DNA of 64,000 bases from positions 1 through 64,000 of the forward strand of contig CAIQHF010000019.1 in NCBI GenBank assembly GCA_903871605.1. Direction: 5' to 3'. Shown piece by piece: positions 1 through 64,000 of the stretch. Position 1 is the first letter of the stretch. Each line of letters opens with the position of its first letter. The notes under the pieces were generated by a model that searched no databases, was not told the origin of the DNA, and was given only the letters and a program-made list of their open reading frames with translations. The translations under genes were made by a program, and so were the position numbers. This DNA is from an uncultured Sphingomonadaceae bacterium (lineage in GTDB: Bacteria > Pseudomonadota > Alphaproteobacteria > Sphingomonadales > Sphingomonadaceae).

Positions 1-60
1 CCGGGGCCCAGAGCCACGAGCGTGTCCGTTTGAAGCTCTGGGCCCCGGCTTTCGCCGGGG
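1..60. repeat. REPIN-like palindromic element, cut by window start
   Basis: The right arm, CTCTGGGCCCCGGCTTTCG followed by CCGGGG, and part of the spacer are visible; the left arm is cut by the window edge. It belongs to the same family as the copies at 3005, 17584, 44215 and 51391. It lies immediately 3' of the leftward transglycosylase gene and may act as its terminator or 3' mRNA stabiliser (inference). Confidence 0.75.
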
Positions 61-68
61 TACGGGTC

Positions 69-1148
69 TCAGCCGGCAACCGCATTCGCCAGCAGGCCGA
101 CCGAGAGCGCGTAGAAATTGGAGCAATTGTAATCGAGGATCGCCCGGTAGTTGCCGAAGGTCAGATAGGCGGTGGCGCCCGGGCCGTCGGGCTCGAGCAA
201 TGTCGCCAGCTCGTCGTCGGAGACCGATGGCCCCGCGATCTGCGTGACGCCGAGCGCACGCCATTCGCGCAGCGTCAGCCAGCGGCTGTGGCGCGCATGG
301 ACGCGGGCGCAGCGCGGCCCGACCATCCGCGTCGCGATTCCCGAGCGATCGAGCGACGACGGCACCGAGACCGCGATCCCCCAGGGCTCGCCCGCACGCC
401 AGCCGGCATTGACCAGATAATTGCCGATCGAGGCGAGCGCGTCCGCCGGATCGGTCCAGATGTCGGCGCGCCCGTCGCCGTCGCCGTCGCGCGCGAGGCG
501 GAGATAGGCGGACGGCATGAACTGCGGATAGCCGGTCGCCCCCGCCCAGCTGCCTTTCAGCTGGCTGCGCGGGATGCCGCGATCGATCAGCTGCAGCGTC
601 GCGATCAGCTCGCTTTCGAACAGCTCGCGGCGCCGCCCCTCATAGGCGAGCGAGGCGAGCGAGCGCGGCAGGTCGAAATCGCCGGTATAGCCGCCATAAT
701 TGGTCTCCTGCCCCCAGATCGCGACCATGATCGATTCGGGGACGCCGGTCTCGGCCTCGACGCGACGGAGATTGGAGCGCTGCGCGGCATAGGCGGCGCG
801 ACCACGCGCGATCAGATCGGGGCCGACATGCTTGGCACGATAGGGCGCGAAATTGGGCGACGCCGAGGCGGGGCCGTTGACCGGACCGCCCGGCTGCGCC
901 TGATCGAGCTCGATCACGCGCGGGTTGAAGCTCAGCGTCGGCAGCACCTGGTCGAGCGTCCGCTCCGATACGCCGCGCGCCAATGCACGACTGCGGAAAC
1001 CGACGAGATAGGATTGGAACGCCGCCTCGTCGCCGCTGGACGCCTCCTGCGCACCGGCGAGCGATCCCCCGTCCAATGCACCGAACGGCGACAGCATGGC
1101 GATCGCCAGCGTCGCGGCCACGCCCCACATCCGTATCGCTGACTGCAC
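69..1148 (-). CDS. Lytic murein transglycosylase, MltB/SLT_2 type
   Basis: Probably cleaves the MurNAc-GlcNAc bond of peptidoglycan in the periplasm, forming 1,6-anhydro ends. The protein of about 359 residues starts with a hydrophobic signal segment and carries the MltB-type catalytic core: WGQETNYGG with the catalytic Glu near residue 148, then GATGYPQFMPSAY, and a DGDGDGRADIW stretch typical of the family. Start choice: a GGAGGT lies 4 bases upstream of the GTG at 1146-1148, whereas the ATG at 1128-1130 sits about 22 bases from it. The ATG start would still leave a signal peptide. It is divergent from the tRNA-Ser gene. A C-terminal peptidoglycan-binding domain (residues ~300-355, LTLREWRALG, FGNYRAILDYN) is likely, as in other alphaproteobacterial MltB proteins. 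Confidence 0.9.
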   Translation of the reverse strand: MQSAIRMWGVAATLAIAMLSPFGALDGGSLAGAQEASSGDEAAFQSYLVGFRSRALARGVSERTLDQVLPTLSFNPRVIELDQAQPGGPVNGPASASPNFAPYRAKHVGPDLIARGRAAYAAQRSNLRRVEAETGVPESIMVAIWGQETNYGGYTGDFDLPRSLASLAYEGRRRELFESELIATLQLIDRGIPRSQLKGSWAGATGYPQFMPSAYLRLARDGDGDGRADIWTDPADALASIGNYLVNAGWRAGEPWGIAVSVPSSLDRSGIATRMVGPRCARVHARHSRWLTLREWRALGVTQIAGPSVSDDELATLLEPDGPGATAYLTFGNYRAILDYNCSNFYALSVGLLANAVAG

Positions 1149-1225
1149 TGCCACCTCCGTTGCACGCTTGTCGCATAGCCGGCGATGGCAGTCAGCCAAT
1201 CTTTGCAGCCGTCCCGTCGCTCGAC

Positions 1226-1253
1226 TTGCACTCTGCGGCGCGCGCGCGATAAG
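1226..1253 (+). promoter_or_regulatory. Candidate promoter of tRNA-Ser
   Basis: TTGCAC (1226-1231) and GATAAG (1248-1253) are separated by 16 bases and end about 10 bases before the tRNA, a suitable place for a stable-RNA promoter. The match to sigma-70 consensus is only moderate. Confidence 0.35.
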
Positions 1254-1263
1254 CGGGCGCACC

Positions 1264-1350
1264 GGGCGGGTGGCCGAGTGGTTTAAGGCAACGGTCTTGA
1301 AAACCGTCGTGGGTTCACGCTCACCGTGGGTTCGAATCCCACCCCGCCCG
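1264..1350 (+). tRNA. tRNA-Ser (anticodon TGA)
   Basis: Class II tRNA with a long variable arm. The acceptor stem GGGCGGG (1264-1270) pairs with CCCGCCC (1343-1349), and the discriminator G is at 1350. The anticodon loop CTTGAAA places TGA at 1298-1300. The T arm is GTGGG-TTCGAAT-CCCAC. CCA is not encoded (CCG follows), so it must be added by CCA-transferase. Reads UCN serine codons, mainly UCA. Confidence 0.97.
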
Positions 1351-1420
1351 CCGCGCCTTAAGAGGCTGTTAGCTATCGCGTCGCTAGGATCGCCGCACCG
1401 GATCTTCCGGGGGAGCAGCG

Positions 1421-1738
1421 ATGACGGCTATCATGGAGCGTGCATCCGGCCGCGAGCGTCGTGTCGACGATCGCCACGACGTCCGTGTCGACGCGACCGT
1501 GCGCGCCTATCGCATGCCCACGCTGACCGCGGCCTTGCTCGATGTCTCGGCCGGCGGTGCGATGCTCGCCGCCGATGCGCGCGACTACCGCGCCGGCGAG
1601 GAGATCGTGCTCAACGCGGGCAGGATCGAGGTGGTCGCGACGATCGCCTGGCTCAACGAGAAATTCTTCGGGCTCGCCTTCCATCGCCGGCTGGGGCCGC
1701 ACGAACTCGGCTGGCTGCGCGAGGCGGGCCGCGCCTGA
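1421..1738 (+). CDS. PilZ-domain protein (putative c-di-GMP receptor)
   Basis: A 105-residue protein made of a single PilZ domain. Both halves of the c-di-GMP binding signature are visible: R14-x3-R18 (RVDDR) and D41-x-S43-x2-G46 (DVSAGG). It is cytosolic, with no signal or membrane segment. The family couples cyclic di-GMP levels to motility, exopolysaccharide or cell-cycle outputs. The partner cannot be told from the context, since the gene stands alone between a tRNA and a fatty-acid-type dehydrogenase. The start has GGGGGAGC about 5 bases upstream. Confidence 0.88.
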   Translation: MTAIMERASGRERRVDDRHDVRVDATVRAYRMPTLTAALLDVSAGGAMLAADARDYRAGEEIVLNAGRIEVVATIAWLNEKFFGLAFHRRLGPHELGWLREAGRA

Positions 1739-1804
1739 GGACCTCGGGGGGTTGCCAAGTCGCGCGATACGGTCTTTGCCCACGGCAAACGAACCGAGGA
1801 TGTC

Positions 1805-2995
1805 ATGGCCGAACCCACCATCACCCCGCTCGACTGGGCGGACCCCTTCGATCTCGACGACCAGCTGACCGACGAGGAGCGGCTCGTCCGCGACACCGCG
1901 CACGCCTATGCGCAGGACAAGCTGCTGCCGCGCGTAACGTCGGCCTATCTCGACGAACGCTTCGATCGCGAGATCATGACCGAGATGGGCGAACTCGGCC
2001 TGCTCGGCGCGACGATCCCGCCCGAATATGGCGGCGCCGGGCTCGGCTATGTCGCCTATGGGCTGATCGCGCGCGAGGTCGAGCGCGTCGATTCGGGCTA
2101 TCGCTCGGCGATGAGCGTGCAGTCGAGCCTCGTGATGCACCCGATCTATGCCTATGGGTCGGAGGAGCAGCGTAGGAAATATCTGCCCCGGCTGGCGAGC
2201 GGCGCATGGGTCGGCTGCTTCGGGCTGACCGAGCCCGACGCCGGATCGGACCCTGCGGGGATGCGCACCAGGGCGACCAGGATCGACGGCGGCTACAAGC
2301 TCGACGGCGCCAAGATGTGGATCACCAACTCGCCGATCGCCGATCTCGCGGTCGTGTGGGCCAAGTCCGACGCGCATGAAGGCGCAATTCGCGGCTTCGT
2401 CGTCGAGCGCGGGATGAAAGGGTTTTCGACCCCCAAGATCGAGGGCAAGCTGTCGCTGCGCGCGTCGATCACCGGCGAGATCGTGCTCGACGGCGTCGAG
2501 GTTGGCGAGGATGCGCTGCTTCCCAATGTGCAGGGCCTCAAAGGCCCCTTCGGCTGCCTCAACCGCGCGCGCTACGGCATCGGCTGGGGTGCGATGGGTG
2601 CGGCGGAAGCGTGTCTGCACGCCGCGCGCGCCTACACGCTCGATCGCAAGCAGTTCGGCGTGCCGCTCGCCTCGAAGCAGCTCGTCCAATTGAAGCTCGC
2701 CGACATGCTGACCGAAATCGGGCTTGGGCTGCAGGCGTCGCTCAGGATCGGGCGCAGGATGGAGCAGGGCGTGCTCCAGCCCGACCTGATCTCGCTCGCC
2801 AAGCGCAACAATTGCGGCAAGGCGCTCGCGATCGCGCGGGTCGCGCGCGACATGCACGGCGGCAACGGCATCTCCGCCGAATTCCATGTCATCCGCCACG
2901 CCGCCAATCTCGAGACGGTCAACACCTATGAGGGCACGCACGACATCCACGGGCTGATTTTGGGACGCGCGATTACGGGGTTGTCGGCGTTTTGA
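1805..2995 (+). CDS. gcdH: Glutaryl-CoA dehydrogenase
   Basis: FAD flavoprotein of the acyl-CoA dehydrogenase family that oxidises and decarboxylates glutaryl-CoA to crotonyl-CoA in lysine and tryptophan breakdown. It has 396 residues, the family's usual length. Visible features: [12 protein letters not shown] flavin/substrate motif, KMWITNSP, R in LDRKQFG, GGNGI near residue 350, and the catalytic base in [10 protein letters not shown] (Glu about 376), a position characteristic of GCDH. The CoA-transferase gene follows on the same strand after a palindromic repeat. That neighbour supports glutarate rather than a generic acyl-CoA as substrate. Isovaleryl- or butyryl-CoA dehydrogenase is less likely given the C-terminal motif. 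Confidence 0.9.
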
Positions 2996-3004
2996 AGAGG
3001 CACG

Positions 3005-3082
3005 GTTCCCCGGCGAAAGCCGGGGTCCAGAGCTGCAGAACGCGGCGCCCGTGGCCCTGGACCCCGGCTTCCGCCGGGGAAC
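3005..3082. repeat. REPIN-like palindromic element; supplies an RBS
   Basis: Two inverted arms, GTTCCCCGGCGAAAGCC at the left and the complement GGCTTCCGCCGGGGAAC at the right, flank a variable spacer, giving a long imperfect hairpin. The last bases, GGGGA at 3076-3080, lie 9 bases before the CoA-transferase ATG at 3090 and are the only Shine-Dalgarno-like sequence there. Confidence 0.9.
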
Positions 3083-3089
3083 GGTCGCA

Positions 3090-4259
3090 ATGACCGCCAA
3101 GCCCCTCGCCGGCATCCGCATCCTCGAGCTCGCGCGCATCCTCGCGGGGCCGTGGGCGGGGCAGCTTCTCGCCGATCTCGGCGCCGAGGTGGTCAAGGTC
3201 GAGCGGCCGCACGAGGGCGACGACACGCGGCATTGGGGGCCGCCCTTCCTCACCGACCCGCAAGGCGGCTCGCTCGATGCCGCCTATTTCCACGCATGCA
3301 ACCGCGGCAAGCGCTCGATCGCGATCGACATCGCGACGCCCGAGGGCCAGGCGGAGGTGCGCGCGCTGGCGGCGACATCCGACGTCGTGATCGAGAATTT
3401 CAAGGTCGGCGCGCTCGCCAAATACGGGCTCGACCATGCCGCGCTGTCGGCGGTCAATCCGCGCCTCGTCACCTGCTCGATCACCGGCTTCGGCCAGACC
3501 GGCCCCTATGCCCCGCGCGCCGGCTACGACTTCATCATCCAGGCGATCGGCGGCGCGATGTCGCTCACCGGCGAGCCCGACGGTGCGCCGCAGAAGGCAG
3601 GTGTCGCCTATGCCGACATCTTCACCGGCCTTTATGCGAGCGTCGCGATCCTCGCCGCGCTGCGCCGCCGCGACCAGACCGGCATCGGCGCGCATATCGA
3701 CATGGCACTGCTCGATTCGCAGGTCGGCGTGCTCGCCAACCAGGCGCTCAACTATATGGCGACCGGCGAGGCGCCCAAGCGGATGGGCAATGGCCACGCC
3801 AATCTCGTCCCCTATCAGGGCTTCGCCTGCGCCGACGGCGACATCATCGTCGCGGTGGGCAATGATCGCCAGTTCGCCAGGCTGTGCGCGATGCTCGGGC
3901 TCGACGCGCTCGCGACCGACGCGCGTTTCCGCACCAATCCCGGCCGCGTGACCAACCGCGCGGCATTGCTGCCGCTGCTCGCCGAGGCGATCGCGATCTG
4001 GCCGCGCGCGACGCTGGCGGCGCGGATGGAGGCGGCCGGCGTGCCGGGCGGGCCGATCAACCCGCTCGATGCGGTGTTCGCCGACCCACAGGTCGTCGCG
4101 CGCGGCATGGCGATCATGTCGCCGGGGCCGGACGGTCCGCTACCCGGCCTGGCCAGCCCGATCGTGATCGATGGCGAGCGCCAGAACGCACATCGCGCCG
4201 CACCGCGTCTGGACGCGGACGGCGCGACGATACGCGAAGCGCTGAACGCCGGCGGATAG
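3090..4259 (+). CDS. CaiB/BaiF (family III) CoA-transferase, probably glutarate-specific
   Basis: A 389-residue family III CoA-transferase. It has the N-terminal GIRILELARILAGPWAG, LADLGAEVVKVE, the NRGKRSIAID motif, and the catalytic Asp in AYADIFTG (about residue 176), which forms the aspartyl-CoA thioester. The adjacent upstream glutaryl-CoA dehydrogenase suggests it activates glutarate using succinyl-CoA, as the mitochondrial SUGCT homologue does; this is inference, and formyl-CoA or carnitine-CoA activity is also known in the family. An in-frame ATG at 3051 lies inside the repeat and is rejected as start. The gene ends 15 bases before the convergent rpmE stop. Confidence 0.85.
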   Translation: MTAKPLAGIRILELARILAGPWAGQLLADLGAEVVKVERPHEGDDTRHWGPPFLTDPQGGSLDAAYFHACNRGKRSIAIDIATPEGQAEVRALAATSDVVIENFKVGALAKYGLDHAALSAVNPRLVTCSITGFGQTGPYAPRAGYDFIIQAIGGAMSLTGEPDGAPQKAGVAYADIFTGLYASVAILAALRRRDQTGIGAHIDMALLDSQVGVLANQALNYMATGEAPKRMGNGHANLVPYQGFACADGDIIVAVGNDRQFARLCAMLGLDALATDARFRTNPGRVTNRAALLPLLAEAIAIWPRATLAARMEAAGVPGGPINPLDAVFADPQVVARGMAIMSPGPDGPLPGLASPIVIDGERQNAHRAAPRLDADGATIREALNAGG

Positions 4260-4274
4260 CTCCGCCGGAAACGC

Positions 4275-4508
4275 CTACTTCTTGCCGAGGCTGCCGATGC
4301 TGCCGAAACGCTTGTTGAAGCGCGCGACCTGACCGCCGGCGTCGAGCATGTTGCCGCGCCCGCCGGTCCACGCCGGATGCGACAGCGGATCGATGTCGAG
4401 CAGCAGCGTGTCGCCTTCCTTGCCCCACGTCGAATGGGTCTTGTAGGTGGTGCCATCGGTCATCTGGACCGTGATCTCGTGATAGTCGGGGTGGGTATTC
4501 TTCTTCAC
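4275..4508 (-). CDS. rpmE: 50S ribosomal protein L31 (cysteine-free type)
   Basis: A 77-residue protein with the L31 pattern [25 protein letters not shown] and a C-terminal RFNKRFG. It contains no cysteine, so it is the C-minus form that lacks the zinc site of classical L31. Translation starts at GTG (4506-4508) with GGAG eight bases upstream; no ATG is available in frame at that place. It is located at the large-subunit central protuberance in the family. It is divergent from mobA. Confidence 0.93.
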
Positions 4509-4591
4509 CGGGCAAACTCCGTGAGCATGCTGGTTACCGACCAGCATCGCAAGGCGGCCCCGATAGGCGAAGCGACCGCAGGACGCAAGCC

Positions 4592-5137
4592 GTGAGGCTG
4601 CTCGGGGCGATCCTCGGCGGCGGCATGGCGCGGCGCTTCGGGAGCGACAAGGCGCTTGCCGCGATCGACGGGCGGCCGATGCTCGATCATGTCGTCGAGC
4701 GGTTGCGGCCGCAATGCGACGCGCTGAGCGTGGTCGGGCGCGACTGGCCGGGGCTGGCGCGGATCGACGACCTCCCCGCCCCCGGCCTCGGCCCGCTCGG
4801 CGGACTGGCCGGCGCACTCGCCGAAGCGCGTGCGCGCGGCTTCGACGCGGTGCTCACCGCGGGCTGCGATCTGCCCGGGCTCCCGCTCGACATCGGCGGG
4901 CGGCTGGGTTCGCCCAACGCGATACTGCGCGGCCAGCCGACGATCGGATTATGGGACGTCGTGCTCGCCGACCCGCTCGTCTCCTGGCTGGCGACGTCGG
5001 CGGACCGGTCGGTCCGCGCCTGGGCGATCGCCGCCGGCGCGCGCTGGGTCATCGGCGACGGCGACATCGCCAACGTCAACACGCCGGCCGATCTCGCCGC
5101 GTTCAGTCCGCCGGCGCGTCCGCGATCATCGCGGTGA
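4592..5137 (+). CDS. mobA: Molybdenum cofactor guanylyltransferase
   Basis: Transfers GMP from GTP to molybdopterin to give the guanine dinucleotide form of Moco. The 181-residue protein shows the nucleotidyltransferase signature [14 protein letters not shown] at residues 8-21 and the metal-site AGCDLPG near residue 90. It starts at GTG 4592 with an AGGA upstream. No other molybdopterin genes are nearby. The last 35 bases overlap the convergent fabZ gene, so the C-terminal residues (PPARPRSSR) are read antisense to fabZ. Confidence 0.85.
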
Positions 5138-5585
5138 AGCCGACCTCGGTGGCGAGCTTGCCGTTGACCGACGCCCGCCCCGCGAACTTGCAGACCTTGC
5201 CGCGCATCTGCACGACATCGACCTCGAGCACGAGCAGCACGCCGGGCTCGACGGGGACGCGGAACTTGGCGTTCTCGATCCCCATGAAATAGACGAGCTT
5301 GCCCGACGAGGCGACGCCGAAGCTCTCGATCGCGAGCACCGCGGCCGCCTGCGCCAGCGCCTCGATCACGAGCACGCCCGGCATGATCGGACGACCGGGG
5401 AAATGGCCCTGGAAGAAGGCCTCGTTGATCGACACCGCCTTGATCGCGCGGATCGACGTGTTGAGGACGATCTCCTCGACACGATCGACCAGCAGCATCG
5501 GGTAGCGATGCGGCAACGCCGCCATCACCCGCCGGATATCCAGCGGGCCGACGACGGCGTTGTCCGTTACGGGCGCTTCGCTCAC
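5103..5585 (-). CDS. fabZ: 3-hydroxyacyl-ACP dehydratase FabZ
   Basis: Hot-dog fold dehydratase of type II fatty-acid synthesis. Its 160 residues include [11 protein letters not shown] and the catalytic segment [15 protein letters not shown], with His61 and Glu75 as the active-site pair. Its start overlaps the end of ompH by 4 bases (ATGA), so they are co-translated. In most Gram-negatives lpxD precedes and lpxA/lpxB follow fabZ at this place. Here all are missing, which fits a sphingolipid rather than LPS outer membrane. The 3' end overlaps mobA convergently by 35 bases. Confidence 0.96.
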
Positions 5586-6193
5586 CGGCCCTGCGTGGGC
5601 TTCGAGCTGGTCGAAGGCGCGGGCGTTGCGGCCGGCTGCGGCGGCGTGATGCTCGGCGTGGTGAACGAGGCGTCGAGGCGCTGAACCAGCGTGCTCGTGA
5701 TGTCGTTGGCGGGATCCGACGCCAGCGTCGAATCCTTGGCGACGACCGCGGTCGCCTTGCGCTCGGCGCGGATCTGCTCGGCGACGGGCCGCGCATGATC
5801 GATGATCTGCGAACGGACATAGCCGGCGAGCTGGTTGACGCCCTGCTCGACCTCCTGGACCGCATCCTGCGCGGCCTGCACACGATCGCGCGCCTGCAGG
5901 AAGGCCGGGGTCGGCTGCGGCTGCGCGCCGGGCTTGGTCGCCGCCTTCAGCGCCGTGACCGCCGCATTATACGCGGTGATCGCGGTGTTGAGCTCGCTCT
6001 GGCGCTGCTGGAGCACGGGGTTGTACTTCGCGCTGAGCTGCTGGCTGCCGCTCTTTCCGGCTGCCGAATTCTGGAACATCTGGTCAACGTCGACGGTCAG
6101 CACCGCACCGGATTCGGCGGCCAGAACGGGCATGGCGGCAAAGGAAACGGCGGCCGTCGCGGCGAACAGGGCCGACTTGAAGATCTTGGTCAT
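5582..6193 (-). CDS. OmpH/Skp-family periplasmic chaperone
   Basis: A 203-residue protein with a clear Sec signal peptide (hydrophobic stretch ending MPVLA-AESG). A long helical, Gln/Ala-rich body (residues ~45-140) would form the tentacles of a Skp-like trimer that escorts outer-membrane proteins to BamA. The C-terminal 30 residues are Pro/Thr/Ser-rich ([16 protein letters not shown]) and unlike E. coli Skp. The ATG shares one base with the bamA stop (TGATG), and the end overlaps the fabZ start, so it sits inside one operon. Confidence 0.88.
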
Positions 6194-8946
6194 CAGAACT
6201 GCGTTCCTACATTGAAGGAGAAGAGCTTGGTTTCGTCGCCCTTTTGCTTGACCAGCGCCTTGGCGATGTCAATCCGCAGCGGGCCGAAGGGCGAATTCCA
6301 CGAAACGCCGAAGCCGATCGAGACGCGCGGCTTCCAGCTGCCGCCGTAATAAACCTCCTGATACGGCGACAGCGACGTTGCATAAAGCGTCGTGCCGGAC
6401 GGGCAGGTTGCGCCCTTGCTGATCGAACTCAGCGTCGTGCTGGTCGTACCGTCGGATGCGGTGGTGGTGGTCTGGCACTGGTTGAGCCCGTTGGCATCGG
6501 GGATCGGGCGGATCAGCGCGGTCGAGCCCGGTGCTGTCTCGCTATTGTCGAGCGTCGGCGCCTTGACGCCGAACACCGAGCCCATGTCCATGAAGATCGA
6601 CGGCTTGAAGCCTGCCTCCTTGGCACCGGCACCGAGCGGGATCTGGACCTCGATATGGCCGAGATAATCGGCCCGGCCACCGAGCGCGTCATCCTGCAGG
6701 ATGCCGCTCTTGGACAGGTTGACCGTGGTATTGTCGGAATTATACCCATAGCGGACGACGCGCGGGCCAATGCCGCGAATGTCGAAGCCGCGCAGCTGCG
6801 GCTCGCCGAGATAGAAGCGATCGGTCAGGCGGATGCGATCCACCTCGTTGCCCGTATCGTCGTAGCGCTTGGCGCCATAGGGCAGGATATAGCCGGCCTC
6901 GGCGTGCAGGTTGAGCACGAAACCGGACCCGAGGTCATGATATTTGTCGTTCGAGACCGTCGTGCGCAGATATTTGACGCTGCCGCCGAGACCCGCAATA
7001 TCCTGGCTGAACACGAAGCGATTGCCCTTCGACGGGGTGATCCGGTTGTTCAGATTGTCATAGACGATGCTGTAGCCGGCCGACGATGTCGTGCGGTTCC
7101 CGACCGCGTCGCACAGATAACGCCCCGCGAGGATCGGATCGCAGACCAGCGGCCCGTTGTCGTCGACGGTGCCGTCGGGCAGCTGCTCGAAATTGCTGTA
7201 ATAGGTGCTCTTGTCGAGCGTGACCTTGTCCTGGCTGAGCCCGTAGCGCGTCGCCAGCGACCAATATTCGGTCAGCTGGAAGCCGAAGCGCAGCTGGAAG
7301 CCCGTCGTCGTCTCGTTATAGGTCGTGTTGCGGTTGTCGGTCGCGGTCTGGTCGAACGAGCTGTAGTCGCGGCGGAAGATGTCGAAGCCGAACGCGACGT
7401 TCTTGTCGAACAGATAGGGCTCGGTGAAGCCCGCGCTGACCGACTTCGAATAGAGCGACCAGTCCGCGCTGGCGCGCACCGTCTGGCCCTTGCCGCGGAA
7501 ATTGGCCTGCTCGATCGACAGGTTGACGATGAACTTCTCGAGGCTCGAATAGCCCGCCGAGACCTGCAGCTGGCCAGTCGACTTCTCCTGGACATTGGCC
7601 TCGAGAACGACCTTGTCGGGCGCCGAGCCCGGCTTCTGGTCGATTTCGAGCTTGTCCTGGAAATAGCCCAGCGAGCGGATGCGGTCGCGCGACCGCTTGA
7701 CCTGGAAGCCGTTGAACGCATCGCCCTCGGCGAGGCGGAATTCGCGGCGGACGACCTTGTCCTGCGTCAGCGTGTTGCCGTTGATGTCGATCCGCTCGAC
7801 ATAGGCGCGCGGCGTCTGCTTGGCGTTGAAGGTGACGCCCATCGTCAGCTTGTCGCCGTCGCGGTGGAAATCGGGATCGATGTTGGCGAAGGCGTAACCC
7901 AGGATGCCGGCGGTCTCGGTCATCGAATCGACCGTGTCCTCGACCGTCTTGGCATTGTACCAATCGCCCGGCTTGACCTTGATCAGCGTACTCAGCACGT
8001 CGGGCTTCAGGTCGCGGATGTCGCTCTGGACGTCGATCTTGCCGAATTTGTAGCGTTTGCCCTCCTCCACCACATAGGTGATGATGAAGTCCTTCTTGTC
8101 GGGCGTGAGCTCGGCGACCGCGGAGACGACGCGGAAATCGGCATAGCCCTGCGTCAGGTAGAATTGGCGCAGCTTCTGCTGGTCGTAGGCGAGGCGATCG
8201 GGATCGTAGCTGGTGCCCGACGACAGGAAGTGGGTGAGCGTCGCTTCCTTGGTGGCCATCTGGCCCTTGAGCTCGCTGTCCGAGAAATGGTCGTTGCCGA
8301 TGATGTTGATCCGCTTGACCTTGGACTTGTCGCCCTCGTGGATCTCGAACACGACGTCGACGCGGTTCTGGTCGAGCAGCACCATCTGCGGATCGACGGT
8401 CGCGGCATAGCGGCCCTGGCGGCGATACAGCTCGATGATCCGGCCGACATCGGCGCGCACCTTCGATCGCGTGAAGATCTCGCGCGCCGCCAGCTTGATC
8501 TCGGGCATGATCTTGTCGTTCTTGAGGCGCTTATTGCCCTCGAGCACGATACGATTGACCACCGGATTCTCGCGCACCGCGATCACGATGTCGCCCGAAT
8601 TCTCGTCGCGGATCGTGACGTCGGCGAACAATTCGGTCGCATAGAGCGCCTTGAGCGCGGTATCGCCCGCCTCGCGGGTATAGCCGTCGCCGACATGGAG
8701 CGCGATGTAGGACAGCACCGTCTCGGGCTCGAGACGCTGATTGCCCGTCACCTTGATCGATCGGATCGTCTCGCTCGGCGAGGCGGCATCGGGCGCGGTG
8801 CTGACCGCCGGTGCGGCCCCCAGCGGCACGGGCACGCCGTGCGGATGACGCGGCGCCTTCTGCGCCTGCGCCGGAACTTCATATCCCGTCGCCAGGATCG
8901 TTCCGATCAGCAGCACGGATGCTATCCGGCTGTGCTTGCCATCCAT
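6193..8946 (-). CDS. bamA: Outer membrane protein assembly factor BamA
   Basis: Central subunit of the beta-barrel assembly machine. After a signal segment (MDGKHSRIASVLLIGTIL, cut near VPAQA) come five POTRA repeats (roughly residues 45-430) and a 16-strand barrel ending in aromatic F (FNVGTQF). The substrate-gating motif is LRGF in GEPQLRGFDIRG. At about 917 residues it is longer than usual, partly because of a Thr/Ser-rich loop with two cysteines near the C-terminus (bases ~6385-6495). ATG at 8944-8946 is preferred over the upstream in-frame GTG at 8970, which lacks an RBS. Its stop overlaps the ompH ATG by one base. Confidence 0.96.
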   Translation of the reverse strand: MDGKHSRIASVLLIGTILATGYEVPAQAQKAPRHPHGVPVPLGAAPAVSTAPDAASPSETIRSIKVTGNQRLEPETVLSYIALHVGDGYTREAGDTALKALYATELFADVTIRDENSGDIVIAVRENPVVNRIVLEGNKRLKNDKIMPEIKLAAREIFTRSKVRADVGRIIELYRRQGRYAATVDPQMVLLDQNRVDVVFEIHEGDKSKVKRINIIGNDHFSDSELKGQMATKEATLTHFLSSGTSYDPDRLAYDQQKLRQFYLTQGYADFRVVSAVAELTPDKKDFIITYVVEEGKRYKFGKIDVQSDIRDLKPDVLSTLIKVKPGDWYNAKTVEDTVDSMTETAGILGYAFANIDPDFHRDGDKLTMGVTFNAKQTPRAYVERIDINGNTLTQDKVVRREFRLAEGDAFNGFQVKRSRDRIRSLGYFQDKLEIDQKPGSAPDKVVLEANVQEKSTGQLQVSAGYSSLEKFIVNLSIEQANFRGKGQTVRASADWSLYSKSVSAGFTEPYLFDKNVAFGFDIFRRDYSSFDQTATDNRNTTYNETTTGFQLRFGFQLTEYWSLATRYGLSQDKVTLDKSTYYSNFEQLPDGTVDDNGPLVCDPILAGRYLCDAVGNRTTSSAGYSIVYDNLNNRITPSKGNRFVFSQDIAGLGGSVKYLRTTVSNDKYHDLGSGFVLNLHAEAGYILPYGAKRYDDTGNEVDRIRLTDRFYLGEPQLRGFDIRGIGPRVVRYGYNSDNTTVNLSKSGILQDDALGGRADYLGHIEVQIPLGAGAKEAGFKPSIFMDMGSVFGVKAPTLDNSETAPGSTALIRPIPDANGLNQCQTTTTASDGTTSTTLSSISKGATCPSGTTLYATSLSPYQEVYYGGSWKPRVSIGFGVSWNSPFGPLRIDIAKALVKQKGDETKLFSFNVGTQF

Positions 8947-9067
8947 TCTCACGCTTGTAATCGCCCTCACGCTTGCAAGGGCCGGCTTGCGCCATGCCCG
9001 CTGCTCCCACTCTTACGCCCTGCCCGATCAGCGCCCGGCGATCAACCCGGCATGAGCCGGAGCGGGG

Positions 9068-10201
9068 TCAGCTGATCAGGCTGGCGAGCCTCTGCCAGAG
9101 GCCGACGGTACCCAGATCATTGAACGTCACGAACAGCATCAGGCCAAGCAGCAGCGCCAGCCCCGATCGGAACGCCCACTCCTGCACCCGGGGCTCGACA
9201 GGGCGGCGACGCACCCCCTCGACCAGGTAGAAGAGCAGATGGCCACCATCGAGCATCGGGATTGGCAGGAGATTGATGAACCCCAGATTGATCGAAATGC
9301 CGGCCATCAGCAGCACGACCGCGAACCAGCCCAGCGTCGCCTGCTCGCCGGCGACGCGCGCGACCCCGACCGGACCCGACAATTCCTTCGCCGAACGCGT
9401 GCCGTCGATGATCTGGGTGATCGCGGTGAGCGTGGTGCCGACCGACCCCGCGACGAGCGCGGCCGAGCGCGCCGGCACCTCGATCAGCGGCACGCGCTCC
9501 ATCGCGCCCCCGGATTGGGCGATGCCGAGCTGGCCGATCCGCGTCACGTTGCCGAACCGATCGGTCTCGTTCACCGCGCGGATATGCGCCGCGAGCGTCA
9601 TCGGCCGTGACTGGCGGATCAGATCGATGCGCAGCGCGGTATCGGGATGGAGCTGCGTATAGAAGGCGATATCCTCGAAGCGCCGCACCGCGGCGCCGTT
9701 CATCGCGACGATTCGGTCGCCCGGCTGCAGGCCCGCAGCAGCGGCCGCCGATCGCGGCTGCACGCCCGCGACGACCGGCGGCGTAACCGGCTCGCCATAA
9801 GCGATCAGGATCGCCGCGATCACCCCGAAGGCGAACAGGAAATTGACCGCCGGCCCCGCGAACACGATCAGGAAGCGCTGCCACACGGGCTTTGCCTGGA
9901 AGGTCTGCGCACGCTCGGCGGCGGGGAGCGACAGCCATTCGGCATTGGCCTCGCTCACCGGGCTCATGTCGCCGGCGAAGCGGACATAGCCGCCAAGCGG
10001 AAGCGCGGCGACCTTCCAGCGCGTGCCGCGCCGGTCGGTCCAGCCGAGCAGCTCGCGGCCGAAGCCGATCGAGAAGGCCTCGGCCTTCACGCCGAACCAA
10101 CGGCCGACAAAATAATGGCCGAGCTCATGGATGACGATCAGTGGCCCGATGACGAGCAGGAAACAGGCAACTGCCCAAACAAAGCCACTGATTGCCGTCA
10201 C
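9068..10201 (-). CDS. rseP: RIP site-2 metalloprotease RseP
   Basis: Inner-membrane zinc protease that cleaves transmembrane anti-sigma factors and signal-peptide remnants. The zinc site is HELGH at residues 25-29 in the first membrane helix, followed by GGYVRFAGD. One PDZ domain lies near residues 120-200 (AAGLQPGDRIVAMNG), and the third zinc ligand is in LPIPMLDGGHL. It has 377 residues, and the usual membrane helices are visible at both ends. It starts with GTG, overlapping the dxr stop by 4 bases (GTGA). The neighbour bamA follows after 121 bases, so bamA may have its own promoter. Confidence 0.95.
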   Translation of the reverse strand: MTAISGFVWAVACFLLVIGPLIVIHELGHYFVGRWFGVKAEAFSIGFGRELLGWTDRRGTRWKVAALPLGGYVRFAGDMSPVSEANAEWLSLPAAERAQTFQAKPVWQRFLIVFAGPAVNFLFAFGVIAAILIAYGEPVTPPVVAGVQPRSAAAAAGLQPGDRIVAMNGAAVRRFEDIAFYTQLHPDTALRIDLIRQSRPMTLAAHIRAVNETDRFGNVTRIGQLGIAQSGGAMERVPLIEVPARSAALVAGSVGTTLTAITQIIDGTRSAKELSGPVGVARVAGEQATLGWFAVVLLMAGISINLGFINLLPIPMLDGGHLLFYLVEGVRRRPVEPRVQEWAFRSGLALLLGLMLFVTFNDLGTVGLWQRLASLIS

Positions 10202-11352
10202 GCCGCTATCCTTCGCATAACCGAGACCGCCTTGTGGCGGGCTTCAGCATCGATCGCCACGACCTCGGCGAGCGTCAGCGGAGCATCTGGTTCATATTGT
10301 GCCAATACCTCCTCGACGGTCGCCGCAATGTCGAGGAAACCGATCTGTCCGGCGAGGAAGGCGGCGACCGCGGTCTCGTTGGCCGCGTTCAGGACGGCGG
10401 GGCGCGCGCCGCCGGCTGCGAGCGCGGCGCGGGCCAGCGCGAGCGCGGGGAAACGCATCTCGTCGGGCGCCTCGAAATCGAGCTGGCCGATCCTGGCGAG
10501 ATCGAGCCGCGCGCACGGTGTCGTCATGCGATCGGGCCATGCCAGCGCGTGCGCGATCGGGATGCGCATGTCGGCGTCGCCAAGCTGCGCCAGAACCGAA
10601 CCGTCGACATATTCGACCATCGAATGCACCACCGATTGCGGGTGGACGAGCACCTCGAGCTTGTCGGCGCCGACCGGGAAGAGATGATGCGCCTCGATCA
10701 GCTCGAGGCCCTTGTTCATCATCGTCGCCGAATCGACCGAGATCTTTGCGCCCATCGACCAGTTGGGATGCTTGACCGCCTGCGCCGGCGTCACGCCGCG
10801 CATCTGGTCGTGCGTCCAGGTGCGGAACGGGCCGCCGCTCGCGGTCAGGATGATCCGGCTGACCCGGCCGGGCGCGGGCTCATAGCATTGGAAGACCGCA
10901 TTATGCTCCGAATCGACCGGAAGCAGCCGCGCACCCGCGTCTTCAGCGGCGCGGATCATGATCGCGCCAGCCGAGACCAGCGACTCCTTGTTGGCGAGCG
11001 CCACCGCCTTGCCGCACGACAAGGCCGCCATCACCGGCTCCAGACCCGCCAGGCCGACGATCGCCGCCATCGTCCAGTCCGCGCCGCGCCGCGCCGCATC
11101 GACGATCGCCTCCGGCCCGGCGGCGGCCTCGACGCCGCTACCCGCGAGCGCCGCCTTGAGCGCACCCAGCCTGGTCGCGTCGCCGATCACCGCGACCGCC
11201 GCCCTCGTCCGCTTCGCCGCGGCGGCGAGGCCATCGACGTCGCTATGCGCGGTCAGCGCCTCGACACGGAAGCGCGTTGGCTCGCGCTCGACCAGATCGA
11301 GCGTGGAGGTACCGACCGAACCCGTGGCGCCGAGGATGGTAACGCTTCGCAT
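10198..11352 (-). CDS. dxr: 1-deoxy-D-xylulose 5-phosphate reductoisomerase
   Basis: NADPH-dependent first committed enzyme of the MEP isoprenoid pathway. The 384-residue protein starts with the Rossmann motif TILGATGSVGTSTLD and contains the metal and substrate loop VDSEHNAVFQ, ASGGPFR, and the K-hosting MGAKISVDSATMMNKG. It lies four bases after cdsA and overlaps rseP by 4 bases. Together with uppS upstream it supplies isoprenoid carriers for the envelope. Confidence 0.96.
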   Translation of the reverse strand: MRSVTILGATGSVGTSTLDLVEREPTRFRVEALTAHSDVDGLAAAAKRTRAAVAVIGDATRLGALKAALAGSGVEAAAGPEAIVDAARRGADWTMAAIVGLAGLEPVMAALSCGKAVALANKESLVSAGAIMIRAAEDAGARLLPVDSEHNAVFQCYEPAPGRVSRIILTASGGPFRTWTHDQMRGVTPAQAVKHPNWSMGAKISVDSATMMNKGLELIEAHHLFPVGADKLEVLVHPQSVVHSMVEYVDGSVLAQLGDADMRIPIAHALAWPDRMTTPCARLDLARIGQLDFEAPDEMRFPALALARAALAAGGARPAVLNAANETAVAAFLAGQIGFLDIAATVEEVLAQYEPDAPLTLAEVVAIDAEARHKAVSVMRRIAA

Positions 11353-11356
11353 TTTT

Positions 11357-12151
11357 CTACAATATCCCAGAAACGACGATCAACGCCACGATGCACAGCA
11401 CAGGGACGGCACCGTCGAGCCGATCCATCACCCCGCCATGGCCCGGCAGCATCCAGCCCGAGTCCTTCACGCCCGCACGGCGCTTCATCATGCTTTCGAA
11501 CAGATCGCCCGTCTGCGCCGCCACCGCGAGCAGACCGCAAAACGCCGCAAGCCGCGGCTGGACGTGGAGCACGAGCGTCAGCGCGAAACCGACGGCCACC
11601 GCTGAGACGATGCCGCCGATCAGCCCCGCCCAGGTCTTGTTGGGGCTCCACACCGGCGCGAGCTTGGGGCCGCCGATGCTGCGCCCGGCGAAATAGGCGC
11701 CGATGTCGGTCGCCCAGACGATCGCCAGCGCCCAGAAGCTCAGGTCGATGCCGTCATATTGCTCGTGAATATAATGAAGCGAAAGCGTCGGCAGCGCGGC
11801 ATACAACATGCCTGCCGCGAGCCTGGGATTGCGCGTGAAGGCGAACACCGCGAGCGTCGCGGCGAACAGCCCGTACCAGCATGCCGTGGCGGGCACGTCG
11901 ACATGCGGCTGGATCAGGAACATCGGCAGCGTCAGCCCCAGCAGGGCAAGCCACATCTGCCAGCGTTGGGCGCCGATCAGCGATGCCCATTCGGCACTCA
12001 TCACCAGCGTCGCGCCCGACAGCAGCACCCAGAACGGATTGCCCCCATAGACCAGGCAGAACATCGCGATCAGGATCAGCGCGATCCCGGTGACGCTGCG
12101 CAGCGCAAGATCCGATTTCTTCTTGGGCGCAGGGAGGGCGGCGGCGGTCAT
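11357..12151 (-). CDS. cdsA: Phosphatidate cytidylyltransferase
   Basis: Polytopic inner-membrane enzyme making CDP-diacylglycerol from CTP and phosphatidate. It is 264 residues long with about seven to eight predicted membrane helices. The C-terminal CdsA signature is intact: SPNKTWAG, QTGDLFES.MKR, GVKDSG, LPGHGG and DRLD. It overlaps uppS by 4 bases (ATGA). Its product feeds PssA encoded at 16756-17577. Confidence 0.95.
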   Translation of the reverse strand: MTAAALPAPKKKSDLALRSVTGIALILIAMFCLVYGGNPFWVLLSGATLVMSAEWASLIGAQRWQMWLALLGLTLPMFLIQPHVDVPATACWYGLFAATLAVFAFTRNPRLAAGMLYAALPTLSLHYIHEQYDGIDLSFWALAIVWATDIGAYFAGRSIGGPKLAPVWSPNKTWAGLIGGIVSAVAVGFALTLVLHVQPRLAAFCGLLAVAAQTGDLFESMMKRRAGVKDSGWMLPGHGGVMDRLDGAVPVLCIVALIVVSGIL

Positions 12152-12900
12152 AGCCCGCCATAGCGTCGCTCACGCTGCCCAAAGACCGCGATCGCAGCGG
12201 CGAGATGCGCCCGATCGAAATCGGGCCACAGCGTATCGACGAAGACGAGCTCGGCATAGGCCGCCTGCCACAGCAGGAAATTGGACAGGCGCTGCTCGCC
12301 CGAGGTCCGGATCAGCAGGTCGAGCCGGGGCAGGCCCGACGTGTCGAGCCGCGCCTCGAATGCGGCATCGTCGAGCGCATCGGGGTCGAACTCGCCCGCG
12401 CGCGCCTCGCGCATCAGCCGCCGCGTCACGCGGAGAAGCTCGTCCTGCGCGCCGTAATTGAGCGCGATCGCCAGCGTCAGCCGGTCGTTGCCCGCGGTGC
12501 GCTCGATCGCATGGTCGAGCAGCGCGACCAGATCGGGCTCGAGCTTGCGATAGTCGCCGATGATCCGCAGCCTGACGCCCTCGCGCGCGAGCTCGTCGAG
12601 CTCGGCGCGGATATAATGGCGCAGCAGCCCCATCAGGTCGGCGATCTCGGCCGCCGGGCGCCGCCAATTCTCCGACGAGAAGGCATAAAGCGTCAGCACC
12701 TCGACACCGAGGTCGCCCGCCGCGCGGACCGTGCGGTTGACCGCCGCAATGCCCTGCTTGTGACCGGCGAAGCGCGGTAGCCGACGCTTCTTGGCCCAGC
12801 GGCCATTGCCGTCCATGATGATCGCGACATGACGCGGCACCGGCAGATCCGGCCCGCCGCCCCCCGCGGCCGACGCAGAACTGATCGGCGTCACGCTCAC
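12148..12900 (-). CDS. uppS: Undecaprenyl diphosphate synthase (cis-prenyltransferase)
   Basis: Condenses isopentenyl diphosphate units in cis onto farnesyl diphosphate to give the C55 carrier for peptidoglycan and exopolysaccharide. The catalytic Asp30 lies in [30 protein letters not shown] and the C-terminal [15 protein letters not shown] / VDTLWPDF motifs are all present. An unusual Ala/Gly-rich leader of about 20 residues ([10 protein letters not shown]) precedes the conserved core. Overlaps of 4 bases with both frr and cdsA indicate an operon. Confidence 0.95.
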
Positions 12901-13460
12901 TTGCCGAGGATTTCCTTTTCCTTGGCGGCGGTCACCGCATCGATGTCGGCGATCGTCGCGTCGGTCAGCTTCTGGACCTCGCCCTCGTGGCGCTTGCGCT
13001 CGTCCTCGGGCAGGCCGTTCTTCTTCTCGTCGAGCTTGAGATTGTCCATCCCGTCGCGGCGCACGTTACGCACCGCGATCCGCGCCTTCTCGGCATATTG
13101 GCTGGCGAGCTTGGCGAGCTCCTTGCGGCGCTCCTCGGTCAGGTCGGGGATCGGCAGCCTGAGCGTGGTGCCATCGACGATCGGGTTGAGCCCGAGACCC
13201 GCCGAGCGGATCGCCTTGTCGACGGGACCGACGTTCGACTTGTCCCACACCTGCACCGACAGCAGCCGCGGCTCGGGCGCGGAGACGGTCGCGACCTGGT
13301 TGATCGGCATCTGCGCGCCGTAGACGGTGACGGTCACCGGATCGAGCAGCGAGGTCGACGCGCGGCCGGTGCGCAACCCCACCAGATCCTGCTTGAGCGA
13401 TTCGAGCGCGCCCGCCATGCGACGCTCGAGATCGGACTTGTCATAGACGGGGCCTGCCAT
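12897..13460 (-). CDS. frr: Ribosome recycling factor
   Basis: A 187-residue RRF that splits post-termination ribosomes with EF-G. It shows the family features [38 protein letters not shown] and the helical bundle with [10 protein letters not shown]. It starts one base after the pyrH stop, and its end overlaps the uppS start. The order pyrH-frr-uppS-cdsA is conserved widely in bacteria. Confidence 0.97.
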
Positions 13461-13461
13461 G

Positions 13462-14184
13462 TCACTCTCCGTTGCGAACGATCGTCGCGATGCCTTCGCC
13501 GGCGAGCACGCGGGCCAGATTGCCCTGCTCGCGGATGTTGAAGACGACGATCGGGATGTTGTTGTCGCGGCACAGCGCGATCGCGCTGGCGTCCATGATC
13601 TTGAGGTCGTTGCTCAAGACGGTCGAGAAATCGATCTCCTCGTAGCGCTTGGCGCCGGGCACCTTCTTGGGGTCGGCATCATAGACGCCGTCGACCGAGG
13701 TGCCCTTGAACAGCGCGTCGCACTTCATCTCGGCGGCGCGGAGCGCAGCGCCCGAATCGGTGGTGAAATAGGGGCTGCCGACGCCGGCGGCGAAGATCAC
13801 GACGCGGCCCTTTTCGAGATGGCGCTCGGCACGCCTGCGGATGAACGGCTCGCACACCGACGCCATCGGGATCGCCGACTGGACGCGCGTCGCGACCCCG
13901 CGACGCTCGAGCGCGCTCTGCACCGCGAGCGCGTTCATCACGGTCGCGAGCATCCCCATATAGTCGCCGGTGGCGCGTTCGATGCCCTTGGCGGCACCCG
14001 CGAGGCCCCGGAAGATGTTGCCGCCGCCGACGACGATGCACAGCTCATAGCCGTCGCCATGGATCGCGACGATCTCCTCGGCGATGCGGTCGACGGTGTC
14101 GGGATCGATCCCGAACTGACCCGAACCCATCAGCACCTCGCCGGACAGCTTGAGAAGGATGCGGCGGAAGGTCGGGCGGGTCAT
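13462..14184 (-). CDS. pyrH: UMP kinase
   Basis: Phosphorylates UMP to UDP, the hexameric bacterial type of the amino-acid kinase fold. The 240-residue protein begins [13 protein letters not shown], has [26 protein letters not shown], and the [10 protein letters not shown] segment. A 336-base gap with a palindromic repeat and a tsf terminator separates it from tsf, so pyrH probably begins a new transcript. Confidence 0.96.
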
Positions 14185-14315
14185 GCGGGAAACGGGTCCG
14201 ATCGGATCAATGTGGCGCGCACCTTAGGGGCGGGCCCGGTCGCTGCCAAGCGTGGTTAAGGGAGGAAGCGGGCGAAAGACCGACGCGGCTTCGCGGTGCC
14301 GCGCTCTCCCCTCCC

Positions 14316-14408
14316 CGTTCGCCCTGAGCGCAGTCGAAGGGCCGCCCGAGCGCAGCCGAGATCGCTTCGAGCGGCGTGGCTGTGCTTCGACGGCGCTCGG
14401 CACGAACG
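14316..14408. repeat. Dispersed inverted repeat, CGTTCG...GAGCGCAGTCGAAG family
   Basis: The left arm CGTTCGCCCTGAGCGCAGTC and a degraded right arm (GTGCTTCGACGGCGCTCGG, then CACGAACG) flank a GC-rich middle. A second copy lies at 36487-36568. It sits in the 336-base gap between pyrH and tsf. Apart from this repeat and the terminator below, I see nothing coding in that gap. Confidence 0.75.
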
Positions 14409-14449
14409 AGCCTTGGCGCATGAGCGGGATCGGGAAAGCGCCGCGCTCC

Positions 14450-14504
14450 AAAAAAAAGCCCGCCGACGCGCGCGTCCGTCTCCGGACCACGCGCGCCGGC
14501 GGGC
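14450..14504 (-). terminator. Rho-independent terminator of rpsB-tsf
   Basis: Read leftward, a long GC stem (GCCCGCCGGCGCGCGTGGTCC pairing with GGACGCGCGCGTCGGCGGGC, arms at 14484-14504 and 14458-14477) is followed by eight T residues (14450-14457 on the lower strand). It begins 16 bases after the tsf stop. This is the clearest intrinsic terminator in the window. Confidence 0.92.
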
Positions 14505-14520
14505 GCCCGGGATGCGCGGG

Positions 14521-15450
14521 TTACGCCTTGACGCCGGCGGCGGCGGCCACTTCGGCGGCGAAGTCGCTGGTCTCGCGCTCGATGCCTTCGCCAAGCTGGA
14601 AGCGGACATAGTCCTTGAGCACGATCGACGTGCCGGCATCCTTGGCGGCCTTGGCGACGACGTCCTGCACGGGCGTCTTGTTGTCCATGACGAAGAGTTG
14701 CGACAGCAGCGCCGCCTCCTTCTTGAACTTGGCGACCGCACCCTCGACCATCTTCTCGATGATGTTCTCGGGCTTGCCGCTCTCGGCCGCCTTCTCGCGC
14801 GCGATCGCGCGCTCGCGCTCGACCGTGTCGGCGTCGAGATGGTCGGCGTGGAGCGCCTGCGGGAAGGACGCCGCGATGTGCATCGCGATCTGCTTGCCGA
14901 GCGGCTCGAGCACGTCGATGCCGGCGTCCGACTCGAGCGCGACGAGCACGCCGATCTTGCCCATGCCGGGTGCGATCTGGTTGTGGACATAGGGCACGAC
15001 CGCGCCGTTCGAGACGGTCAGCACGCGCACGCGGCGCAGCGTCTGGTTCTCGCCGATCGTCGCGATATTCGCGGTGAGCGCGTCGCCCACGGTGCCGCCG
15101 CCCGGATAGGACGCGGCGCGCAGCGCCTCGATATCGTCGCCGGTCTCGAGCGCGATACCCGACACCGTCTTCACGAACGCCTGGAACTGGTCGTTCTTGG
15201 CGACGAAATCGGTCTCGGAGTTGACCTCGACCGCGGCACCCTTGGTGCCCGCGACCGCGACGCCGACCAGACCCTCGGCCGCGGTGCGGCTCGACTTCTT
15301 GGCAGCGGCGGCGAGGCCCTTGGAGCGCAGCCAGTCGACCGCGGCTTCCATGTCGCCGTTGGTCTCGCTCAGCGCCTTCTTGCAATCCATCATGCCGGCG
15401 CCCGAGCGCTCGCGCAGGTCCTTGACGGTGGCTGCGGTGATCTCCGCCAT
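14521..15450 (-). CDS. tsf: Elongation factor Ts
   Basis: Nucleotide exchange factor for EF-Tu. The 309-residue protein has the N-terminal UBA-like module ([19 protein letters not shown]) and the core signature with SETDFVAKN, the region contacting EF-Tu. It lies downstream of rpsB, with a palindromic repeat between them. An AAGGAT lies 7 bases before the ATG. The strong terminator at 14450-14504 ends the unit. Confidence 0.97.
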
Positions 15451-15478
15451 ATCTCGATCCTTTCAGTCTAGAAGCGCG

Positions 15479-15543
15479 CGCCCCCGCGAAAGCGGGGGCC
15501 CAGTCGATCGGTGCGGACTGGGCTCCCGCCTACGCGGGAGCAC
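15479..15543. repeat. REPIN-like element, CCCCCGCGAAAGCGGGGG family
   Basis: The left arm CCCCCGCGAAAGCGGGGGCC and right arm GGGCTCCCGCCTACGCGGG flank a 20-base spacer. It lies between rpsB and tsf, where such elements may set the ratio of the two mRNAs (inference). It is the same type as the three copies behind icd. Confidence 0.88.
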
Positions 15544-15555
15544 GCGACAATATTG

Positions 15556-16308
15556 TTACGCGAGTGCGGCTTCGACCGGCGGCTCGTCCGACGCGCCGAA
15601 ATCGGCTCCCGACTGGACGCGCGCGTTCTGGTTGCCCTTGGTCGCGGCCTCGGCGATCAGGTCGCAATAGAGGCGGATCGCGCGGGATGCGTCGTCGTTC
15701 GCCGGGATCGGGAAGGCGATGCCGTCGGGCGAGACGTTCGAATCGAGGATCGCGACGACCGGGATGCCGAGCGTGTTGGCTTCCTTGATCGCGAGCTCTT
15801 CCTTGTTGGCGTCGATCACGAACATCACGTCGGGGATGCCGCCCATGTCGCGGATGCCGCCGAGCGACAGCTCGAACTTGTCGCGCTCGCGGGTGAGCTG
15901 GAGGACTTCCTTCTTGGTGAGGCCCTGCGTGTCGCCCGAAAGCTGCTCCTCGAGCGCCTTGAAGCGCTTGATCGAGCCCGAGATCGTCTTCCAGTTGGTG
16001 AGCATGCCGCCCAGCCAGCGATGGTTGACATAATGCTGGCCCGACTGGCGCGCGGCCTCGGCGATCGGCTCCTGCGCCTGGCGCTTGGTGCCGACGAACA
16101 GGACCTTGCCGCCCGACTGGACGGTCTGGTTCACGAAGTCGAGCGCGCGCGTCATCAGCGGCACGGTCTGCGACAGGTCGATGATGTGGACGCCGTTGCG
16201 GTCGCCGAAGATGTAGGGCTTCATCTTCGGGTTCCAGCGGTGGGTCTGGTGGCCGAAGTGCGCGCCGACGTCGAGCAATTGGTGCATGGAAACGGACGGT
16301 GCCGCCAT
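15556..16308 (-). CDS. rpsB: 30S ribosomal protein S2
   Basis: The 250-residue S2 begins [21 protein letters not shown]. It has [31 protein letters not shown] and the signature [19 protein letters not shown] at 16306-16308 is preceded by AAGGAGATACTCTC, an excellent RBS, so the longer in-frame extension upstream is rejected. It is the first gene of rpsB-tsf, divergent from the LexA-type promoter. Confidence 0.97.
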
Positions 16309-16408
16309 GAGAGTATCTCCTTCCGGTTGAACCTCTGCAGGACAGTGACCGAAACCATCGAGATGGCCGCGGCACCGGTATGTGCGCCCTGCATGTGGAA
16401 TGCGGCGG

Positions 16409-16437
16409 CCCTTACCGAGAGCGGTCCGGAAAAGCAA
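16409..16437 (-). promoter_or_regulatory. Candidate rpsB promoter
   Basis: Read leftward, TTGCTT (16432-16437), a 17-base spacer and TAAGGG (16409-16414) lie about 100 bases before the rpsB ATG. The spacing is ideal, but the -10 match is weak. The roughly 90-base leader could host the S2 autoregulatory structure known in other bacteria; I could not fold it reliably. Confidence 0.35.
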
Positions 16438-16501
16438 CTCTCGGCGATGTCTTGTTACAGTTCATCGCGCGCAAACCCTCGACTGGTCCGAAATGGGACG
16501 C

Positions 16502-16531
16502 TTGACAAGGAACATATGGAGAACATATGGA
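16502..16531 (+). promoter_or_regulatory. LexA-type operator inside a sigma-70 promoter
   Basis: A perfect TTGACA (-35, 16502-16507) is followed by GAAC-N7-GAAC (16510-16524), the alphaproteobacterial LexA box, and by ATATGG/TATGGA (16525-16531) as the -10. The operator fills the -35/-10 spacer, so a bound repressor would block polymerase. A third GAAC at 16530-16533 follows at a different spacing. The same box is found at recA (30831-30845). It points rightward to the small gene at 16599. Confidence 0.75.
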
Positions 16532-16598
16532 ACTGTCAGTGCGGCAAGCCGTTCCTACCTGTCGAGAAACGGGTGGAACCGTTTCGGGAGATAGCATC

Positions 16599-16823
16599 AT
16601 GGTTCATGTTCTTGCGTCGATCGGCTTTTCCCTCGTGGCGCTCGCCACCTTGTCGTTCATCGCGCTGATGCTCGCCGCATCGCGCGACTCGATCATACTG
16701 GCATTGGGCGTGGGTCGGGCGCCGGTGACGCATAGGCCGCGACACCCGGTTCGGATCAGGACGGCAGGTCGGTGGCAGGCGGTGCAGCCGGCGTCCGCGC
16801 AGCCGCAGCGCGCTGCCGCTTGA
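16599..16823 (+). CDS. Small single-pass membrane protein, probably SOS-induced
   Basis: A 74-residue protein of unknown function. Residues ~6-28 form one strong membrane helix (SIGFSLVALATLSFIALML), followed by a basic, Ala/Gln-rich tail. The start has GGGAG eight bases upstream. The gene is about 70 bases downstream of a TTGACA promoter with an embedded LexA box, so it is probably repressed by LexA. Small LexA-controlled membrane proteins include the Caulobacter division inhibitor SidA; a similar job is plausible but not shown by sequence. Its last 68 bases overlap the convergent pssA gene, so the tail could be partly constrained by pssA. Confidence 0.6.
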   Translation: MVHVLASIGFSLVALATLSFIALMLAASRDSIILALGVGRAPVTHRPRHPVRIRTAGRWQAVQPASAQPQRAAA

Positions 16824-17577
16824 TCCTGGCATAAGACCGGGCGCTGAACGGGATGGCGCCCAGATAGCCCAGGGTGAACAGCGACAATGTCGGCCAGGGC
16901 GCGCTGATCAACGCCCCGCCGGCGAGCGCGATCACCGCGATCGCTTCGAACCGCACGCCGCGGCGGAGGCGCAGCGAGCCCCAGCCGAAGGTCGCGACGC
17001 TCGACACCATCAGGATCGCCGCCATCGCCGTCCACGGTGCCACGATATAGGCCGAGCGGAAGATCGCGACCTGCTGGCCGAACGCCAACCAGATATAGAG
17101 CGGCAGCATCACCAGCCCCGCCCCCGCAGGCGCGGGAATGCCGGTGAAGAAGCCCGCCGCCTTGCGCGGCTGCTCGGTGGCATCGATCTGGGCGTTGAAA
17201 CGCGCCAGCCGCAACGCGCAGCAGACCGCATGGCTGAGCGCGATCGTCCAGCCGAACTGCGGCATATATTGAAGCGACCAGAGATACATCACCACCGCAG
17301 GCGAGACGCCGAAGGCGATCACGTCGGACAGCGAATCGAGCTCTGCGCCGAATCGGCTCTCGCCCTTGAGCAAACGCGCGATCCGCCCGTCGAGCCCGTC
17401 GAGCACCGCCGCCAGGATGATCGTGCCGACCGCCAGCTCCCATTGCTCGGCGATCGCGAAGCGCACCGCGGAGAGGCCGAAGCACAGCGCGAGCGCGGTC
17501 ACCGCATTGGGCGCGACCGCGCGGAGCGGAATGCCGCGCCGGGGGCGGTCGCGAAGGCGCGGGTTCAGGCGTGGCAT
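16756..17577 (-). CDS. pssA: CDP-diacylglycerol--serine O-phosphatidyltransferase
   Basis: Membrane CDP-alcohol phosphatidyltransferase making phosphatidylserine. The full motif DG-x2-AR-x8-G-x3-D-x3-D is present, with D63, G64, A67, R68, G77, D81 and D85. Several membrane helices follow (273 residues). The precursor comes from CdsA, and the product goes to Psd encoded just upstream on the same strand. The ATG is preceded by GGGGA at 8 bases, and this GGGGA is the terminal part of the palindromic repeat at 17584-17657. The 3' end overlaps the small SOS-type gene. Confidence 0.93.
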   Translation of the reverse strand: MPRLNPRLRDRPRRGIPLRAVAPNAVTALALCFGLSAVRFAIAEQWELAVGTIILAAVLDGLDGRIARLLKGESRFGAELDSLSDVIAFGVSPAVVMYLWSLQYMPQFGWTIALSHAVCCALRLARFNAQIDATEQPRKAAGFFTGIPAPAGAGLVMLPLYIWLAFGQQVAIFRSAYIVAPWTAMAAILMVSSVATFGWGSLRLRRGVRFEAIAVIALAGGALISAPWPTLSLFTLGYLGAIPFSARSYARIKRQRAAAARTPAAPPATDLPS

Positions 17578-17583
17578 GGTTCA

Positions 17584-17657
17584 GTTCCCCGGCGAAAGCC
17601 GGGGTCCAGAGTTGAGAGGCGCTGCGTATGAAGCTCTGGGCCCCGGCTTTCGCCAGC
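17584..17657. repeat. REPIN-like palindromic element between psd and pssA; supplies an RBS
   Basis: The left arm GTTCCCCGGCGAAAGCC and the right arm GGCCCCGGCTTTCGCC (its outermost bases are degraded to AGCGAC) flank a 30-base spacer. On the lower strand its end reads CCGGGGAAC and provides the Shine-Dalgarno sequence of pssA. Confidence 0.88.
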
Positions 17658-17677
17658 GACCCAAGGATAAGCCGCTT

Positions 17678-18412
17678 TCACTGCGCGACGCCGTCGATCC
17701 GCTCGTCGCGACCGGCGACCGCGAGCACCGTCTCGCCCGCGATCGTGCGCTGGCCGAGCAGCACCTGCGGGCTGGTGCCGGCGGGTAGATAGACGTCGAC
17801 CCGGCTGCCGAAGCGGATCAGCCCGACGCGCTGCCCCGCCGCGATGATATCGCCCGGCTTGACGAACGGCACGATCCGCCTGGCGACCAGACCCGCGATT
17901 TGCGTGAAGCCGATCTTCATGCCGTGCCCGTCCTCGACGAGGATGTGCTGGCGCTCATTTTCCTCGCTCGCCTTGTCGAGATCGGCGTTGAGGAACTTGC
18001 CCGAAATATAGACGACGCGGCTGATCGTCCCGCCGATCGGCGAGCGGTTGATGTGGACGTCGAACACCGACATGAAGATCGAGACGCGCGTCACCGGATC
18101 GGGGGCGAGCGCGCCCTCGCCGATCAGCTCGCGCGGCGGCGGCACCTGGACGATCAGCGTGACCAGGCCATCGGCGGGCGCGACGATCATACCGGGTCCG
18201 CGCGGCGTGGTGCGGATCGGATCGCGGAAGAACAGCAGCACCCATGCGGTGATCGCCACCCCCAGCCAGCCGAACAGCTCGGGGAGGAAGAGGAAGAACA
18301 GCAGCGTGATCCCGGCCGCGATCGCGGCGAACTTATAGCCTTCGGGATGCACCGCGGGAAAGCGCCACTTGATCGTCGTGGTGCCGATGTCGGGTTTTTC
18401 GAGCGAGGTCAT
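17678..18412 (-). CDS. psd: Phosphatidylserine decarboxylase proenzyme
   Basis: Converts phosphatidylserine to phosphatidylethanolamine and needs self-cleavage to create its pyruvoyl group. The cleavage site lies in [12 protein letters not shown], with the Ser of FGS becoming pyruvoyl, typical of the short alphaproteobacterial type (244 residues). Two hydrophobic segments near residues 28-62 anchor it. FDVHINRSP is the conserved active-site block. Transcribed toward pssA, about 100 bases away with a palindrome between. Confidence 0.94.
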
Positions 18413-18540
18413 CGCGACGTCCTAAGCCGTCATATCCGCGCTGTCACGGTTGATCCGCAGCCACGCCCGGCCTAAGCGGCACGGCATTCCCTTCGAACCT
18501 ATCGCCGGCGTGGCCGCCGGCCCCAGCAGCGGAGCGCTCC

Positions 18541-19764
18541 ATGGCAGCCAAGATCAAGGTGAAGACCCCCGTCGTCGAGCTCGACGGCGACGAGATGACG
18601 CGCATCATCTGGCAGTGGATCCGCGAGAAGCTCATCCTCCCCTATCTCGACATCGATCTCAAATATTACGACCTCTCGGTCGAAAAGCGCGACGAGACCG
18701 ACGACCAGATCACGATCGATTCCGCCAAGGCGATCCAGCAGTATGGCGTCGGCGTCAAATGCGCGACGATCACGCCGGACGAAGCGCGCGTCGAGGAGTT
18801 CAAGCTCAAGAAGATGTGGAAGTCGCCCAACGGCACGATCCGCAACATCCTGGGCGGCACGATCTTCCGCGAGCCGATCGTGATGCGCAACGTGCCCCGG
18901 CTGGTGCCGGGCTGGACCGACCCGATCGTCGTCGGCCGCCACGCCTTCGGCGACCAGTATCGCGCGACCGACTTCCGCGTCCCCGGCCCCGGCAAGCTCA
19001 AAATGACCTTCACCGGCGAAGACGGCAACGTGCTCGAATATGACGTGTTCGACTTCCCGTCGGCGGGCGTCGCGATGGGCATGTACAATCTCGACGATTC
19101 GATCCGCGATTTCGCGCGCTCGAGCATGATCTACGCGCTCGGCCGCAAGTGGCCGCTGTATCTCTCGACCAAGAACACGATCCTCAAGGCCTATGACGGC
19201 CGCTTCAAGGATCTGTTCCAGGAGGTGTTCGACGCCGAGTTCGCCGATCAGTTCAAGACCGCCGGCATCGTCTACGAGCATCGCCTGATCGACGACATGG
19301 TCGCCTCCGCGCTCAAGTGGAGCGGCAAGTTCGTCTGGGCGTGCAAGAATTACGACGGCGACGTCCAGTCGGACACGGTTGCGCAGGGCTTCGGCTCGCT
19401 CGGGCTGATGACCTCGGTGCTGATGACCCCCGACGGCAAGACCGTCGAGGCGGAGGCGGCGCACGGCACCGTCACGCGCCACTATCGCATGCACCAGCAG
19501 GGCAAGCAGACCTCGACCAACCCGATCGCCTCGATCTTCGCCTGGACGCAGGGCCTCATGTTCCGCGGCAAGTTCGACGAGACGCCCGACGTGGTGCGTT
19601 TCGCCGAGACGCTCGAGAAGGTCTGCGTCGACACCGTGCAGGGCGGGCAGATGACCAAGGATCTCGCGATCCTCGTCGGCCCCGACCAGAATTGGATGAC
19701 GACCGAGCAGTTTTTCGACGCGATCGTGGCCAATCTCGAGACCGCGATGGCGGGCTGGGCGTAA
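18541..19764 (+). CDS. icd: NADP-dependent isocitrate dehydrogenase
   Basis: TCA-cycle enzyme converting isocitrate to 2-oxoglutarate. The 407-residue protein is of the eukaryote-like homodimeric class: [16 protein letters not shown] at the start, [25 protein letters not shown] and [13 protein letters not shown]. The start has GGAG six bases upstream. Directly downstream, two decayed copies of its last ~50 bases occur in a tandem array with palindromes (19843-20129). Confidence 0.96.
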
Positions 19765-20129
19765 CGCCCCGTTCCCCCGCGAAGGCGGGGGCCCAGGGGC
19801 ACCGCTTGTAACCCTGGGCTCCCGCCTGCGCGGGAGCACAGGCTCGTGGTTCGGCGCGATCGTCACCAACCTAGGGGCACCATGGCGGGCCGGGCGCAAT
19901 GCCTCCCGTTTTCCCGCGAAGGCGGGGGCCCAGGGCCACACGCGCACCGCTTGTAACCCTGGGCTCCCGCCTGCGCGGGAGCACAGGCTCCTGGTTTGGC
20001 GCGATCGTCACCAACCGCGGGCCACCATGGCGGGCCGGGCGTGACACTATCCGTTCCCCCGCGCAGGCGGGGGCCCAGTGCCGCATGCGCACCGCTTGCT
20101 GCATTGGGCTCCCGTCCACGCGGGGGCGC
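19708..20129. repeat. Tandem array: icd 3' end plus REPIN, three units
   Basis: Three units with periods of about 137 and 145 bases. Unit 1 holds the true icd end (TTCGACGCGATCGTGGCC...ATGGCGGGCTGGGCG) and the palindrome at 19771-19839. Unit 2 has TTCGGCGCGATCGTCACC...ATGGCGGGCCGGGCG and the palindrome at 19908-19984. Unit 3 has TTTGGCGCGATCGTCACC...ATGGCGGGCCGGGCG and the palindrome at 20053-20129. The palindrome arms are GTTCCCCCGCGAAGGCGGGG and CTCCCGCCTGCGCGGGAGC. This array fills the 429-base gap between icd and the antiporter gene; I see no other gene in it. Confidence 0.8.
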
Positions 20130-20193
20130 AGGCTCGGTCGCGCATCTACCGCAGGCGCTGGTCAGCATCCCCGTGCCGGGTCCATAAGCGGGC

Positions 20194-21966
20194 ATGGCTG
20201 GCTTCCCGACCCATTCGACCGGCTTCTCCGACGCGCTGGTGATCCTCGGCGCCGCCGGCATCGTGATCCCCGCCTTCGCGCGCGTGCGGGTCAATCCGGT
20301 GATCGGATTCATCCTCGTCGGCCTCGCACTCGGGCCGCACGGGCTCGGCGTGCTGGTGCCGCGCTGGCCGTGGCTCTTCTACCTGACGATCACCGATTCG
20401 CACGCTATCGAGCCCTATGCCGAGTTCGGCATCGTGCTGCTGCTGTTCGCGATCGGGCTCGAGCTGTCGTTCCGCCGGCTGTGGACGATGCGGCGGCAGG
20501 TGTTCGGCGTCGGCGCGGCTGAACTCTTCCTGTGCGCGGCGGCGATCGGCGGCGCGCTGATGCTGTTCGGCGAGAGCCCCAGCGGGTCGGTCGGCCTCGG
20601 CCTCGCGCTCGCGCTGTCGTCGACCGCGCTGGTGCTGCCGATGGTGGGGACCAGCGGTGCGGTCGGCGGCGGCGCATTCGCGATGCTGCTGTTCGAGGAT
20701 CTCGCGCTGGTGCCGATCATCTTCGCGCTCTCGGCGCTCGGCCCCGATACCGGCGGCGGCTGGGGCGCAATGGGGCTGGTGCTGCTCAAGGGCGGCATCA
20801 CCGTCGCGGTGCTGCTGGTCGGCGGCCGCTATGCGCTGCCACCGCTGTTCGCGCAGGCGGCGCGCACTAAAAGCCCCGAGCTGTTCCTCGCGATCAGCCT
20901 GCTCGTCGTCATCCTCGCCTCGATCGCGACCAGCGCGGCGGGGCTGTCGCCGATCGTCGGCGCGCTGCTCGCCGGGCTGCTCATCGCCGAGACCGACTAT
21001 CACACCGAGGTCGAGGTGATCACCGCGCCGTTTCGCGGGCTCGCGCTCGGCGTGTTCCTGATCACCGTCGGGATGAGCATCGATCTCGCCGCGATCGGCG
21101 CGCAATGGGACGCGCTGCTGCTCGCCGTCGCCGGCGTGGTCGCCGCCAAGGCGATCGTGACCGCGCTGCTGCTCAAGCTGTCCGGGGCGCGCAGCGGCGT
21201 CGCCGCCGAGACCGGGCTGCTGATGGCGTCGCCCTCCGAGACGACGCTGATCGTGCTCGGTGCGGCGCAGGCGGCGGGGCTGGTGCTGCCGGCCACCGCC
21301 GCCTTCTGGCAGACGGTGACCGCGATCGGCCTGACGATCACGCCGCTGCTCGCGCAGCTGGGAAGCGACGTCTCGCGCCGGGTCGAGCGTCGTCAGGCCC
21401 GCATGCTGGACGCGGCCGACACGCCGGGCGATGTGCCGCGCGTATTGGTGATCGGCTTCGGACGCGTCGGCCGCCTGGTGGCGTCGATGCTCGCCACGCA
21501 TCGCCGACCCTATCTCGCGGTCGACGCCGATGTGGACACGGTCTCGCAGGCGCGCCGCGATGGCTTTTCGGTGCTGTTCGGCGACGCCAGCCGGCCCGCA
21601 CTGATCGCGCATCTCGATCTGGGCGGTGCCGCCGCGGTCGTGCTGACGATGGACGATCCGGTCGCGCAGCTGCGGCTGACGCGGAGCATCCGCGCCGACC
21701 ATCCCGACCTGCCGATCATCGTCCGCGCGCGCGACGCGCGCGACGCTGCCGACCTCTACCGGGCGGGCGCGACCGATGCGGTGCCCGAGCAGCTTGAATC
21801 CTCGCTCCAGCTATCCGAGGCGGTGCTGACCGAAATCGGGCTGCCGGTCGGCCCGGTGATCGCCTCGATCCACGACAAGCGCGCCGAACAACGCACCGAG
21901 ATCAAGGAGATGGGCGGCATGCGCGAGGCGCCCAAGGAGCGCGGCCTGCGGCTTCGCGACGTGTGA
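20194..21966 (+). CDS. Monovalent cation:proton antiporter-2 (KefB/YbaL type)
   Basis: A 590-residue inner-membrane CPA2 exchanger. About twelve membrane helices (residues ~10-395) form the Na+/H+ exchanger fold, with LLLFAIGLELS and LFEDLALVPI as recognisable segments. It is followed by a cytosolic TrkA-N/RCK domain (about residues 412-530) with the Rossmann motif VIGFGRVGRLV and the acidic AVDADVDTVSQAR. No C-terminal TrkA-C domain is obvious. No KefF/KefG-type ancillary oxidoreductase is adjacent, so glutathione-gated K+ efflux cannot be assumed. Confidence 0.88.
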   Translation: MAGFPTHSTGFSDALVILGAAGIVIPAFARVRVNPVIGFILVGLALGPHGLGVLVPRWPWLFYLTITDSHAIEPYAEFGIVLLLFAIGLELSFRRLWTMRRQVFGVGAAELFLCAAAIGGALMLFGESPSGSVGLGLALALSSTALVLPMVGTSGAVGGGAFAMLLFEDLALVPIIFALSALGPDTGGGWGAMGLVLLKGGITVAVLLVGGRYALPPLFAQAARTKSPELFLAISLLVVILASIATSAAGLSPIVGALLAGLLIAETDYHTEVEVITAPFRGLALGVFLITVGMSIDLAAIGAQWDALLLAVAGVVAAKAIVTALLLKLSGARSGVAAETGLLMASPSETTLIVLGAAQAAGLVLPATAAFWQTVTAIGLTITPLLAQLGSDVSRRVERRQARMLDAADTPGDVPRVLVIGFGRVGRLVASMLATHRRPYLAVDADVDTVSQARRDGFSVLFGDASRPALIAHLDLGGAAAVVLTMDDPVAQLRLTRSIRADHPDLPIIVRARDARDAADLYRAGATDAVPEQLESSLQLSEAVLTEIGLPVGPVIASIHDKRAEQRTEIKEMGGMREAPKERGLRLRDV

Positions 21967-22054
21967 CCGCGGCTCGCCCGAGCAATTAAGCGACGGTTCA
22001 GGCCGCCGCCCGCCTAATCGCCGCGACGAAGACAGGGGGGAGCCCGATTTCGCC

Positions 22055-22489
22055 ATGCGCGTCGACCGTAACGCCATTCCACCGATGGGCCAGGGGCTGG
22101 CGGTGATCGCCTCGCTGGCGGCGATCGCGTTGGTGATGCTGTTCGGCGTCGGTGGCTATATGCTGTCGATGCGGATGCAGGCGCACCGCGTCGCGGTCGC
22201 GCATATCGACGACCGCGTCGCGCTCGCCCGCCGGCAGATCCGCCAGCTCCAATATGAGCTGGAATATCGCAGCCGCTTCACCCAGCTCGACCATTGGCGC
22301 GAACCGCTGGGCCTCGCGCCCGTCGGTATCGACCAGCGCGCCGCGGACCCGCGCGATCTCGCCTCGGCGGTCGCACGCCAGCGCGAGGCGGTGGCCGCGA
22401 CGCGGGTGGATGCGGCGCCGAAGCGCGCGAGCTACACGCCCGATGCGCGCGAGCAGATGGACGATCTGGTTGCAGCGGTGGCGAAGTGA
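22055..22489 (+). CDS. FtsL/DivIC-like single-pass coiled-coil protein
   Basis: A 144-residue protein with a short basic N-terminus, one membrane helix (residues ~14-38) and then a predicted coiled coil (DDRVALARRQIRQLQYELEY). Next comes RSRFTQLDHWREPLGLAPV, which resembles the pattern after the coil in FtsL-type division proteins (helix, then a short Leu/Gly-rich motif). The tail is disordered. It is not in the dcw cluster, so it is unlikely to be the main FtsL. Function unassigned. Alternative: a sphingomonad-specific membrane protein unrelated to division. Confidence 0.6.
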   Translation: MRVDRNAIPPMGQGLAVIASLAAIALVMLFGVGGYMLSMRMQAHRVAVAHIDDRVALARRQIRQLQYELEYRSRFTQLDHWREPLGLAPVGIDQRAADPRDLASAVARQREAVAATRVDAAPKRASYTPDAREQMDDLVAAVAK

Positions 22490-22514
22490 GCGGCCAATTT
22501 GGGCTCGCTGTCAG

Positions 22515-22626
22515 CCCTTTCCCGTGAGGGAGAGGGCTGGGTGAGGGTGGCCGACCTCGAAGGTGGGACGCGAGGCGTGCGCGTCGCTCCCCCTCACCCC
22601 GACCCTCTCCCAGACGGGCAGAGGGA
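22515..22626. repeat. Intergenic CCCTCTCCC/GAGAGGG palindromic element
   Basis: Two short hairpin cores (CCCTTTCCCGTGAGGGAGAGGG and ACCCTCTCCCAGACGGGCAG) with GTGAGGGTGG/CCCCCTCACCCC inner arms form one inverted repeat. It lies between the convergent ends of the FtsL-like gene and alaS and probably serves as a bidirectional terminator. Related to the longer copies at 45884 and 53047. Confidence 0.7.
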
Positions 22627-22637
22627 GTAGTTTGCGC

Positions 22638-25301
22638 TCAAGCCGCCGCCTTCACCCCTTCAAGCGCCGAACGCACCGCCGCGATCGCGATCTCCGCCTG
22701 CGACCCGTCCGGTCCGCCGCCCTGCGCCATGTCGGGCCGGCCACCGCCGCCCTGCCCGCCGAGCGCCGCGACCGCGGTCTTGACCAGATCGACCGCGCTC
22801 AGCCCCGGCAGCAGATCGTCGGTGACGCCGACCGCGACCGAGGCGCGCCCCTCGTTGATCGCGAGCATCACCGCGACCCCCGAGCCCAGCGTCTTCTTGG
22901 CGTCATCGACCAGCCCGCGCAGCCCCTTGGGATCGAAGCCGTCGAGGATCTGCGCCACGAAGCCATAGCCGCCGACCTGCTCGACCGCCTGCGCCTCCTT
23001 GGCCGCGCCGCCGCCACCCAGCGCCAGCGCCTTCTTCGCCTCGGCGAGCTCGCGCTCCAGCCGGCGCCGCTCCTCGACGAGCTGGGCGATCCGCCCCGGC
23101 ACCTCCTCGGGCGAGGCTTTCAACGCCTGCGCCGCCTCCTTCAAGCGATCCTCGCGCTGCGTCAGCCAAACGCGCGCCGCCTCGCCGGTCAGCGCCTCGA
23201 TGCGGCGGACGCCCGACGACACCGCGCTTTCGCTCACGATCTTGAACAGCGCAATGTCGCCCAGCGCCGAAACGTGCGTGCCGCCGCACAGCTCGGTCGA
23301 ATAATGGCCCTCGAGCAGCCGGCCCATCGACAGCACGCGCACCTCGTCGCCATATTTCTCGCCGAACAGCGCCATCGCGCCCGCCGCGATCGCGTCGTCG
23401 GGCGTCATCAGCCGCGTGCCGACGGGGACATTCTCGCGAATGTGCCGGTTCACCTCGGCCTCGACCAGCGCGATCTCCTGGGGGCTCATCGCCTTCTGGT
23501 GCGCGAAGTCGAAGCGCAACCGCTCCGCGGCGACCAGGCTGCCCTTCTGGCTGACGTGGCGGCCAAGCGTGTTGCGCAGCGCGGCGTGGAGCAGATGCGT
23601 CGCCGAATGGTTGGCGCGGACCTCGTTGCGATGCTCGACGTCGACCTTCAAGTGCACCGCGTCGCCGACCTTGACCTCGCCGCCCTCGATCACCGCCTTG
23701 TGCGCGTGGAGGCGGCCGAGCGGCTTGGCGGTGTCGGTCACCTCGGCCTCGAAGCCGGCGTCGCCAGTGATGATCCCGACGTCGCCGATCTGCCCGCCGC
23801 TCTCGCCGTAGAAGGGTGTCTGGTTGGTGAGGATCGTCACCTCGTCGCCGGTCTGCGCCGCCTTCACCCGCTCGCCGTCGCGCACGATCGCGACGACGCG
23901 GCCCTCGCCCTCGGTCGCGCCATAGCCGGTGAACTCGGTGCCGCCATGCTCCTCGGCGATGTCGAACCAGATGTCGTCGGAAGCCTTGTCGCCCGAGCCC
24001 TTCCAGGCGGCGCGCGCGGCGGCCTTCTGTTCGGCCATCGCGGCGTCGAAGCCGGCGCGGTCGACCGACATGCCCTGCCCGCGCAGCGCATCCTCGGTGA
24101 GGTCGTAGGGGAAGCCGAAGGTGTCGTAGAGCTTGAACGCGGTGGCGCCGGGCAGCGTGTCGCCTTCCGCCATCGTCGCGGTCGCCTCGTCGAGCAGGCG
24201 CAGACCGTTGGCGAGCGTCTGGCGGAAGCGCGTCTCCTCGAGCTTGAGCGTCTCCTCGATCAAGGCTTGCGCGCGGACGAGCTCGGGATAGGCGACGCCC
24301 ATCTCGGCAACCAGCGCAGGCACCAGCCGCCACATCAAAGGCTCGGCGGCACCCAGCAGATGCGCGTGGCGCATCGCGCGCCGCATGATCCGGCGCAGCA
24401 CATAGCCGCGGCCCTCATTGGCGGGCAGCACGCCGTCGGCGACGAGGAAGCCCGACGCGCGCAGATGGTCGGCGATGACGCGGTGCGAGGCGGTGTTGGC
24501 GCCGTCGGTCGGGGTCTTGGTGAGCTCGCCCGAGGCGGCGATCAGCGCCTTGAACGTGTCGGTATCGTAATTGTCGTGGACGCCCTGGAGGACGGCGGCG
24601 ATGCGCTCGAGCCCCATGCCGGTGTCGATCGACGGCCGCGGCAGGGAGAGCCGCGTCTCGGCATCGACCTGCTCATATTGCATGAACACGAGGTTCCATA
24701 TCTCGACGAAGCGGTCGCCATCCTCGTCCGGGCTGCCGGGGGGGCCGCCGGGGATATGGTCGCCATGGTCGTAGAAGATCTCCGAACACGGACCACACGG
24801 CCCGGTGTCACCCATCGACCAGAAATTGTCGCTGGTCGGGATGCGGATGATGCGGTCGTCGGGCAAACCCGCGATCCGCTTCCACAGGTCATACGCCTCG
24901 TCGTCGGTGTGATAGACGGTGACGGTCAGCCTGTCGGCGGGGATGCCCCATTCGCGCGTGAGCAGCGTCCAGGCGTGCGTGATCGCCTGCTCCTTGAAAT
25001 AGGCGCCGAACGAGAAATTGCCGAGCATCTCGAAGAAGGTATGGTGCCGCGCGGTATAGCCGACATTGTCGAGATCATTGTGCTTGCCGCCCGCGCGCAC
25101 GCATTTCTGCGAGGATGTCGCGGTGACATAGGGCCGCGTCTCGAGCCCGGTGAAGACGTTCTTGAACGGCACCATGCCCGCGTTGACGAACATCAGCGTC
25201 GGATCATTGTGCGGCACCAGCGGCGCCGACGGCACGATCTGATGCCCCTGCCCCCCGAAATAATCGAGGAAGGAGCGGCGAATGTCGTTGGTCGAGGTCA
25301 T
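22638..25301 (-). CDS. alaS: Alanine--tRNA ligase
   Basis: An 887-residue class II synthetase. It has an aminoacylation domain at the N-terminus ([19 protein letters not shown], then the NAGMVPFK motif), the tRNA-binding middle, an editing domain with zinc-binding [11 protein letters not shown] and CGGTHV, and a C-terminal DHHA1/C-Ala domain with [12 protein letters not shown]. It starts nine bases after the ClC gene stop. recA-alaS adjacency is usual in alphaproteobacteria, but here four genes lie between them. Confidence 0.97.
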
Positions 25302-25310
25302 GCGGGGGAT

Positions 25311-26708
25311 TTAGGCGAGGCGCGCGGGCGCGGCAAGCGAGCTTGCCGGGCTTCCCCCCATATCGGCGCGTCGCTGATCCGATTTGGGCATGAACGCCCG
25401 GGACAGGCCATGATAGAGCCGTTCGCGCGAGATCATCCCGGCGACCCAATCGGCGATCAGCGCGGTCGCCAGCAGCGGCAGAAGCAGACCGCGGCTGGCG
25501 GTCGCCTCCGAAATGATCACGACGGCGGTGAGCGGCGCGCGCACGACGCCGGTGAAATAGGCGGTCATCCCGAGCAGCGCGACCGCGCCGACCCCCGTGC
25601 CGGGAAAAAGGAGTCGCAGCAGGTCGCCCAGCCCCGCGCCGACCGCGAGCGAGGGCGCGAAGATGCCGCCCGGCAACCCCGATACCGCGGTCGCCAAGGT
25701 CGCGCCAAACTTCGCCGGGCCGAACCACCAGGGTGCGCTCGATCCGGTGATGATCAGCCGGGCGGGCTCGTAGCCCGTGCCCCACGTCATGCCGGTGCCG
25801 CAGCCGAGCAGCGCGACGACGATCCCGGCCACCGCGGCGACCGCAACCGGCCTGCGCCGCAGCGCGGCCATCACCGGCAGCTCCGCGGTCGCGAATGCCA
25901 GCATGAGCCTGGAGAACACGCCGCCTGCCAGCCCGCCGAGCACGCCGGCGACGGGAACCAGCGTCAGCGCCTGGCGGACCGAAACGACATCGGTCATCGC
26001 ACCGAAATAGACATAGTCGCCCGCGAGGCCGAGGCTTACCATTCCCGAGATGAGCACCGCGGTCATGACCAGCAGCGTCATCTTCTGATCATAGGCGGAG
26101 GCGAGCTCCTCGATCGCAAAGGTAACGCCGGCGAGCGGCGTATTGAAGGCGGCCGCGACACCGGCAGCACCGCCCGCGACCATCACCGAGGCGGTCACCG
26201 GCACGCGGAACAGGCGGTGGCAATAGGCCATGATCGTCGCGGAGATCTGCACCGTGGGGCCTTCGCGGCCGACCGAGGCGCCGAGCAGCAACGCCGCGAG
26301 CGTCATGCCGAACTTGACGATCGCGGTGCGTGCCGAGGCGAGCGACCGCATCGCCCCTTCGGGATCGAGCCGCGCGGCCATGATCTGGGGGATGCCCGAG
26401 CCGCGCGCATCGGGCGCGACGCGGCGCGTGAGCCATACGAGCAACGCGAAGCCCGCAGGCGTGGCGATCATCGGCGCCCAGCGCCACCGGCGGGAAAGGC
26501 GCAGGAAGACGCCACTCGCCCAATCGGCGGCATGCGCGAACAGAAGCGCGGCCAGGCCGAGCAGGATCGCGCCGGTCAGGATCGCCGCGCGCCTCCGCCA
26601 GATCGGCGCGGTCGGGCCATGCCGGCGCGCCAACCCGTTGAGGCGCTGGGCGGTGCGGCGCATCCGCGCGCGGCGGGGTGGTTCGGGAGCTTCCACAGGA
26701 TCGGTCAT
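25311..26708 (-). CDS. ClC-family chloride channel / Cl-:H+ antiporter
   Basis: A 465-residue polytopic protein with the ClC selectivity motifs GSGIPQ, GREGPTVQ (with the gating Glu) and GGIFAPS. FAIEE, with a Glu at the position of the internal proton glutamate, suggests an exchanger rather than a channel. No CBS domains follow. It is preceded by a basic cytosolic N-terminus. The gene is transcribed between the M24 peptidase gene and alaS and is probably co-transcribed with alaS. Confidence 0.9.
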   Translation of the reverse strand: MTDPVEAPEPPRRARMRRTAQRLNGLARRHGPTAPIWRRRAAILTGAILLGLAALLFAHAADWASGVFLRLSRRWRWAPMIATPAGFALLVWLTRRVAPDARGSGIPQIMAARLDPEGAMRSLASARTAIVKFGMTLAALLLGASVGREGPTVQISATIMAYCHRLFRVPVTASVMVAGGAAGVAAAFNTPLAGVTFAIEELASAYDQKMTLLVMTAVLISGMVSLGLAGDYVYFGAMTDVVSVRQALTLVPVAGVLGGLAGGVFSRLMLAFATAELPVMAALRRRPVAVAAVAGIVVALLGCGTGMTWGTGYEPARLIITGSSAPWWFGPAKFGATLATAVSGLPGGIFAPSLAVGAGLGDLLRLLFPGTGVGAVALLGMTAYFTGVVRAPLTAVVIISEATASRGLLLPLLATALIADWVAGMISRERLYHGLSRAFMPKSDQRRADMGGSPASSLAAPARLA

Positions 26709-26818
26709 CGCGACCCTTTAAGCATCGTCGCGGCCAGATGCACATCCTTCAGCGACGTCCGCCCGCGGGCGACGCTAGATACCGACGCGCCGGCCCGTCG
26801 GCCGGCATCGCGTCCGGG

Positions 26819-28087
26819 TCACACGACCTGCTCGATGCTCTCCGCCGGCTGCGAGAACCAGCGCGGCCCCGCCTCCGTCATGTGGAAGCAATCCTCGAGC
26901 CGCACGCCGAACGCGCCGGGAATATAGAGGCCGGGCTCGTCCGAGAAGCACATGCCCGCCGCCAGTCGCGTCGTCTCGCCGTGGACGAGATTGACCGGCT
27001 CGTGCCCGTCGAGCCCGATGCCGTGCCCGGTGCGGTGCGACAGGCCGGGGAGCGCATAGCCGGGGCCGTAGCCGAGGCTCTCGTAATAGCGCCGCACCGC
27101 ATCGTCGACGCTGCCCGCCTCCGCACCCACCTGCGCCGCGGCGAAGGCGATCTGCTGGCCGCGATGGACCTGATCCCACACCCGCCGCTGGCGGTCGCTG
27201 GGCTTGCCCAGCACGAAGCTGCGCGAGATGTCGGACTGATAACCCTCGACCGTGCAGCCGCAATCCATCAGCACGATCTCGCCCTCGCGCGCCAGTTGGG
27301 GATCGCGAGAGCCGTGCGGATAGGCCGCCGCCGCGCCCATCAGCACCAGCGAGAATTCCGGCTTGCCGCCAAGCGCGACCGTGTTGGCGTCCATCAGCTT
27401 GGAGACGTCGTCGGGGGTCATGCCGGGGGCGACGCGCGGGATCGTCGCGCGGTAGGCGGCTATGGTGATGTCGGTCGCGCGCTGCATCAGCGCGATCTCG
27501 GCCGCCGACTTGTGCATCCGGCAGCCTCTGACGACGCCCGCGCCCGAGACGATCGTGGCACCCGGCAGGGCCTTCTTGACACCGTCGACGATGAAATAGC
27601 GCAGCGTCTCCTCGATCGCGACCGGGCCGGTGGCGGCGCCGCGGTCCCTGAGCGTCGCGGCGATCAGCGCGCGGGGGTCCTCATCCTCGTTCCAGGTGCG
27701 TATCTCGGCGGGGATCGCGAGCGTTTGCCTGACCGACGGCGCTTCGAAAAAGGGCGTGACGATCGCGACCTCGCCCGCAACGGGCACGATCGCGGCGGTG
27801 ACGCGCTCGCTGCGCCACCAGTCGATGCCGGTGAAATAGGCGAGCGAGCTGCCGGGCTCGATCAGCAGCGCGGCGATCCCCTCGGCGCGCATCAACCGGC
27901 GAAGCTTTTCGATCCGCCGCTCGCGTTCGGCCGCCGCGATCGGGACGACGCTGCCGGGGAGCGCGCCGGGCAGCCCCGGCACGACGGGCGTCGCGGGCAG
28001 CGCGCGCGACGGCGCGGCGAGCAGCGCGCCTGTCGCGAGCGCTCCGCCAATCAGCGTCCGCCGCGCGACCGGCTCACGCATAGGCAT
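26819..28087 (-). CDS. Tat-exported M24 family metallopeptidase (Xaa-Pro type)
   Basis: The N-terminus carries a twin-arginine signal (VARRTLIGGALATGALLA, cleaved near SRALPA), so the enzyme is expected in the periplasm. The creatinase-type N-domain (residues ~60-190) precedes a pita-bread catalytic domain, whose five metal ligands can be seen: Asp in LMDCGC, Asp in SDISRSF, His in TGHGIGLDGHEP, Glu in SDEPGLY and Glu in VRLEDCF. Most family members are cytosolic aminopeptidase P or prolidase. The ATG at 28085-28087 has AAGGGCGG five bases upstream; the next ATG (28081) is also possible. It overlaps the 3' end of the GST gene. Confidence 0.85.
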   Translation of the reverse strand: MPMREPVARRTLIGGALATGALLAAPSRALPATPVVPGLPGALPGSVVPIAAAERERRIEKLRRLMRAEGIAALLIEPGSSLAYFTGIDWWRSERVTAAIVPVAGEVAIVTPFFEAPSVRQTLAIPAEIRTWNEDEDPRALIAATLRDRGAATGPVAIEETLRYFIVDGVKKALPGATIVSGAGVVRGCRMHKSAAEIALMQRATDITIAAYRATIPRVAPGMTPDDVSKLMDANTVALGGKPEFSLVLMGAAAAYPHGSRDPQLAREGEIVLMDCGCTVEGYQSDISRSFVLGKPSDRQRRVWDQVHRGQQIAFAAAQVGAEAGSVDDAVRRYYESLGYGPGYALPGLSHRTGHGIGLDGHEPVNLVHGETTRLAAGMCFSDEPGLYIPGAFGVRLEDCFHMTEAGPRWFSQPAESIEQVV

Positions 28088-28697
28088 AGCGACCGCCCTT
28101 CTGCAGCGCGGCGCGGTATCCCGCTCGCGCATGGATACGCCCGAGCCACGACTGCAGGCGCGGATAGCGATCGTCGAGACCGGCCCGCTGACGCGACGCC
28201 TCCAACGGAAAACTCATCATCACGTCGGCCGCGGAGAAGACGTCGCCGGCAAACCAGTCGCGCGTGGCAAGCTCGGATTCGAGCCAATCGAGGTGGACCG
28301 CGAACATCCGGCGTAGCGGCTTGCGCGCGGGGCGGCCGAGCAGGCCGAGCCGGCCGACGACGAGCATCGCGAACAGCGGCGGCATCAGCGATCCTTCCGC
28401 ATAATGAACGAAGTGCCGCCAGCGCTGGCCCGCGACGGGATCGGCGAGTGGGCCGAGCCGGCCGGCTTCGCGCGCCGTCAGATATTCGACGATCGCCCCC
28501 GTCTCGGCGAGCACCTGCCCATCGATCTCGACCAGCGGCGACTTGCCGAGCGGGTGGACGCGCCTGAGCTCGGGCGGCGCCAGCATCGTCTTCGCGTCGC
28601 GTTCATAGCGGCGCACCTCATAGGCGAGCCGCAGTTCCTCGAGCAGCCAGAGGATCCGCTGCGAGCGGCTGTTCTCGAGATGATGGACGACGATCAT
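28074..28697 (-). CDS. Glutathione S-transferase family protein
   Basis: A 207-residue cytosolic protein. It has an N-terminal thioredoxin-like GST domain (VVHHLENSRSQRILWLLEEL, then HPLGKSPLVEIDG and LAETGAIVEYL) and an all-helical C-terminal domain with FSAADVMMSFPLE. LENSRSQRILW places a Ser at the catalytic N-terminal position, as in beta/theta-like or yeast Gtt1-like GSTs. Its ATG overlaps the methyltransferase stop (ATGA), so they form a small operon. The physiological substrate is unknown. Confidence 0.9.
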   Translation of the reverse strand: MIVVHHLENSRSQRILWLLEELRLAYEVRRYERDAKTMLAPPELRRVHPLGKSPLVEIDGQVLAETGAIVEYLTAREAGRLGPLADPVAGQRWRHFVHYAEGSLMPPLFAMLVVGRLGLLGRPARKPLRRMFAVHLDWLESELATRDWFAGDVFSAADVMMSFPLEASRQRAGLDDRYPRLQSWLGRIHARAGYRAALQKGGRYAYA

Positions 28698-29533
28698 GCA
28701 CGCGCACTCCAGATCCAGGCGGCCGCGGGGAAGACGACGCGGCCATCGGCGAGATGCGCGCGGACCAGCGTGTCGAGCCCGGCGAGCAGGCGATCGCGAT
28801 CCGCCTGCTCGGCGCTGCGCAGCGCGAAGGCGGTCGGGCCGATTCGCCGGAAGAAGCCGACGGCGTCGGCGATCGGATCGGCGCCGTCGCCCGCGACATA
28901 GGCGAAGTCGAGCGGCACCGCCGCGGCGTCGCGCCAACCCGCGGCGGCGAGCAGGCGCGCGACACGCTCCGCGTCGGCGAAGGCGAAGGGACCGGGCGCG
29001 TGCGGATCGGGGGCGGGGCCGCCCACCAGCCTGGCGAGACCCGACGCCCAGGGATTGAGCGCGGGCGAACGGAAGCAGGAGAAGAGCAACGGCGCACCAG
29101 ACGAGGCGCGTGTCCGGATCTGCGCGAGCGCGGCGACGGGATCGTCGAAGAACATCACGCCGTGGCGCGACACGATCAGGTCGAAGCCATCCTCGTCCGC
29201 CCAGCGGCCCGCGTCGGCGACGGCGAAGCGGCAGCGACTAGCCGCTCCGGCGCGGTCGCGCGCGGCTGCCACCAGCGCAGGCGACAGGTCGATGCCGGTG
29301 ATCGTCGCGCCGGGCAGCGCATCGGCAAGCGACAGGCTGGTCCGCCCCGCGCCGCAGCCGACGTCGAGGATGCGCGGTGCCGCGACCCCCGCCAGCCGGC
29401 CCGCAACCGCTGCGACCAGCGCATCGTCGACGGGCGCGAAGGTGCGATCGGTACGCACCCATTCCTCGGCCCATGTCTCGCCGATCGTGCCGGCCCAGTC
29501 GGATGCTTGCATAGGCGCGAGGCTATCCGACAT
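28694..29533 (-). CDS. Class I SAM-dependent methyltransferase
   Basis: A protein of about 279 residues with the Rossmann methyltransferase motif I ILDVGCGAGRTSLSLA, acidic motif II TGIDLSPALV, and DLIVSRHGVMFF after it, resembling the UbiE/ trans-aconitate methyltransferase superfamily (Methyltransf_25/11). The substrate is not predictable. Either the ATG at 29533 or one at 29512 may be used; neither has a strong RBS. Overlaps the GST gene by 4 bases. Confidence 0.82.
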   Translation of the reverse strand: MSDSLAPMQASDWAGTIGETWAEEWVRTDRTFAPVDDALVAAVAGRLAGVAAPRILDVGCGAGRTSLSLADALPGATITGIDLSPALVAAARDRAGAASRCRFAVADAGRWADEDGFDLIVSRHGVMFFDDPVAALAQIRTRASSGAPLLFSCFRSPALNPWASGLARLVGGPAPDPHAPGPFAFADAERVARLLAAAGWRDAAAVPLDFAYVAGDGADPIADAVGFFRRIGPTAFALRSAEQADRDRLLAGLDTLVRAHLADGRVVFPAAAWIWSARA

Positions 29534-29659
29534 TCGACGACGACGGAAGCGGTGCGGTCGGCGGGCGGCGATCCCCCGCCCCGTCGTCACCATTCTCCCG
29601 CACGCTCCGATGCCGGCAGGAGCACCCAGCCGCGCCCGGCCCCCCGCCGGACGACCCGC

Positions 29660-30745
29660 TCAGATGTCGTCGCCCTCTTCCGGCCCCGCCATCAGCGCCT
29701 CGGAGACCGCGTCGGTCTTGGCGCGGATCGCCTTTTCGAGCTTGTCGGCGAGCTCGGGATTGGCCTTGAGGAAGGCCTTCGAATTCTCGCGCCCCTGCCC
29801 GATCCGCACCGAATCATAGGAGAACCAGGCGCCCGACTTCTCGACGATCCCGGCTTTCACCCCGAGATCGAGGATTTCGCCGATCTTGGACACGCCCTCG
29901 CCATACATGATGTCGAACTCGACCTGCTTGAACGGCGGTGCGACCTTGTTCTTGACCACCTTCACGCGCGTGGCGTTGCCGACGATCTCATCGCGATCCT
30001 TGATCTGGCCGGTGCGGCGGATGTCGAGGCGGACCGAGGCGTAGAATTTGAGCGCGTTGCCGCCCGTCGTTGTCTCGGGGTTGCCGTACATCACGCCGAT
30101 CTTCATGCGCAGCTGGTTGATGAAGATCACCATGCAGCGCGAGCGGCTGATCGAGCCGGTGAGCTTGCGCAAGCTCTGCGACATCAGCCGCGCCTGCAGC
30201 CCGACATGGCTGTCGCCCATCTCGCCCTCGATCTCGGCGCGCGGCACGAGCGCCGCGACCGAATCGACCACCAGCACGTCGATCGCGTTCGAGCGGACCA
30301 GCGTGTCGACGATTTCGAGCGCCTGCTCGCCGGTATCCGGCTGCGACACGATCAGCTCGTCGATGTTGACGCCGAGCTTCTTGGCATAGACCGGGTCGAG
30401 CGCATGCTCGGCATCGACGAACGCCGCGGCGCCGCCGGTCTTCTGTGCCTCGGCGATGACGTGGAGCGCGAGCGTCGTCTTGCCCGAGCTTTCCGGGCCG
30501 TAAATCTCGATCACGCGGCCGCGCGGCAGCCCGCCGACGCCCAGCGCGATGTCGAGCCCGAGCGAGCCGGTCGGGATCACCTCGACCTGCATCGCTTCCT
30601 TGGAGCCCAGCCGCATCGCCGAGCCCTTGCCGAACGCGCGGTCGATCTGTGCGAGCGCCGCGTCGAGCGCCTTCTGCCTGTCGGTCGTCGCCAGCTTGTC
30701 GATCATGTCCGAATTTGCCCCGATAACCTTGAGTGATGCGGCCAT
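29660..30745 (-). CDS. recA: Recombinase RecA
   Basis: ATP-dependent strand-exchange protein and LexA co-protease. The 361-residue sequence has Walker [13 protein letters not shown], the [16 protein letters not shown] segment, [10 protein letters not shown]-like Walker B ([17 protein letters not shown]), loop L1/L2 region with [10 protein letters not shown] and NPETTTGG, and the acidic C-terminus GPEEGDDI. A LexA box lies about 86 bases upstream (30831-30845). The gene follows a stand-alone receiver gene and cckA on the same strand. Confidence 0.98.
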
Positions 30746-30807
30746 TGCCTGTCTCCTTGGTAGAGCGTGGCCGCACCAGCTTCAATGCGCGGCTTCGACG
30801 AAGACGG

Positions 30808-30845
30808 TGCGTACCATCTTCGTTCCCGGAGAACAAGAGTGGAAC
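30808..30845 (-). promoter_or_regulatory. LexA box and candidate promoter of recA
   Basis: On the lower strand the sequence is GTTC-CACTCTT-GTTC (30831-30845), the exact GTTC-N7-GTTC box of alphaproteobacterial LexA. The box overlaps a possible -35, TTGTTC (30831-30836), with TACGCA (30808-30813) 17 bases further as the -10. The operator begins three bases after the upstream receiver gene's stop codon. Autoregulated SOS induction of recA is expected. Confidence 0.85.
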
Positions 30846-30848
30846 GGA

Positions 30849-31196
30849 TCAGGCAGTGGCGTCGATCGCCTGTTCGACGCCGGCCAGCGTGAAGGGCTTG
30901 GCGAGCACGGGCGCCTGCGCATGGCGCGCCGGGGGCGGTTCAGTGTGGCCACCTGTGGCGAGCAGGAAGGGAATGCCGCGATCGGCGAGCAGGTCGGCGA
31001 CGGGCCAGCAGGATTCGCCGCGCAGATGGACGTCGAGGATCACCAGATCGAAGCCGCCGGCTTCGGTCCGCGCGATCGCACCCGCTACGCAATCCTCGGT
31101 TCCGGCCACGACATGGCCCAAGCTGTCCACAAAATCCTCGAGCATCATCGCGATCAGCGATTCGTCCTCGACGATCAATATCGATCGACTGTTCAT
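30849..31196 (-). CDS. Single-domain response regulator (receiver only)
   Basis: The 115-residue protein is only a CheY-like receiver. It has acidic pocket residues in VEDESLI, the phosphoacceptor Asp55 in LVILDVHL, and Lys100 in VLAKPF. No output domain is present, so it acts by protein contact or as a phosphate sink. It begins 40 bases after the cckA stop and is probably co-transcribed with it. The sequence type (SILIVEDES...GFDLVILDVHL) resembles receivers linked to HWE-type kinases more than CpdR or DivK, so a link to the CckA relay is only positional. Confidence 0.88.
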   Translation of the reverse strand: MNSRSILIVEDESLIAMMLEDFVDSLGHVVAGTEDCVAGAIARTEAGGFDLVILDVHLRGESCWPVADLLADRGIPFLLATGGHTEPPPARHAQAPVLAKPFTLAGVEQAIDATA

Positions 31197-31235
31197 AAAT
31201 TGCGCCTAGCCGCGGAACCCGTTGTCCGACAAGAA

Positions 31236-33710
31236 CTATCTGCCGTCGCCGCGCGCCGGCCGGACGAGCGCGTCGCGCGCCGCCTCGGCGAGCTGCTGCA
31301 CCGAAAAAGGCTTGGCGAGGAACGCGACATTGTCGAGGTTGATCGATTTCCTAAGCTGTTCCTCGGCATAGCCCGACATGAAGAGGATCGGCAGATCGGG
31401 AAAGCGTTGGCGCGCATGCGCGACCATCGTCGGACCGTCCATCCCGGGCATCATCACGTCGGAGATCAGCAGATCGAATTTTTCCTCGCCGGTCTCGGCG
31501 ACGCGCGCGAGGATTTCGAGCGCCTCTTCGCCGTTGGACGCGGTGCGCACCTGATAGCCCTGACGGACGAGCGCGCGTTCGGCGACCGATCGCACCATGT
31601 CCTCGTCCTCGACGACGAGGATATGGCCGGTGCCCCACAGCTCCTGCGGCGCCTGTTTCGGTGACTGCGCGGCCGCCTCTGCCGCCTCGCCGCGCACGAC
31701 GGGGAGATAGACGACGAAGCTGGTGCCGCGCCCGATCGCCGAATCGGCGAAGATGAAGCCGCCCGACTGCTTGACGATGCCATAGACCGTCGACAGGCCG
31801 AGCCCGGTTCCCTTGCCGACCTCCTTGGTGGTGAAGAAGGGCTCGAAGATCTTGGGCAGCACGTCGGGCGGGATCCCGCTCCCGGTATCGGTGACGCTGA
31901 TCGCGCTATAGTCGCCGACCGGCAGCACGTCGGCGCCGAGCTTGCGGACTTCGGCCGCCGCGACGCCGTAGGTGCGGATCGTCAGCGTCCCGCCATCGGG
32001 CATCGCGTCGCGCGCATTGACCGCGAGGTTGACGATCACCTGCTCGAGCTGCCCCGGATCGGCGCGCACCGCGCCCACCGCACGGCCGTGATTGATGACG
32101 AGCTGCATCGAATCGCCGAGCAGCCGGCGCAGCAGGTTGGAGACTTCGGAGACGACGTCGGGCAGCTGCAGCACCTGCGGACGCAGCGTCTGCTGGCGCG
32201 AGAAGGCGAGCAGTTGCCGGGTCAGCCCTGCCGCGCGATTGGCGTTGTGGCGGATCTGCTGGATGTCGTCATAGTCGCTGTCGCCGGGGGTGTGGCGCAT
32301 CAGGATCAGGTCGCAATGGCCGAGCACCGCGGTCAGGATATTGTTGAAGTCGTGCGCGACGCCGCCCGCCAACTGGCCGACCGCCTGCATCTTGGTCGCC
32401 TGCGCGACTTGGCGCTGGAGACGCCCCTCCTCCGCCGAATCCTTGAGGCTGAGGATGACCGATGCCTCGCCCAGCCCGCGCGCCGAGGCGACGGTGAGCG
32501 ACACGGGCTCTTCGGGACGCGCGAGCAACCGCACCGCGATGTCGCCCGACAGCATCGGGCCGCGCCCGGCGGCGGTGTCCGCCATCGCCTTGGATGCCGC
32601 GAAGCGGCGCACCGCGTCGGACACCGCGGCCTTGTCCTCCTTGACGACGAGATCGCTCGGATAGACGGGCCGGTCGCTCTCGCCGACGCCCGCGGCGACG
32701 CGGAAGGCGTCGTTCTGGAACAGGAAGCGTCCGTCGCGATCGATCAGCGCCAGCCCGAGCGGGAGGATGCCGAGCAGGCCATAGAGATCGTCGGGCAGCG
32801 TGCCTTCGGCGGCGGCCTCGGGTGCCGCGGGCTCGTCGAACAACAGCATCGCGGCAGCGCCGGCGGCGAGTTCGCCGTCGTCGAGCGGAATATGGAGCAG
32901 CCGCAGCGGATCGCCCGTGGCGCCGTCGCGCAGGAAGCGCAGCGCGCCGCTATCGTCCTGCGTCAGGCAGGCGGTGAAGTCGCGGCCGGTGATCGCCGCG
33001 CTCGGCGATCCCAATGCGCGCATCGCGAAGACCTTGTTCGAGACGAGCACGCGGCCACGTTCGTCGATCAGCGCCGCCATCAGCCCGGCGCGCCCGAGCC
33101 GCTCGCCAAAGCCGCCGCCGATCAGTCGCAACGCATCGGTGCGCCCCTCGCCGCGCCCCTCGCCGATCCGCCACAACAGATGATCCTCGCCGACCCCCGC
33201 GCGCGTCACCACCAGTTCGATCCGCGCCATGCCGAGATCAGCGGTGGCATGGCCTTCGCGCCACGCGGTGCGGCCGGCGAGCGCAAATTCCTCGGCATGC
33301 AGATCGAGCCCGGGCAGCGACGGCGGCGTCGCCGCCGGCCCGAACCGATCGACATAGGCGGCGTTGGCCGCGACCAGCCGGCCGGCACGATCGGTCACCG
33401 CGGCGGGCTCTTCGGTCGCATCGAGCACGACGCGCAGCAAGGCCCGATCGGGCCGCGGCACGAGCCGCTGCTCGGTCCGTCCGAAGCCGCCGCGCGCAAA
33501 CAGCACCGCAACCGCCGACAGCGCCGCGAAGCCGACGAGGAAGCCGACCGCGAAGCGCCAGTCGCCCGCCGCGCGCGCCAGCATCACCGCGGAGGCGAGG
33601 CCCAGCCCCGCCACCCCCGCCGCGATCAGCCGATCGGCGGTGACCGCAGCCGAGACGGGTGCCGCGGCGCGCAGCGGCGGATCGGGGCGGGTGGCGAGCG
33701 AGCGCATCAT
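31236..33710 (-). CDS. cckA: Hybrid sensor histidine kinase CckA
   Basis: Cell-cycle kinase that feeds the ChpT-CtrA/CpdR phosphorelay in alphaproteobacteria. The 824-residue protein starts with two membrane helices (about residues 25-47 and 52-70). Next come two or three degenerate PAS-like regions (~85-420). The dimerisation/phosphorylation helix has His453 in GGVAHDFNNILTAVLGH, followed by a HATPase domain (NLAVNARDAMPDGG, GKGTGLGLSTVYG). The C-terminal receiver has Asp751 in LLISDVMMPGMDG. The DFNNILTA and RQLLAFSRQQTL blocks are diagnostic for CckA. Transcribed ahead of the receiver gene and recA. Confidence 0.93.
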   Translation of the reverse strand: MMRSLATRPDPPLRAAAPVSAAVTADRLIAAGVAGLGLASAVMLARAAGDWRFAVGFLVGFAALSAVAVLFARGGFGRTEQRLVPRPDRALLRVVLDATEEPAAVTDRAGRLVAANAAYVDRFGPAATPPSLPGLDLHAEEFALAGRTAWREGHATADLGMARIELVVTRAGVGEDHLLWRIGEGRGEGRTDALRLIGGGFGERLGRAGLMAALIDERGRVLVSNKVFAMRALGSPSAAITGRDFTACLTQDDSGALRFLRDGATGDPLRLLHIPLDDGELAAGAAAMLLFDEPAAPEAAAEGTLPDDLYGLLGILPLGLALIDRDGRFLFQNDAFRVAAGVGESDRPVYPSDLVVKEDKAAVSDAVRRFAASKAMADTAAGRGPMLSGDIAVRLLARPEEPVSLTVASARGLGEASVILSLKDSAEEGRLQRQVAQATKMQAVGQLAGGVAHDFNNILTAVLGHCDLILMRHTPGDSDYDDIQQIRHNANRAAGLTRQLLAFSRQQTLRPQVLQLPDVVSEVSNLLRRLLGDSMQLVINHGRAVGAVRADPGQLEQVIVNLAVNARDAMPDGGTLTIRTYGVAAAEVRKLGADVLPVGDYSAISVTDTGSGIPPDVLPKIFEPFFTTKEVGKGTGLGLSTVYGIVKQSGGFIFADSAIGRGTSFVVYLPVVRGEAAEAAAQSPKQAPQELWGTGHILVVEDEDMVRSVAERALVRQGYQVRTASNGEEALEILARVAETGEEKFDLLISDVMMPGMDGPTMVAHARQRFPDLPILFMSGYAEEQLRKSINLDNVAFLAKPFSVQQLAEAARDALVRPARGDGR

Positions 33711-33756
33711 TCCTTTTCGGCGCCCCGCCCGCCCGCCGTCAATCCGCGCGCCGCGC

Positions 33757-35817
33757 CTACCAGACCTGCACGCGATCGGCCGGCGGCAGATACAGCGTCT
33801 CGCCGGGCTTCACGTCGAACGCCTTGTACCAGAGATCCTTGTTGCGGACCTCGTCGGTACGCTGCTCGCCGGGCGAATGCGGGTTGGTGAGCAGCTGCAT
33901 GCGCAGGATCGGATCGCGATATTTCGTCCGCCACACCTGCGCATAGCCGAGATAGAAGCGCTGGTCGGCGGTGAAGCCGTCGAGCGTCGGCGCGGGCCTG
34001 CCGCCGAGCGACAGCTCATAGGCGTCGTGCGCGAGGCTGAGCCCGGCAAGATCGGCCATATTCTCGCCCAGCGTGAGCTGGCCGCTGACATGGACCCCCG
34101 GCAGCGGCTCATAGCTGTTATACTGGTCGACGAGCTTCTTGGTCAGCGCGGTGAAGCGCGTGACGTCCTGCGGCGTCCACCAGTCGGTCAGCGCGCCGTG
34201 GCTGTCATATTTGCGACCCTGATCGTCGAAATGGTGGCTGAGCTCATGCCCGATCACCACGCCGATCGCGCCGTAATTGACCGCCGGATCGGCCTTGGGG
34301 TCGAAGAAGGGCGGCTGCAGGATCGCCGCGGGGAAGACGATCTCGTTCATCGCGAAATTGGCGTAGGCGTTGATCTCCATCGGGGTCATGCCCCATTCGG
34401 TGCGATCGATCGGCTTACCGAGCTTGTTGAGCCCGCGCTGATATTCGAACGCGTTCGCCGCCGCCACATTGCCGACCAGATCGCCCGGCGTGATCGTGAG
34501 CGTCGAATAATCGCGCCACTTTGTCGGGTAGCCGATCTTGGGGGTGAAGGCGGCGAGCTTGGCGAGCGCCTTCTGCTTGGTGGCGGCATCCATCCAGGTC
34601 AGCTTGGGGATGCGCTGCCCCATCGCGGCGATGATGTTGTGGACGAGCGCATCGGCGGCCGCCTTCGCCTCGGGCGGGAAATATTTGCCGACATAGACCT
34701 GCCCGACCGCCTCGCCCATGCCGGTCGAGACGAGCGTCACGCCCCGCTTCCAACGCGGCTGGTTCTGCGGGGTACCCGACAGCTCGGTGCCGTGGAAGGC
34801 GAAGCCCGCGTCGACGAAGTCCTTCGACAGATAGCGCGCATATTCGTCGATCGTGTGGACGATCAGATAGTCCTGCAGCACCGCCACCGGGGTCGCCGCG
34901 AACAGCTTGGCCTCGCCCGCGAACGCGCTCGGCTGCGCGACGAGGAACGCCGGCTGCGCGTCATAGCCGAGCCCGCTGATGAAGCTCGCCCACGGGAAAC
35001 CCGGCGCCTTGGCGTCGAAATCGGCGCGCGACCATTTATTGTACGTCTTGTCCGCCTCGCGCGATTCCTCGGGGGTCCAGTGGACCTTGGCGATCTCGGT
35101 CTCGAACGCCATGATCGCCTGCGCGCGCGGCGCGGCGTTGCTCTCGCCGGCCAGCGTCAGCAACTTGGCGAGATAGGCGACATAGGCGGCGCGATTCTTG
35201 GCGAGCGCCGGGTCGGCCTTGAGATAATAATCGCGATCGGGAAGGCCGAGGCCGTCCTGGCCGAACTGCGCGATATAATTGTCGGGAAGCTTGTCGTCCT
35301 GGCCGACGCCGGTGCCGAACGGCGTGGTGACGCCGAGCCGGGCGAGCCGGGCCATCTCGGCGCCGAGCGCGGCCTTGTCCTTGGCGGCCTTGATCTCGGC
35401 GAGCCATGGCTTGATCGGCGCCGCACCCTTCGCATTGGCGGCGGCCTCGTCCATGAAGCTCGCGTAGAATTGGCCGATCTTGCTGCCGGGCTGCTTCTCG
35501 GCCTCCTCGAGGATGCCACGGGTACGCTCGAGGCTGAGATCCTGAAGCTTGTGGAACATGCCGTAGCTCGAGCGATCCTGCGGGATCGTCGTCGTCTTCT
35601 GCCAGCCGCCATTGGCGTAACCATAGAAATTGTCGCCGGGCTTTACCGACCGGTCCATCCCCGCCGTATCGAATCCGAAACTGCCATAGGTCGGCGCGCC
35701 CGCGACCGCCGGCGTGCCGCCGGTCGCGACCGGCTGGAGCATCGAGACGGGTGTCGCGGCATGCGCCGCGCCCCCCAACATGGTGGAGGCCAACAGCACG
35801 ACGGCTACAAGACGCAT
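33757..35817 (-). CDS. M13 family metallopeptidase (neprilysin/PepO-like)
   Basis: Zinc endopeptidase of about 686 residues with a Sec signal peptide (MRLVAVVLLASTMLGGAAHA), so exported to the periplasm. The zinc site is VIGHELSHHFDDQG (HELSH at residues 524-528), with the third ligand in ENMADLAGL. The C-terminal AFDVKPGETLYLPPADRVQVW is the usual M13 end. The ATG at 35817 has GGAAGGG about 8 bases upstream and is preferred over an upstream ATG at 35850. Such enzymes degrade short peptides; the target is unknown. Confidence 0.93.
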   Translation of the reverse strand: MRLVAVVLLASTMLGGAAHAATPVSMLQPVATGGTPAVAGAPTYGSFGFDTAGMDRSVKPGDNFYGYANGGWQKTTTIPQDRSSYGMFHKLQDLSLERTRGILEEAEKQPGSKIGQFYASFMDEAAANAKGAAPIKPWLAEIKAAKDKAALGAEMARLARLGVTTPFGTGVGQDDKLPDNYIAQFGQDGLGLPDRDYYLKADPALAKNRAAYVAYLAKLLTLAGESNAAPRAQAIMAFETEIAKVHWTPEESREADKTYNKWSRADFDAKAPGFPWASFISGLGYDAQPAFLVAQPSAFAGEAKLFAATPVAVLQDYLIVHTIDEYARYLSKDFVDAGFAFHGTELSGTPQNQPRWKRGVTLVSTGMGEAVGQVYVGKYFPPEAKAAADALVHNIIAAMGQRIPKLTWMDAATKQKALAKLAAFTPKIGYPTKWRDYSTLTITPGDLVGNVAAANAFEYQRGLNKLGKPIDRTEWGMTPMEINAYANFAMNEIVFPAAILQPPFFDPKADPAVNYGAIGVVIGHELSHHFDDQGRKYDSHGALTDWWTPQDVTRFTALTKKLVDQYNSYEPLPGVHVSGQLTLGENMADLAGLSLAHDAYELSLGGRPAPTLDGFTADQRFYLGYAQVWRTKYRDPILRMQLLTNPHSPGEQRTDEVRNKDLWYKAFDVKPGETLYLPPADRVQVW

Positions 35818-35913
35818 CACAAGAACCCTTCCGCGTTTTAAGTGTATCACACAGGCATAGCAGCGCGGCCCGGCGACGCAAGCGCACGCCCCGCCGCGAC
35901 GCCGTCGCCCTGC

Positions 35914-35966
35914 CAGCCGCGGCCGCCCTGTCAGCCGCGGTCGCCCGGTCAGCCGCGGTCGCGCAT
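35914..35966. repeat. Three tandem 17-18-bp repeats at the smpB 3' end
   Basis: Units CAGCCGCGGCCGCCCTGT (35914-35931), CAGCCGCGGTCGCCCGGT (35932-35949) and CAGCCGCGGTCGCGCAT (35950-35966). The rightmost unit holds the final codons of smpB (Asp-Arg-Gly), and the smpB stop straddles the boundary with the next unit. It looks like slippage of the gene's last codons. Confidence 0.75.
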
Positions 35967-36431
35967 CAGCCGGCCCTGTTCGCGCTTCCAGTCGCGTTCC
36001 TTGATCGTCTCGCGCTTGTCGTGGAGCTTCTTGCCCTTGGCGAGCGCGAGCTCGACCTTGGCGCGACCGCGGCCGTTGAAGTAGATCGACATCGGGATCA
36101 GCGTCATCCCCTCGCGGTTGACGCCGTGGCGCAGCTTCTCGATCTCGCGCAGGTGAAGCAGCAGCTTGCGCGGTCGCTTGGGCTCGTGGTTGAAGCGGTT
36201 GCCGAAATTATATTCGGGGATGTTGGCGTTGATCAGGTTGACCTCGTCGCCCTTCAATTCGGCATAGCTCTCCGCGATCGAGCCCTCGCCGAAGCGCAGC
36301 GACTTCACCTCGGTGCCGGTGAGCGCGATTCCGGCCTCGAAGAACTGCTCGAGGAAATATTCGTAGCGCGCGCGCCGGTTCTCGGCGACGACCTTCTTCT
36401 TCTCGAACTCCAGGGGACGGGGGCGGGCCAT
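35949..36431 (-). CDS. smpB: SsrA-binding protein SmpB
   Basis: Partner of tmRNA in rescuing stalled ribosomes. The 160-residue protein has the beta-barrel core with [45 protein letters not shown] and the C-terminal [18 protein letters not shown] tail that mimics the codon. The tmRNA gene is not in the window. dapA lies upstream on the same strand, an arrangement common in alphaproteobacteria. Confidence 0.97.
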
Positions 36432-36486
36432 CAGGCGTCAACGCCCGGCGCGAAGATTCCGCACGCGACGCCCGCCACGATCACCC

Positions 36487-36568
36487 CGTTCGCACTGAGC
36501 GAAGTCGAAGTGCGTGTTGCAGGCGGCCCGCTCGAAGCACGTCCTTCGACTGCGCTCAGGACGAACGG
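36487..36568. repeat. Dispersed inverted repeat, second copy
   Basis: The left arm CGTTCGCACTGAGCGAAGTC and right arm TCCTTCGACTGCGCTCAGGA with terminal CGAACGG are nearly complementary. It lies between smpB and dapA. Same family as 14316-14408, with better preserved arms here. Confidence 0.8.
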
Positions 36569-36585
36569 CCGGGGGAGCGACATCG

Positions 36586-37464
36586 TCAAGAGAGCAACCC
36601 CGCGATCTCAAGCGCGGCATCGACCGCGGCGCGGCTCGCTTCGCCGGCCGGGGTCATCGGCAGCCGCAGATCGCCCGGGAAACCGCCCCGCGTCCGCGTC
36701 AGCGCATATTTGATCGGTCCAGGCGACGCGTCGGTGAACAGCGCGGCGTGGAGCGGATAGAGCCTGTCCTGCAGCGCCAGCGCGTCGTCCCAGCGCGCCT
36801 CGCTGCACGCCGCCTGGAACTCGGCGCACAGCCGCGGCGCGACATTGGCGGTGACCGAGATGCACCCCACCCCGCCCGACGCCATGAAGCCCAGCGCCAT
36901 GTCGTCATTTCCCGACAGCTGGCAGAAGTCCGGGCCGCAGGCGAGCCGCTGCGCAGTGACACGCGCGACATTACCCGAGGCATCCTTGATCCCCACGATC
37001 GTCGGAATCTCGGCGAGCCGCCCGAGCGTCGCGGTGGTGATGTCGGTGACGGTGCGCGAGGGGACGTTGTAGAGAATGATCGGCAGGTCGCAGCGTTCGG
37101 CGAGGAATGCGAAATGCGCGAAGATGCCATCCTGGTTGGGGCGATTATAGTAAGGCAGCACGACCAGCGCGGCATCCGCCCCCGCCGCCTTGGCGGAGCG
37201 CATGTGATCGAGCGCGACCAGCGTGTCGTTCGATCCGCAGCCGGCGATCACCGGCACGCGCCCGGCCGCCTGCTCGATGCACAGCGCGACGACCTTGTCG
37301 TGCTCGACGATCGACATCGTCGCCGATTCGCCGGTCGTGCCGCACGGCACCAGACCCGCCGACCCCTCGGCGATCTGCCAGTCGACGAACTGGCGGAACG
37401 CCTGCTCGTCGAAACGACCGTCGCGAAAAGGCGTCACCAAGGCGGGAATCGATCCCGAGAACAT
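36586..37464 (-). CDS. dapA: 4-hydroxy-tetrahydrodipicolinate synthase
   Basis: Condenses pyruvate and aspartate semialdehyde in lysine and diaminopimelate synthesis. A 292-residue TIM barrel with the N-terminal GSIPALVTPF, PCGTTGESATMS, the catalytic Tyr region YYNRP, and the Schiff-base Lys (about 160) in VGIKDASGN. ATG at 37464 has AAGGAG about 7 bases upstream, so the longer upstream frame is rejected. Divergent from the slt gene. Confidence 0.96.
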   Translation of the reverse strand: MFSGSIPALVTPFRDGRFDEQAFRQFVDWQIAEGSAGLVPCGTTGESATMSIVEHDKVVALCIEQAAGRVPVIAGCGSNDTLVALDHMRSAKAAGADAALVVLPYYNRPNQDGIFAHFAFLAERCDLPIILYNVPSRTVTDITTATLGRLAEIPTIVGIKDASGNVARVTAQRLACGPDFCQLSGNDDMALGFMASGGVGCISVTANVAPRLCAEFQAACSEARWDDALALQDRLYPLHAALFTDASPGPIKYALTRTRGGFPGDLRLPMTPAGEASRAAVDAALEIAGLLS

Positions 37465-37560
37465 GCATCTCTCCTTCACGCGCGCCACCTCGACGCGCAT
37501 AGTCCCGCCATGACGAGGGGTCATGGACATTCAGCGCCTGATAAGGAGCGGCTTGGCATA

Positions 37561-39633
37561 ATGTCCAGCATGCTCCATCGCCGGCTGATGCTTCCCATCC
37601 CCGCGTTTCTCCTCGCCGCGACCGCGGCGGTCGCCGCCCTCTCTCCGCAACAGGTCGCGTGGTATCGCTCGCAGCTCGGCCTCTCGGCGGTGATGCCGCT
37701 CCAGCAGGGCACATCGGCGACGGGCTATGCCTATGCCTCGCCCTATGCGAGCAGCGCGGGCGTGCAGACCGACCCGACCGCCGAGGGGCTGGTCCAGTGG
37801 CGACGCCTGCGCCAGTCGAGCGGCCTGCTGTTCCAGGATTATGCCAATTTCCTGATGGCGCATCCCGGCTGGCCGGGGGAGACCGCGATGCGCAAGATGG
37901 CCGAGGCGGCGATCCTGCCCGACGTCACGCCGCCCGACGGCGTGATCGCCTTCCTCACCCGCTTCCCGCCGCAGACCGGCACCGCGCAGCTCCGCCTCGC
38001 CGAGGCCTTCTACGCCCGCGGCCGCCCGGCCGAAGCACAGGCGGCGGCGCGCGCGGCGTGGACCTCGGGGCAGCTCAACAGCACCGACGAGGCGCGGCTG
38101 ACCGCTATGTTCGCGAGCGCGCTGACGCAGGCCGACCAGGATCAGCGGATGGAGGCGTTGCTGTGGAACCGCGCCTTCGTGGCGGCGCAGCGGCAATTGT
38201 CGTCGGCGAGCCCGACCCGGCGCGCAATCTATGCGGCGCGGCTCGCCTATCAGCTCAAGTCGCCCGATGCCACGGCGCAGGCAGCGGCGCTGGGCACCAG
38301 CGCCAATGGCGACGCCGGCTACCGGGTCGACCGGACCAATTGGTTGCGCGAGACCGGCCAGGAGCCCGTCGCCCGTTACGAGCTCGCCCGACCGCAGCGG
38401 CTCGACGCGCCCGCCTTCAACCCGGTGCGCTACATGGAGACGATGCTCGCGGTCGCCAGGTCGGCGGCTGCCGACGGGCAATGGCCGGTCGCCTACGGCA
38501 TCGCCAGCCAGCTTGCCGACATCTTTCCTGCCGGCACCAGCGTCCGCACCCAGCCATTCCCGCCGCGCGACCAGTTCACCAGCCTCGCCTGGCTGGCGGG
38601 CACCGCGGCGCTCGAGCATCTCGGCCGACCGGCGGATGCGATCGCGATGTTCCGCGCTTATGCCGACGCCTCGCAAAGCCCGACATCGCGCGCGAAGGGC
38701 TATTATTGGGCGGGTCGCGCCGCGCTGGCCGCGGGCGACGCGGCGGGCGCGCAGGATTATTTCGCCAATGCCGCCGCCTTCCCCGATCATTTCTACGGCC
38801 AGCTCGCGCTCGAGCGGCTCGGTCGCCCCGTCCCCGCGCCGATCGAGCCCGATTATGCGCTGATCACGCAGGCCGACCGCGACGCATTCGACGCGCGCGA
38901 CGTGGTGCGCGCGGCGCGCATCCTCGGCCAGCTCGGCGACTGGACCGACCAGACGCAATTCCTGCGCGTGATCGGCAATGCGGCCAACCTGTCCGATGCC
39001 GACCATCTGCTCGCCGCGCAGCTGTCGCGCGAGTTGCAGCGCCCCGATCTGGGGGTGATGGCGGAGCGCGCCGCCAAGCCCGAAAGCGCCAGCGACTATG
39101 TCCGCTCGGGCTTCCCTGTGCTGCCGGTGCCGAGCGACATCGCCAACAGCTTCTCCTTCATCCACGGCATCATGCGACAGGAAAGCCAGTTCGACCGCCA
39201 GGCCGTGTCGAGCACGGGCGCGCGCGGGATGATGCAGTTGATGCCCGGCACCGCGCGCGAGCAGGCCGACAAGCTGGGCCTGTCCTACGACTATAGCCGG
39301 CTGACCAGCGACCCCGGCTACAACATGCAGCTCGGAACCGCCTATTTCGGCCGGATCATGGACATGTTCGGCGGCAATTACGTGCTCGCCATCGCCGCCT
39401 ATAACGCCGGCCCGGGCAATGTCCGCAAGTGGATCGCGCAATATGGCGATCCGCGCTCGGGCGGCGTCGATCCGATCGCGTGGATCGAGCAGATCCCCTT
39501 TTCGGAGACGCGCGGCTATGTCCAGAACGTGCTCGAAAATGTCGTCGTCTACGACACGCTCAACCCCGCGCGGGCTGGCCAGCCCGCCGCCAACCGCCTG
39601 TCCTTCTATCTCGGCAAGCGCACCCAGGGCTAA
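37561..39633 (+). CDS. Soluble-type lytic murein transglycosylase
   Basis: The 690-residue protein has a signal peptide (LPIPAFLLAATAAVAAL), a long alpha-superhelical U-domain (residues ~60-510) and a C-terminal SLT domain with catalytic Glu541 in GIMRQESQFD, STGARGMMQLMPGTA and AIAAYNAGPGNV. It matches the Slt70 layout and acts on periplasmic peptidoglycan. AAGGAG lies 12 bases before the ATG. greB begins six bases after its stop, so the two are co-transcribed. Confidence 0.93.
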   Translation: MSSMLHRRLMLPIPAFLLAATAAVAALSPQQVAWYRSQLGLSAVMPLQQGTSATGYAYASPYASSAGVQTDPTAEGLVQWRRLRQSSGLLFQDYANFLMAHPGWPGETAMRKMAEAAILPDVTPPDGVIAFLTRFPPQTGTAQLRLAEAFYARGRPAEAQAAARAAWTSGQLNSTDEARLTAMFASALTQADQDQRMEALLWNRAFVAAQRQLSSASPTRRAIYAARLAYQLKSPDATAQAAALGTSANGDAGYRVDRTNWLRETGQEPVARYELARPQRLDAPAFNPVRYMETMLAVARSAAADGQWPVAYGIASQLADIFPAGTSVRTQPFPPRDQFTSLAWLAGTAALEHLGRPADAIAMFRAYADASQSPTSRAKGYYWAGRAALAAGDAAGAQDYFANAAAFPDHFYGQLALERLGRPVPAPIEPDYALITQADRDAFDARDVVRAARILGQLGDWTDQTQFLRVIGNAANLSDADHLLAAQLSRELQRPDLGVMAERAAKPESASDYVRSGFPVLPVPSDIANSFSFIHGIMRQESQFDRQAVSSTGARGMMQLMPGTAREQADKLGLSYDYSRLTSDPGYNMQLGTAYFGRIMDMFGGNYVLAIAAYNAGPGNVRKWIAQYGDPRSGGVDPIAWIEQIPFSETRGYVQNVLENVVVYDTLNPARAGQPAANRLSFYLGKRTQG

Positions 39634-39639
39634 GCCGTC

Positions 39640-40122
39640 GTGGATCGTCCCATCTATATTACGCCCGCCGGCTACGGCCGGATGCGCGCCGAATATCAGC
39701 GGCTGTTCGAGATTGAGCGGCCCGCGCTGGTCGAGACGATCAGCTGGGCGGCAGGCAATGGCGATCGTTCGGAGAATGGCGACTACATCTATGGCCGCAA
39801 GCGGCTGCGCGAGATCGACCGCACGCTCGACCGGCTGTCGAAGAAGCTCGCCAAGATCCAGGTCGTCGATCCCGCCAAGCAACCCGATCGCGGCCGCGCC
39901 TTCTTCGGCGCGACCGTCACCATCGCCGACGAGGACGATGCCGAGCGCGTCGTGACGCTGGTCGGCGAGGACGAGGCAGACGCGGGCGCCGGCCGGATCA
40001 GCTGGCATTCGCCGCTCGCGCGCGCGCTTCGGGGCGCCGCGATCGGCGATCTGCGCCGCGTGATGCTGCCGGGCGGCGAGAAGGAATATGAGGTGGTGGG
40101 TATCAGCTACCCCGATGCATGA
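39640..40122 (+). CDS. greB: Transcription elongation factor GreB
   Basis: Rescues backtracked RNA polymerase by stimulating transcript cleavage. The 160-residue protein has the N-terminal coiled coil with the acidic tip (GDRSENGDYIYGRKRLREID) and a C-terminal FKBP-like domain (WHSPLARALRGAAIGD). PIYITPAGYGRMRAEY and YGRKRLREIDRTL favour GreB over GreA. It starts with GTG immediately behind the slt gene. Confidence 0.92.
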   Translation: MDRPIYITPAGYGRMRAEYQRLFEIERPALVETISWAAGNGDRSENGDYIYGRKRLREIDRTLDRLSKKLAKIQVVDPAKQPDRGRAFFGATVTIADEDDAERVVTLVGEDEADAGAGRISWHSPLARALRGAAIGDLRRVMLPGGEKEYEVVGISYPDA

Positions 40123-40179
40123 TCCGGGGGCGCCTGCCTGCACCCGTCTGGCGGCACGCCTCGTGCCAGCAGCCCGGTC

Positions 40180-40965
40180 TCAGTCCTTCACGTCGAGATC
40201 GAGATGCTCCTTGGCAAGCCTCACCACCTCGGGATCGGGCGCCGGCGGCTTCATCGGAACGCCCTTTTCGAGCATGTCGGCGACATAGCTCAGCGCGGCT
40301 ATGCGGGCATATTTCTTGTGCGTGCCGTCGATCACCTTCCACGGCGCCCAGCGCGTATCGGTGCGCTCGAACATCTCTTCCATCGCCGCGACATAGTCGG
40401 CGCGCTTCTGGCGGTTGCGGAAATCCTCGGTGGAGATCTTCCAGCGCTTCCACGGATGCACCAGCCGCGCGCGGAAGCGCTTGTCCTGCTCCTCCTGCGT
40501 GACGTGGAGGAAGACCTTCACGACCGTGGTGCCGCTGTCCTTCTGCTGCGCCTCGAACTCGTTGATCTCGTCATAGGCGCGGCGCCATTCCTTCTCGGTG
40601 GCGAAACTCTCGACGCGCTCGACGAGCACGCGACCGTACCAGCTGCGATCGAAGACGTGGATATGGCCGTCGGCTGGCAGCTTGGTCCAGAAACGCCACA
40701 GGAAATGCCGTGCCTTTTCGGGCGGGGTCGGCGCTTTGATCGGCCAGACCTCGCTATAGCGCGCATCCCATCCCGAGGTGAGCCGCTGGATCGTTCCGCC
40801 CTTGCCGCTCGCGTCCCACCCCTCGAACATCACGATCGCGCGGCGGCGATGGACGATGTACGCGATCTGGATCTGCGTCAGCCGCTCCTGCACGGCCGCG
40901 AGCTGTTCGGCATAGTCGCCGTCCAGCTTGGGGCCGCTTTCATAGTCGGATAGCAGGATCGCCAT
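40180..40965 (-). CDS. ppk2: Polyphosphate kinase 2 family protein
   Basis: Transfers phosphate between polyphosphate and nucleoside di- or monophosphates. The 261-residue one-domain PPK2 has Walker A GWDASGKGGT (residues 49-58), the lid/Walker B segment DRSWYGRVLVE, and WKISTEDFRNR. Length and motifs match the class that phosphorylates nucleoside diphosphates, but class I versus III cannot be decided by eye. It lies about 5 kb from ppk1/ppx. ATG at 40965 is chosen because the conserved sequence begins there. Confidence 0.9.
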   Translation of the reverse strand: MAILLSDYESGPKLDGDYAEQLAAVQERLTQIQIAYIVHRRRAIVMFEGWDASGKGGTIQRLTSGWDARYSEVWPIKAPTPPEKARHFLWRFWTKLPADGHIHVFDRSWYGRVLVERVESFATEKEWRRAYDEINEFEAQQKDSGTTVVKVFLHVTQEEQDKRFRARLVHPWKRWKISTEDFRNRQKRADYVAAMEEMFERTDTRWAPWKVIDGTHKKYARIAALSYVADMLEKGVPMKPPAPDPEVVRLAKEHLDLDVKD

Positions 40966-41046
40966 GCCACCGGAGCTAGGCGAGCGCTTGTCCCGTTGCG
41001 AGAGCGGGTAGCGAGGGGAGCGTCCCGCCACGGTACAGTCAGCGCA

Positions 41047-42837
41047 TCAAGACTTGGCTGCGTCGACGACGCGAATACCGAGCTCGCGCAGCTGTTTGGG
41101 CGTCGCGGGCGCGGGCGCGTTCATCAGCAGATCCTCGGCCTTCTGCGTCATCGGGAAGACGATCACCTCGCGGATATTGGGCTCGTCGGCGAGCAGCATC
41201 ACGATGCGATCGATCCCCGGTGCCGACCCGCCATGCGGCGGCGCGCCGAACTTGAACGCGCCGATCATGCCGGGGAAGTTGGTGTCCACCTCCGCTTGGC
41301 TGTAGCCGGCGATCTCGAACGCCTTGTACATGATCTCGGGCTTGTGGTTCCGGATCGCGCCCGACGACAGCTCGATGCCGTTGCAGACGATGTCGTACTG
41401 GTAGGCAAGGATGTCGAGCGGGTCCTTTGTCTCGAGCGCTTCGAGCTCGCCCTGCGGCATCGAGAAAGGGTTGTGCGAGAAGTCGATCTTCTTCTCGTCC
41501 TCATGCCACTCAAACATCGGGAAATCGACGATCCAGCAGAATTCGAATTTCTTCGGATCGATCAGCCCGAGCTGGTCGGCGACGCGGGTGCGCGCGAGCC
41601 CGGCGAGGCGCGCCGCCTGCTCCACCTTGCCCGCGGCGAAGAACACGCCGTCATCGGGGCCCAGCCCGAGCGCCTCGGCGATCGCGGCCATACCCGCTTC
41701 GCCATGGTTCTTGGCGATCGGGCCACCGAACTCGCCGCCCTTGCGCGTCGCATAGCCGAGGCCGGCAAAGCCTTCGGACTGCGCCCAGCTGTTCATGTCG
41801 TCGAAGAATTTTCGGCTCTTCTCGGCCGTACCCGGCGCCGGGATCGCGCGGACGACGTCGCCACCCTCGACGATCGAGGCGAAGCGGCCGAAGCCCGAAC
41901 CGACGAAGTGATCGGACACATCCGAGATCAGGATCGGGTTGCGCAGGTCGGGCTTGTCGTTGCCGTATTTGAGCATCGACTCCTTGTAGGGGATGCGGCG
42001 GAAGGGCAGCGGCGAGACGGTGCGGCCCTTGCCATCGAAGTCGGCGAACTCCTCGAAGATGCCGTGCAGCACGGGCTCGATCGCGGCGAAGACGTCGTCC
42101 TGCGTGACGAAGCTCATTTCGAAATCGAGCTGATAGAATTCGCCAGGGCTCCGGTCGGCGCGCGCATCCTCGTCGCGGAAACAGGGCGCGATCTGGAAAT
42201 AGCGGTCGAAGCCCGCGACCATCAACAGCTGCTTGAACATCTGCGGCGCCTGCGGGAGCGCATAGAATTTGCCGGGATGGACGCGACTGGGCACGAGATA
42301 GTCGCGCGCGCCCTCAGGCGACGAAGCAGTGAGGATCGGCGTCTGGAATTCGGTAAACCCCTGGCCGATCATCCGCTGGCGGATCGAGGCGATCACGTTC
42401 GAACGCAGTACGATGTTCTTGTGGATGCGTTCGCGGCGCAGATCGAGATAGCGATACTTCAGCCGGATATCCTCGGGGTACTCGGCCTCGCCCGCGACCG
42501 GCATCGGCAGCTCGGCGGCGGCGGACTGCACCGTCACCGCCTGCGCGCGCACCTCGATGTCGCCGGTGGCGAGATTGGGGTTCTTCGCGTCGGCGCCGCG
42601 CGCCTCGACGACGCCGTCGATCGTGACGACGCTTTCGGCGCGGATCGTCTCGAGCAGCTTGAGCGCATCGCTGTCCGCATCCGCGACGATCTGGACGAGC
42701 CCATAATGGTCGCGCAGGTCGACGAACAGCACGCCGCCATGGTCACGCCGGCGGTGCACCCAGCCCGACAGGCGGACGGTCTGCCCGACGTCGCTGGCGC
42801 GGAGCTGGGCGCAGGTGTGGGTGCGATAGGCGTGCAT
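41047..42837 (-). CDS. aspS: Aspartate--tRNA ligase (bacterial type, possibly Asp/Asn)
   Basis: A 596-residue class IIb synthetase. It has the N-terminal OB-fold anticodon domain ([15 protein letters not shown]), motif 2 around [19 protein letters not shown], a GAD insertion domain, and motif 3 GIDRIVMLL. Bacterial-type AspRS in organisms without AsnRS is often non-discriminating and relies on GatCAB; whether that holds here needs the rest of the genome. ATG at 42837 has GGATGGA about 8 bases upstream; ATG at 42849 is an alternative. Confidence 0.96.
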
Positions 42838-42860
42838 CGTCGTTTCCATCCAAAACACCC

Positions 42861-42950
42861 GTCATTCCCGCGAAGGCGGGAATCCATAGTCGCTGCCGTC
42901 GCGATGGCCGGCAGCGGCCGCGTCTATGGATCCCCGCATCCGGGGATGAC
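42861..42950. repeat. Palindromic element, GTCATTCCCGCGAAGG type
   Basis: The left arm GTCATTCCCGCGAAGGCGGG and right arm CCCCGCATCCGGGGATGAC enclose ATCCATAG/CTATGGAT and a spacer. A third sequence class of the same architecture. It lies between the divergent aspS and rnd genes. Confidence 0.85.
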
Positions 42951-43027
42951 GGCTAAAAGTACGTGCGCGCCGGTTCGCCACACATGCCCTCTTTGTCAAG
43001 GCGCAGAGGTCTGTTTATGGAGGCCTC

Positions 43028-44206
43028 ATGGTCATACATCCGCTTATCACCGACAGCCGCAGCCTCGCCGATCTCTGCGCCCGCCTGGGCAAGAGCCCCT
43101 ATGTCGCGGTCGACACCGAGTTCATGCGCGAGAACACCTATTGGCCGGTGCTCTGCCTGATCCAGATCGCCGACGCCAACGAGGCCGCCGCGATCGACCC
43201 GATGGCGCCAGGCATCGACATGACGCCGTTGCTCGAGCTGATGGTCGACAATCACGACGTGCTCAAGATCTTCCACGCCGGCGGGCAGGACCTCGAGATC
43301 GTCCACAACCTGACGGGCAAGACCCCCTATCCGCTGTTCGACACGCAGATCGCCGCGATGGCGCTCGGGATGGGCGAGCAGGTCGGCTACCAGAATCTCG
43401 TCGAGAGCTGGATGGGGGTCAAGCTCGACAAGGGCGCGCGCTTCACCGACTGGGCACGCCGCCCGCTCGACAAGCGCCAGATCGACTATGCGATCGGCGA
43501 CGTCACCTATCTCGTCCAGATCTTTCCCAAGCTGCTGGAAAAACTCAAGCGTACCGGGCGCGGCGACTGGCTCGACCAGGAGATGGAACGGCTGGGCGAC
43601 CCGTCGAGCTACGTCAACGATCCCGAACAGGCGTGGCAGCGCGTCAAGGTGCCGAGCCGCAAGCCCGACGTGCTGGGGCGGCTGAAAGCGCTGGCGGCGT
43701 GGCGCGAGCGCGAGGCGCAGGGCAAGGACCTGCCGCGCGGGCGGATCATGAAGGACGAGACGCTCGCCGACGTCGCCAGCCACCCGCCGCGCGCGCAGGC
43801 CGAGCTCGCCAAGGTCCGCGGCCTGTCGCAGAGCTGGGCGGGCAACGACATCGGCGCGCGGCTGATGGCGGCACTAGAGGCCTCGGCCCCGATGTCCGAC
43901 GACGAGATGCCCGCGCGCGACGATCGCAAGCCGGGGCTGGGCAAGGACGGCGCGCTCGTCGCCGACCTGCTCAAGCTGCTCTTGAAGATCCGCTCGAAGG
44001 AGACCGACGTCGCCCCCAAGCTGATCGCGCGCACCGACGAGCTCGAGCTGCTCGCGGCGGGGCGGCGCGACGGGCTGTCGATCCTCGAGGGCTGGCGCTA
44101 CGAGCAGTTCGGGCGCGACGCGCTCGATCTGGTCGAGGGGCGCACCGGCTTCGCGGTGCAGGGCGGCAAGCTCAAGATGACGCGGATCGAGGCGGTGGAG
44201 GCCTGA
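43028..44206 (+). CDS. rnd: Ribonuclease D
   Basis: A 3'-5' exoribonuclease for tRNA maturation. The 392-residue protein has the DEDD exonuclease core (AVDTEFMREN with Asp29/Glu31, KIFHAGGQDLEI, and YAIGDVTYL) followed by two HRDC domains (around residues 215-290 and 310-380). SD GGAGG lies before ATG 43028. Followed by a palindrome and the convergent ppx gene. Confidence 0.95.
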   Translation: MVIHPLITDSRSLADLCARLGKSPYVAVDTEFMRENTYWPVLCLIQIADANEAAAIDPMAPGIDMTPLLELMVDNHDVLKIFHAGGQDLEIVHNLTGKTPYPLFDTQIAAMALGMGEQVGYQNLVESWMGVKLDKGARFTDWARRPLDKRQIDYAIGDVTYLVQIFPKLLEKLKRTGRGDWLDQEMERLGDPSSYVNDPEQAWQRVKVPSRKPDVLGRLKALAAWREREAQGKDLPRGRIMKDETLADVASHPPRAQAELAKVRGLSQSWAGNDIGARLMAALEASAPMSDDEMPARDDRKPGLGKDGALVADLLKLLLKIRSKETDVAPKLIARTDELELLAAGRRDGLSILEGWRYEQFGRDALDLVEGRTGFAVQGGKLKMTRIEAVEA

Positions 44207-44214
44207 GCGAAGCT

Positions 44215-44291
44215 GTTCCCCGGCGAAAGCCGGGGCCCAGGGCTCCACGCGCCGCGCTTGCAACTCTGGACCCCGGCTTTCGCCGGGGAAC
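44215..44291. repeat. REPIN-like palindromic element between rnd and ppx
   Basis: The arms GTTCCCCGGCGAAAGCC and GGCTTTCGCCGGGGAAC are perfectly complementary, with CTGGG/CTCTGG shoulders and a spacer. It separates the convergent rnd and ppx genes, where it could stop transcription from both sides. Confidence 0.9.
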
Positions 44292-44312
44292 GAGGACGCA
44301 CGGCTTGCCCGC

Positions 44313-45815
44313 TCACCCCCCGATCATCGCCGCCTTGCGCCCGAACGCCGCCGCCAGCGTCTTGTGGCGCCGCTCGACCGCCTCGCCGTAGAGCGCGGCA
44401 TCGCCGTCGGCGAGGCGCAGCGTCAGCTTGTCGCCCAGCCGCAGCGCGCTGGTCTTGAGCGGCGCCGCGACCCCGCCCGACAGACGCTGACCGAGCCGCA
44501 TCGCTAGGCCCCAGCGCAGCGCCGTCTGGCGATCCTCGGGCGAGGCGAGCGTGACCGCGATCGGCGCCTCGCCGTCCGCGCCGAAGCTGGTGTAGAGCGC
44601 CTGCGCCATCATCGCGCGGCCGCGCGCGTCGATCCCGACCCAATTGCCGTGCAGCGCGGTCTCGAGCCCGCGCTCGGCACGAAACTCGGGATGCGCGCGC
44701 CAGCCGATGTCGGCGAGAAGGCAAGAGGCGTGGCGCAATCGCGCGTCGGCGGCGCTCTCCTGCTCGAACAGCGGCGCGATCCAGCGGTCGAGCAGGTCGC
44801 CATGTTCGGGAAAGCGCCCGACACGGCGCCCCTCCTCGCGCGTCGCGCAGATCAGCGGGTCCATGTCGCGCACGTCGCCGGGCAGGTTGCGGTGGAGCAC
44901 GCCCTCGCGCAGCCCGTAGGCGGAGACGACCAGGCTCTCCGAGCCGAGCTCGCGCGCGACGATCGCGAGCAGCGCCGCGGCATCGGGCAGCGAATTCGCG
45001 CGCGACGTGGACAGCCCCGGCACCTCCTTGAGCTTGGCGCGATCGACCTGCGCCAGCGTGCGGACGACGCGCTGCGCGGTATCGGGCGACATCGCATAGC
45101 CGTGGACGATCGGCAGCGGATAGTCGGTCAGGAACATGACCAGCCGCGCCAGCGCGCGCCACGATCCGCCGACCAGATAGAAGGGCAGGCCTTGCCCCTG
45201 CCCCGCCCAACCCGCGTCGCGCAGCCGCGGCTCGACCGCCTGGCGCAGCGCCCGCGGGCCGCGTGCACGGATTTCCGCGACGCGCAGCACACCGAGCGGA
45301 AAGGAGGCGCGTTCGTGCACCTGCCCGTCGCGGACGCGCGCGAGTTCGAGGCTGCCCCCACCCAGATCGCCGACGATGCCGTCCGCACCGGGGAAGGCGG
45401 CGAGCACGCCCTCGCCCGCCATCTCGGCCTCCTCCTCGCCCGACAGCACGGTGACGGCGAGCCCGAGGCCTGCTGCGCGCGCGAGGAAATCGGCGCCGTT
45501 GGAGGCGTCGCGCACCGCGGCGGTGGCGACGGTGTGCAGGCTGGCCACGCCGATCTTCTCGGCAACCAGCCGGAAGCGATCGAGCGCGACGAAGGCGCGC
45601 TCCACCGCCTGCGGATCGAGCGCACCGCTCGCCGCCATGCCCTTGCCGAGGCCGGCCATCACCTTCTCGTTGAACAGGATCGAGGGGATGCGGCGCGGGC
45701 CGTCATAGACGACGAGGCGAATCGAGTTGGAGCCGATGTCGATGATGCCGACTCGCCCGTCGGCCTGGTCGAGCGCCTTTTCGGGCGGCGCACGGAAGAG
45801 GAAGCCGGGCTTCAT
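44313..45815 (-). CDS. ppx: Ppx/GppA exopolyphosphatase family protein
   Basis: Hydrolyses terminal phosphates of polyphosphate, or pppGpp in GppA-type members. The 500-residue protein has the actin-like ATPase fold motifs GIIDIGSNSIRLVVYD, the FVALDRFRL region, and GDLGGGSLELA. An HD-like C-terminal domain is visible (LLADIGWRAHPEF). Downstream of ppk1, which favours exopolyphosphatase over GppA. ATG at 45815 is the first at the conserved sequence; the upstream frame runs into a repeat. Confidence 0.92.
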   Translation of the reverse strand: MKPGFLFRAPPEKALDQADGRVGIIDIGSNSIRLVVYDGPRRIPSILFNEKVMAGLGKGMAASGALDPQAVERAFVALDRFRLVAEKIGVASLHTVATAAVRDASNGADFLARAAGLGLAVTVLSGEEEAEMAGEGVLAAFPGADGIVGDLGGGSLELARVRDGQVHERASFPLGVLRVAEIRARGPRALRQAVEPRLRDAGWAGQGQGLPFYLVGGSWRALARLVMFLTDYPLPIVHGYAMSPDTAQRVVRTLAQVDRAKLKEVPGLSTSRANSLPDAAALLAIVARELGSESLVVSAYGLREGVLHRNLPGDVRDMDPLICATREEGRRVGRFPEHGDLLDRWIAPLFEQESAADARLRHASCLLADIGWRAHPEFRAERGLETALHGNWVGIDARGRAMMAQALYTSFGADGEAPIAVTLASPEDRQTALRWGLAMRLGQRLSGGVAAPLKTSALRLGDKLTLRLADGDAALYGEAVERRHKTLAAAFGRKAAMIGG

Positions 45816-45883
45816 AGGCGGACGGAGGTAGCGGGAATTGGGGGCGGCGCAAAGGGGCCGTGTCGGCTGACGATGGCCACGTG

Positions 45884-46032
45884 CCCCTCTCCCTGCGGGA
45901 GAGGGAGGGGCCCACCGTCCGCAGGACGGTGGGAGGGTGAGGGTATCCGGCCGATGTGGGATCCCCTCACCCAACTTCGACTAGGGCGCATCCGCGCCCA
46001 AGTCTGCGTATCCCTCTCCCGCTGGGAGAGGG
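45884..46032. repeat. 150-bp composite palindromic element, copy 1
   Basis: It begins CCCCTCTCCCTGCGGGAGAG and ends CCCTCTCCCGCTGGGAGAGG. Inner parts are CCCACCGTCCGCAGGACGGTG, a GGGAGGGTGAGGG block, CCTCACCCAACTTCGACTAG and CCAAGTCTGCGTATCCCTC. The reverse complement of 53047-53195 shows the same blocks in the same order. It fills the ppk1-ppx gap. Confidence 0.85.
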
Positions 46033-46041
46033 TGTGTGCGC

Positions 46042-48294
46042 TCAGCTTCCCCCACGCCGCAGCTTGAGCCTCGGCACGCCATCCGACTTGCGCAGCGCCG
46101 CGCCACGCCCAGACAGCGACGGATTGGTCATGAAATAGCGGTGCAGGTTGAACGGCTTGCCGTCCGCCTTGACGATCCGGTCGTAGCTGCCGTCGGGCTT
46201 CAAGGTCCAGCTCTGCTCGGTGTCGATCAGATTGGCGACCATCACCTGCCCCAAAATCTGTTCGTGGACGGTCGGGTTCTCGATCGGCAGCATATATTCG
46301 ACGCGGCGATCGAGGTTGCGCGGCATCCAGTCGGCCGACGAAATGAACACCTTGGCATTGGGGTTGGGCATCGCCTCGCCATTGCCGAAGCAGAAGATGC
46401 GGCTGTGCTCGAGGAAGCGGCCGACCACCGACTTGACGCGGATATTGTCGCTGAGGCCCGGCACGCCCGGGCGCAGGCAGCAGATGCCGCGGATGATCAG
46501 GTCGATCTGCACGCCAGCGGCCGAAGCGCGATACAGCTTCTCGATGATCGCGGGATCGACCAGCGAGTTCATCTTCGCCCAGATACTGCCGGGGCGGCCG
46601 GCGCGGACATGGTCGATCTCCATGTCGATCAGGTCCGCCAGCCGCTCGCGCAGCCCGTGCGGCGAGATCGTCACCATCTCGAGATCATGCGGCTCGACAT
46701 AGCCGGTGATGTAGTTGAACACCTGCCCCGCATCGCGCGCGACGCGCGGATCGGCGGTGAAGAAACTCAGATCGGTATAGATGCGCGCGGTGATCGGGTG
46801 ATAATTGCCCGTGCCGAAATGGCAGTAGGTGCGGATCGCGCCATTCTCGCGGCGCACCACCATGCTGACCTTGGCGTGCGTCTTCCAGTCGATGAAACCA
46901 TAGACGACCTGCACGCCCGCGCGCTCGAGCTGCGCTGCCCACATGATGTTCTGCTCTTCGTCGAACCGGGCTTTCAGCTCGACGACCGCGGTGACCGACT
47001 TGCCGGCTTCCGCGGCGTCGATCAGCGCGCGGATGATCGCCGACTGCTTGCCCGCACGGTACAGCGTCTGCTTGATCGCGACGACATCCGGATCCTGTGC
47101 CGCCTGTTTGAGGAAGGCGATCACCACCTCGAACGATTCATAGGGGTGGTGGACGACGATGTCCTTGTCGCGGATCGCCGCGAAGCAGTCGCCGCCATGC
47201 TCGCGGATGCGCTCGGGGAAGCGCGGCGCGAAGGCGGGGAATTTGAGATCGGGCCGATTTTCGTCGACGAGCTGCTCGAGGTCCGCGATGCCGAGGAAGC
47301 CCGACGCCTCGGAGACTAGCGCGGCATCCTGCCCGATCGCCTCGCGCACCAGCTCCTCGAGCGGCTCGGGCATCCCCGCCTCGATCCGCAGCCGGATCAC
47401 CTTGCCCCGCCGGCGGCGCTTGATCGCGGTGTGGTAATAGCGGACGAGGTCCTCGGCCTCCTCCTCGATCTCGATGTCGCTGTCGCGGATCACGCGGAAG
47501 GCGCCGTCGCCGAGCACCTCGTAGCCGGGGAAGAGCAGTCCGGTGAAACGGCGGATGATCGTCTCGATCGCGACGTAGCGCACGACGTCGCCGGGCAGGC
47601 GGACGAAGCGCGACAGCGTCGTCGGGATCATCAGCAGCTCGCGGATCGGCTCGCCGTCGGACAGCCGCTTGAGGTCGAAGACGAGGCTGAACCCCTTGTT
47701 GGGGATGAACGGGAAGGGATGCGCGGGGTCGAGCGCCTGCGGGGTGAGCACCGGCAGCACCTGCTCGCGGAAATAGGCCTCGAGCCACTCCGCCTCGTCC
47801 TCGTGGATGCCGTGGCCATGAAGGATGTGGAAATCGCGCGTCGCGAGTTCATCGCGGAGCACGCGGCGGACCTCCTGCTGGCGTTGCATCAGCCGGTCGG
47901 CGCTCTCGGCGATCGCTACGAGCTGCTGACCGGGGGTGAGGCCATCGGCCGACAGCTGCTCGACCGCGTTCATCTGCTGGCCGCGCAGCCCTGCGACACG
48001 GACCATGAAGAACTCGTCGAGATTATTGCCCGAGATCGACAGGAAGCGGAGTCGCTCGAGCAGCGGATGCGCGGGATTGCACGCTTCGTCGAGCACGCGC
48101 TCGTTGAACGCCAGCCAGGAGAGCTCGCGGTTGAAATAGCGCTCGCGCGGCGCGACCGGATCGATCGCGGCCTCGTCCTGCTGACGACTCTGCACCTCGG
48201 CGGCGGCCTGCGCGATGTCGGCGGTGGTCGCGGCGCCCATTGCGGGCGCATCCGCGTCGTGCAGCGTCTCGCTGTGGTCGATCTTGTCAGTCAT
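46042..48294 (-). CDS. ppk1: Polyphosphate kinase 1
   Basis: Membrane-associated enzyme that polymerises the gamma-phosphate of ATP into polyphosphate. The 750-residue protein begins with a disordered ~45-residue leader. Then come [15 protein letters not shown], the N-terminal helical domain, and the PLD-like catalytic halves with the His motif CHFGTGNYH and the block [10 protein letters not shown]. Downstream ppx on the same strand gives the usual synthesis/degradation pair. Upstream, hdaA ends 21 bases before its ATG, so all may be one transcript. Confidence 0.96.
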
Positions 48295-48315
48295 CCCGGC
48301 AGGATAGCCGATGCT

Positions 48316-48924
48316 TCATGAATCGTCGATGACACCTGCCTCGATCAGCGTGGTGCGCGCCAATGGGATGGTCAGCCGGTGGTGGCGCGACAGCGACGCG
48401 CGATCGAGCGCGTCGATCGCCGTGACGATCGCGACGTAGCTTCGCTCGATCCGTGCCGACAACCAGGCGACGAGCGGCGGCGGCACGAGCAGCCCGCGCC
48501 GCGTCAGCCCGCGCTCGAGCAGCGCGCGCAGCAGATCGTCGTCGGGCGGCAGGATCGCGACGCGCGGCGTGGCGGTGAGCCTGGAGGCGAGATCGGGGAG
48601 CGCGATCGGCCAGGCGGGCGGCTCGGCGTCGGCGACGATCAGCAGCGGGCGGCGCGTCGCCATCGCCGCGTTCCAGGCATGGAACAGCGCCTCCTCGTCG
48701 GCGGCCCAGGCTTCGTCGAACAGCCGGCCGCCGGTCTTGGCGGCGAACAACCGGCCGATCAGGCTGCGCCCCGATTTGCGCGGACCCGTGAGGATCGTCG
48801 CCGGCACCGGCCAGAGCGCCCAATGTTCGAGATGTCGCGCAACCGCGGCATTGGCGGCAGACAGGATGAACTCGTCGTCGCGCTCATTCTCCGGCCAATC
48901 CAGCGGGAGCGCGATCTGGTTCAT
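48316..48924 (-). CDS. hdaA: DnaA regulatory inactivator HdaA
   Basis: AAA+ protein that, with the sliding clamp, promotes hydrolysis of DnaA-bound ATP. The 202-residue protein begins [10 protein letters not shown], the clamp-binding motif. It has a DnaA-like AAA+ core with a degenerate P-loop (GPRKSGRS, Arg for Lys, as also seen in E. coli Hda). RLTATPRVAILPPDDDLLRALL corresponds to sensor 1 and box VII of DnaA. It overlaps the DUF2066-like gene by 4 bases and precedes ppk1. Confidence 0.9.
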   Translation of the reverse strand: MNQIALPLDWPENERDDEFILSAANAAVARHLEHWALWPVPATILTGPRKSGRSLIGRLFAAKTGGRLFDEAWAADEEALFHAWNAAMATRRPLLIVADAEPPAWPIALPDLASRLTATPRVAILPPDDDLLRALLERGLTRRGLLVPPPLVAWLSARIERSYVAIVTAIDALDRASLSRHHRLTIPLARTTLIEAGVIDDS

Positions 48925-50213
48925 GGCTGCGGCGAGTCCGGCGGTGGCGCCGACGGTGACGGCGCGGTGGCCGATGCCGGAGCGCGGCCGCGCCGCATGC
49001 GCAGCGTCGTCCCCTCGCCCTCGAGCTGCCAGCCGCGCGCCGCCAGCGCGATCCCGAGCGCCGACGGATCGCCGTCATAGCTGACCGCGAGCAGCGACGT
49101 CCCGCCGAGCGCGAGGCTCGACACGCCCGCCTGCGTCACGCCGGGCACCGCGCGCAAGGCCGCCTGCGCCTGGTCGAGCGTGGCGACATCCGTCGTCTCG
49201 ACCTGGATCGACAGGCTCGACGAAGTCGCCTCGTCGACGATCGACGCGAGCGGATCCTCGGCATCGGCGGGGATCAGATCGGGGGTCGGCACGTCGGGTG
49301 TCTCGATCGTCAGCGAGGGATCGGGGTGGAGCCGTCCGTCGCCGAGCGCCTGGATGTAGAGCGCGTCGATCCGGTGAACGCCCTCGTCGAGCATGCGATC
49401 GAGCCCGTCGGTGCTCGCGGCGACCAGCTCGAAACCGCCCACGATCTCGGCATCCGGGCCATGCCGGGCGACGAAACGCGCAGCGATCGGCCCCCCGGGA
49501 TAGCGCCGTTCGAGATACACTTCGGGGATCACCACGTCGGACGCGCCATATTGATCGAGCAGCATCCGCCACCACAGCCGGCCCGGGCGGCGGCTTTGCC
49601 CGAGATCGAGCAGCAGCGGATCGGGGCCGGTGCCGACCGGGCGGACATAGTCGACCGAACTGCTCCCGGCGCGGAAGCGCGCCCACGCCTTCTGCCAGGA
49701 CGAGCGCCCCTCGAAGCTCATCTCGCTGCCGCCGCCGAACTGGATCGGGATGACCAGCATCGGTGCGGAGCGCGGGGTCTGGCCGTTGGCCCCGCCGACA
49801 TAGGCGCCGGTGCGTCCGCGATCGAAGAGCAGCCCGAGCGTCGCGATATAGCGATGCGGGCCGACCTGTTCGGCCTCGACTTCGATCCCCGCGACGATCG
49901 AATCGAGCGTCGAATCGGGCAGCGCGGGCGCCGCATCGGGGCTGGCGCCGTGGAGGCGCGCCCACAGAATCTTCCAGCCCTTGCGCTGCGCCATGCGCCA
50001 GGCGGCGCTGCGCGCCTCGTCGGCGGTCTTGCCCGCGACGTCGACCGCGACTCCGGTCACCTCGTAATTGGACGAGCTGTCGATCGGCGGCACGCCGCGA
50101 TCCCCGGGCGCCAGCTGCGCGAGCGCATACCAGCCGCCCGCGCCGGCGAGCAGCGCGGCGGCGGCAAGCAACGGCCAGCGGCGGGGAATACGGGAAAGGG
50201 TCAGCGACGTCAC
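48921..50213 (-). CDS. DUF2066-like membrane-anchored protein
   Basis: A protein of about 430 residues with one N-terminal membrane or signal helix ([19 protein letters not shown]), then an extracytoplasmic domain with [19 protein letters not shown] near the start, as in proteins of the DUF2066 group commonly encoded beside hda. The C-terminal 40 residues are Ala/Pro/Ser-rich. GTG at 50211-50213 has AAGGG about 5 bases upstream and is preferred over ATG at 50249. Its stop overlaps the hdaA ATG. Role unknown; the gene pairing suggests co-expression with HdaA rather than a shared pathway. Confidence 0.72.
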
Positions 50214-50275
50214 GGCCGCCCTTCTGGCGGGTTGGGCATGGAAATCCAAGCCCGATGTCGCTACCGCACGGCGCC

Positions 50276-51382
<1,107 letters not shown>

Positions 51383-51390
51383 GACTCCCC

Positions 51391-51486
51391 GTTCCCCGGC
51401 GAAGGCCGGGGCCCAGGCCCCACGCCTAATTGGCCGCACCGCACCCCAAGCGCTCCGGGCCTGGACCCCGGCGTTCGCCGGGGAAC
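51391..51486. repeat. REPIN-like palindromic element between purM and purN; supplies an RBS
   Basis: The arms GTTCCCCGGCGAAGGCC and GGCGTTCGCCGGGGAAC flank CAGGCC/GGCCTG shoulders and a spacer. GGGGA at 51480-51484 is 6 bases before the purN GTG start and is the only Shine-Dalgarno-like sequence. Confidence 0.9.
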
Positions 51487-51490
51487 ATGC

Positions 51491-52048
51491 GTGAAGAACG
51501 TCGCCGTCCTGATCTCGGGGCGCGGCTCGAACCTCAAGGCGCTGATCGATGCCGAGCAGGACGCCTATCGCATCGCGCTGGTGGTCTCGAACGTCGAGGA
51601 CGCGGGCGGCCTCGCGATCGCGCGCGACGCCGGCATCGCCACCTTCGCGCTCGCCCATAAGGGCTACGCCCGCGCCGATTTCGACGATATCGTCGACGAA
51701 CATTTGCGCGCGCATGCGATCGAGGCGGTGGCGCTCGCCGGCTATATGCGTATCCTGTCGCCCGGCTTCGTCGCGCGTTGGAGCGGTCGCATGATCAACA
51801 TCCATCCCTCGCTGCTGCCGCTCCACAAGGGGCTGCACACGCACGAGCGCGCGATCGCGGCGGGCGATGCCGAAGCCGGCTGTTCGGTGCATCTCGTCAC
51901 CGCCGGGCTCGACGAAGGGCCGGTGCTCGCGCAGGCGCGCGTGCCGATCCTGCCCAACGATTCCGCCGACACGCTCGCCGCGCGCGTTCTGGTCGAGGAA
52001 CACCGGCTCTACCCGCGCGCGCTCGCCGACCTGGTGCGGACGCTGTGA
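51491..52048 (+). CDS. purN: Phosphoribosylglycinamide formyltransferase
   Basis: Folate-dependent formyl transfer to GAR in purine synthesis. The 185-residue protein has VLISGRGSNLKALI, the formyl-transferase motif INIHPSLLPLHKG (catalytic His/Asn), SVHLVTAGLDEGPVL with the catalytic Asp, and a short C-terminus. It starts with GTG just after the palindrome. Overlaps the next gene by 4 bases (GTGA). Confidence 0.96.
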   Translation: MKNVAVLISGRGSNLKALIDAEQDAYRIALVVSNVEDAGGLAIARDAGIATFALAHKGYARADFDDIVDEHLRAHAIEAVALAGYMRILSPGFVARWSGRMINIHPSLLPLHKGLHTHERAIAAGDAEAGCSVHLVTAGLDEGPVLAQARVPILPNDSADTLAARVLVEEHRLYPRALADLVRTL

Positions 52049-52407
52049 CCGTTCTCGACCGTGTTCGCGCGCTCTGCCTGGCGCAGCCGCGTGCGGTCGA
52101 GAAGGTCTCGCACGGCATGCCGGTCTTCTTCATCGAGAAGGGCAGGACCTTCGCCTGGTATTCCGAGAATCACCATGGCAACGGCATCACCGCGGTGCTC
52201 GTCAAGACCGGCGGCGCCGACGAACAGGCGATGCTGGTCGAGGCCGAGCCCGCGCTTTTCTACCGGCCGCCCTATATGGCGCCGTCGGGATGGATCGGGA
52301 TGCGGCTTGATACCGGCGATACCGACTGGGAGCGCGTCGAGGGCCGGATCGAGCAGAGCTGGGCCTATGCCGCGACCCCGCGCCTGAGGGAGCAGTTTGG
52401 ACGATGA
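52045..52407 (+). CDS. MmcQ/YjbR family protein
   Basis: A 120-residue protein that starts with a GTG inside the purN stop (GTGACC) and has the MmcQ/YjbR pattern: HGMPVFFIEKGRTFAW, then PYMAPSGWIGMRLD and a C-terminal RIEQSWAYAA. The fold resembles CyaY-type DNA-binding proteins, but no function is established. It is translationally coupled to purN and to the following gene. Confidence 0.82.
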   Translation: MTVLDRVRALCLAQPRAVEKVSHGMPVFFIEKGRTFAWYSENHHGNGITAVLVKTGGADEQAMLVEAEPALFYRPPYMAPSGWIGMRLDTGDTDWERVEGRIEQSWAYAATPRLREQFGR

Positions 52408-53045
52408 GCGAGGAAAGCCCGATGCAGAAGGCGCGACGCAAATCGCGCCTGCGCTGGATCACGCTGGGCGAGGCGGTCGCGGTCGCCGCGGTCGTCATCT
52501 CGGGCCTGGGGCTGTGGAACAGCTATGAGGATCGCCGCGACGCGCGCGTCGAGAAGGCGAGCGAGGCCGCGCGCGAGACGGCGCCCGCACCCTTCTATCT
52601 CAAGGCCGGCGCCAATCCGGACGGCAGCACGCTGACGCTGACGCCCGTCGTCGCGGATCATGTCATCCAGGGACAGACGCTGCGCTTCCCGCCCGCCTTC
52701 GGCCTGTCGCCGGTGACGACAACGAGCGACGCCCGGATCGAGGCGGGCTGGTTGGGCGATGCGCTCAAGCGCGATCGCAAGACGCGCGCGCTCCCCGACG
52801 AGACGCAGGGCGACGAGCGCGTGCCCGTGCTGATCGAGACGGATTATCTGGCGGGCGGGCAGGCGATGAAAGCACGCGCCATCTACGACATCGGCTATGC
52901 GCTCGAGGGGCATTTCCTGCGCGGCGCCTCGGTCAGGCTGCGCGGGCTGTCGCTGATCGGCAAGGCGCCGGCGAGCGATGCCGCGGCCGATGCGCGGCTG
53001 GCCTCGCTGTGGGAAGCGCGGGCGGGGAAGGTGAAGACCAAATAA
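52404..53045 (+). CDS. Conserved membrane-anchored protein of unknown function
   Basis: A 213-residue protein. After a basic N-terminus (QKARRKSRLRW) comes one membrane helix (TLGEAVAVAAVVISGLGLW, residues ~20-40), so it is anchored with the rest outside or inside the membrane (unclear). The remainder is a globular domain with no motif I recognise. It overlaps the MmcQ/YjbR gene by 4 bases (ATGA), forming purM-purN-mmcQ-this gene. Confidence 0.72.
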   Translation: MSEESPMQKARRKSRLRWITLGEAVAVAAVVISGLGLWNSYEDRRDARVEKASEAARETAPAPFYLKAGANPDGSTLTLTPVVADHVIQGQTLRFPPAFGLSPVTTTSDARIEAGWLGDALKRDRKTRALPDETQGDERVPVLIETDYLAGGQAMKARAIYDIGYALEGHFLRGASVRLRGLSLIGKAPASDAAADARLASLWEARAGKVKTK

Positions 53046-53046
53046 A

Positions 53047-53195
53047 CCCTCTCCCCGCGGGAGAGGGATACGCAGACTTGGACGCGCAGCGTCCTAGTCG
53101 GAGTTGGGTGAGGGCACGCGCCATCTGCGGCCCGCGCCCTCACCCTCCCACTGCCTTCGGCAGCGGGCCCCTCCCTCTCCCCGCAGGGGAGAGGG
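53047..53195. repeat. 150-bp composite palindromic element, copy 2 (inverted)
   Basis: It begins CCCTCTCCCCGCGGGAGAGG and ends CTCCCCGCAGGGGAGAGGG. It is the reverse-complement relative of 45884-46032, with the shared blocks TACGCAGACTTGGACGC, AGTTGGGTGAGGG and GGGCCCCTCCCTCTCCCC. It separates the convergent hypothetical gene and ndk. Confidence 0.85.
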
Positions 53196-53204
53196 ATTAA
53201 GCAA

Positions 53205-53627
53205 TCAGCCGACGATCTCTTCGGGCTTGAAGAAGAAGGCGATCTCGGTCGCGGCATTCTCGAGGCTGTCCGAACCATGCACGGTGTTCGCCTCGATCGA
53301 CTCGGCAAGCTCCTTGCGGATCGTGCCGGGCTCGGCGTTCGCCGGGTTGGTCGCGCCCATCACTTCGCGGTTCTTGGCCATCGCATTCTCGCCCTCGAGC
53401 ACCTGGACCACGACCGGGCCCGAGATCATGAACGAGACGAGCTCGCCGAAGAACGGCCGCTCCTTGTGGACCGCGTAGAAGCCCTCGGCCTGTTCGCGGC
53501 TCATGTGGATTCGCTTGGAGGCGACGACGCGCAGGCCGGCCTCCTCGAGCATCTTGGTGACGGCACCCGTCAGGTTGCGACGCGTCGCATCGGGCTTGAT
53601 GATCGAAAAGGTACGTTCGGTCGTCAT
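53205..53627 (-). CDS. ndk: Nucleoside diphosphate kinase
   Basis: Balances NTP and dNTP pools by ping-pong phosphotransfer. The 140-residue protein has [41 protein letters not shown] and the catalytic His in [11 protein letters not shown] at 53627 marks the conserved start, so the longer frame upstream is rejected. Confidence 0.97.
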
Positions 53628-53757
53628 GGCCGAGCGGGCTCCATAGCTGAGGTGTGGAAAAAGTGGCGCCCCTCTAGGCGTAGGGACAACGGGAGGCAAG
53701 CCCGGTACGCCCCGCTCCCGCCACAATGATCCGCGAGCACCAAGCGACTGGCCGGAG

Positions 53758-54087
53758 ATGCGCATGCCGACCCTCGCGTTGCTGATGCTCGAAGTGGCGA
53801 CCGTGGTCGTCCCCGGCACCGTGCCGACGGATGCCGCCAAGACGACGCTGCTCCGCCCGGTCCCGCCGCCGACCTGCCTCGCCAGGCCCGGCGAGATCGT
53901 CGTCTGCGGCAGGGATGCGAACAGCTACCGCCTGCCGCCGCTCGCCGCGCGACCCGAGGTGACGGGGCCGCCCAGGGCCGAATGGCGGCTGCCCGGCGGT
54001 GCCACCGCGGGAATAAATACGCAGCAACGTAACGTCGGCGGCTATCCGTCGAATGCCGTCATGGCCACGATCAAGATTCCGTTCTAG
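53758..54087 (+). CDS. Small secreted-type protein of unknown function
   Basis: A 109-residue protein with a short hydrophobic N-terminus ([17 protein letters not shown]), probably a signal peptide. It then carries the compact block [23 protein letters not shown], in which two cysteines 12 residues apart may form a disulfide. The C-terminal [20 protein letters not shown] looks like a beta strand. Block and length are typical of small sphingomonad exported proteins. Weak RBS. Function unassigned. Confidence 0.6.
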
Positions 54088-54125
54088 GCTTTGGGACGGA
54101 CGGCAGATCGTTCCGGAGAACGCCT

Positions 54126-55253
54126 ATGCCCGACGACGAGACCGACCACGCCGCACCCGACGGCGGCACGCCCGACACCGCGACGCTGCTCAAGCGCAAT
54201 CCTCTGCAACTGATCGCGATCGGCGTGGTGCTCGCCGCGACCGCTGGCGCCTTCGCCTATACCGGCGGTTTCCTGACGCCGCAGCGGCTCAGTCCCAATC
54301 ACTTCGTTGATGCGATGCAGACCGCCGCGGGTGGCCCGCACGAAGGCTTCCGCCGCGCGCATGCCAAGGGCATCTGCGTCGCGGGCCACTTCGTCGGCAC
54401 GCTGCAGGGCCGCGCGCTGTCGAGCGCCGCGGTGTTCGCCAGCGGACAGCCAGTGTCCGTATCCGGACGGTTGGCCGAATCCGCGCCCGATCCGTTCGCC
54501 AAGGATTCGTCGGAGGCGGTGCGCAGCATGGCGCTGCGCTTGCAGCCGGCGGGCGCGCCCGAATGGCGGATGGCGATCAACGACACGCCCGGCCTCCATG
54601 TCTCGACGCCGCAGGCCTTCTACGACAATGTCGTCGCCTCGACCCCCGATCCCGCGACCGGCAAGCCCGATCCCGCCAAGATGCAGGCGTTCCTCGCCCA
54701 GCATCCCGAGACGGTGGCGTTCCTGGCGCGGATGAAGGCGCGCGTGCTCGCATCGGGCTTCGCCACCGACAGCTATAACAGCGTCGACGGCTTCATCTTC
54801 GTCGCCCCCAACGGCGCCCGCCGGCTGGTGCGCTGGACGATGCAGGCGGAGGAGCCGTTCGCGACGCTGCCGGCCGCCGAACGCGCCGCCAAGCCCGCCA
54901 ACTATATGTTCGACGATCTGCTCGCGCGGGTCGCCAAGGGGCCGATCAAGTGGCGGATGATCGCGACGCTGGCGCAGCCAGGCGACCCCAACCGCGCCGC
55001 CGAGGTCTGGCCCGCGAACCGGACGCATGTCGACATGGGCGAACTCACCATCGACCATGTCGAGAGCGAGGCGACGGGCAATTGCCAGGATATCAATTTC
55101 GATCCGTTGACGCTTCCGCCCGGCGTCGCGCCCTCCGACGATCCGATCCCGTTTGCACGCTCGGCGGTCTATTCGGTCTCGTTCCGCAGGCGGACGGAAG
55201 AAGCCAAGGCACCCAGCGCGGTTGCAAATAAATCGGCAGGAGCCCGGTCATGA
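54126..55253 (+). CDS. Catalase-related peroxidase (SrpA type), membrane-anchored
   Basis: A 375-residue heme protein with a short acidic cytosolic end, one membrane helix (LIAIGVVLAATAGAFAYTGG, residues ~28-48) and a catalase-like beta-barrel facing the periplasm. FRRAHAKGICVAGHF carries the distal His, and the C-terminal FARSAVYSVSFRRR contains the candidate proximal Tyr. Its length is that of the monofunctional small catalase-related family, not a full catalase. The cytochrome b561 gene overlaps its stop by 4 bases. Confidence 0.87.
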   Translation: MPDDETDHAAPDGGTPDTATLLKRNPLQLIAIGVVLAATAGAFAYTGGFLTPQRLSPNHFVDAMQTAAGGPHEGFRRAHAKGICVAGHFVGTLQGRALSSAAVFASGQPVSVSGRLAESAPDPFAKDSSEAVRSMALRLQPAGAPEWRMAINDTPGLHVSTPQAFYDNVVASTPDPATGKPDPAKMQAFLAQHPETVAFLARMKARVLASGFATDSYNSVDGFIFVAPNGARRLVRWTMQAEEPFATLPAAERAAKPANYMFDDLLARVAKGPIKWRMIATLAQPGDPNRAAEVWPANRTHVDMGELTIDHVESEATGNCQDINFDPLTLPPGVAPSDDPIPFARSAVYSVSFRRRTEEAKAPSAVANKSAGARS

Positions 55254-55777
55254 TCCGCCCCGCGCATCGCTTTCCGCTGCTCAGCCGGCTACTGCACTGG
55301 ACGATGGCGGTGCTGGTGCTCGCCATGCTGTTCATCGGCATCGGCATGGTGAGCACGGTGTCGTCACGCTACGCGCAGCTCGTCGCGATCCACAAGTCGA
55401 TCGGAATCGTGATCCTCGTGCTGGTCGCGATCCGGCTGATCAACCGGCTGCTCAACCCGCCGCCGCCGCTGCCCGCCGATCTGCCCTGGTGGCAGGTGGT
55501 CGCGGCGAAAGCATCGCATTGGGTGTTATATCTGCTGATGTTCGCGCTGCCGCTGGTCGGCTGGGCGATGCTGTCGGCGGCGGGGGCGCCGATCGTGGTG
55601 TTCGGCGCGGTGCATCTGCCGCCGATCCTTCCACACGACGTCGCGATGTTCGCGGTGCTGCGCGCGGCGCACACGGTGCTGGCACTGCTGCTGTTCGCGA
55701 CCTTCCTCGCGCATCTCGGTGCCGCGCTGTTCCACGCGCTGATCCGCCGCGACGAAGTTCTGCCCAGCATGGTGTGA
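55250..55777 (+). CDS. Cytochrome b561 family protein
   Basis: A 175-residue polytopic protein with four membrane helices and conserved His residues suited to two b hemes (H16 in LLHWTMA, H48 in AIHKSIG, H90 in ASHWVLY, H141 in RAAHTVL, and also H155). It begins inside the peroxidase stop (ATGA). It probably passes quinol-derived electrons to the peroxidase. The combination is known in other proteobacteria; electron transfer itself is inference. Confidence 0.92.
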   Translation: MIRPAHRFPLLSRLLHWTMAVLVLAMLFIGIGMVSTVSSRYAQLVAIHKSIGIVILVLVAIRLINRLLNPPPPLPADLPWWQVVAAKASHWVLYLLMFALPLVGWAMLSAAGAPIVVFGAVHLPPILPHDVAMFAVLRAAHTVLALLLFATFLAHLGAALFHALIRRDEVLPSMV

Positions 55778-55939
55778 CGGATGGCGGGACGCGCCACTTG
55801 TTGGCGCCTCCCGCCACGCCCTCCTCCGGAAGCATGGCCGATGCTCGCCGATCAAGCCGCTTCGAGCATTTGGCACGATGCCTGCACAGCTGCCTGCATC
55901 CAGCGGGAAAGACCCCGCCCCTCGCCGAGGAGCAGACCG

Positions 55940-56239
55940 ATGCAGAACGCCACGCCCCGCCCGACCGCCGCGCATCAGGACAATCTGATCGGCATCTGCC
56001 ACGCGATTGGCACCGATTTCGGGTTCAACCCGCTCTATCTGCGGATCGCGCTGGCGGTGACGCTGCTGTTCAGCCCGGAGGCGATGCTGATCGCCTATGG
56101 ATCGGCTGGGCTGCTGGTGCTCGCCAGCCGGCTGCTCGTACGCCCGAAGAAGCAGCCGAAGGTCGCGAAGGCCTGGGTTCCCGAACGCGCTGTATCATCG
56201 CAAGACATGCCCGAGCATGCCCTCGCCGTCGCCGCCTGA
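55940..56239 (+). CDS. PspC domain protein
   Basis: A 99-residue protein whose residues ~15-70 form a PspC domain (LIGICHAIGTDFGFNPLYLRIALAVTLLF), with two membrane segments. In phage-shock systems PspC senses envelope stress with PspB/PspA; here neither is adjacent. GAGGAG about 8 bases upstream of the ATG fits. The 162 bases before it hold no other gene I can support. Confidence 0.8.
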   Translation: MQNATPRPTAAHQDNLIGICHAIGTDFGFNPLYLRIALAVTLLFSPEAMLIAYGSAGLLVLASRLLVRPKKQPKVAKAWVPERAVSSQDMPEHALAVAA

Positions 56240-56248
56240 CACGTCGCT

Positions 56249-56845
56249 TCAGCGCGCGCCGACGCGGTGCGCGCTCAAAATGCGGATCGGATGGATGATC
56301 TGCTGCCCCTTGGTGTCGGCCGACCAGCCGCCCTTGAAGGTGGGCGCCGCGAGCATCTTGCGGACCAGCGCCATGCCGCCGACGACATGGCCGAAGGCGG
56401 CAAAGCCCGGATCCTTGCGCGTCGCATCGAGATAGCGGCCGTCTCCGACGACGATGAAGAAATCGCCCGTCGCGGTGCCCAGATCGTCGCGCGCCATCGA
56501 AACCGTGCCATCGACATGATGGATGCCGGTGACGCTGGTCGGCTCGTGCTTCACCGGCTTGAGCATCCGCGTCATGTCGTTCGAAATGCCGCCCTGGACC
56601 AGCCCCTCGCCATGCCCCGATCGCACCGCGCGATAGAAGCTCGTGCCGTCGAACCGGTGCTGGTCGACATAGGCGAGGAAGTTGGCGGTGGTGATCGGGG
56701 CGCGCCGCGCGTCGAGCGCGAGCGTGACCGCGCCCGCATCGGTGGCAATCCGGACCAGCACCGGGCCGGAGCGCGGCGGCGCTCCGCGGGCGCCGGCGGC
56801 CAGCGCCAGCGCCACCGCGCCGGCGATCATGCATCTGCGTTTCAT
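56249..56845 (-). CDS. Periplasmic cyclophilin-type peptidyl-prolyl isomerase
   Basis: The 198-residue protein has a signal peptide (residues 1-22, cut near ARGAP) and a cyclophilin domain: RAPITTANFLAYVDQHRFDGTSFYRAV, VQGGISNDM and GDFFIVVGD. VQGG and FFI correspond to the catalytic core, although the usual active-site Arg/Phe context is degraded. Convergent with the PspC gene, ten bases apart. Confidence 0.88.
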   Translation of the reverse strand: MKRRCMIAGAVALALAAGARGAPPRSGPVLVRIATDAGAVTLALDARRAPITTANFLAYVDQHRFDGTSFYRAVRSGHGEGLVQGGISNDMTRMLKPVKHEPTSVTGIHHVDGTVSMARDDLGTATGDFFIVVGDGRYLDATRKDPGFAAFGHVVGGMALVRKMLAAPTFKGGWSADTKGQQIIHPIRILSAHRVGAR

Positions 56846-56940
56846 CACCGCCTCATCGCCGTTTCGCGCGGCCCGGGGCAAGCCCATTTCGGTCGCCCCC
56901 CAGACGGGGTATGACCGCCGCACAGCAGAGGAATCGACGC

Positions 56941-57714
56941 ATGCGCTACGACATTTCCGGCACGACGATGCAGACCGTCTCGATCGCGCTCGAACAAGGC
57001 GAGCGCATCTTCAGTCAGACGCACGCGATGGCGTGGATGAGCGATGGCATCGACATGGCGACGCATACCGGCGGCGGGCTGTTCGCGGGGCTCAAGCGCG
57101 CGGTCGGCGGCGGCAGCCTGTTCATCACCGACTATACGGCCGATCGCCGCGGCGAGATCGCGTTCGCGCCGCGCTTCCCGGGCAAAATCCTCGCGATGAC
57201 GCTGCGGCCCGGCGAATCGCTGATCTGCCGCAAGGAGACGTTTCTGTGCGCCGAGGGTTCGGTGACGCTCGACATCGCGCTGCAGCAGCGGCTGGGTGCA
57301 GGCGTGTTCGCGGGCGAAGGCTTCATCCTCCAGCGCGTCACCGGGCCGGGCACGGTGTTCCTCGATCTCTCGGGCGAGGTGATCGAGAAGACCCTGGCGC
57401 CGGGCGAGCGGCTGCGCGTCCACGCCGGTCACATCGGCATCCAGGAGCCGAGCGTCTCGACCGACATCCAGATGGTGCGCGGCTTCCGCAACATCCTGTT
57501 CGGCGGCGAAGGCCTGTTCCTCGCGACGCTGACTGGCCCCGGGCGGATCTGGCTGCAATCGATGCCGATCATGAACCTGGCGGAGGAGATTGCGCGCCAC
57601 CTGCCCTCGAGCGACGCGCCGCGCACCGGCGCGGGGATCGGGCAGATGGTCGGCGGCGGCGCGACCGGCGCGGTGCTCGGCGGCCTGCTTGGCGGCATCC
57701 TCGGAAACGAGTAA
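56941..57714 (+). CDS. TIGR00266/AIM24 family protein with glycine-zipper tail
   Basis: A 257-residue protein of the AIM24 superfamily, with repeats around SLFITDYTADRRGEIAFAPRFPG, MTLRPGESLICRKETFLCAEG and GEGFILQRVTGPGTVFLDLSG. The C-terminal GGGATGAVLGGLLGGILG is a glycine-zipper helix, suggesting membrane insertion or oligomerisation. AGAGGA lies about 9 bases before the ATG. The cellular role is unknown in bacteria. Confidence 0.85.
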   Translation: MRYDISGTTMQTVSIALEQGERIFSQTHAMAWMSDGIDMATHTGGGLFAGLKRAVGGGSLFITDYTADRRGEIAFAPRFPGKILAMTLRPGESLICRKETFLCAEGSVTLDIALQQRLGAGVFAGEGFILQRVTGPGTVFLDLSGEVIEKTLAPGERLRVHAGHIGIQEPSVSTDIQMVRGFRNILFGGEGLFLATLTGPGRIWLQSMPIMNLAEEIARHLPSSDAPRTGAGIGQMVGGGATGAVLGGLLGGILGNE

Positions 57715-57749
57715 CGCTGCCGGGCGTTCTGGCCGTCGAGGAGTTCGCA

Positions 57750-58637
57750 ATGCCTGCCCCGACACGCCACGCCGCGCTCGCCCTGCTGCTCGTCGCGCTG
57801 CCCGCCGCCTGCGCCGCCAAGCCGACGCCGACGCCGCCCGCCGCGCGATCCTTCCCGCTCGGCGGCGTCACCATCGTCGCGCTGCGCGACGCGCTGAACG
57901 TCGTACCCAATGACGGCAGCGTGTTCGGCAAGGGCGTCGATCCCGCCGCGGTCGCGACGGTGCTGAGGGCCGCGGGCGCGCCGACCGACGCGATCACGCT
58001 CGGCGTCGATGCGTTGCTGGTGACGATGCCCGGGCGGATCGTGCTGATCGACACCGGGCTCGGCCCCAGCGTCTCGGGCGTGCTGCCGGGAAGCCTTGCC
58101 GCCGCGCGTGTCGCGCCCGGCGCGGTGACCGACGTGCTGATCACGCATTCGCATGGCGACCATGTCGGCGGCCTGTTGACCGCGAACGGCGCGCTCGCCT
58201 TTCCGAACGCGACGATCCACATGTCGAGCGCCGAATGGGCGTTCCTTCGCGCGCATCCGGGCTCGGCAAAGTTGGTCGCCGCGATCGCGCCGCGGCTCCG
58301 CCCGTTCGAGCCGGGCGCCGAGGTCGTGCCCGGCATCCGCTCGGTGTCACTTCCAGGGCATACGCCGGGCCATTCGGGCTATGAGATCGTCTCGCAGGGC
58401 AAACGCATGATCGACATCGGCGACACGGCGCACAGCGCGATCGTCTCGCTCGCACGGCCCGACTGGGCGATCGGCTACGACACCGACGCAGCCCAAGGCA
58501 TCGCGCAGCGCCGCGCCGAACTCGCCAGGCTCGCGGCGAGCGGCGAAACCGTGTTCGCGCCGCATTTCCCCTTCCCCGGCGTCGGCCGGATCGTGACCGC
58601 GGGCAACGGCTTCGCATGGCAGCCGGGCCACCCTTGA
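57750..58637 (+). CDS. MBL-fold metallohydrolase, probable lipoprotein
   Basis: The 295-residue protein has a signal peptide ending in LPAAC, a lipobox, so it is probably lipid-anchored. The metallo-beta-lactamase fold has the zinc motif THSHGDHVGG, then LPGHTPGHSGY and DIGDTAHSA. The substrate is unknown; such members include lactonases and hydrolases of unrelated esters. GAGGAG about 8 bases upstream of ATG 57750. Confidence 0.85.
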   Translation: MPAPTRHAALALLLVALPAACAAKPTPTPPAARSFPLGGVTIVALRDALNVVPNDGSVFGKGVDPAAVATVLRAAGAPTDAITLGVDALLVTMPGRIVLIDTGLGPSVSGVLPGSLAAARVAPGAVTDVLITHSHGDHVGGLLTANGALAFPNATIHMSSAEWAFLRAHPGSAKLVAAIAPRLRPFEPGAEVVPGIRSVSLPGHTPGHSGYEIVSQGKRMIDIGDTAHSAIVSLARPDWAIGYDTDAAQGIAQRRAELARLAASGETVFAPHFPFPGVGRIVTAGNGFAWQPGHP

Positions 58638-58795
58638 GATCGGCATGATGCCGGCTGGTGCCCGGCAGTAGGCACGATCGGCGGCCGGCGTTGCTCTAGC
58701 CGGGCGGATGCGGCCGCGCACGTGATGGCAGCTTCCGTCGTACGGGTCAGCACCGATCGTCGGAACCACCCTCTAGCCGTTACTTAGCCGTTGAT

Positions 58796-58816
58796 ATAAC
58801 TATCTAGGCTTGTTAT
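58796..58816. promoter_or_regulatory. Inverted repeat upstream of the ArsR-type gene
   Basis: ATAAC (58796-58800), an 11-base spacer and GTTAT (58812-58816) form an inverted repeat ten bases before the regulator's ATG, the place of an autoregulatory operator. A TTGATA at 58791-58796 could be a -35, leaving a very short leader. Two TAGCCGTT direct repeats lie just upstream (58775 and 58786). Confidence 0.45.
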
Positions 58817-58826
58817 CGTTAGCCAC

Positions 58827-59171
58827 ATGGATAACCAATCTATCGACCTGGATGCGGTCTTCCGCGCCCTCGCCGACCCGACGCGCAGGGCGGTGCTGGG
58901 CCGATTGGGCCAGGGCACTGCCACGATTGGCGAGCTGGCAGCGCCGTTCGACATGGCGCTTCCGTCGTTCATGAAGCACATCAGCGTTCTCGAACGGTCG
59001 CGCCTGATCGTGTCGCGCAAACGCGGGCGCGTGCGGACATGCGCACTTGATCGCGACAATCTGATCGCCGCCGAGCGCTGGTTCGGCGAACAGCATCTGC
59101 TTTGGCAGACGCGCTACAGCAAACTCGACAGCCTTTTGGCGAGCATAAAGGGAGGCAAAAATGACGGCTGA
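58827..59171 (+). CDS. ArsR/SmtB-family transcriptional regulator
   Basis: A 114-residue winged-helix regulator with AVFRALADPTRRAVLGRL, the ELAAPFDMALPSFMKHISVLERSRLI recognition helix and RKRGRVRTCAL wing. There is no metal-binding Cys/His signature (ELCVC-type), so it is probably not a metal sensor. Its end overlaps the next gene by 11 bases. Such genes are usually paired with an AHSA1-type partner, as here. Its codon use looks less GC-rich than its neighbours. Confidence 0.88.
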   Translation: MDNQSIDLDAVFRALADPTRRAVLGRLGQGTATIGELAAPFDMALPSFMKHISVLERSRLIVSRKRGRVRTCALDRDNLIAAERWFGEQHLLWQTRYSKLDSLLASIKGGKNDG

Positions 59172-59667
59172 TCTTCGTTTCGATTTCGACGCTGACCAAG
59201 CGAAAGGCACACTCACGATCGCGCGCGAATTCGACGCGAGCCGGCAGCTGGTGTGGGACTGCCACACCAAGCAGGACCTCCTCGATCAATGGTTCGCGCC
59301 GAAAGGACTGACCACGAAAACGAAGCATATGGAGTTTCGCGACGGCGGCTACTGGCATTATGCGATGGCAACGCCAAACGGGCAGAGTTTCTGGAACCGG
59401 CTCGACTATTTGACGATAGACCCCATCGACACCTACGAGGCGATGGACGGTTTCTGCGACGAAACCGGTACGGTGAACACCGACATGCCGCGATCACATT
59501 GGACGGTCATATTCGCTGACGTGTCTGACCGGACGTTGGTCACGACCATCGTTCGATATGATTCGCCGGACGGCCTCCAGAAAGCGATCGACATGGGTCT
59601 GGAGGGCGGCATGGCCTCAACCATGGAACGCCTCGACGAGCTGCTTCCGACCCTGAAGAGCCGGTAG
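59161..59667 (+). CDS. SRPBCC / AHSA1-domain protein
   Basis: A 168-residue START/Bet v1-like protein of the AHSA1 group with the N-terminal IAREFDASRQLVWDCHTKQD, the WFAPKGL motif and the C-terminal helix GGMASTMERLDELL. It probably binds a hydrophobic ligand. It overlaps the ArsR-type gene and is regulated with it. The function is not predictable. The sequence is somewhat less GC-rich than flanking genes, which could reflect transfer. Confidence 0.88.
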   Translation: MTADLRFDFDADQAKGTLTIAREFDASRQLVWDCHTKQDLLDQWFAPKGLTTKTKHMEFRDGGYWHYAMATPNGQSFWNRLDYLTIDPIDTYEAMDGFCDETGTVNTDMPRSHWTVIFADVSDRTLVTTIVRYDSPDGLQKAIDMGLEGGMASTMERLDELLPTLKSR

Positions 59668-59990
59668 GATAGGAGCTCTGCGGGATCAAACGCCGCGCTC
59701 ACGGGCGCTCGCCGTTTCGGCGGCCGCCCGCAATGGGATCGCTGCCCACCAGTCTCGAATCGTGCCGCGAACGACGACCCTCGTTCAAAGCGACCGTCGA
59801 GCGGCACGAACAGGATCGGCAAAACCGGAGCGCGTCCTGCCGTATCGGACGGCATTGCGAGACGCATAGCGCCTCGGCAATCGAGCAGTCGCGGCTGGAT
59901 GCTTCGACTGTGCGCGCCGTGATCGGATCTGGGCGACGTCGATACGACCCATCCGGCATCCCGCGGCGCAAGGCGACGGCGCTATCCCGA
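59668..59990. other. 323-bp stretch without a recognisable gene
   Basis: No gene, tRNA, repeat family or intrinsic terminator that I can support. It separates the rightward AHSA1 gene from the leftward outer-membrane factor gene. Short open frames occur on both strands, but their residue composition (many Arg, Ser, Cys) and the absence of a ribosome-binding site argue against coding. Confidence 0.5.
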
Positions 59991-61526
59991 TCAGGGCTGC
60001 GCGACGGGCTTCGCCGCAGCCGCGACCGCCGCCGCAGACCCCTTCGCGATCTCGGCATCGGACCAGCCGCCGCCCAGCGCCTGGATCAGCGCGGCCGCGG
60101 CGTTCTGGCGGTCGACCTGCGCCTGAATCAGCGCACGGCGCGCGGTGAGCGCGGTCGCCTGCGCGGTCACCACGTCGGTATAGACCACGATCCCCGCGCG
60201 ATACTGGTTGAGCAGCGACGCCTCGCTCTTGTCCGCGGCGATCGAGGCCTGGCGCAGCAGCGCCTCCTGTCGCGCCAGCACCTGCGACGCGATCAGATTG
60301 TCCTGGACGTCCTGGAAGGCGGTAAGCGTGACCTGACGGTAATTGGCGACGGTAGCGTCATAGGCCGCGCGGGCGCCGGCGAGACGCGCCCGGCGCGCGC
60401 CGAAATCGATCAGCGTCTCGGCGACCTGCGCGCCCAGCGACCACAGCGTCGCGCCCGAGCTGAACAGCCCCGAGAGCGAATTATTCTCGAAACCGCCGCT
60501 GCCCGACAGGCTTACGGTCGGGAAGAACGCCGCCTTGGCGACGCCGATCTCGGCATTGGCGGCGGCGACCTGGCGCTCGGCCGATGCGACGTCCGGGCGG
60601 CGCTCGACCAGCGTCGAGGGCACCGCGACGGGCACGTCCGGGGTGACCGGCGTCCAGGCCATGCCCAGCGTCGGGATGGTGAAGCTTGCCGGATTCTCGC
60701 CGACGAACACCGCGATCGCATCCTCGAACTGCGCCCGCGTGCGCCGCTCGCCTTCGAGATCGGATTGCGCCGAGGCGAGCTGCGATTGCGCCTGGAACTG
60801 ATCGGTACGCGCGACAATGCCGGCATTATACTGGTTGGTCGCGATCGTCAGCGAGCGCTGATAGGCGTCGACCGTCGCCTGGAGGCTGGCGATCTGCGCG
60901 TCGGCTGCGCGCAGGCTGAGATAGTCGGTGACCAGCTCGCCCTCGAGCGCGAGCCGCGCATTGGCGAGATCGGCGAGCCGCGCCTGCTCGGTCAGCGAGT
61001 CGCTGCGCGCGGTGTTGGCGAGGCTTCCAAAGAAATCGGGCGTCCAGGCTGCCGCGAGGCTCAGATGATAGTTGGTCGAGCTGCTGCCGCTGTTGACGGT
61101 GCCGGAGGTGCTGCCGCTGGTCGATCCGCTGCCCGTGGTCGTGCCCGATCCGCTGATCGTGTCGCCGTTGATGACGCTGCCCGAACCCGAATGGGTGTGC
61201 GTGACGGTGCCGTTGGCGGTGACGGTGGGAAACAGGCTCGCGCGCGCCTCGCGCGTGGTGGCGACCGCCTCGCGGTAGGTAGCGGCGGCCTGCGCCAGCG
61301 TCTGGTTGTGCGCGATCGCGCGGCCGATCAGATCGTCGAGCGTGGCGTCGCCGAAGCCCGTCCACCAGTCGCTGCGCGGCGCGCCGTCGTCCGGATTGGC
61401 GACCTGCCAGCCCGGCGCGGTCTTCCAGCGCTGCGGCGCGGACAGGCTCGGTCGGACATAATGCGGCGCGAGCGAGCAACCGCCGAGCAAGGCGAGCAGC
61501 GGCAGGGAGCGGGCAAATCTGGTCAT
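59991..61526 (-). CDS. RND efflux outer-membrane factor (NodT/OprM type)
   Basis: A 511-residue TolC-like lipoprotein with lipobox LLGGCS near residue 17, followed by ALF-type repeats (SLFPTVTANGTV, and ALEGELVTDYL in the helical barrel). A Ser/Gly/Thr-rich stretch of about 40 residues (SGSGTTTGSGSTSGSTSG, bases ~61075-61210) lies where OprM has its first extracellular loop, and is unusual. The gene overlaps the pump gene by 4 bases. No membrane-fusion protein is in the window; it is expected upstream, beyond 64000. Confidence 0.93.
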   Translation of the reverse strand: MTRFARSLPLLALLGGCSLAPHYVRPSLSAPQRWKTAPGWQVANPDDGAPRSDWWTGFGDATLDDLIGRAIAHNQTLAQAAATYREAVATTREARASLFPTVTANGTVTHTHSGSGSVINGDTISGSGTTTGSGSTSGSTSGTVNSGSSSTNYHLSLAAAWTPDFFGSLANTARSDSLTEQARLADLANARLALEGELVTDYLSLRAADAQIASLQATVDAYQRSLTIATNQYNAGIVARTDQFQAQSQLASAQSDLEGERRTRAQFEDAIAVFVGENPASFTIPTLGMAWTPVTPDVPVAVPSTLVERRPDVASAERQVAAANAEIGVAKAAFFPTVSLSGSGGFENNSLSGLFSSGATLWSLGAQVAETLIDFGARRARLAGARAAYDATVANYRQVTLTAFQDVQDNLIASQVLARQEALLRQASIAADKSEASLLNQYRAGIVVYTDVVTAQATALTARRALIQAQVDRQNAAAALIQALGGGWSDAEIAKGSAAAVAAAAKPVAQP

Positions 61527-64000
61527 GCGGGCAACTCGCGAAGGCGGGAACGGCGTGCGCGCCGATCGCGACGCCGGTTGGCGAGGCGATCGAGGCAGAC
61601 ATAGACGACGGGGGTCGTGATCAGCGTGAGCAGCTGGCTCGCGATCAGCCCGCCGATGATCGCGACGCCGAGCGGCCGGCGCAACTCGGCGCCCTCGCCG
61701 AACCCGATCGCAAGCGGCACCGCGCCGAGCGCCGCCGCCAGCGTCGTCATCAGGATCGGGCGGAAGCGCAGCAGGCTCGCCTCCCTGGCGGCCTGCTGCG
61801 CGGTGAGCCCGCGGCTCCGCTGTGCGTGGATCGCGAAGTCGATGATCAGGATCGCGTTCTTCTTGACGATGCCGAGCAGCAGGAAGACGCCGATCAGCGC
61901 GATGATCGAGAAATCCATCCCGAAGATCATCAGCGCCAGCACCGCGCCGACGCCGGCGGCGGGCAGCGTCGACAGCACGGTCAGCGGGTGGATCAGGCTC
62001 TCGTAGAGGATGCCGAGCACGATGTAGATCGTCACCAGCGCGGCAAGGATGAGCAGCGGCTGCTCGCCCTGCGACTGCTGATAGCTTGCCGCGGTGCCCG
62101 AGAAGCTGCCGTGGACGCTCGTCGGCATCGCGATCTGCGCCTCGGTCTGCTCGATGATCGTCTTGGCCTGCGACAGCGAGGTGCCCGGCGCGAGGTCGAA
62201 CGAGACGGTCGCCGAGACCTCGGTGCCGTCGTGATTGACGGTCGCGGCGGTCGGCGCCTGCGTAACGGTCGCGATGGCGGGCAGCGGCACCATCTGGTGC
62301 GCGGTGGTGGCGAGCGCCGAGCCGGTCGAGGGATCGCGCAGGCCCGGATTGGTCGAGACCGCAGCGGTGCTCGTGCCGGTCGTCGCCGGGCTGCTGCCCG
62401 CAGCGGAGGTGCCGGTGGTCGTGTTCGCGGTCGTCGCGCCCGACACCGCGGTGACCGCACCGCTCGCTGCCGCCGCGACCGCGTCCGTCGCGACCGAATT
62501 GGCGGGTATCCGCACGTCCGGCAGGTTCGCCGGCCCGGTGGTCGCCGAGGCGGTCCAGCCCATGATGACGCTATATTGGTTGATGTCCTCGTAGATCGTC
62601 GCGACGCTGCGCTGCCCGAACGCATCGTAGAGGGCATTGTCGACGTCGAGCGGCGAGATGCCGACGCGCGAGGCGGCATCGCGATCGATCGTGACATAGC
62701 TCTCGACGCCATTCTCGGCGAGGTCGCTGTCGACATTCTTGAGCTTGGGATTGGCATTGAGCGCGTCGGTCAGCTTCTGCGACCAGAGCTTGAGATTGGC
62801 GGTGCTGTCGGCGACCAGCGTATATTGATAGGTGCCGTTCGACTGCCGGCCACCGACGCGTAGATCCTGCACCGGCGACAGGAACAGGCGGATCCCGCTC
62901 ACCGGCTGGAGATGCTTCTGCAGCCGGGCGATCACGTCGGTGCTGGTCAGCCCGTGGCGGTCGCCGACGGATTTCAGCGACATGAAGATGAATGCGCCGC
63001 CCGCGCGGCTGCCGCCGGTGAAGCCGACCACGCTCTGTACCGCGCGATCCTTGTGGATGATCCCGACGATCTGCTCGAGCTTGCCCTGCATCGACTGGAA
63101 GGACACGCTCTCGTCGGCGCGCACGCCGGCCATGATCAGCGGGCTTTCCTGTTGCGGGAAGAAGCCCTTGGGAACGACGATATAGAGATAGACGGTGAGC
63201 CCGATCACTGCGACGAGCAGGAAGATCACCACCGGCTTCATCGCCAGCGCCCAGTCGAGCGAGGCGGCATAGGTACGTTCGGCGCGCTGATAGCCGCGCT
63301 CGAGAAAGCGCGACACGCGGCCGGGCTGGCGCTCGCGCTCGGCCTGATCGGGGCGCAGGAACCACGCGCAGAGCATCGGCGTCATCGTCAGCGAGAGCAC
63401 CAGGCTGATCATCACCGCAACCGACAGCGTCACCGCGAACTCGCGGAACAGCCGGCCGACGATCCCGCCCATGAACAGCAGCGGAATGAACACCGCGACG
63501 AGGCTGATGCTGATCGACAGCACGGTGAAGCCGACCTCGGACGCGCCCTGCAGCGCCGCCTCGAGCCGCCCCATCCCCTGCTCGAGATGCCGCGTCGTAT
63601 TCTCGAGCACCACGATCGCGTCGTCGACGACGAAGCCCGTCGCCACCGTGATCGCCATCAGCGAGAGATTGTTGAGGCTGAACCCCAGCATGTACATCAC
63701 GCCGAACGTGCCGAGCAGCGAGACGATCGTCGCGACCGCCGGGATCATCGTCGAACGGACGTCGCGCAGGAAGGCGAAGACGACGATCACGACGAGGACC
63801 AGCGCAATCAGCACGGTGATCTCGATCTCCTTGATCGACGCGCGGATCGAACTGGTGCGATCGACCGCCACGGCGAGCTTGATGTCCGAGGGGATCTGCG
63901 CGGCGAGCGCGGGCAGCTCGGCATCGATCGCATCCGCCATCTTGATCAGATTGGCGCCCGGCTGCTGCGTGATGTTGACGATGATCGCGCGCTTGCCGTT
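61523..64000 (-). CDS. RND multidrug efflux permease (MdtB/MdtC type), 5' end beyond window
   Basis: Inner-membrane proton-driven pump; 825 C-terminal residues are present and the frame is open to the window edge. Visible motifs: SIKEIEITVLIALVLVVIV (start of the TM2-6 block), the proton-relay helix with GFVVDDAIVVLEN, FIPLLFMGGIVGRLFREF, MTPMLCAWFLRP, and in the second half the TM9-12 block GIVKKNAILIIDFA. An Ala/Thr/Ser-rich insert of about 70 residues (bases ~62330-62520) lies in the docking region, between INQYSVIMG and HQMVPLPAIATV; this is not in standard MdtB. The N-terminal ~220 residues lie beyond 64000. Overlaps the outer-membrane factor gene (ATGA). Confidence 0.93.
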   Translation of the reverse strand, partial: NGKRAIIVNITQQPGANLIKMADAIDAELPALAAQIPSDIKLAVAVDRTSSIRASIKEIEITVLIALVLVVIVVFAFLRDVRSTMIPAVATIVSLLGTFGVMYMLGFSLNNLSLMAITVATGFVVDDAIVVLENTTRHLEQGMGRLEAALQGASEVGFTVLSISISLVAVFIPLLFMGGIVGRLFREFAVTLSVAVMISLVLSLTMTPMLCAWFLRPDQAERERQPGRVSRFLERGYQRAERTYAASLDWALAMKPVVIFLLVAVIGLTVYLYIVVPKGFFPQQESPLIMAGVRADESVSFQSMQGKLEQIVGIIHKDRAVQSVVGFTGGSRAGGAFIFMSLKSVGDRHGLTSTDVIARLQKHLQPVSGIRLFLSPVQDLRVGGRQSNGTYQYTLVADSTANLKLWSQKLTDALNANPKLKNVDSDLAENGVESYVTIDRDAASRVGISPLDVDNALYDAFGQRSVATIYEDINQYSVIMGWTASATTGPANLPDVRIPANSVATDAVAAAASGAVTAVSGATTANTTTGTSAAGSSPATTGTSTAAVSTNPGLRDPSTGSALATTAHQMVPLPAIATVTQAPTAATVNHDGTEVSATVSFDLAPGTSLSQAKTIIEQTEAQIAMPTSVHGSFSGTAASYQQSQGEQPLLILAALVTIYIVLGILYESLIHPLTVLSTLPAAGVGAVLALMIFGMDFSIIALIGVFLLLGIVKKNAILIIDFAIHAQRSRGLTAQQAAREASLLRFRPILMTTLAAALGAVPLAIGFGEGAELRRPLGVAIIGGLIASQLLTLITTPVVYVCLDRLANRRRDRRARRSRLRELPA

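Follow-up and report, generated by a model that had tools for sequence, protein, structure and literature searches.

A conserved small gene behind a LexA-type box beside pssA in sphingomonads, a candidate SOS-controlled membrane effector

Does the LexA-type box between rpsB and pssA of this sphingomonad control a real gene, and what might the product of that gene do? The window, that is, the whole stretch of 64,000 nucleotides that was analysed, had been read from its letters as carrying here an SOS-type promoter that drives a small membrane protein, a candidate division inhibitor. The elements named in this sequence-only reading were all located: a -35-like TTGACA (16502..16507, + strand), a LexA-type box GAAC-N7-GAAC with the sequence GAACATATGGAGAAC (16510..16524, +), a ribosome-binding site GGGAGA (16586..16591, +), and an ORF for a single-span membrane protein of 74 residues (16599..16823, +; ATG at 16599, stop codon at 16821-16823). 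The ORF sits between rpsB, a divergent neighbour (15559..16308, -), and the convergent pssA, encoding phosphatidylserine synthase (16756..17577, -), which overlaps it by 68 nt (16756-16823). The reading was thus right about the elements and the ORF, but it had not noticed that pssA overlaps the ORF convergently, nor the topology predicted for the protein, nor its C-terminal Ala-Ala. A longer version of 98 residues starting at ATG 16527 was rejected, since this start lies inside the promoter and was present only in the window's locus among nine compared.

The -35 element of the small gene is perfect and the -10 element is weak. Among family promoters, TTGAC was found 3-7 nt ahead of the box in 39 of 44. 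A consensus promoter scan returned no plus-strand promoter at the small gene and only one on the minus strand. The box before a small membrane-protein gene is strongly supported by the conservation described below; the weak -10 and the outcome of the scan speak against the proposed promoter. The minus-strand promoter-like pair (16539-16511) overlaps the LexA-type box, so that LexA might affect the rpsB side, or an antisense RNA, as well. A third GAAC lies 5 nt past the box (16530..16533, +), and several relatives carry an extra GAAC 3-6 nt past their own box. Some family promoters contain two or three close GAAC-N7-GAAC boxes (loci L059, L061, L071, L072, L075, L091, L029, L030, and L034).

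We examined how far the box itself can be trusted. Two exact copies occur in the window against 1.15 expected, and the box taken alone is therefore at about chance level there. The second copy (30831..30845, +) lies 85 nt upstream of recA (29660-30745, -), which confirmed the statement that the box is of the same class as that at recA. GAAC-N7-GAAC, or GTTC-N7-GTTC, is the form published for Caulobacter (PMC12700426), and the small gene carries this mark of the alphaproteobacterial LexA regulon in its promoter. In the whole genome, 72 exact boxes were counted against 39 matches to the reversed motif. Thirty of the 72 loci were read, with repair genes named by eye, and several of these 30 precede genes resembling recA, uvrA, two imuA, and other repair genes. 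The contigs with the two imuA-like genes behind LexA-type boxes (L241 and L245, genome G000) are also those with two weaker DnaE matches.

The sequence-only reading had proposed conservation of the short gene together with its box between rpsB and pssA as a check. The DNA upstream of rpsB was covered in 57 of 59 genomes sampled from the own family, meaning the window's family in the taxonomy used (93 rpsB places, of which 88 were fetched; that of G021 was at the edge of a contig, and no rpsB match was obtained in G008). pssA was detected adjoining rpsB in 45 of these 57 genomes. The exact box was present between the two genes in 43 of the 45 linked genomes, and the remaining two (G010 and G032) had a box with one mismatch. 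Two controls were counted: the reversed motif, present in 3 of the 45, and the box on the opposite strand, present in 1 of the 45. Counting two genomes in which pssA was undetected (G015 and G033), the exact box was found in 45 of the 57 own-family rpsB regions. All 45 box-bearing regions contained an ORF of 70-111 residues with a helix near its start, whereas 1 of 1800 shuffled segments did. Read on the opposite strand, 17 of the 45 segments passed this ORF-plus-helix filter, which we put down to pssA being itself a membrane protein. The proposed check was thus passed for both box and frame.

The coding status of the ORF was also supported by its substitutions: over 9 overlapping pairs, differences at codon positions 1, 2, and 3 numbered 110, 69, and 164. 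We concluded that the small ORF is a real gene and is widespread in the family. It is absent from the family libraries searched. Over 46 aligned members (the unlinked ORFs L065 and L096 as well as L062 were left out of this alignment and of the charge count, but kept in the 49-row list of endings), no Pfam family and no PHROG family matched. The only NCBIfam match, to a FecD permease in 1 of 46 members (E 0.0054), was taken as chance and this identity was rejected, and a profile search of solved structures gave weak matches only (E 0.22 or worse). The mean column identity of the alignment was 21%, and the C-terminal Ala was the only column above 90%. The protein evolves fast, as would be expected of a membrane peptide under loose constraint no less than of an inhibitor specific to one partner.

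For the anatomy of the protein, AlphaFold2 contributed just two helices. The first, at residues 2-27 (codons 16602..16679, +), agrees with the claim of one membrane helix; the mean pLDDT was 95-98 over residues 1-30, and no Lys or Arg precedes its core. A short second helix spans residues 29-36 (16683..16706, +), and an Arg/Pro-rich tail modelled with low confidence (pLDDT 62-67) follows (16707..16820, +). Lys and Arg were lacking before the hydrophobic core in 46 of 46 proteins, and a mean of 10.1 followed it. The positively charged side of a membrane protein generally faces the cytoplasm (the positive-inside rule), and the N-terminus is therefore predicted to lie outside and the basic tail in the cytoplasm; the side of the C-terminus is assigned by charge count alone.

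Which neighbour does the gene keep? A search for pssA in 16 own-family genomes gave matches in 13, two of which (G048 and G053) had already been counted, leaving 11 others. In six of the 11 (G012, G014, G021, G029, G031, and G047), where pssA was not seen by rpsB, an exact box lay by pssA together with a convergent helix ORF. Another (G058) had a one-mismatch box and an ORF by pssA, G039 a box with an ORF of only 35 residues, and G016 a box without an ORF; in G049, neither box nor ORF was found. In G033, box and ORF adjoin rpsB, away from pssA. These results indicated that the small gene mostly goes with pssA, and rpsB as a fixed partner was rejected for most genomes, with G033 as the exception. 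In genome G015 (locus L090), no pssA match was obtained at the threshold used, and a psd-like frame adjoins the gene instead. Beyond pssA, the psd-like frame, and rpsB, no linked partner genes were seen.

Outside the family, 30 pssA loci were considered (26 from other families of the order and 4 from elsewhere in the class; L268 and L297 were cut short and L288 was left out), and no box with such an ORF was found beside pssA in the 27 usable ones. The single exact box among them was 872 nt away (G082), and eight loci had a helix ORF without a box, which looks by eye like the terminal part of a transporter gene. Within the family, a profile built from the 46 members matched 283 of 397 genomes and 83 of 96 genera, counts that include the 46 members and were not individually confirmed. 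The other 114 genomes had no profile match, and at least four of them (G012, G014, G029, and G047) carry the gene. In 30 further genera, picked because the family profile matched them, the box was present in 28 and the gene was convergent with pssA in 28; one match (L308 in G111) looks false. A phage or plasmid origin was rejected, as no match was obtained in viral contigs or plasmids.

The most conserved part of the protein is its end, which in the window reads Ala-Ala-Ala-stop (16812..16823, +). Ala-Ala endings were found in 39 of 46 aligned proteins, a count that comes from the list of 49 including three doubtful rows, and in 29 of 30 of the further-genera set, which is not wholly independent because the profile itself contains C-terminal columns. 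Among longer ORFs, the same ending occurred in 7 of 112 at other loci of the genome and in 0 of 48 in the window. The small ORF overlaps the 3' end of pssA by 17-185 nt in the same phase in all 45 linked genomes, and pssA could therefore have dictated the ending.

The codons used by pssA argued otherwise. Opposite the small stop codon, the pssA Arg was encoded by AGG in 26 of 26 cases, although AG-type codons account for 3.2% of the Arg codons in pssA; this count, unlike the CGG count that follows, is partly conditional on aligning at the stop codon. At the next pssA Arg, 33 of 38 codons were CGG and none was CGC, against backgrounds of 30% and 50%, and CGC at this second site would change the penultimate Ala to Gly. 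Two codons further, CGC was again the main Arg codon (24 of 37). With one genome per genus, the counts were 19 of 19 for AGG and 28 of 31 for CGG. Among pssA genes from other families, 18 had this column aligned; the codon was AAG or AAA in 7, CGG or CGC in 2, and AGG in none. Furthermore, copies that do not overlap pssA keep the ending (FRLAA in G058 and ELALAA in G135). In G015, where no pssA was found, the protein ends in GLRAAA; the end of the psd-like frame lies 17 nt past the ORF, and the other antisense open frames that cross it are not gene-like by eye. Ala-Ala as a by-product of the overlap was rejected on the absence of CGC at the second site, its return two codons on, and the retention of the ending in non-overlapping copies. 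The skewed codon choice in pssA opposite the end of the small protein (CGG, never CGC) shows that this C-terminus is under selection, and the AGG and CGG codons of pssA look fixed by the stop codon and the penultimate Ala of the opposite-strand gene. The overlap is apparently a clean case in which the codons of one gene are set by the stop and C-terminus of another.

As to what such an end may be for, two C-terminal alanines are described as a ClpXP degron in two Caulobacter proteins, CdnL (PMC10769358) and CtrA (PMC4433202), and replacing the alanines with aspartate is described as stabilising each of them. The small protein shares this feature of ClpXP substrates, and its Ala-Ala, conserved in the alignment and in the codon choice, is probably a degradation tag of the ClpXP type.

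Summarizing these results, we proposed that the small gene encodes a membrane effector that is under LexA control and rapidly cleared, most likely a brake on division that works like SidA or YneA, by analogy and not by established kinship; we give this proposal about an even chance. In undamaged cells, LexA sitting on the box just behind the -35 element would keep the gene off. Upon DNA damage, LexA would be cleaved and the small one-helix inner-membrane protein made, with its N-terminus outside and its Arg-rich tail in the cytoplasm as predicted from charge. The protein would then most likely restrain the late division complex (FtsW/FtsI/FtsN), in the manner of SidA, DidA, and YneA. ClpXP, the presumed protease, would read the C-terminal Ala-Ala, which is under selection, so that once LexA re-accumulates the protein would soon be gone and division would resume. 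LexA repression and damage induction are thus inferred from the box, and clearance by ClpXP from the likeness to known degrons. The division-brake role is proposed because small single-span damage-induced proteins acting on FtsW or FtsN are described in other bacteria (PMC4211646; PMC13396833). The quick degradation of SulA and YneA, the lack of SulA in 60 of 60 relatives, and the lack of a boxed SidA-like ORF ahead of dnaE in 20 of 20 own-family genomes also count in its favour. Counting against the proposal are the weak -10 and the genomes in which the gene is missing or reduced (G049, G016, and G039); against a division brake in particular, no sequence link to a division inhibitor was found, the protein is predicted to lie in the membrane the opposite way from SidA-like proteins, and the working LysM domain of YneA lies outside.

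We weighed three other roles for the gene. The protein may be a membrane accessory of another SOS task, such as anchoring a repair or protease factor, without any effect on division. The established features, namely the box, the helix, the basic tail, and the C-terminus, would all suit such a role, and a basic tail might contact nucleic acid or the head groups of lipids. Nothing specific speaks against it, although the only linked partner genes seen are pssA, the psd-like frame, and rpsB; we consider this explanation unlikely.

Alternatively, the gene may link DNA damage to phospholipid synthesis, either through an SOS transcript that runs into pssA and lowers PssA or through binding of the protein to PssA. 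The same-phase convergent overlap in every linked genome is what this would lead one to expect, as is the company of pssA and not of rpsB in six of the 11 genomes where the two part. Antisense transcription, however, leaves the selected C-terminus of the small protein unexplained, and the overlap alone would lock both genes together. Moreover, the helix and the Ala-Ala end are kept where there is no overlap (G058 and G135) or no pssA was found (G015), and in G033 the gene stays by rpsB, away from pssA. Such a link therefore seems to us rather improbable, a shade more so than an accessory role.

TisB and DinQ are the models for a third role. Peptides of this type are small, SOS-controlled, and located in the membrane, and an SOS peptide of this kind would depolarise the membrane and thereby slow metabolism or promote persistence. 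The LexA-type box, the small size, the single helix, and the fast evolution are all shared, and the minus-strand promoter-like site leaves room for an antisense RNA. On the other hand, the sphingomonad protein is longer (70-111 residues) and has a long basic tail and a conserved, selected Ala-Ala end; the structure of its leader was not above that of shuffles (z -0.86), and no Rfam match was obtained at 15400-18000. This role we regard as quite unlikely. Finally, a chance box before a non-coding ORF, to which the near-expected count in the window lends itself, has a negligible probability, as box and ORF are conserved together (43 of 45 against 3 of 45 for the reversed motif) and the end of the ORF is under selection.

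Because of their tiny size and their lack of kinship from one group to the next, SOS division inhibitors are hard to find. The present gene is a candidate that is conserved, its profile matching in 83 of 96 genera, and that has a possible off-switch in its last two residues. Among the matches listed from the open-licence literature, there was no sphingomonad SOS division inhibitor and no mention of the small gene. In Sphingopyxis granuli under anoxia, induction of lexA, recA, and two error-prone polymerase operons is described (PMC6472365). What is new here is a sphingomonad small gene with a LexA-type box that fits no Pfam or PHROG family and probably carries its own degradation tag. It is possible, though we put it at somewhat less than even, that a separate class of DNA-damage checkpoint effector arose in sphingomonads: LexA-controlled, N-out and tail-in, unrelated to SidA, SulA, or YneA, its lifetime tied to ClpXP by a genetically encoded Ala-Ala end of the ssrA kind, and its gene locked in place by the convergent pssA overlap. 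If so, division, and perhaps phospholipid synthesis too, would pause only while damage lasts.

We finally compared the small protein with known SOS and division inhibitors. Searches of Pfam, NCBIfam, PHROG, and solved structures gave no sequence link to any division inhibitor. A sphingomonad counterpart of SulA had been considered in the sequence-only reading; homology was not borne out, as the SulA profile PF03846 matched 0 of 60 relatives with the Escherichia coli control positive. SulA is described as SOS-controlled and quickly degraded by Lon (PMC13396833), traits resembling those proposed here, but it acts on FtsZ and its family is absent from all 60 relatives.

SidA of Caulobacter crescentus, the product of CCNA_02004 (PMC10769358), is described as a 29-residue, SOS-induced inner-membrane protein that acts on FtsW (PMC4211646). 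The small protein resembles it in LexA-type control, very small size, a single membrane helix, and origin in the same bacterial class, but differs in its length of 70-111 residues, its long basic tail, its C-terminal Ala-Ala, and the place of its gene beside pssA. In Caulobacter, sidA presumably precedes dnaE. None of 20 own-family genomes had an exact box ahead of dnaE, nor therefore a boxed SidA-like ORF; among 20 genomes from the rest of the order, two exact boxes turned up there, both in apparent coding sequence (40 of 60 genomes with dnaE were fetched). The sphingomonad gene thus lies by pssA and not in the SidA-type position ahead of dnaE. SidA-like candidates, that is, a LexA-type box with a single-helix ORF of 33-47 residues about 4 kb upstream of rpsB, were found in 5 of 40 other alphaproteobacterial families (L136, L141, L149, L158, and L161, of which L158 was read by eye). 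This sample comprised 40 of 110 class genomes with rpsB, all of about 2.5 Mb or more; one region, L133, was only 1.1 kb. An automatic dnaE motif gave no match in the 40 regions, and the identifications were made by eye: a dnaE-like frame comes directly after the ORF in L136, L149, and L161, dnaE-like text stands further on in L141, and in L158 the gene is assumed from position. The five are probably relatives of SidA, which suggests that SidA-type genes are distributed more widely than Caulobacter. They have 1-4 Lys or Arg before the helix and 0-1 after it, whereas the sphingomonad protein has none before (46 of 46) and its basic residues after; this contrast concerns the five SidA-like proteins and not SidA itself. 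Positional orthology with SidA, on the ground that both lie upstream of rpsB, was unsupported by strand, neighbour, or charge pattern.

DidA of Caulobacter is described as a protein of 71 residues with one helix that acts on FtsN independently of SOS, and its ORF, too, as overlapping the C-terminus of another annotated ORF (PMC4211646). It is thus similar in length and in its single helix, and set apart, by its description, from a gene with a conserved LexA-type box. YneA of Bacillus and SosA and ChiZ share with our proposal that they are SOS-induced small membrane division inhibitors, and YneA is described as rapidly degraded (PMC13396833). YneA, however, carries a LysM domain on the outside and is described as cleared by membrane proteases (PMC13396833), whereas the 46 sphingomonad proteins contain neither LysM nor any other outside domain recognised by Pfam and present instead a tail predicted to be cytoplasmic with an end of the ClpXP type.
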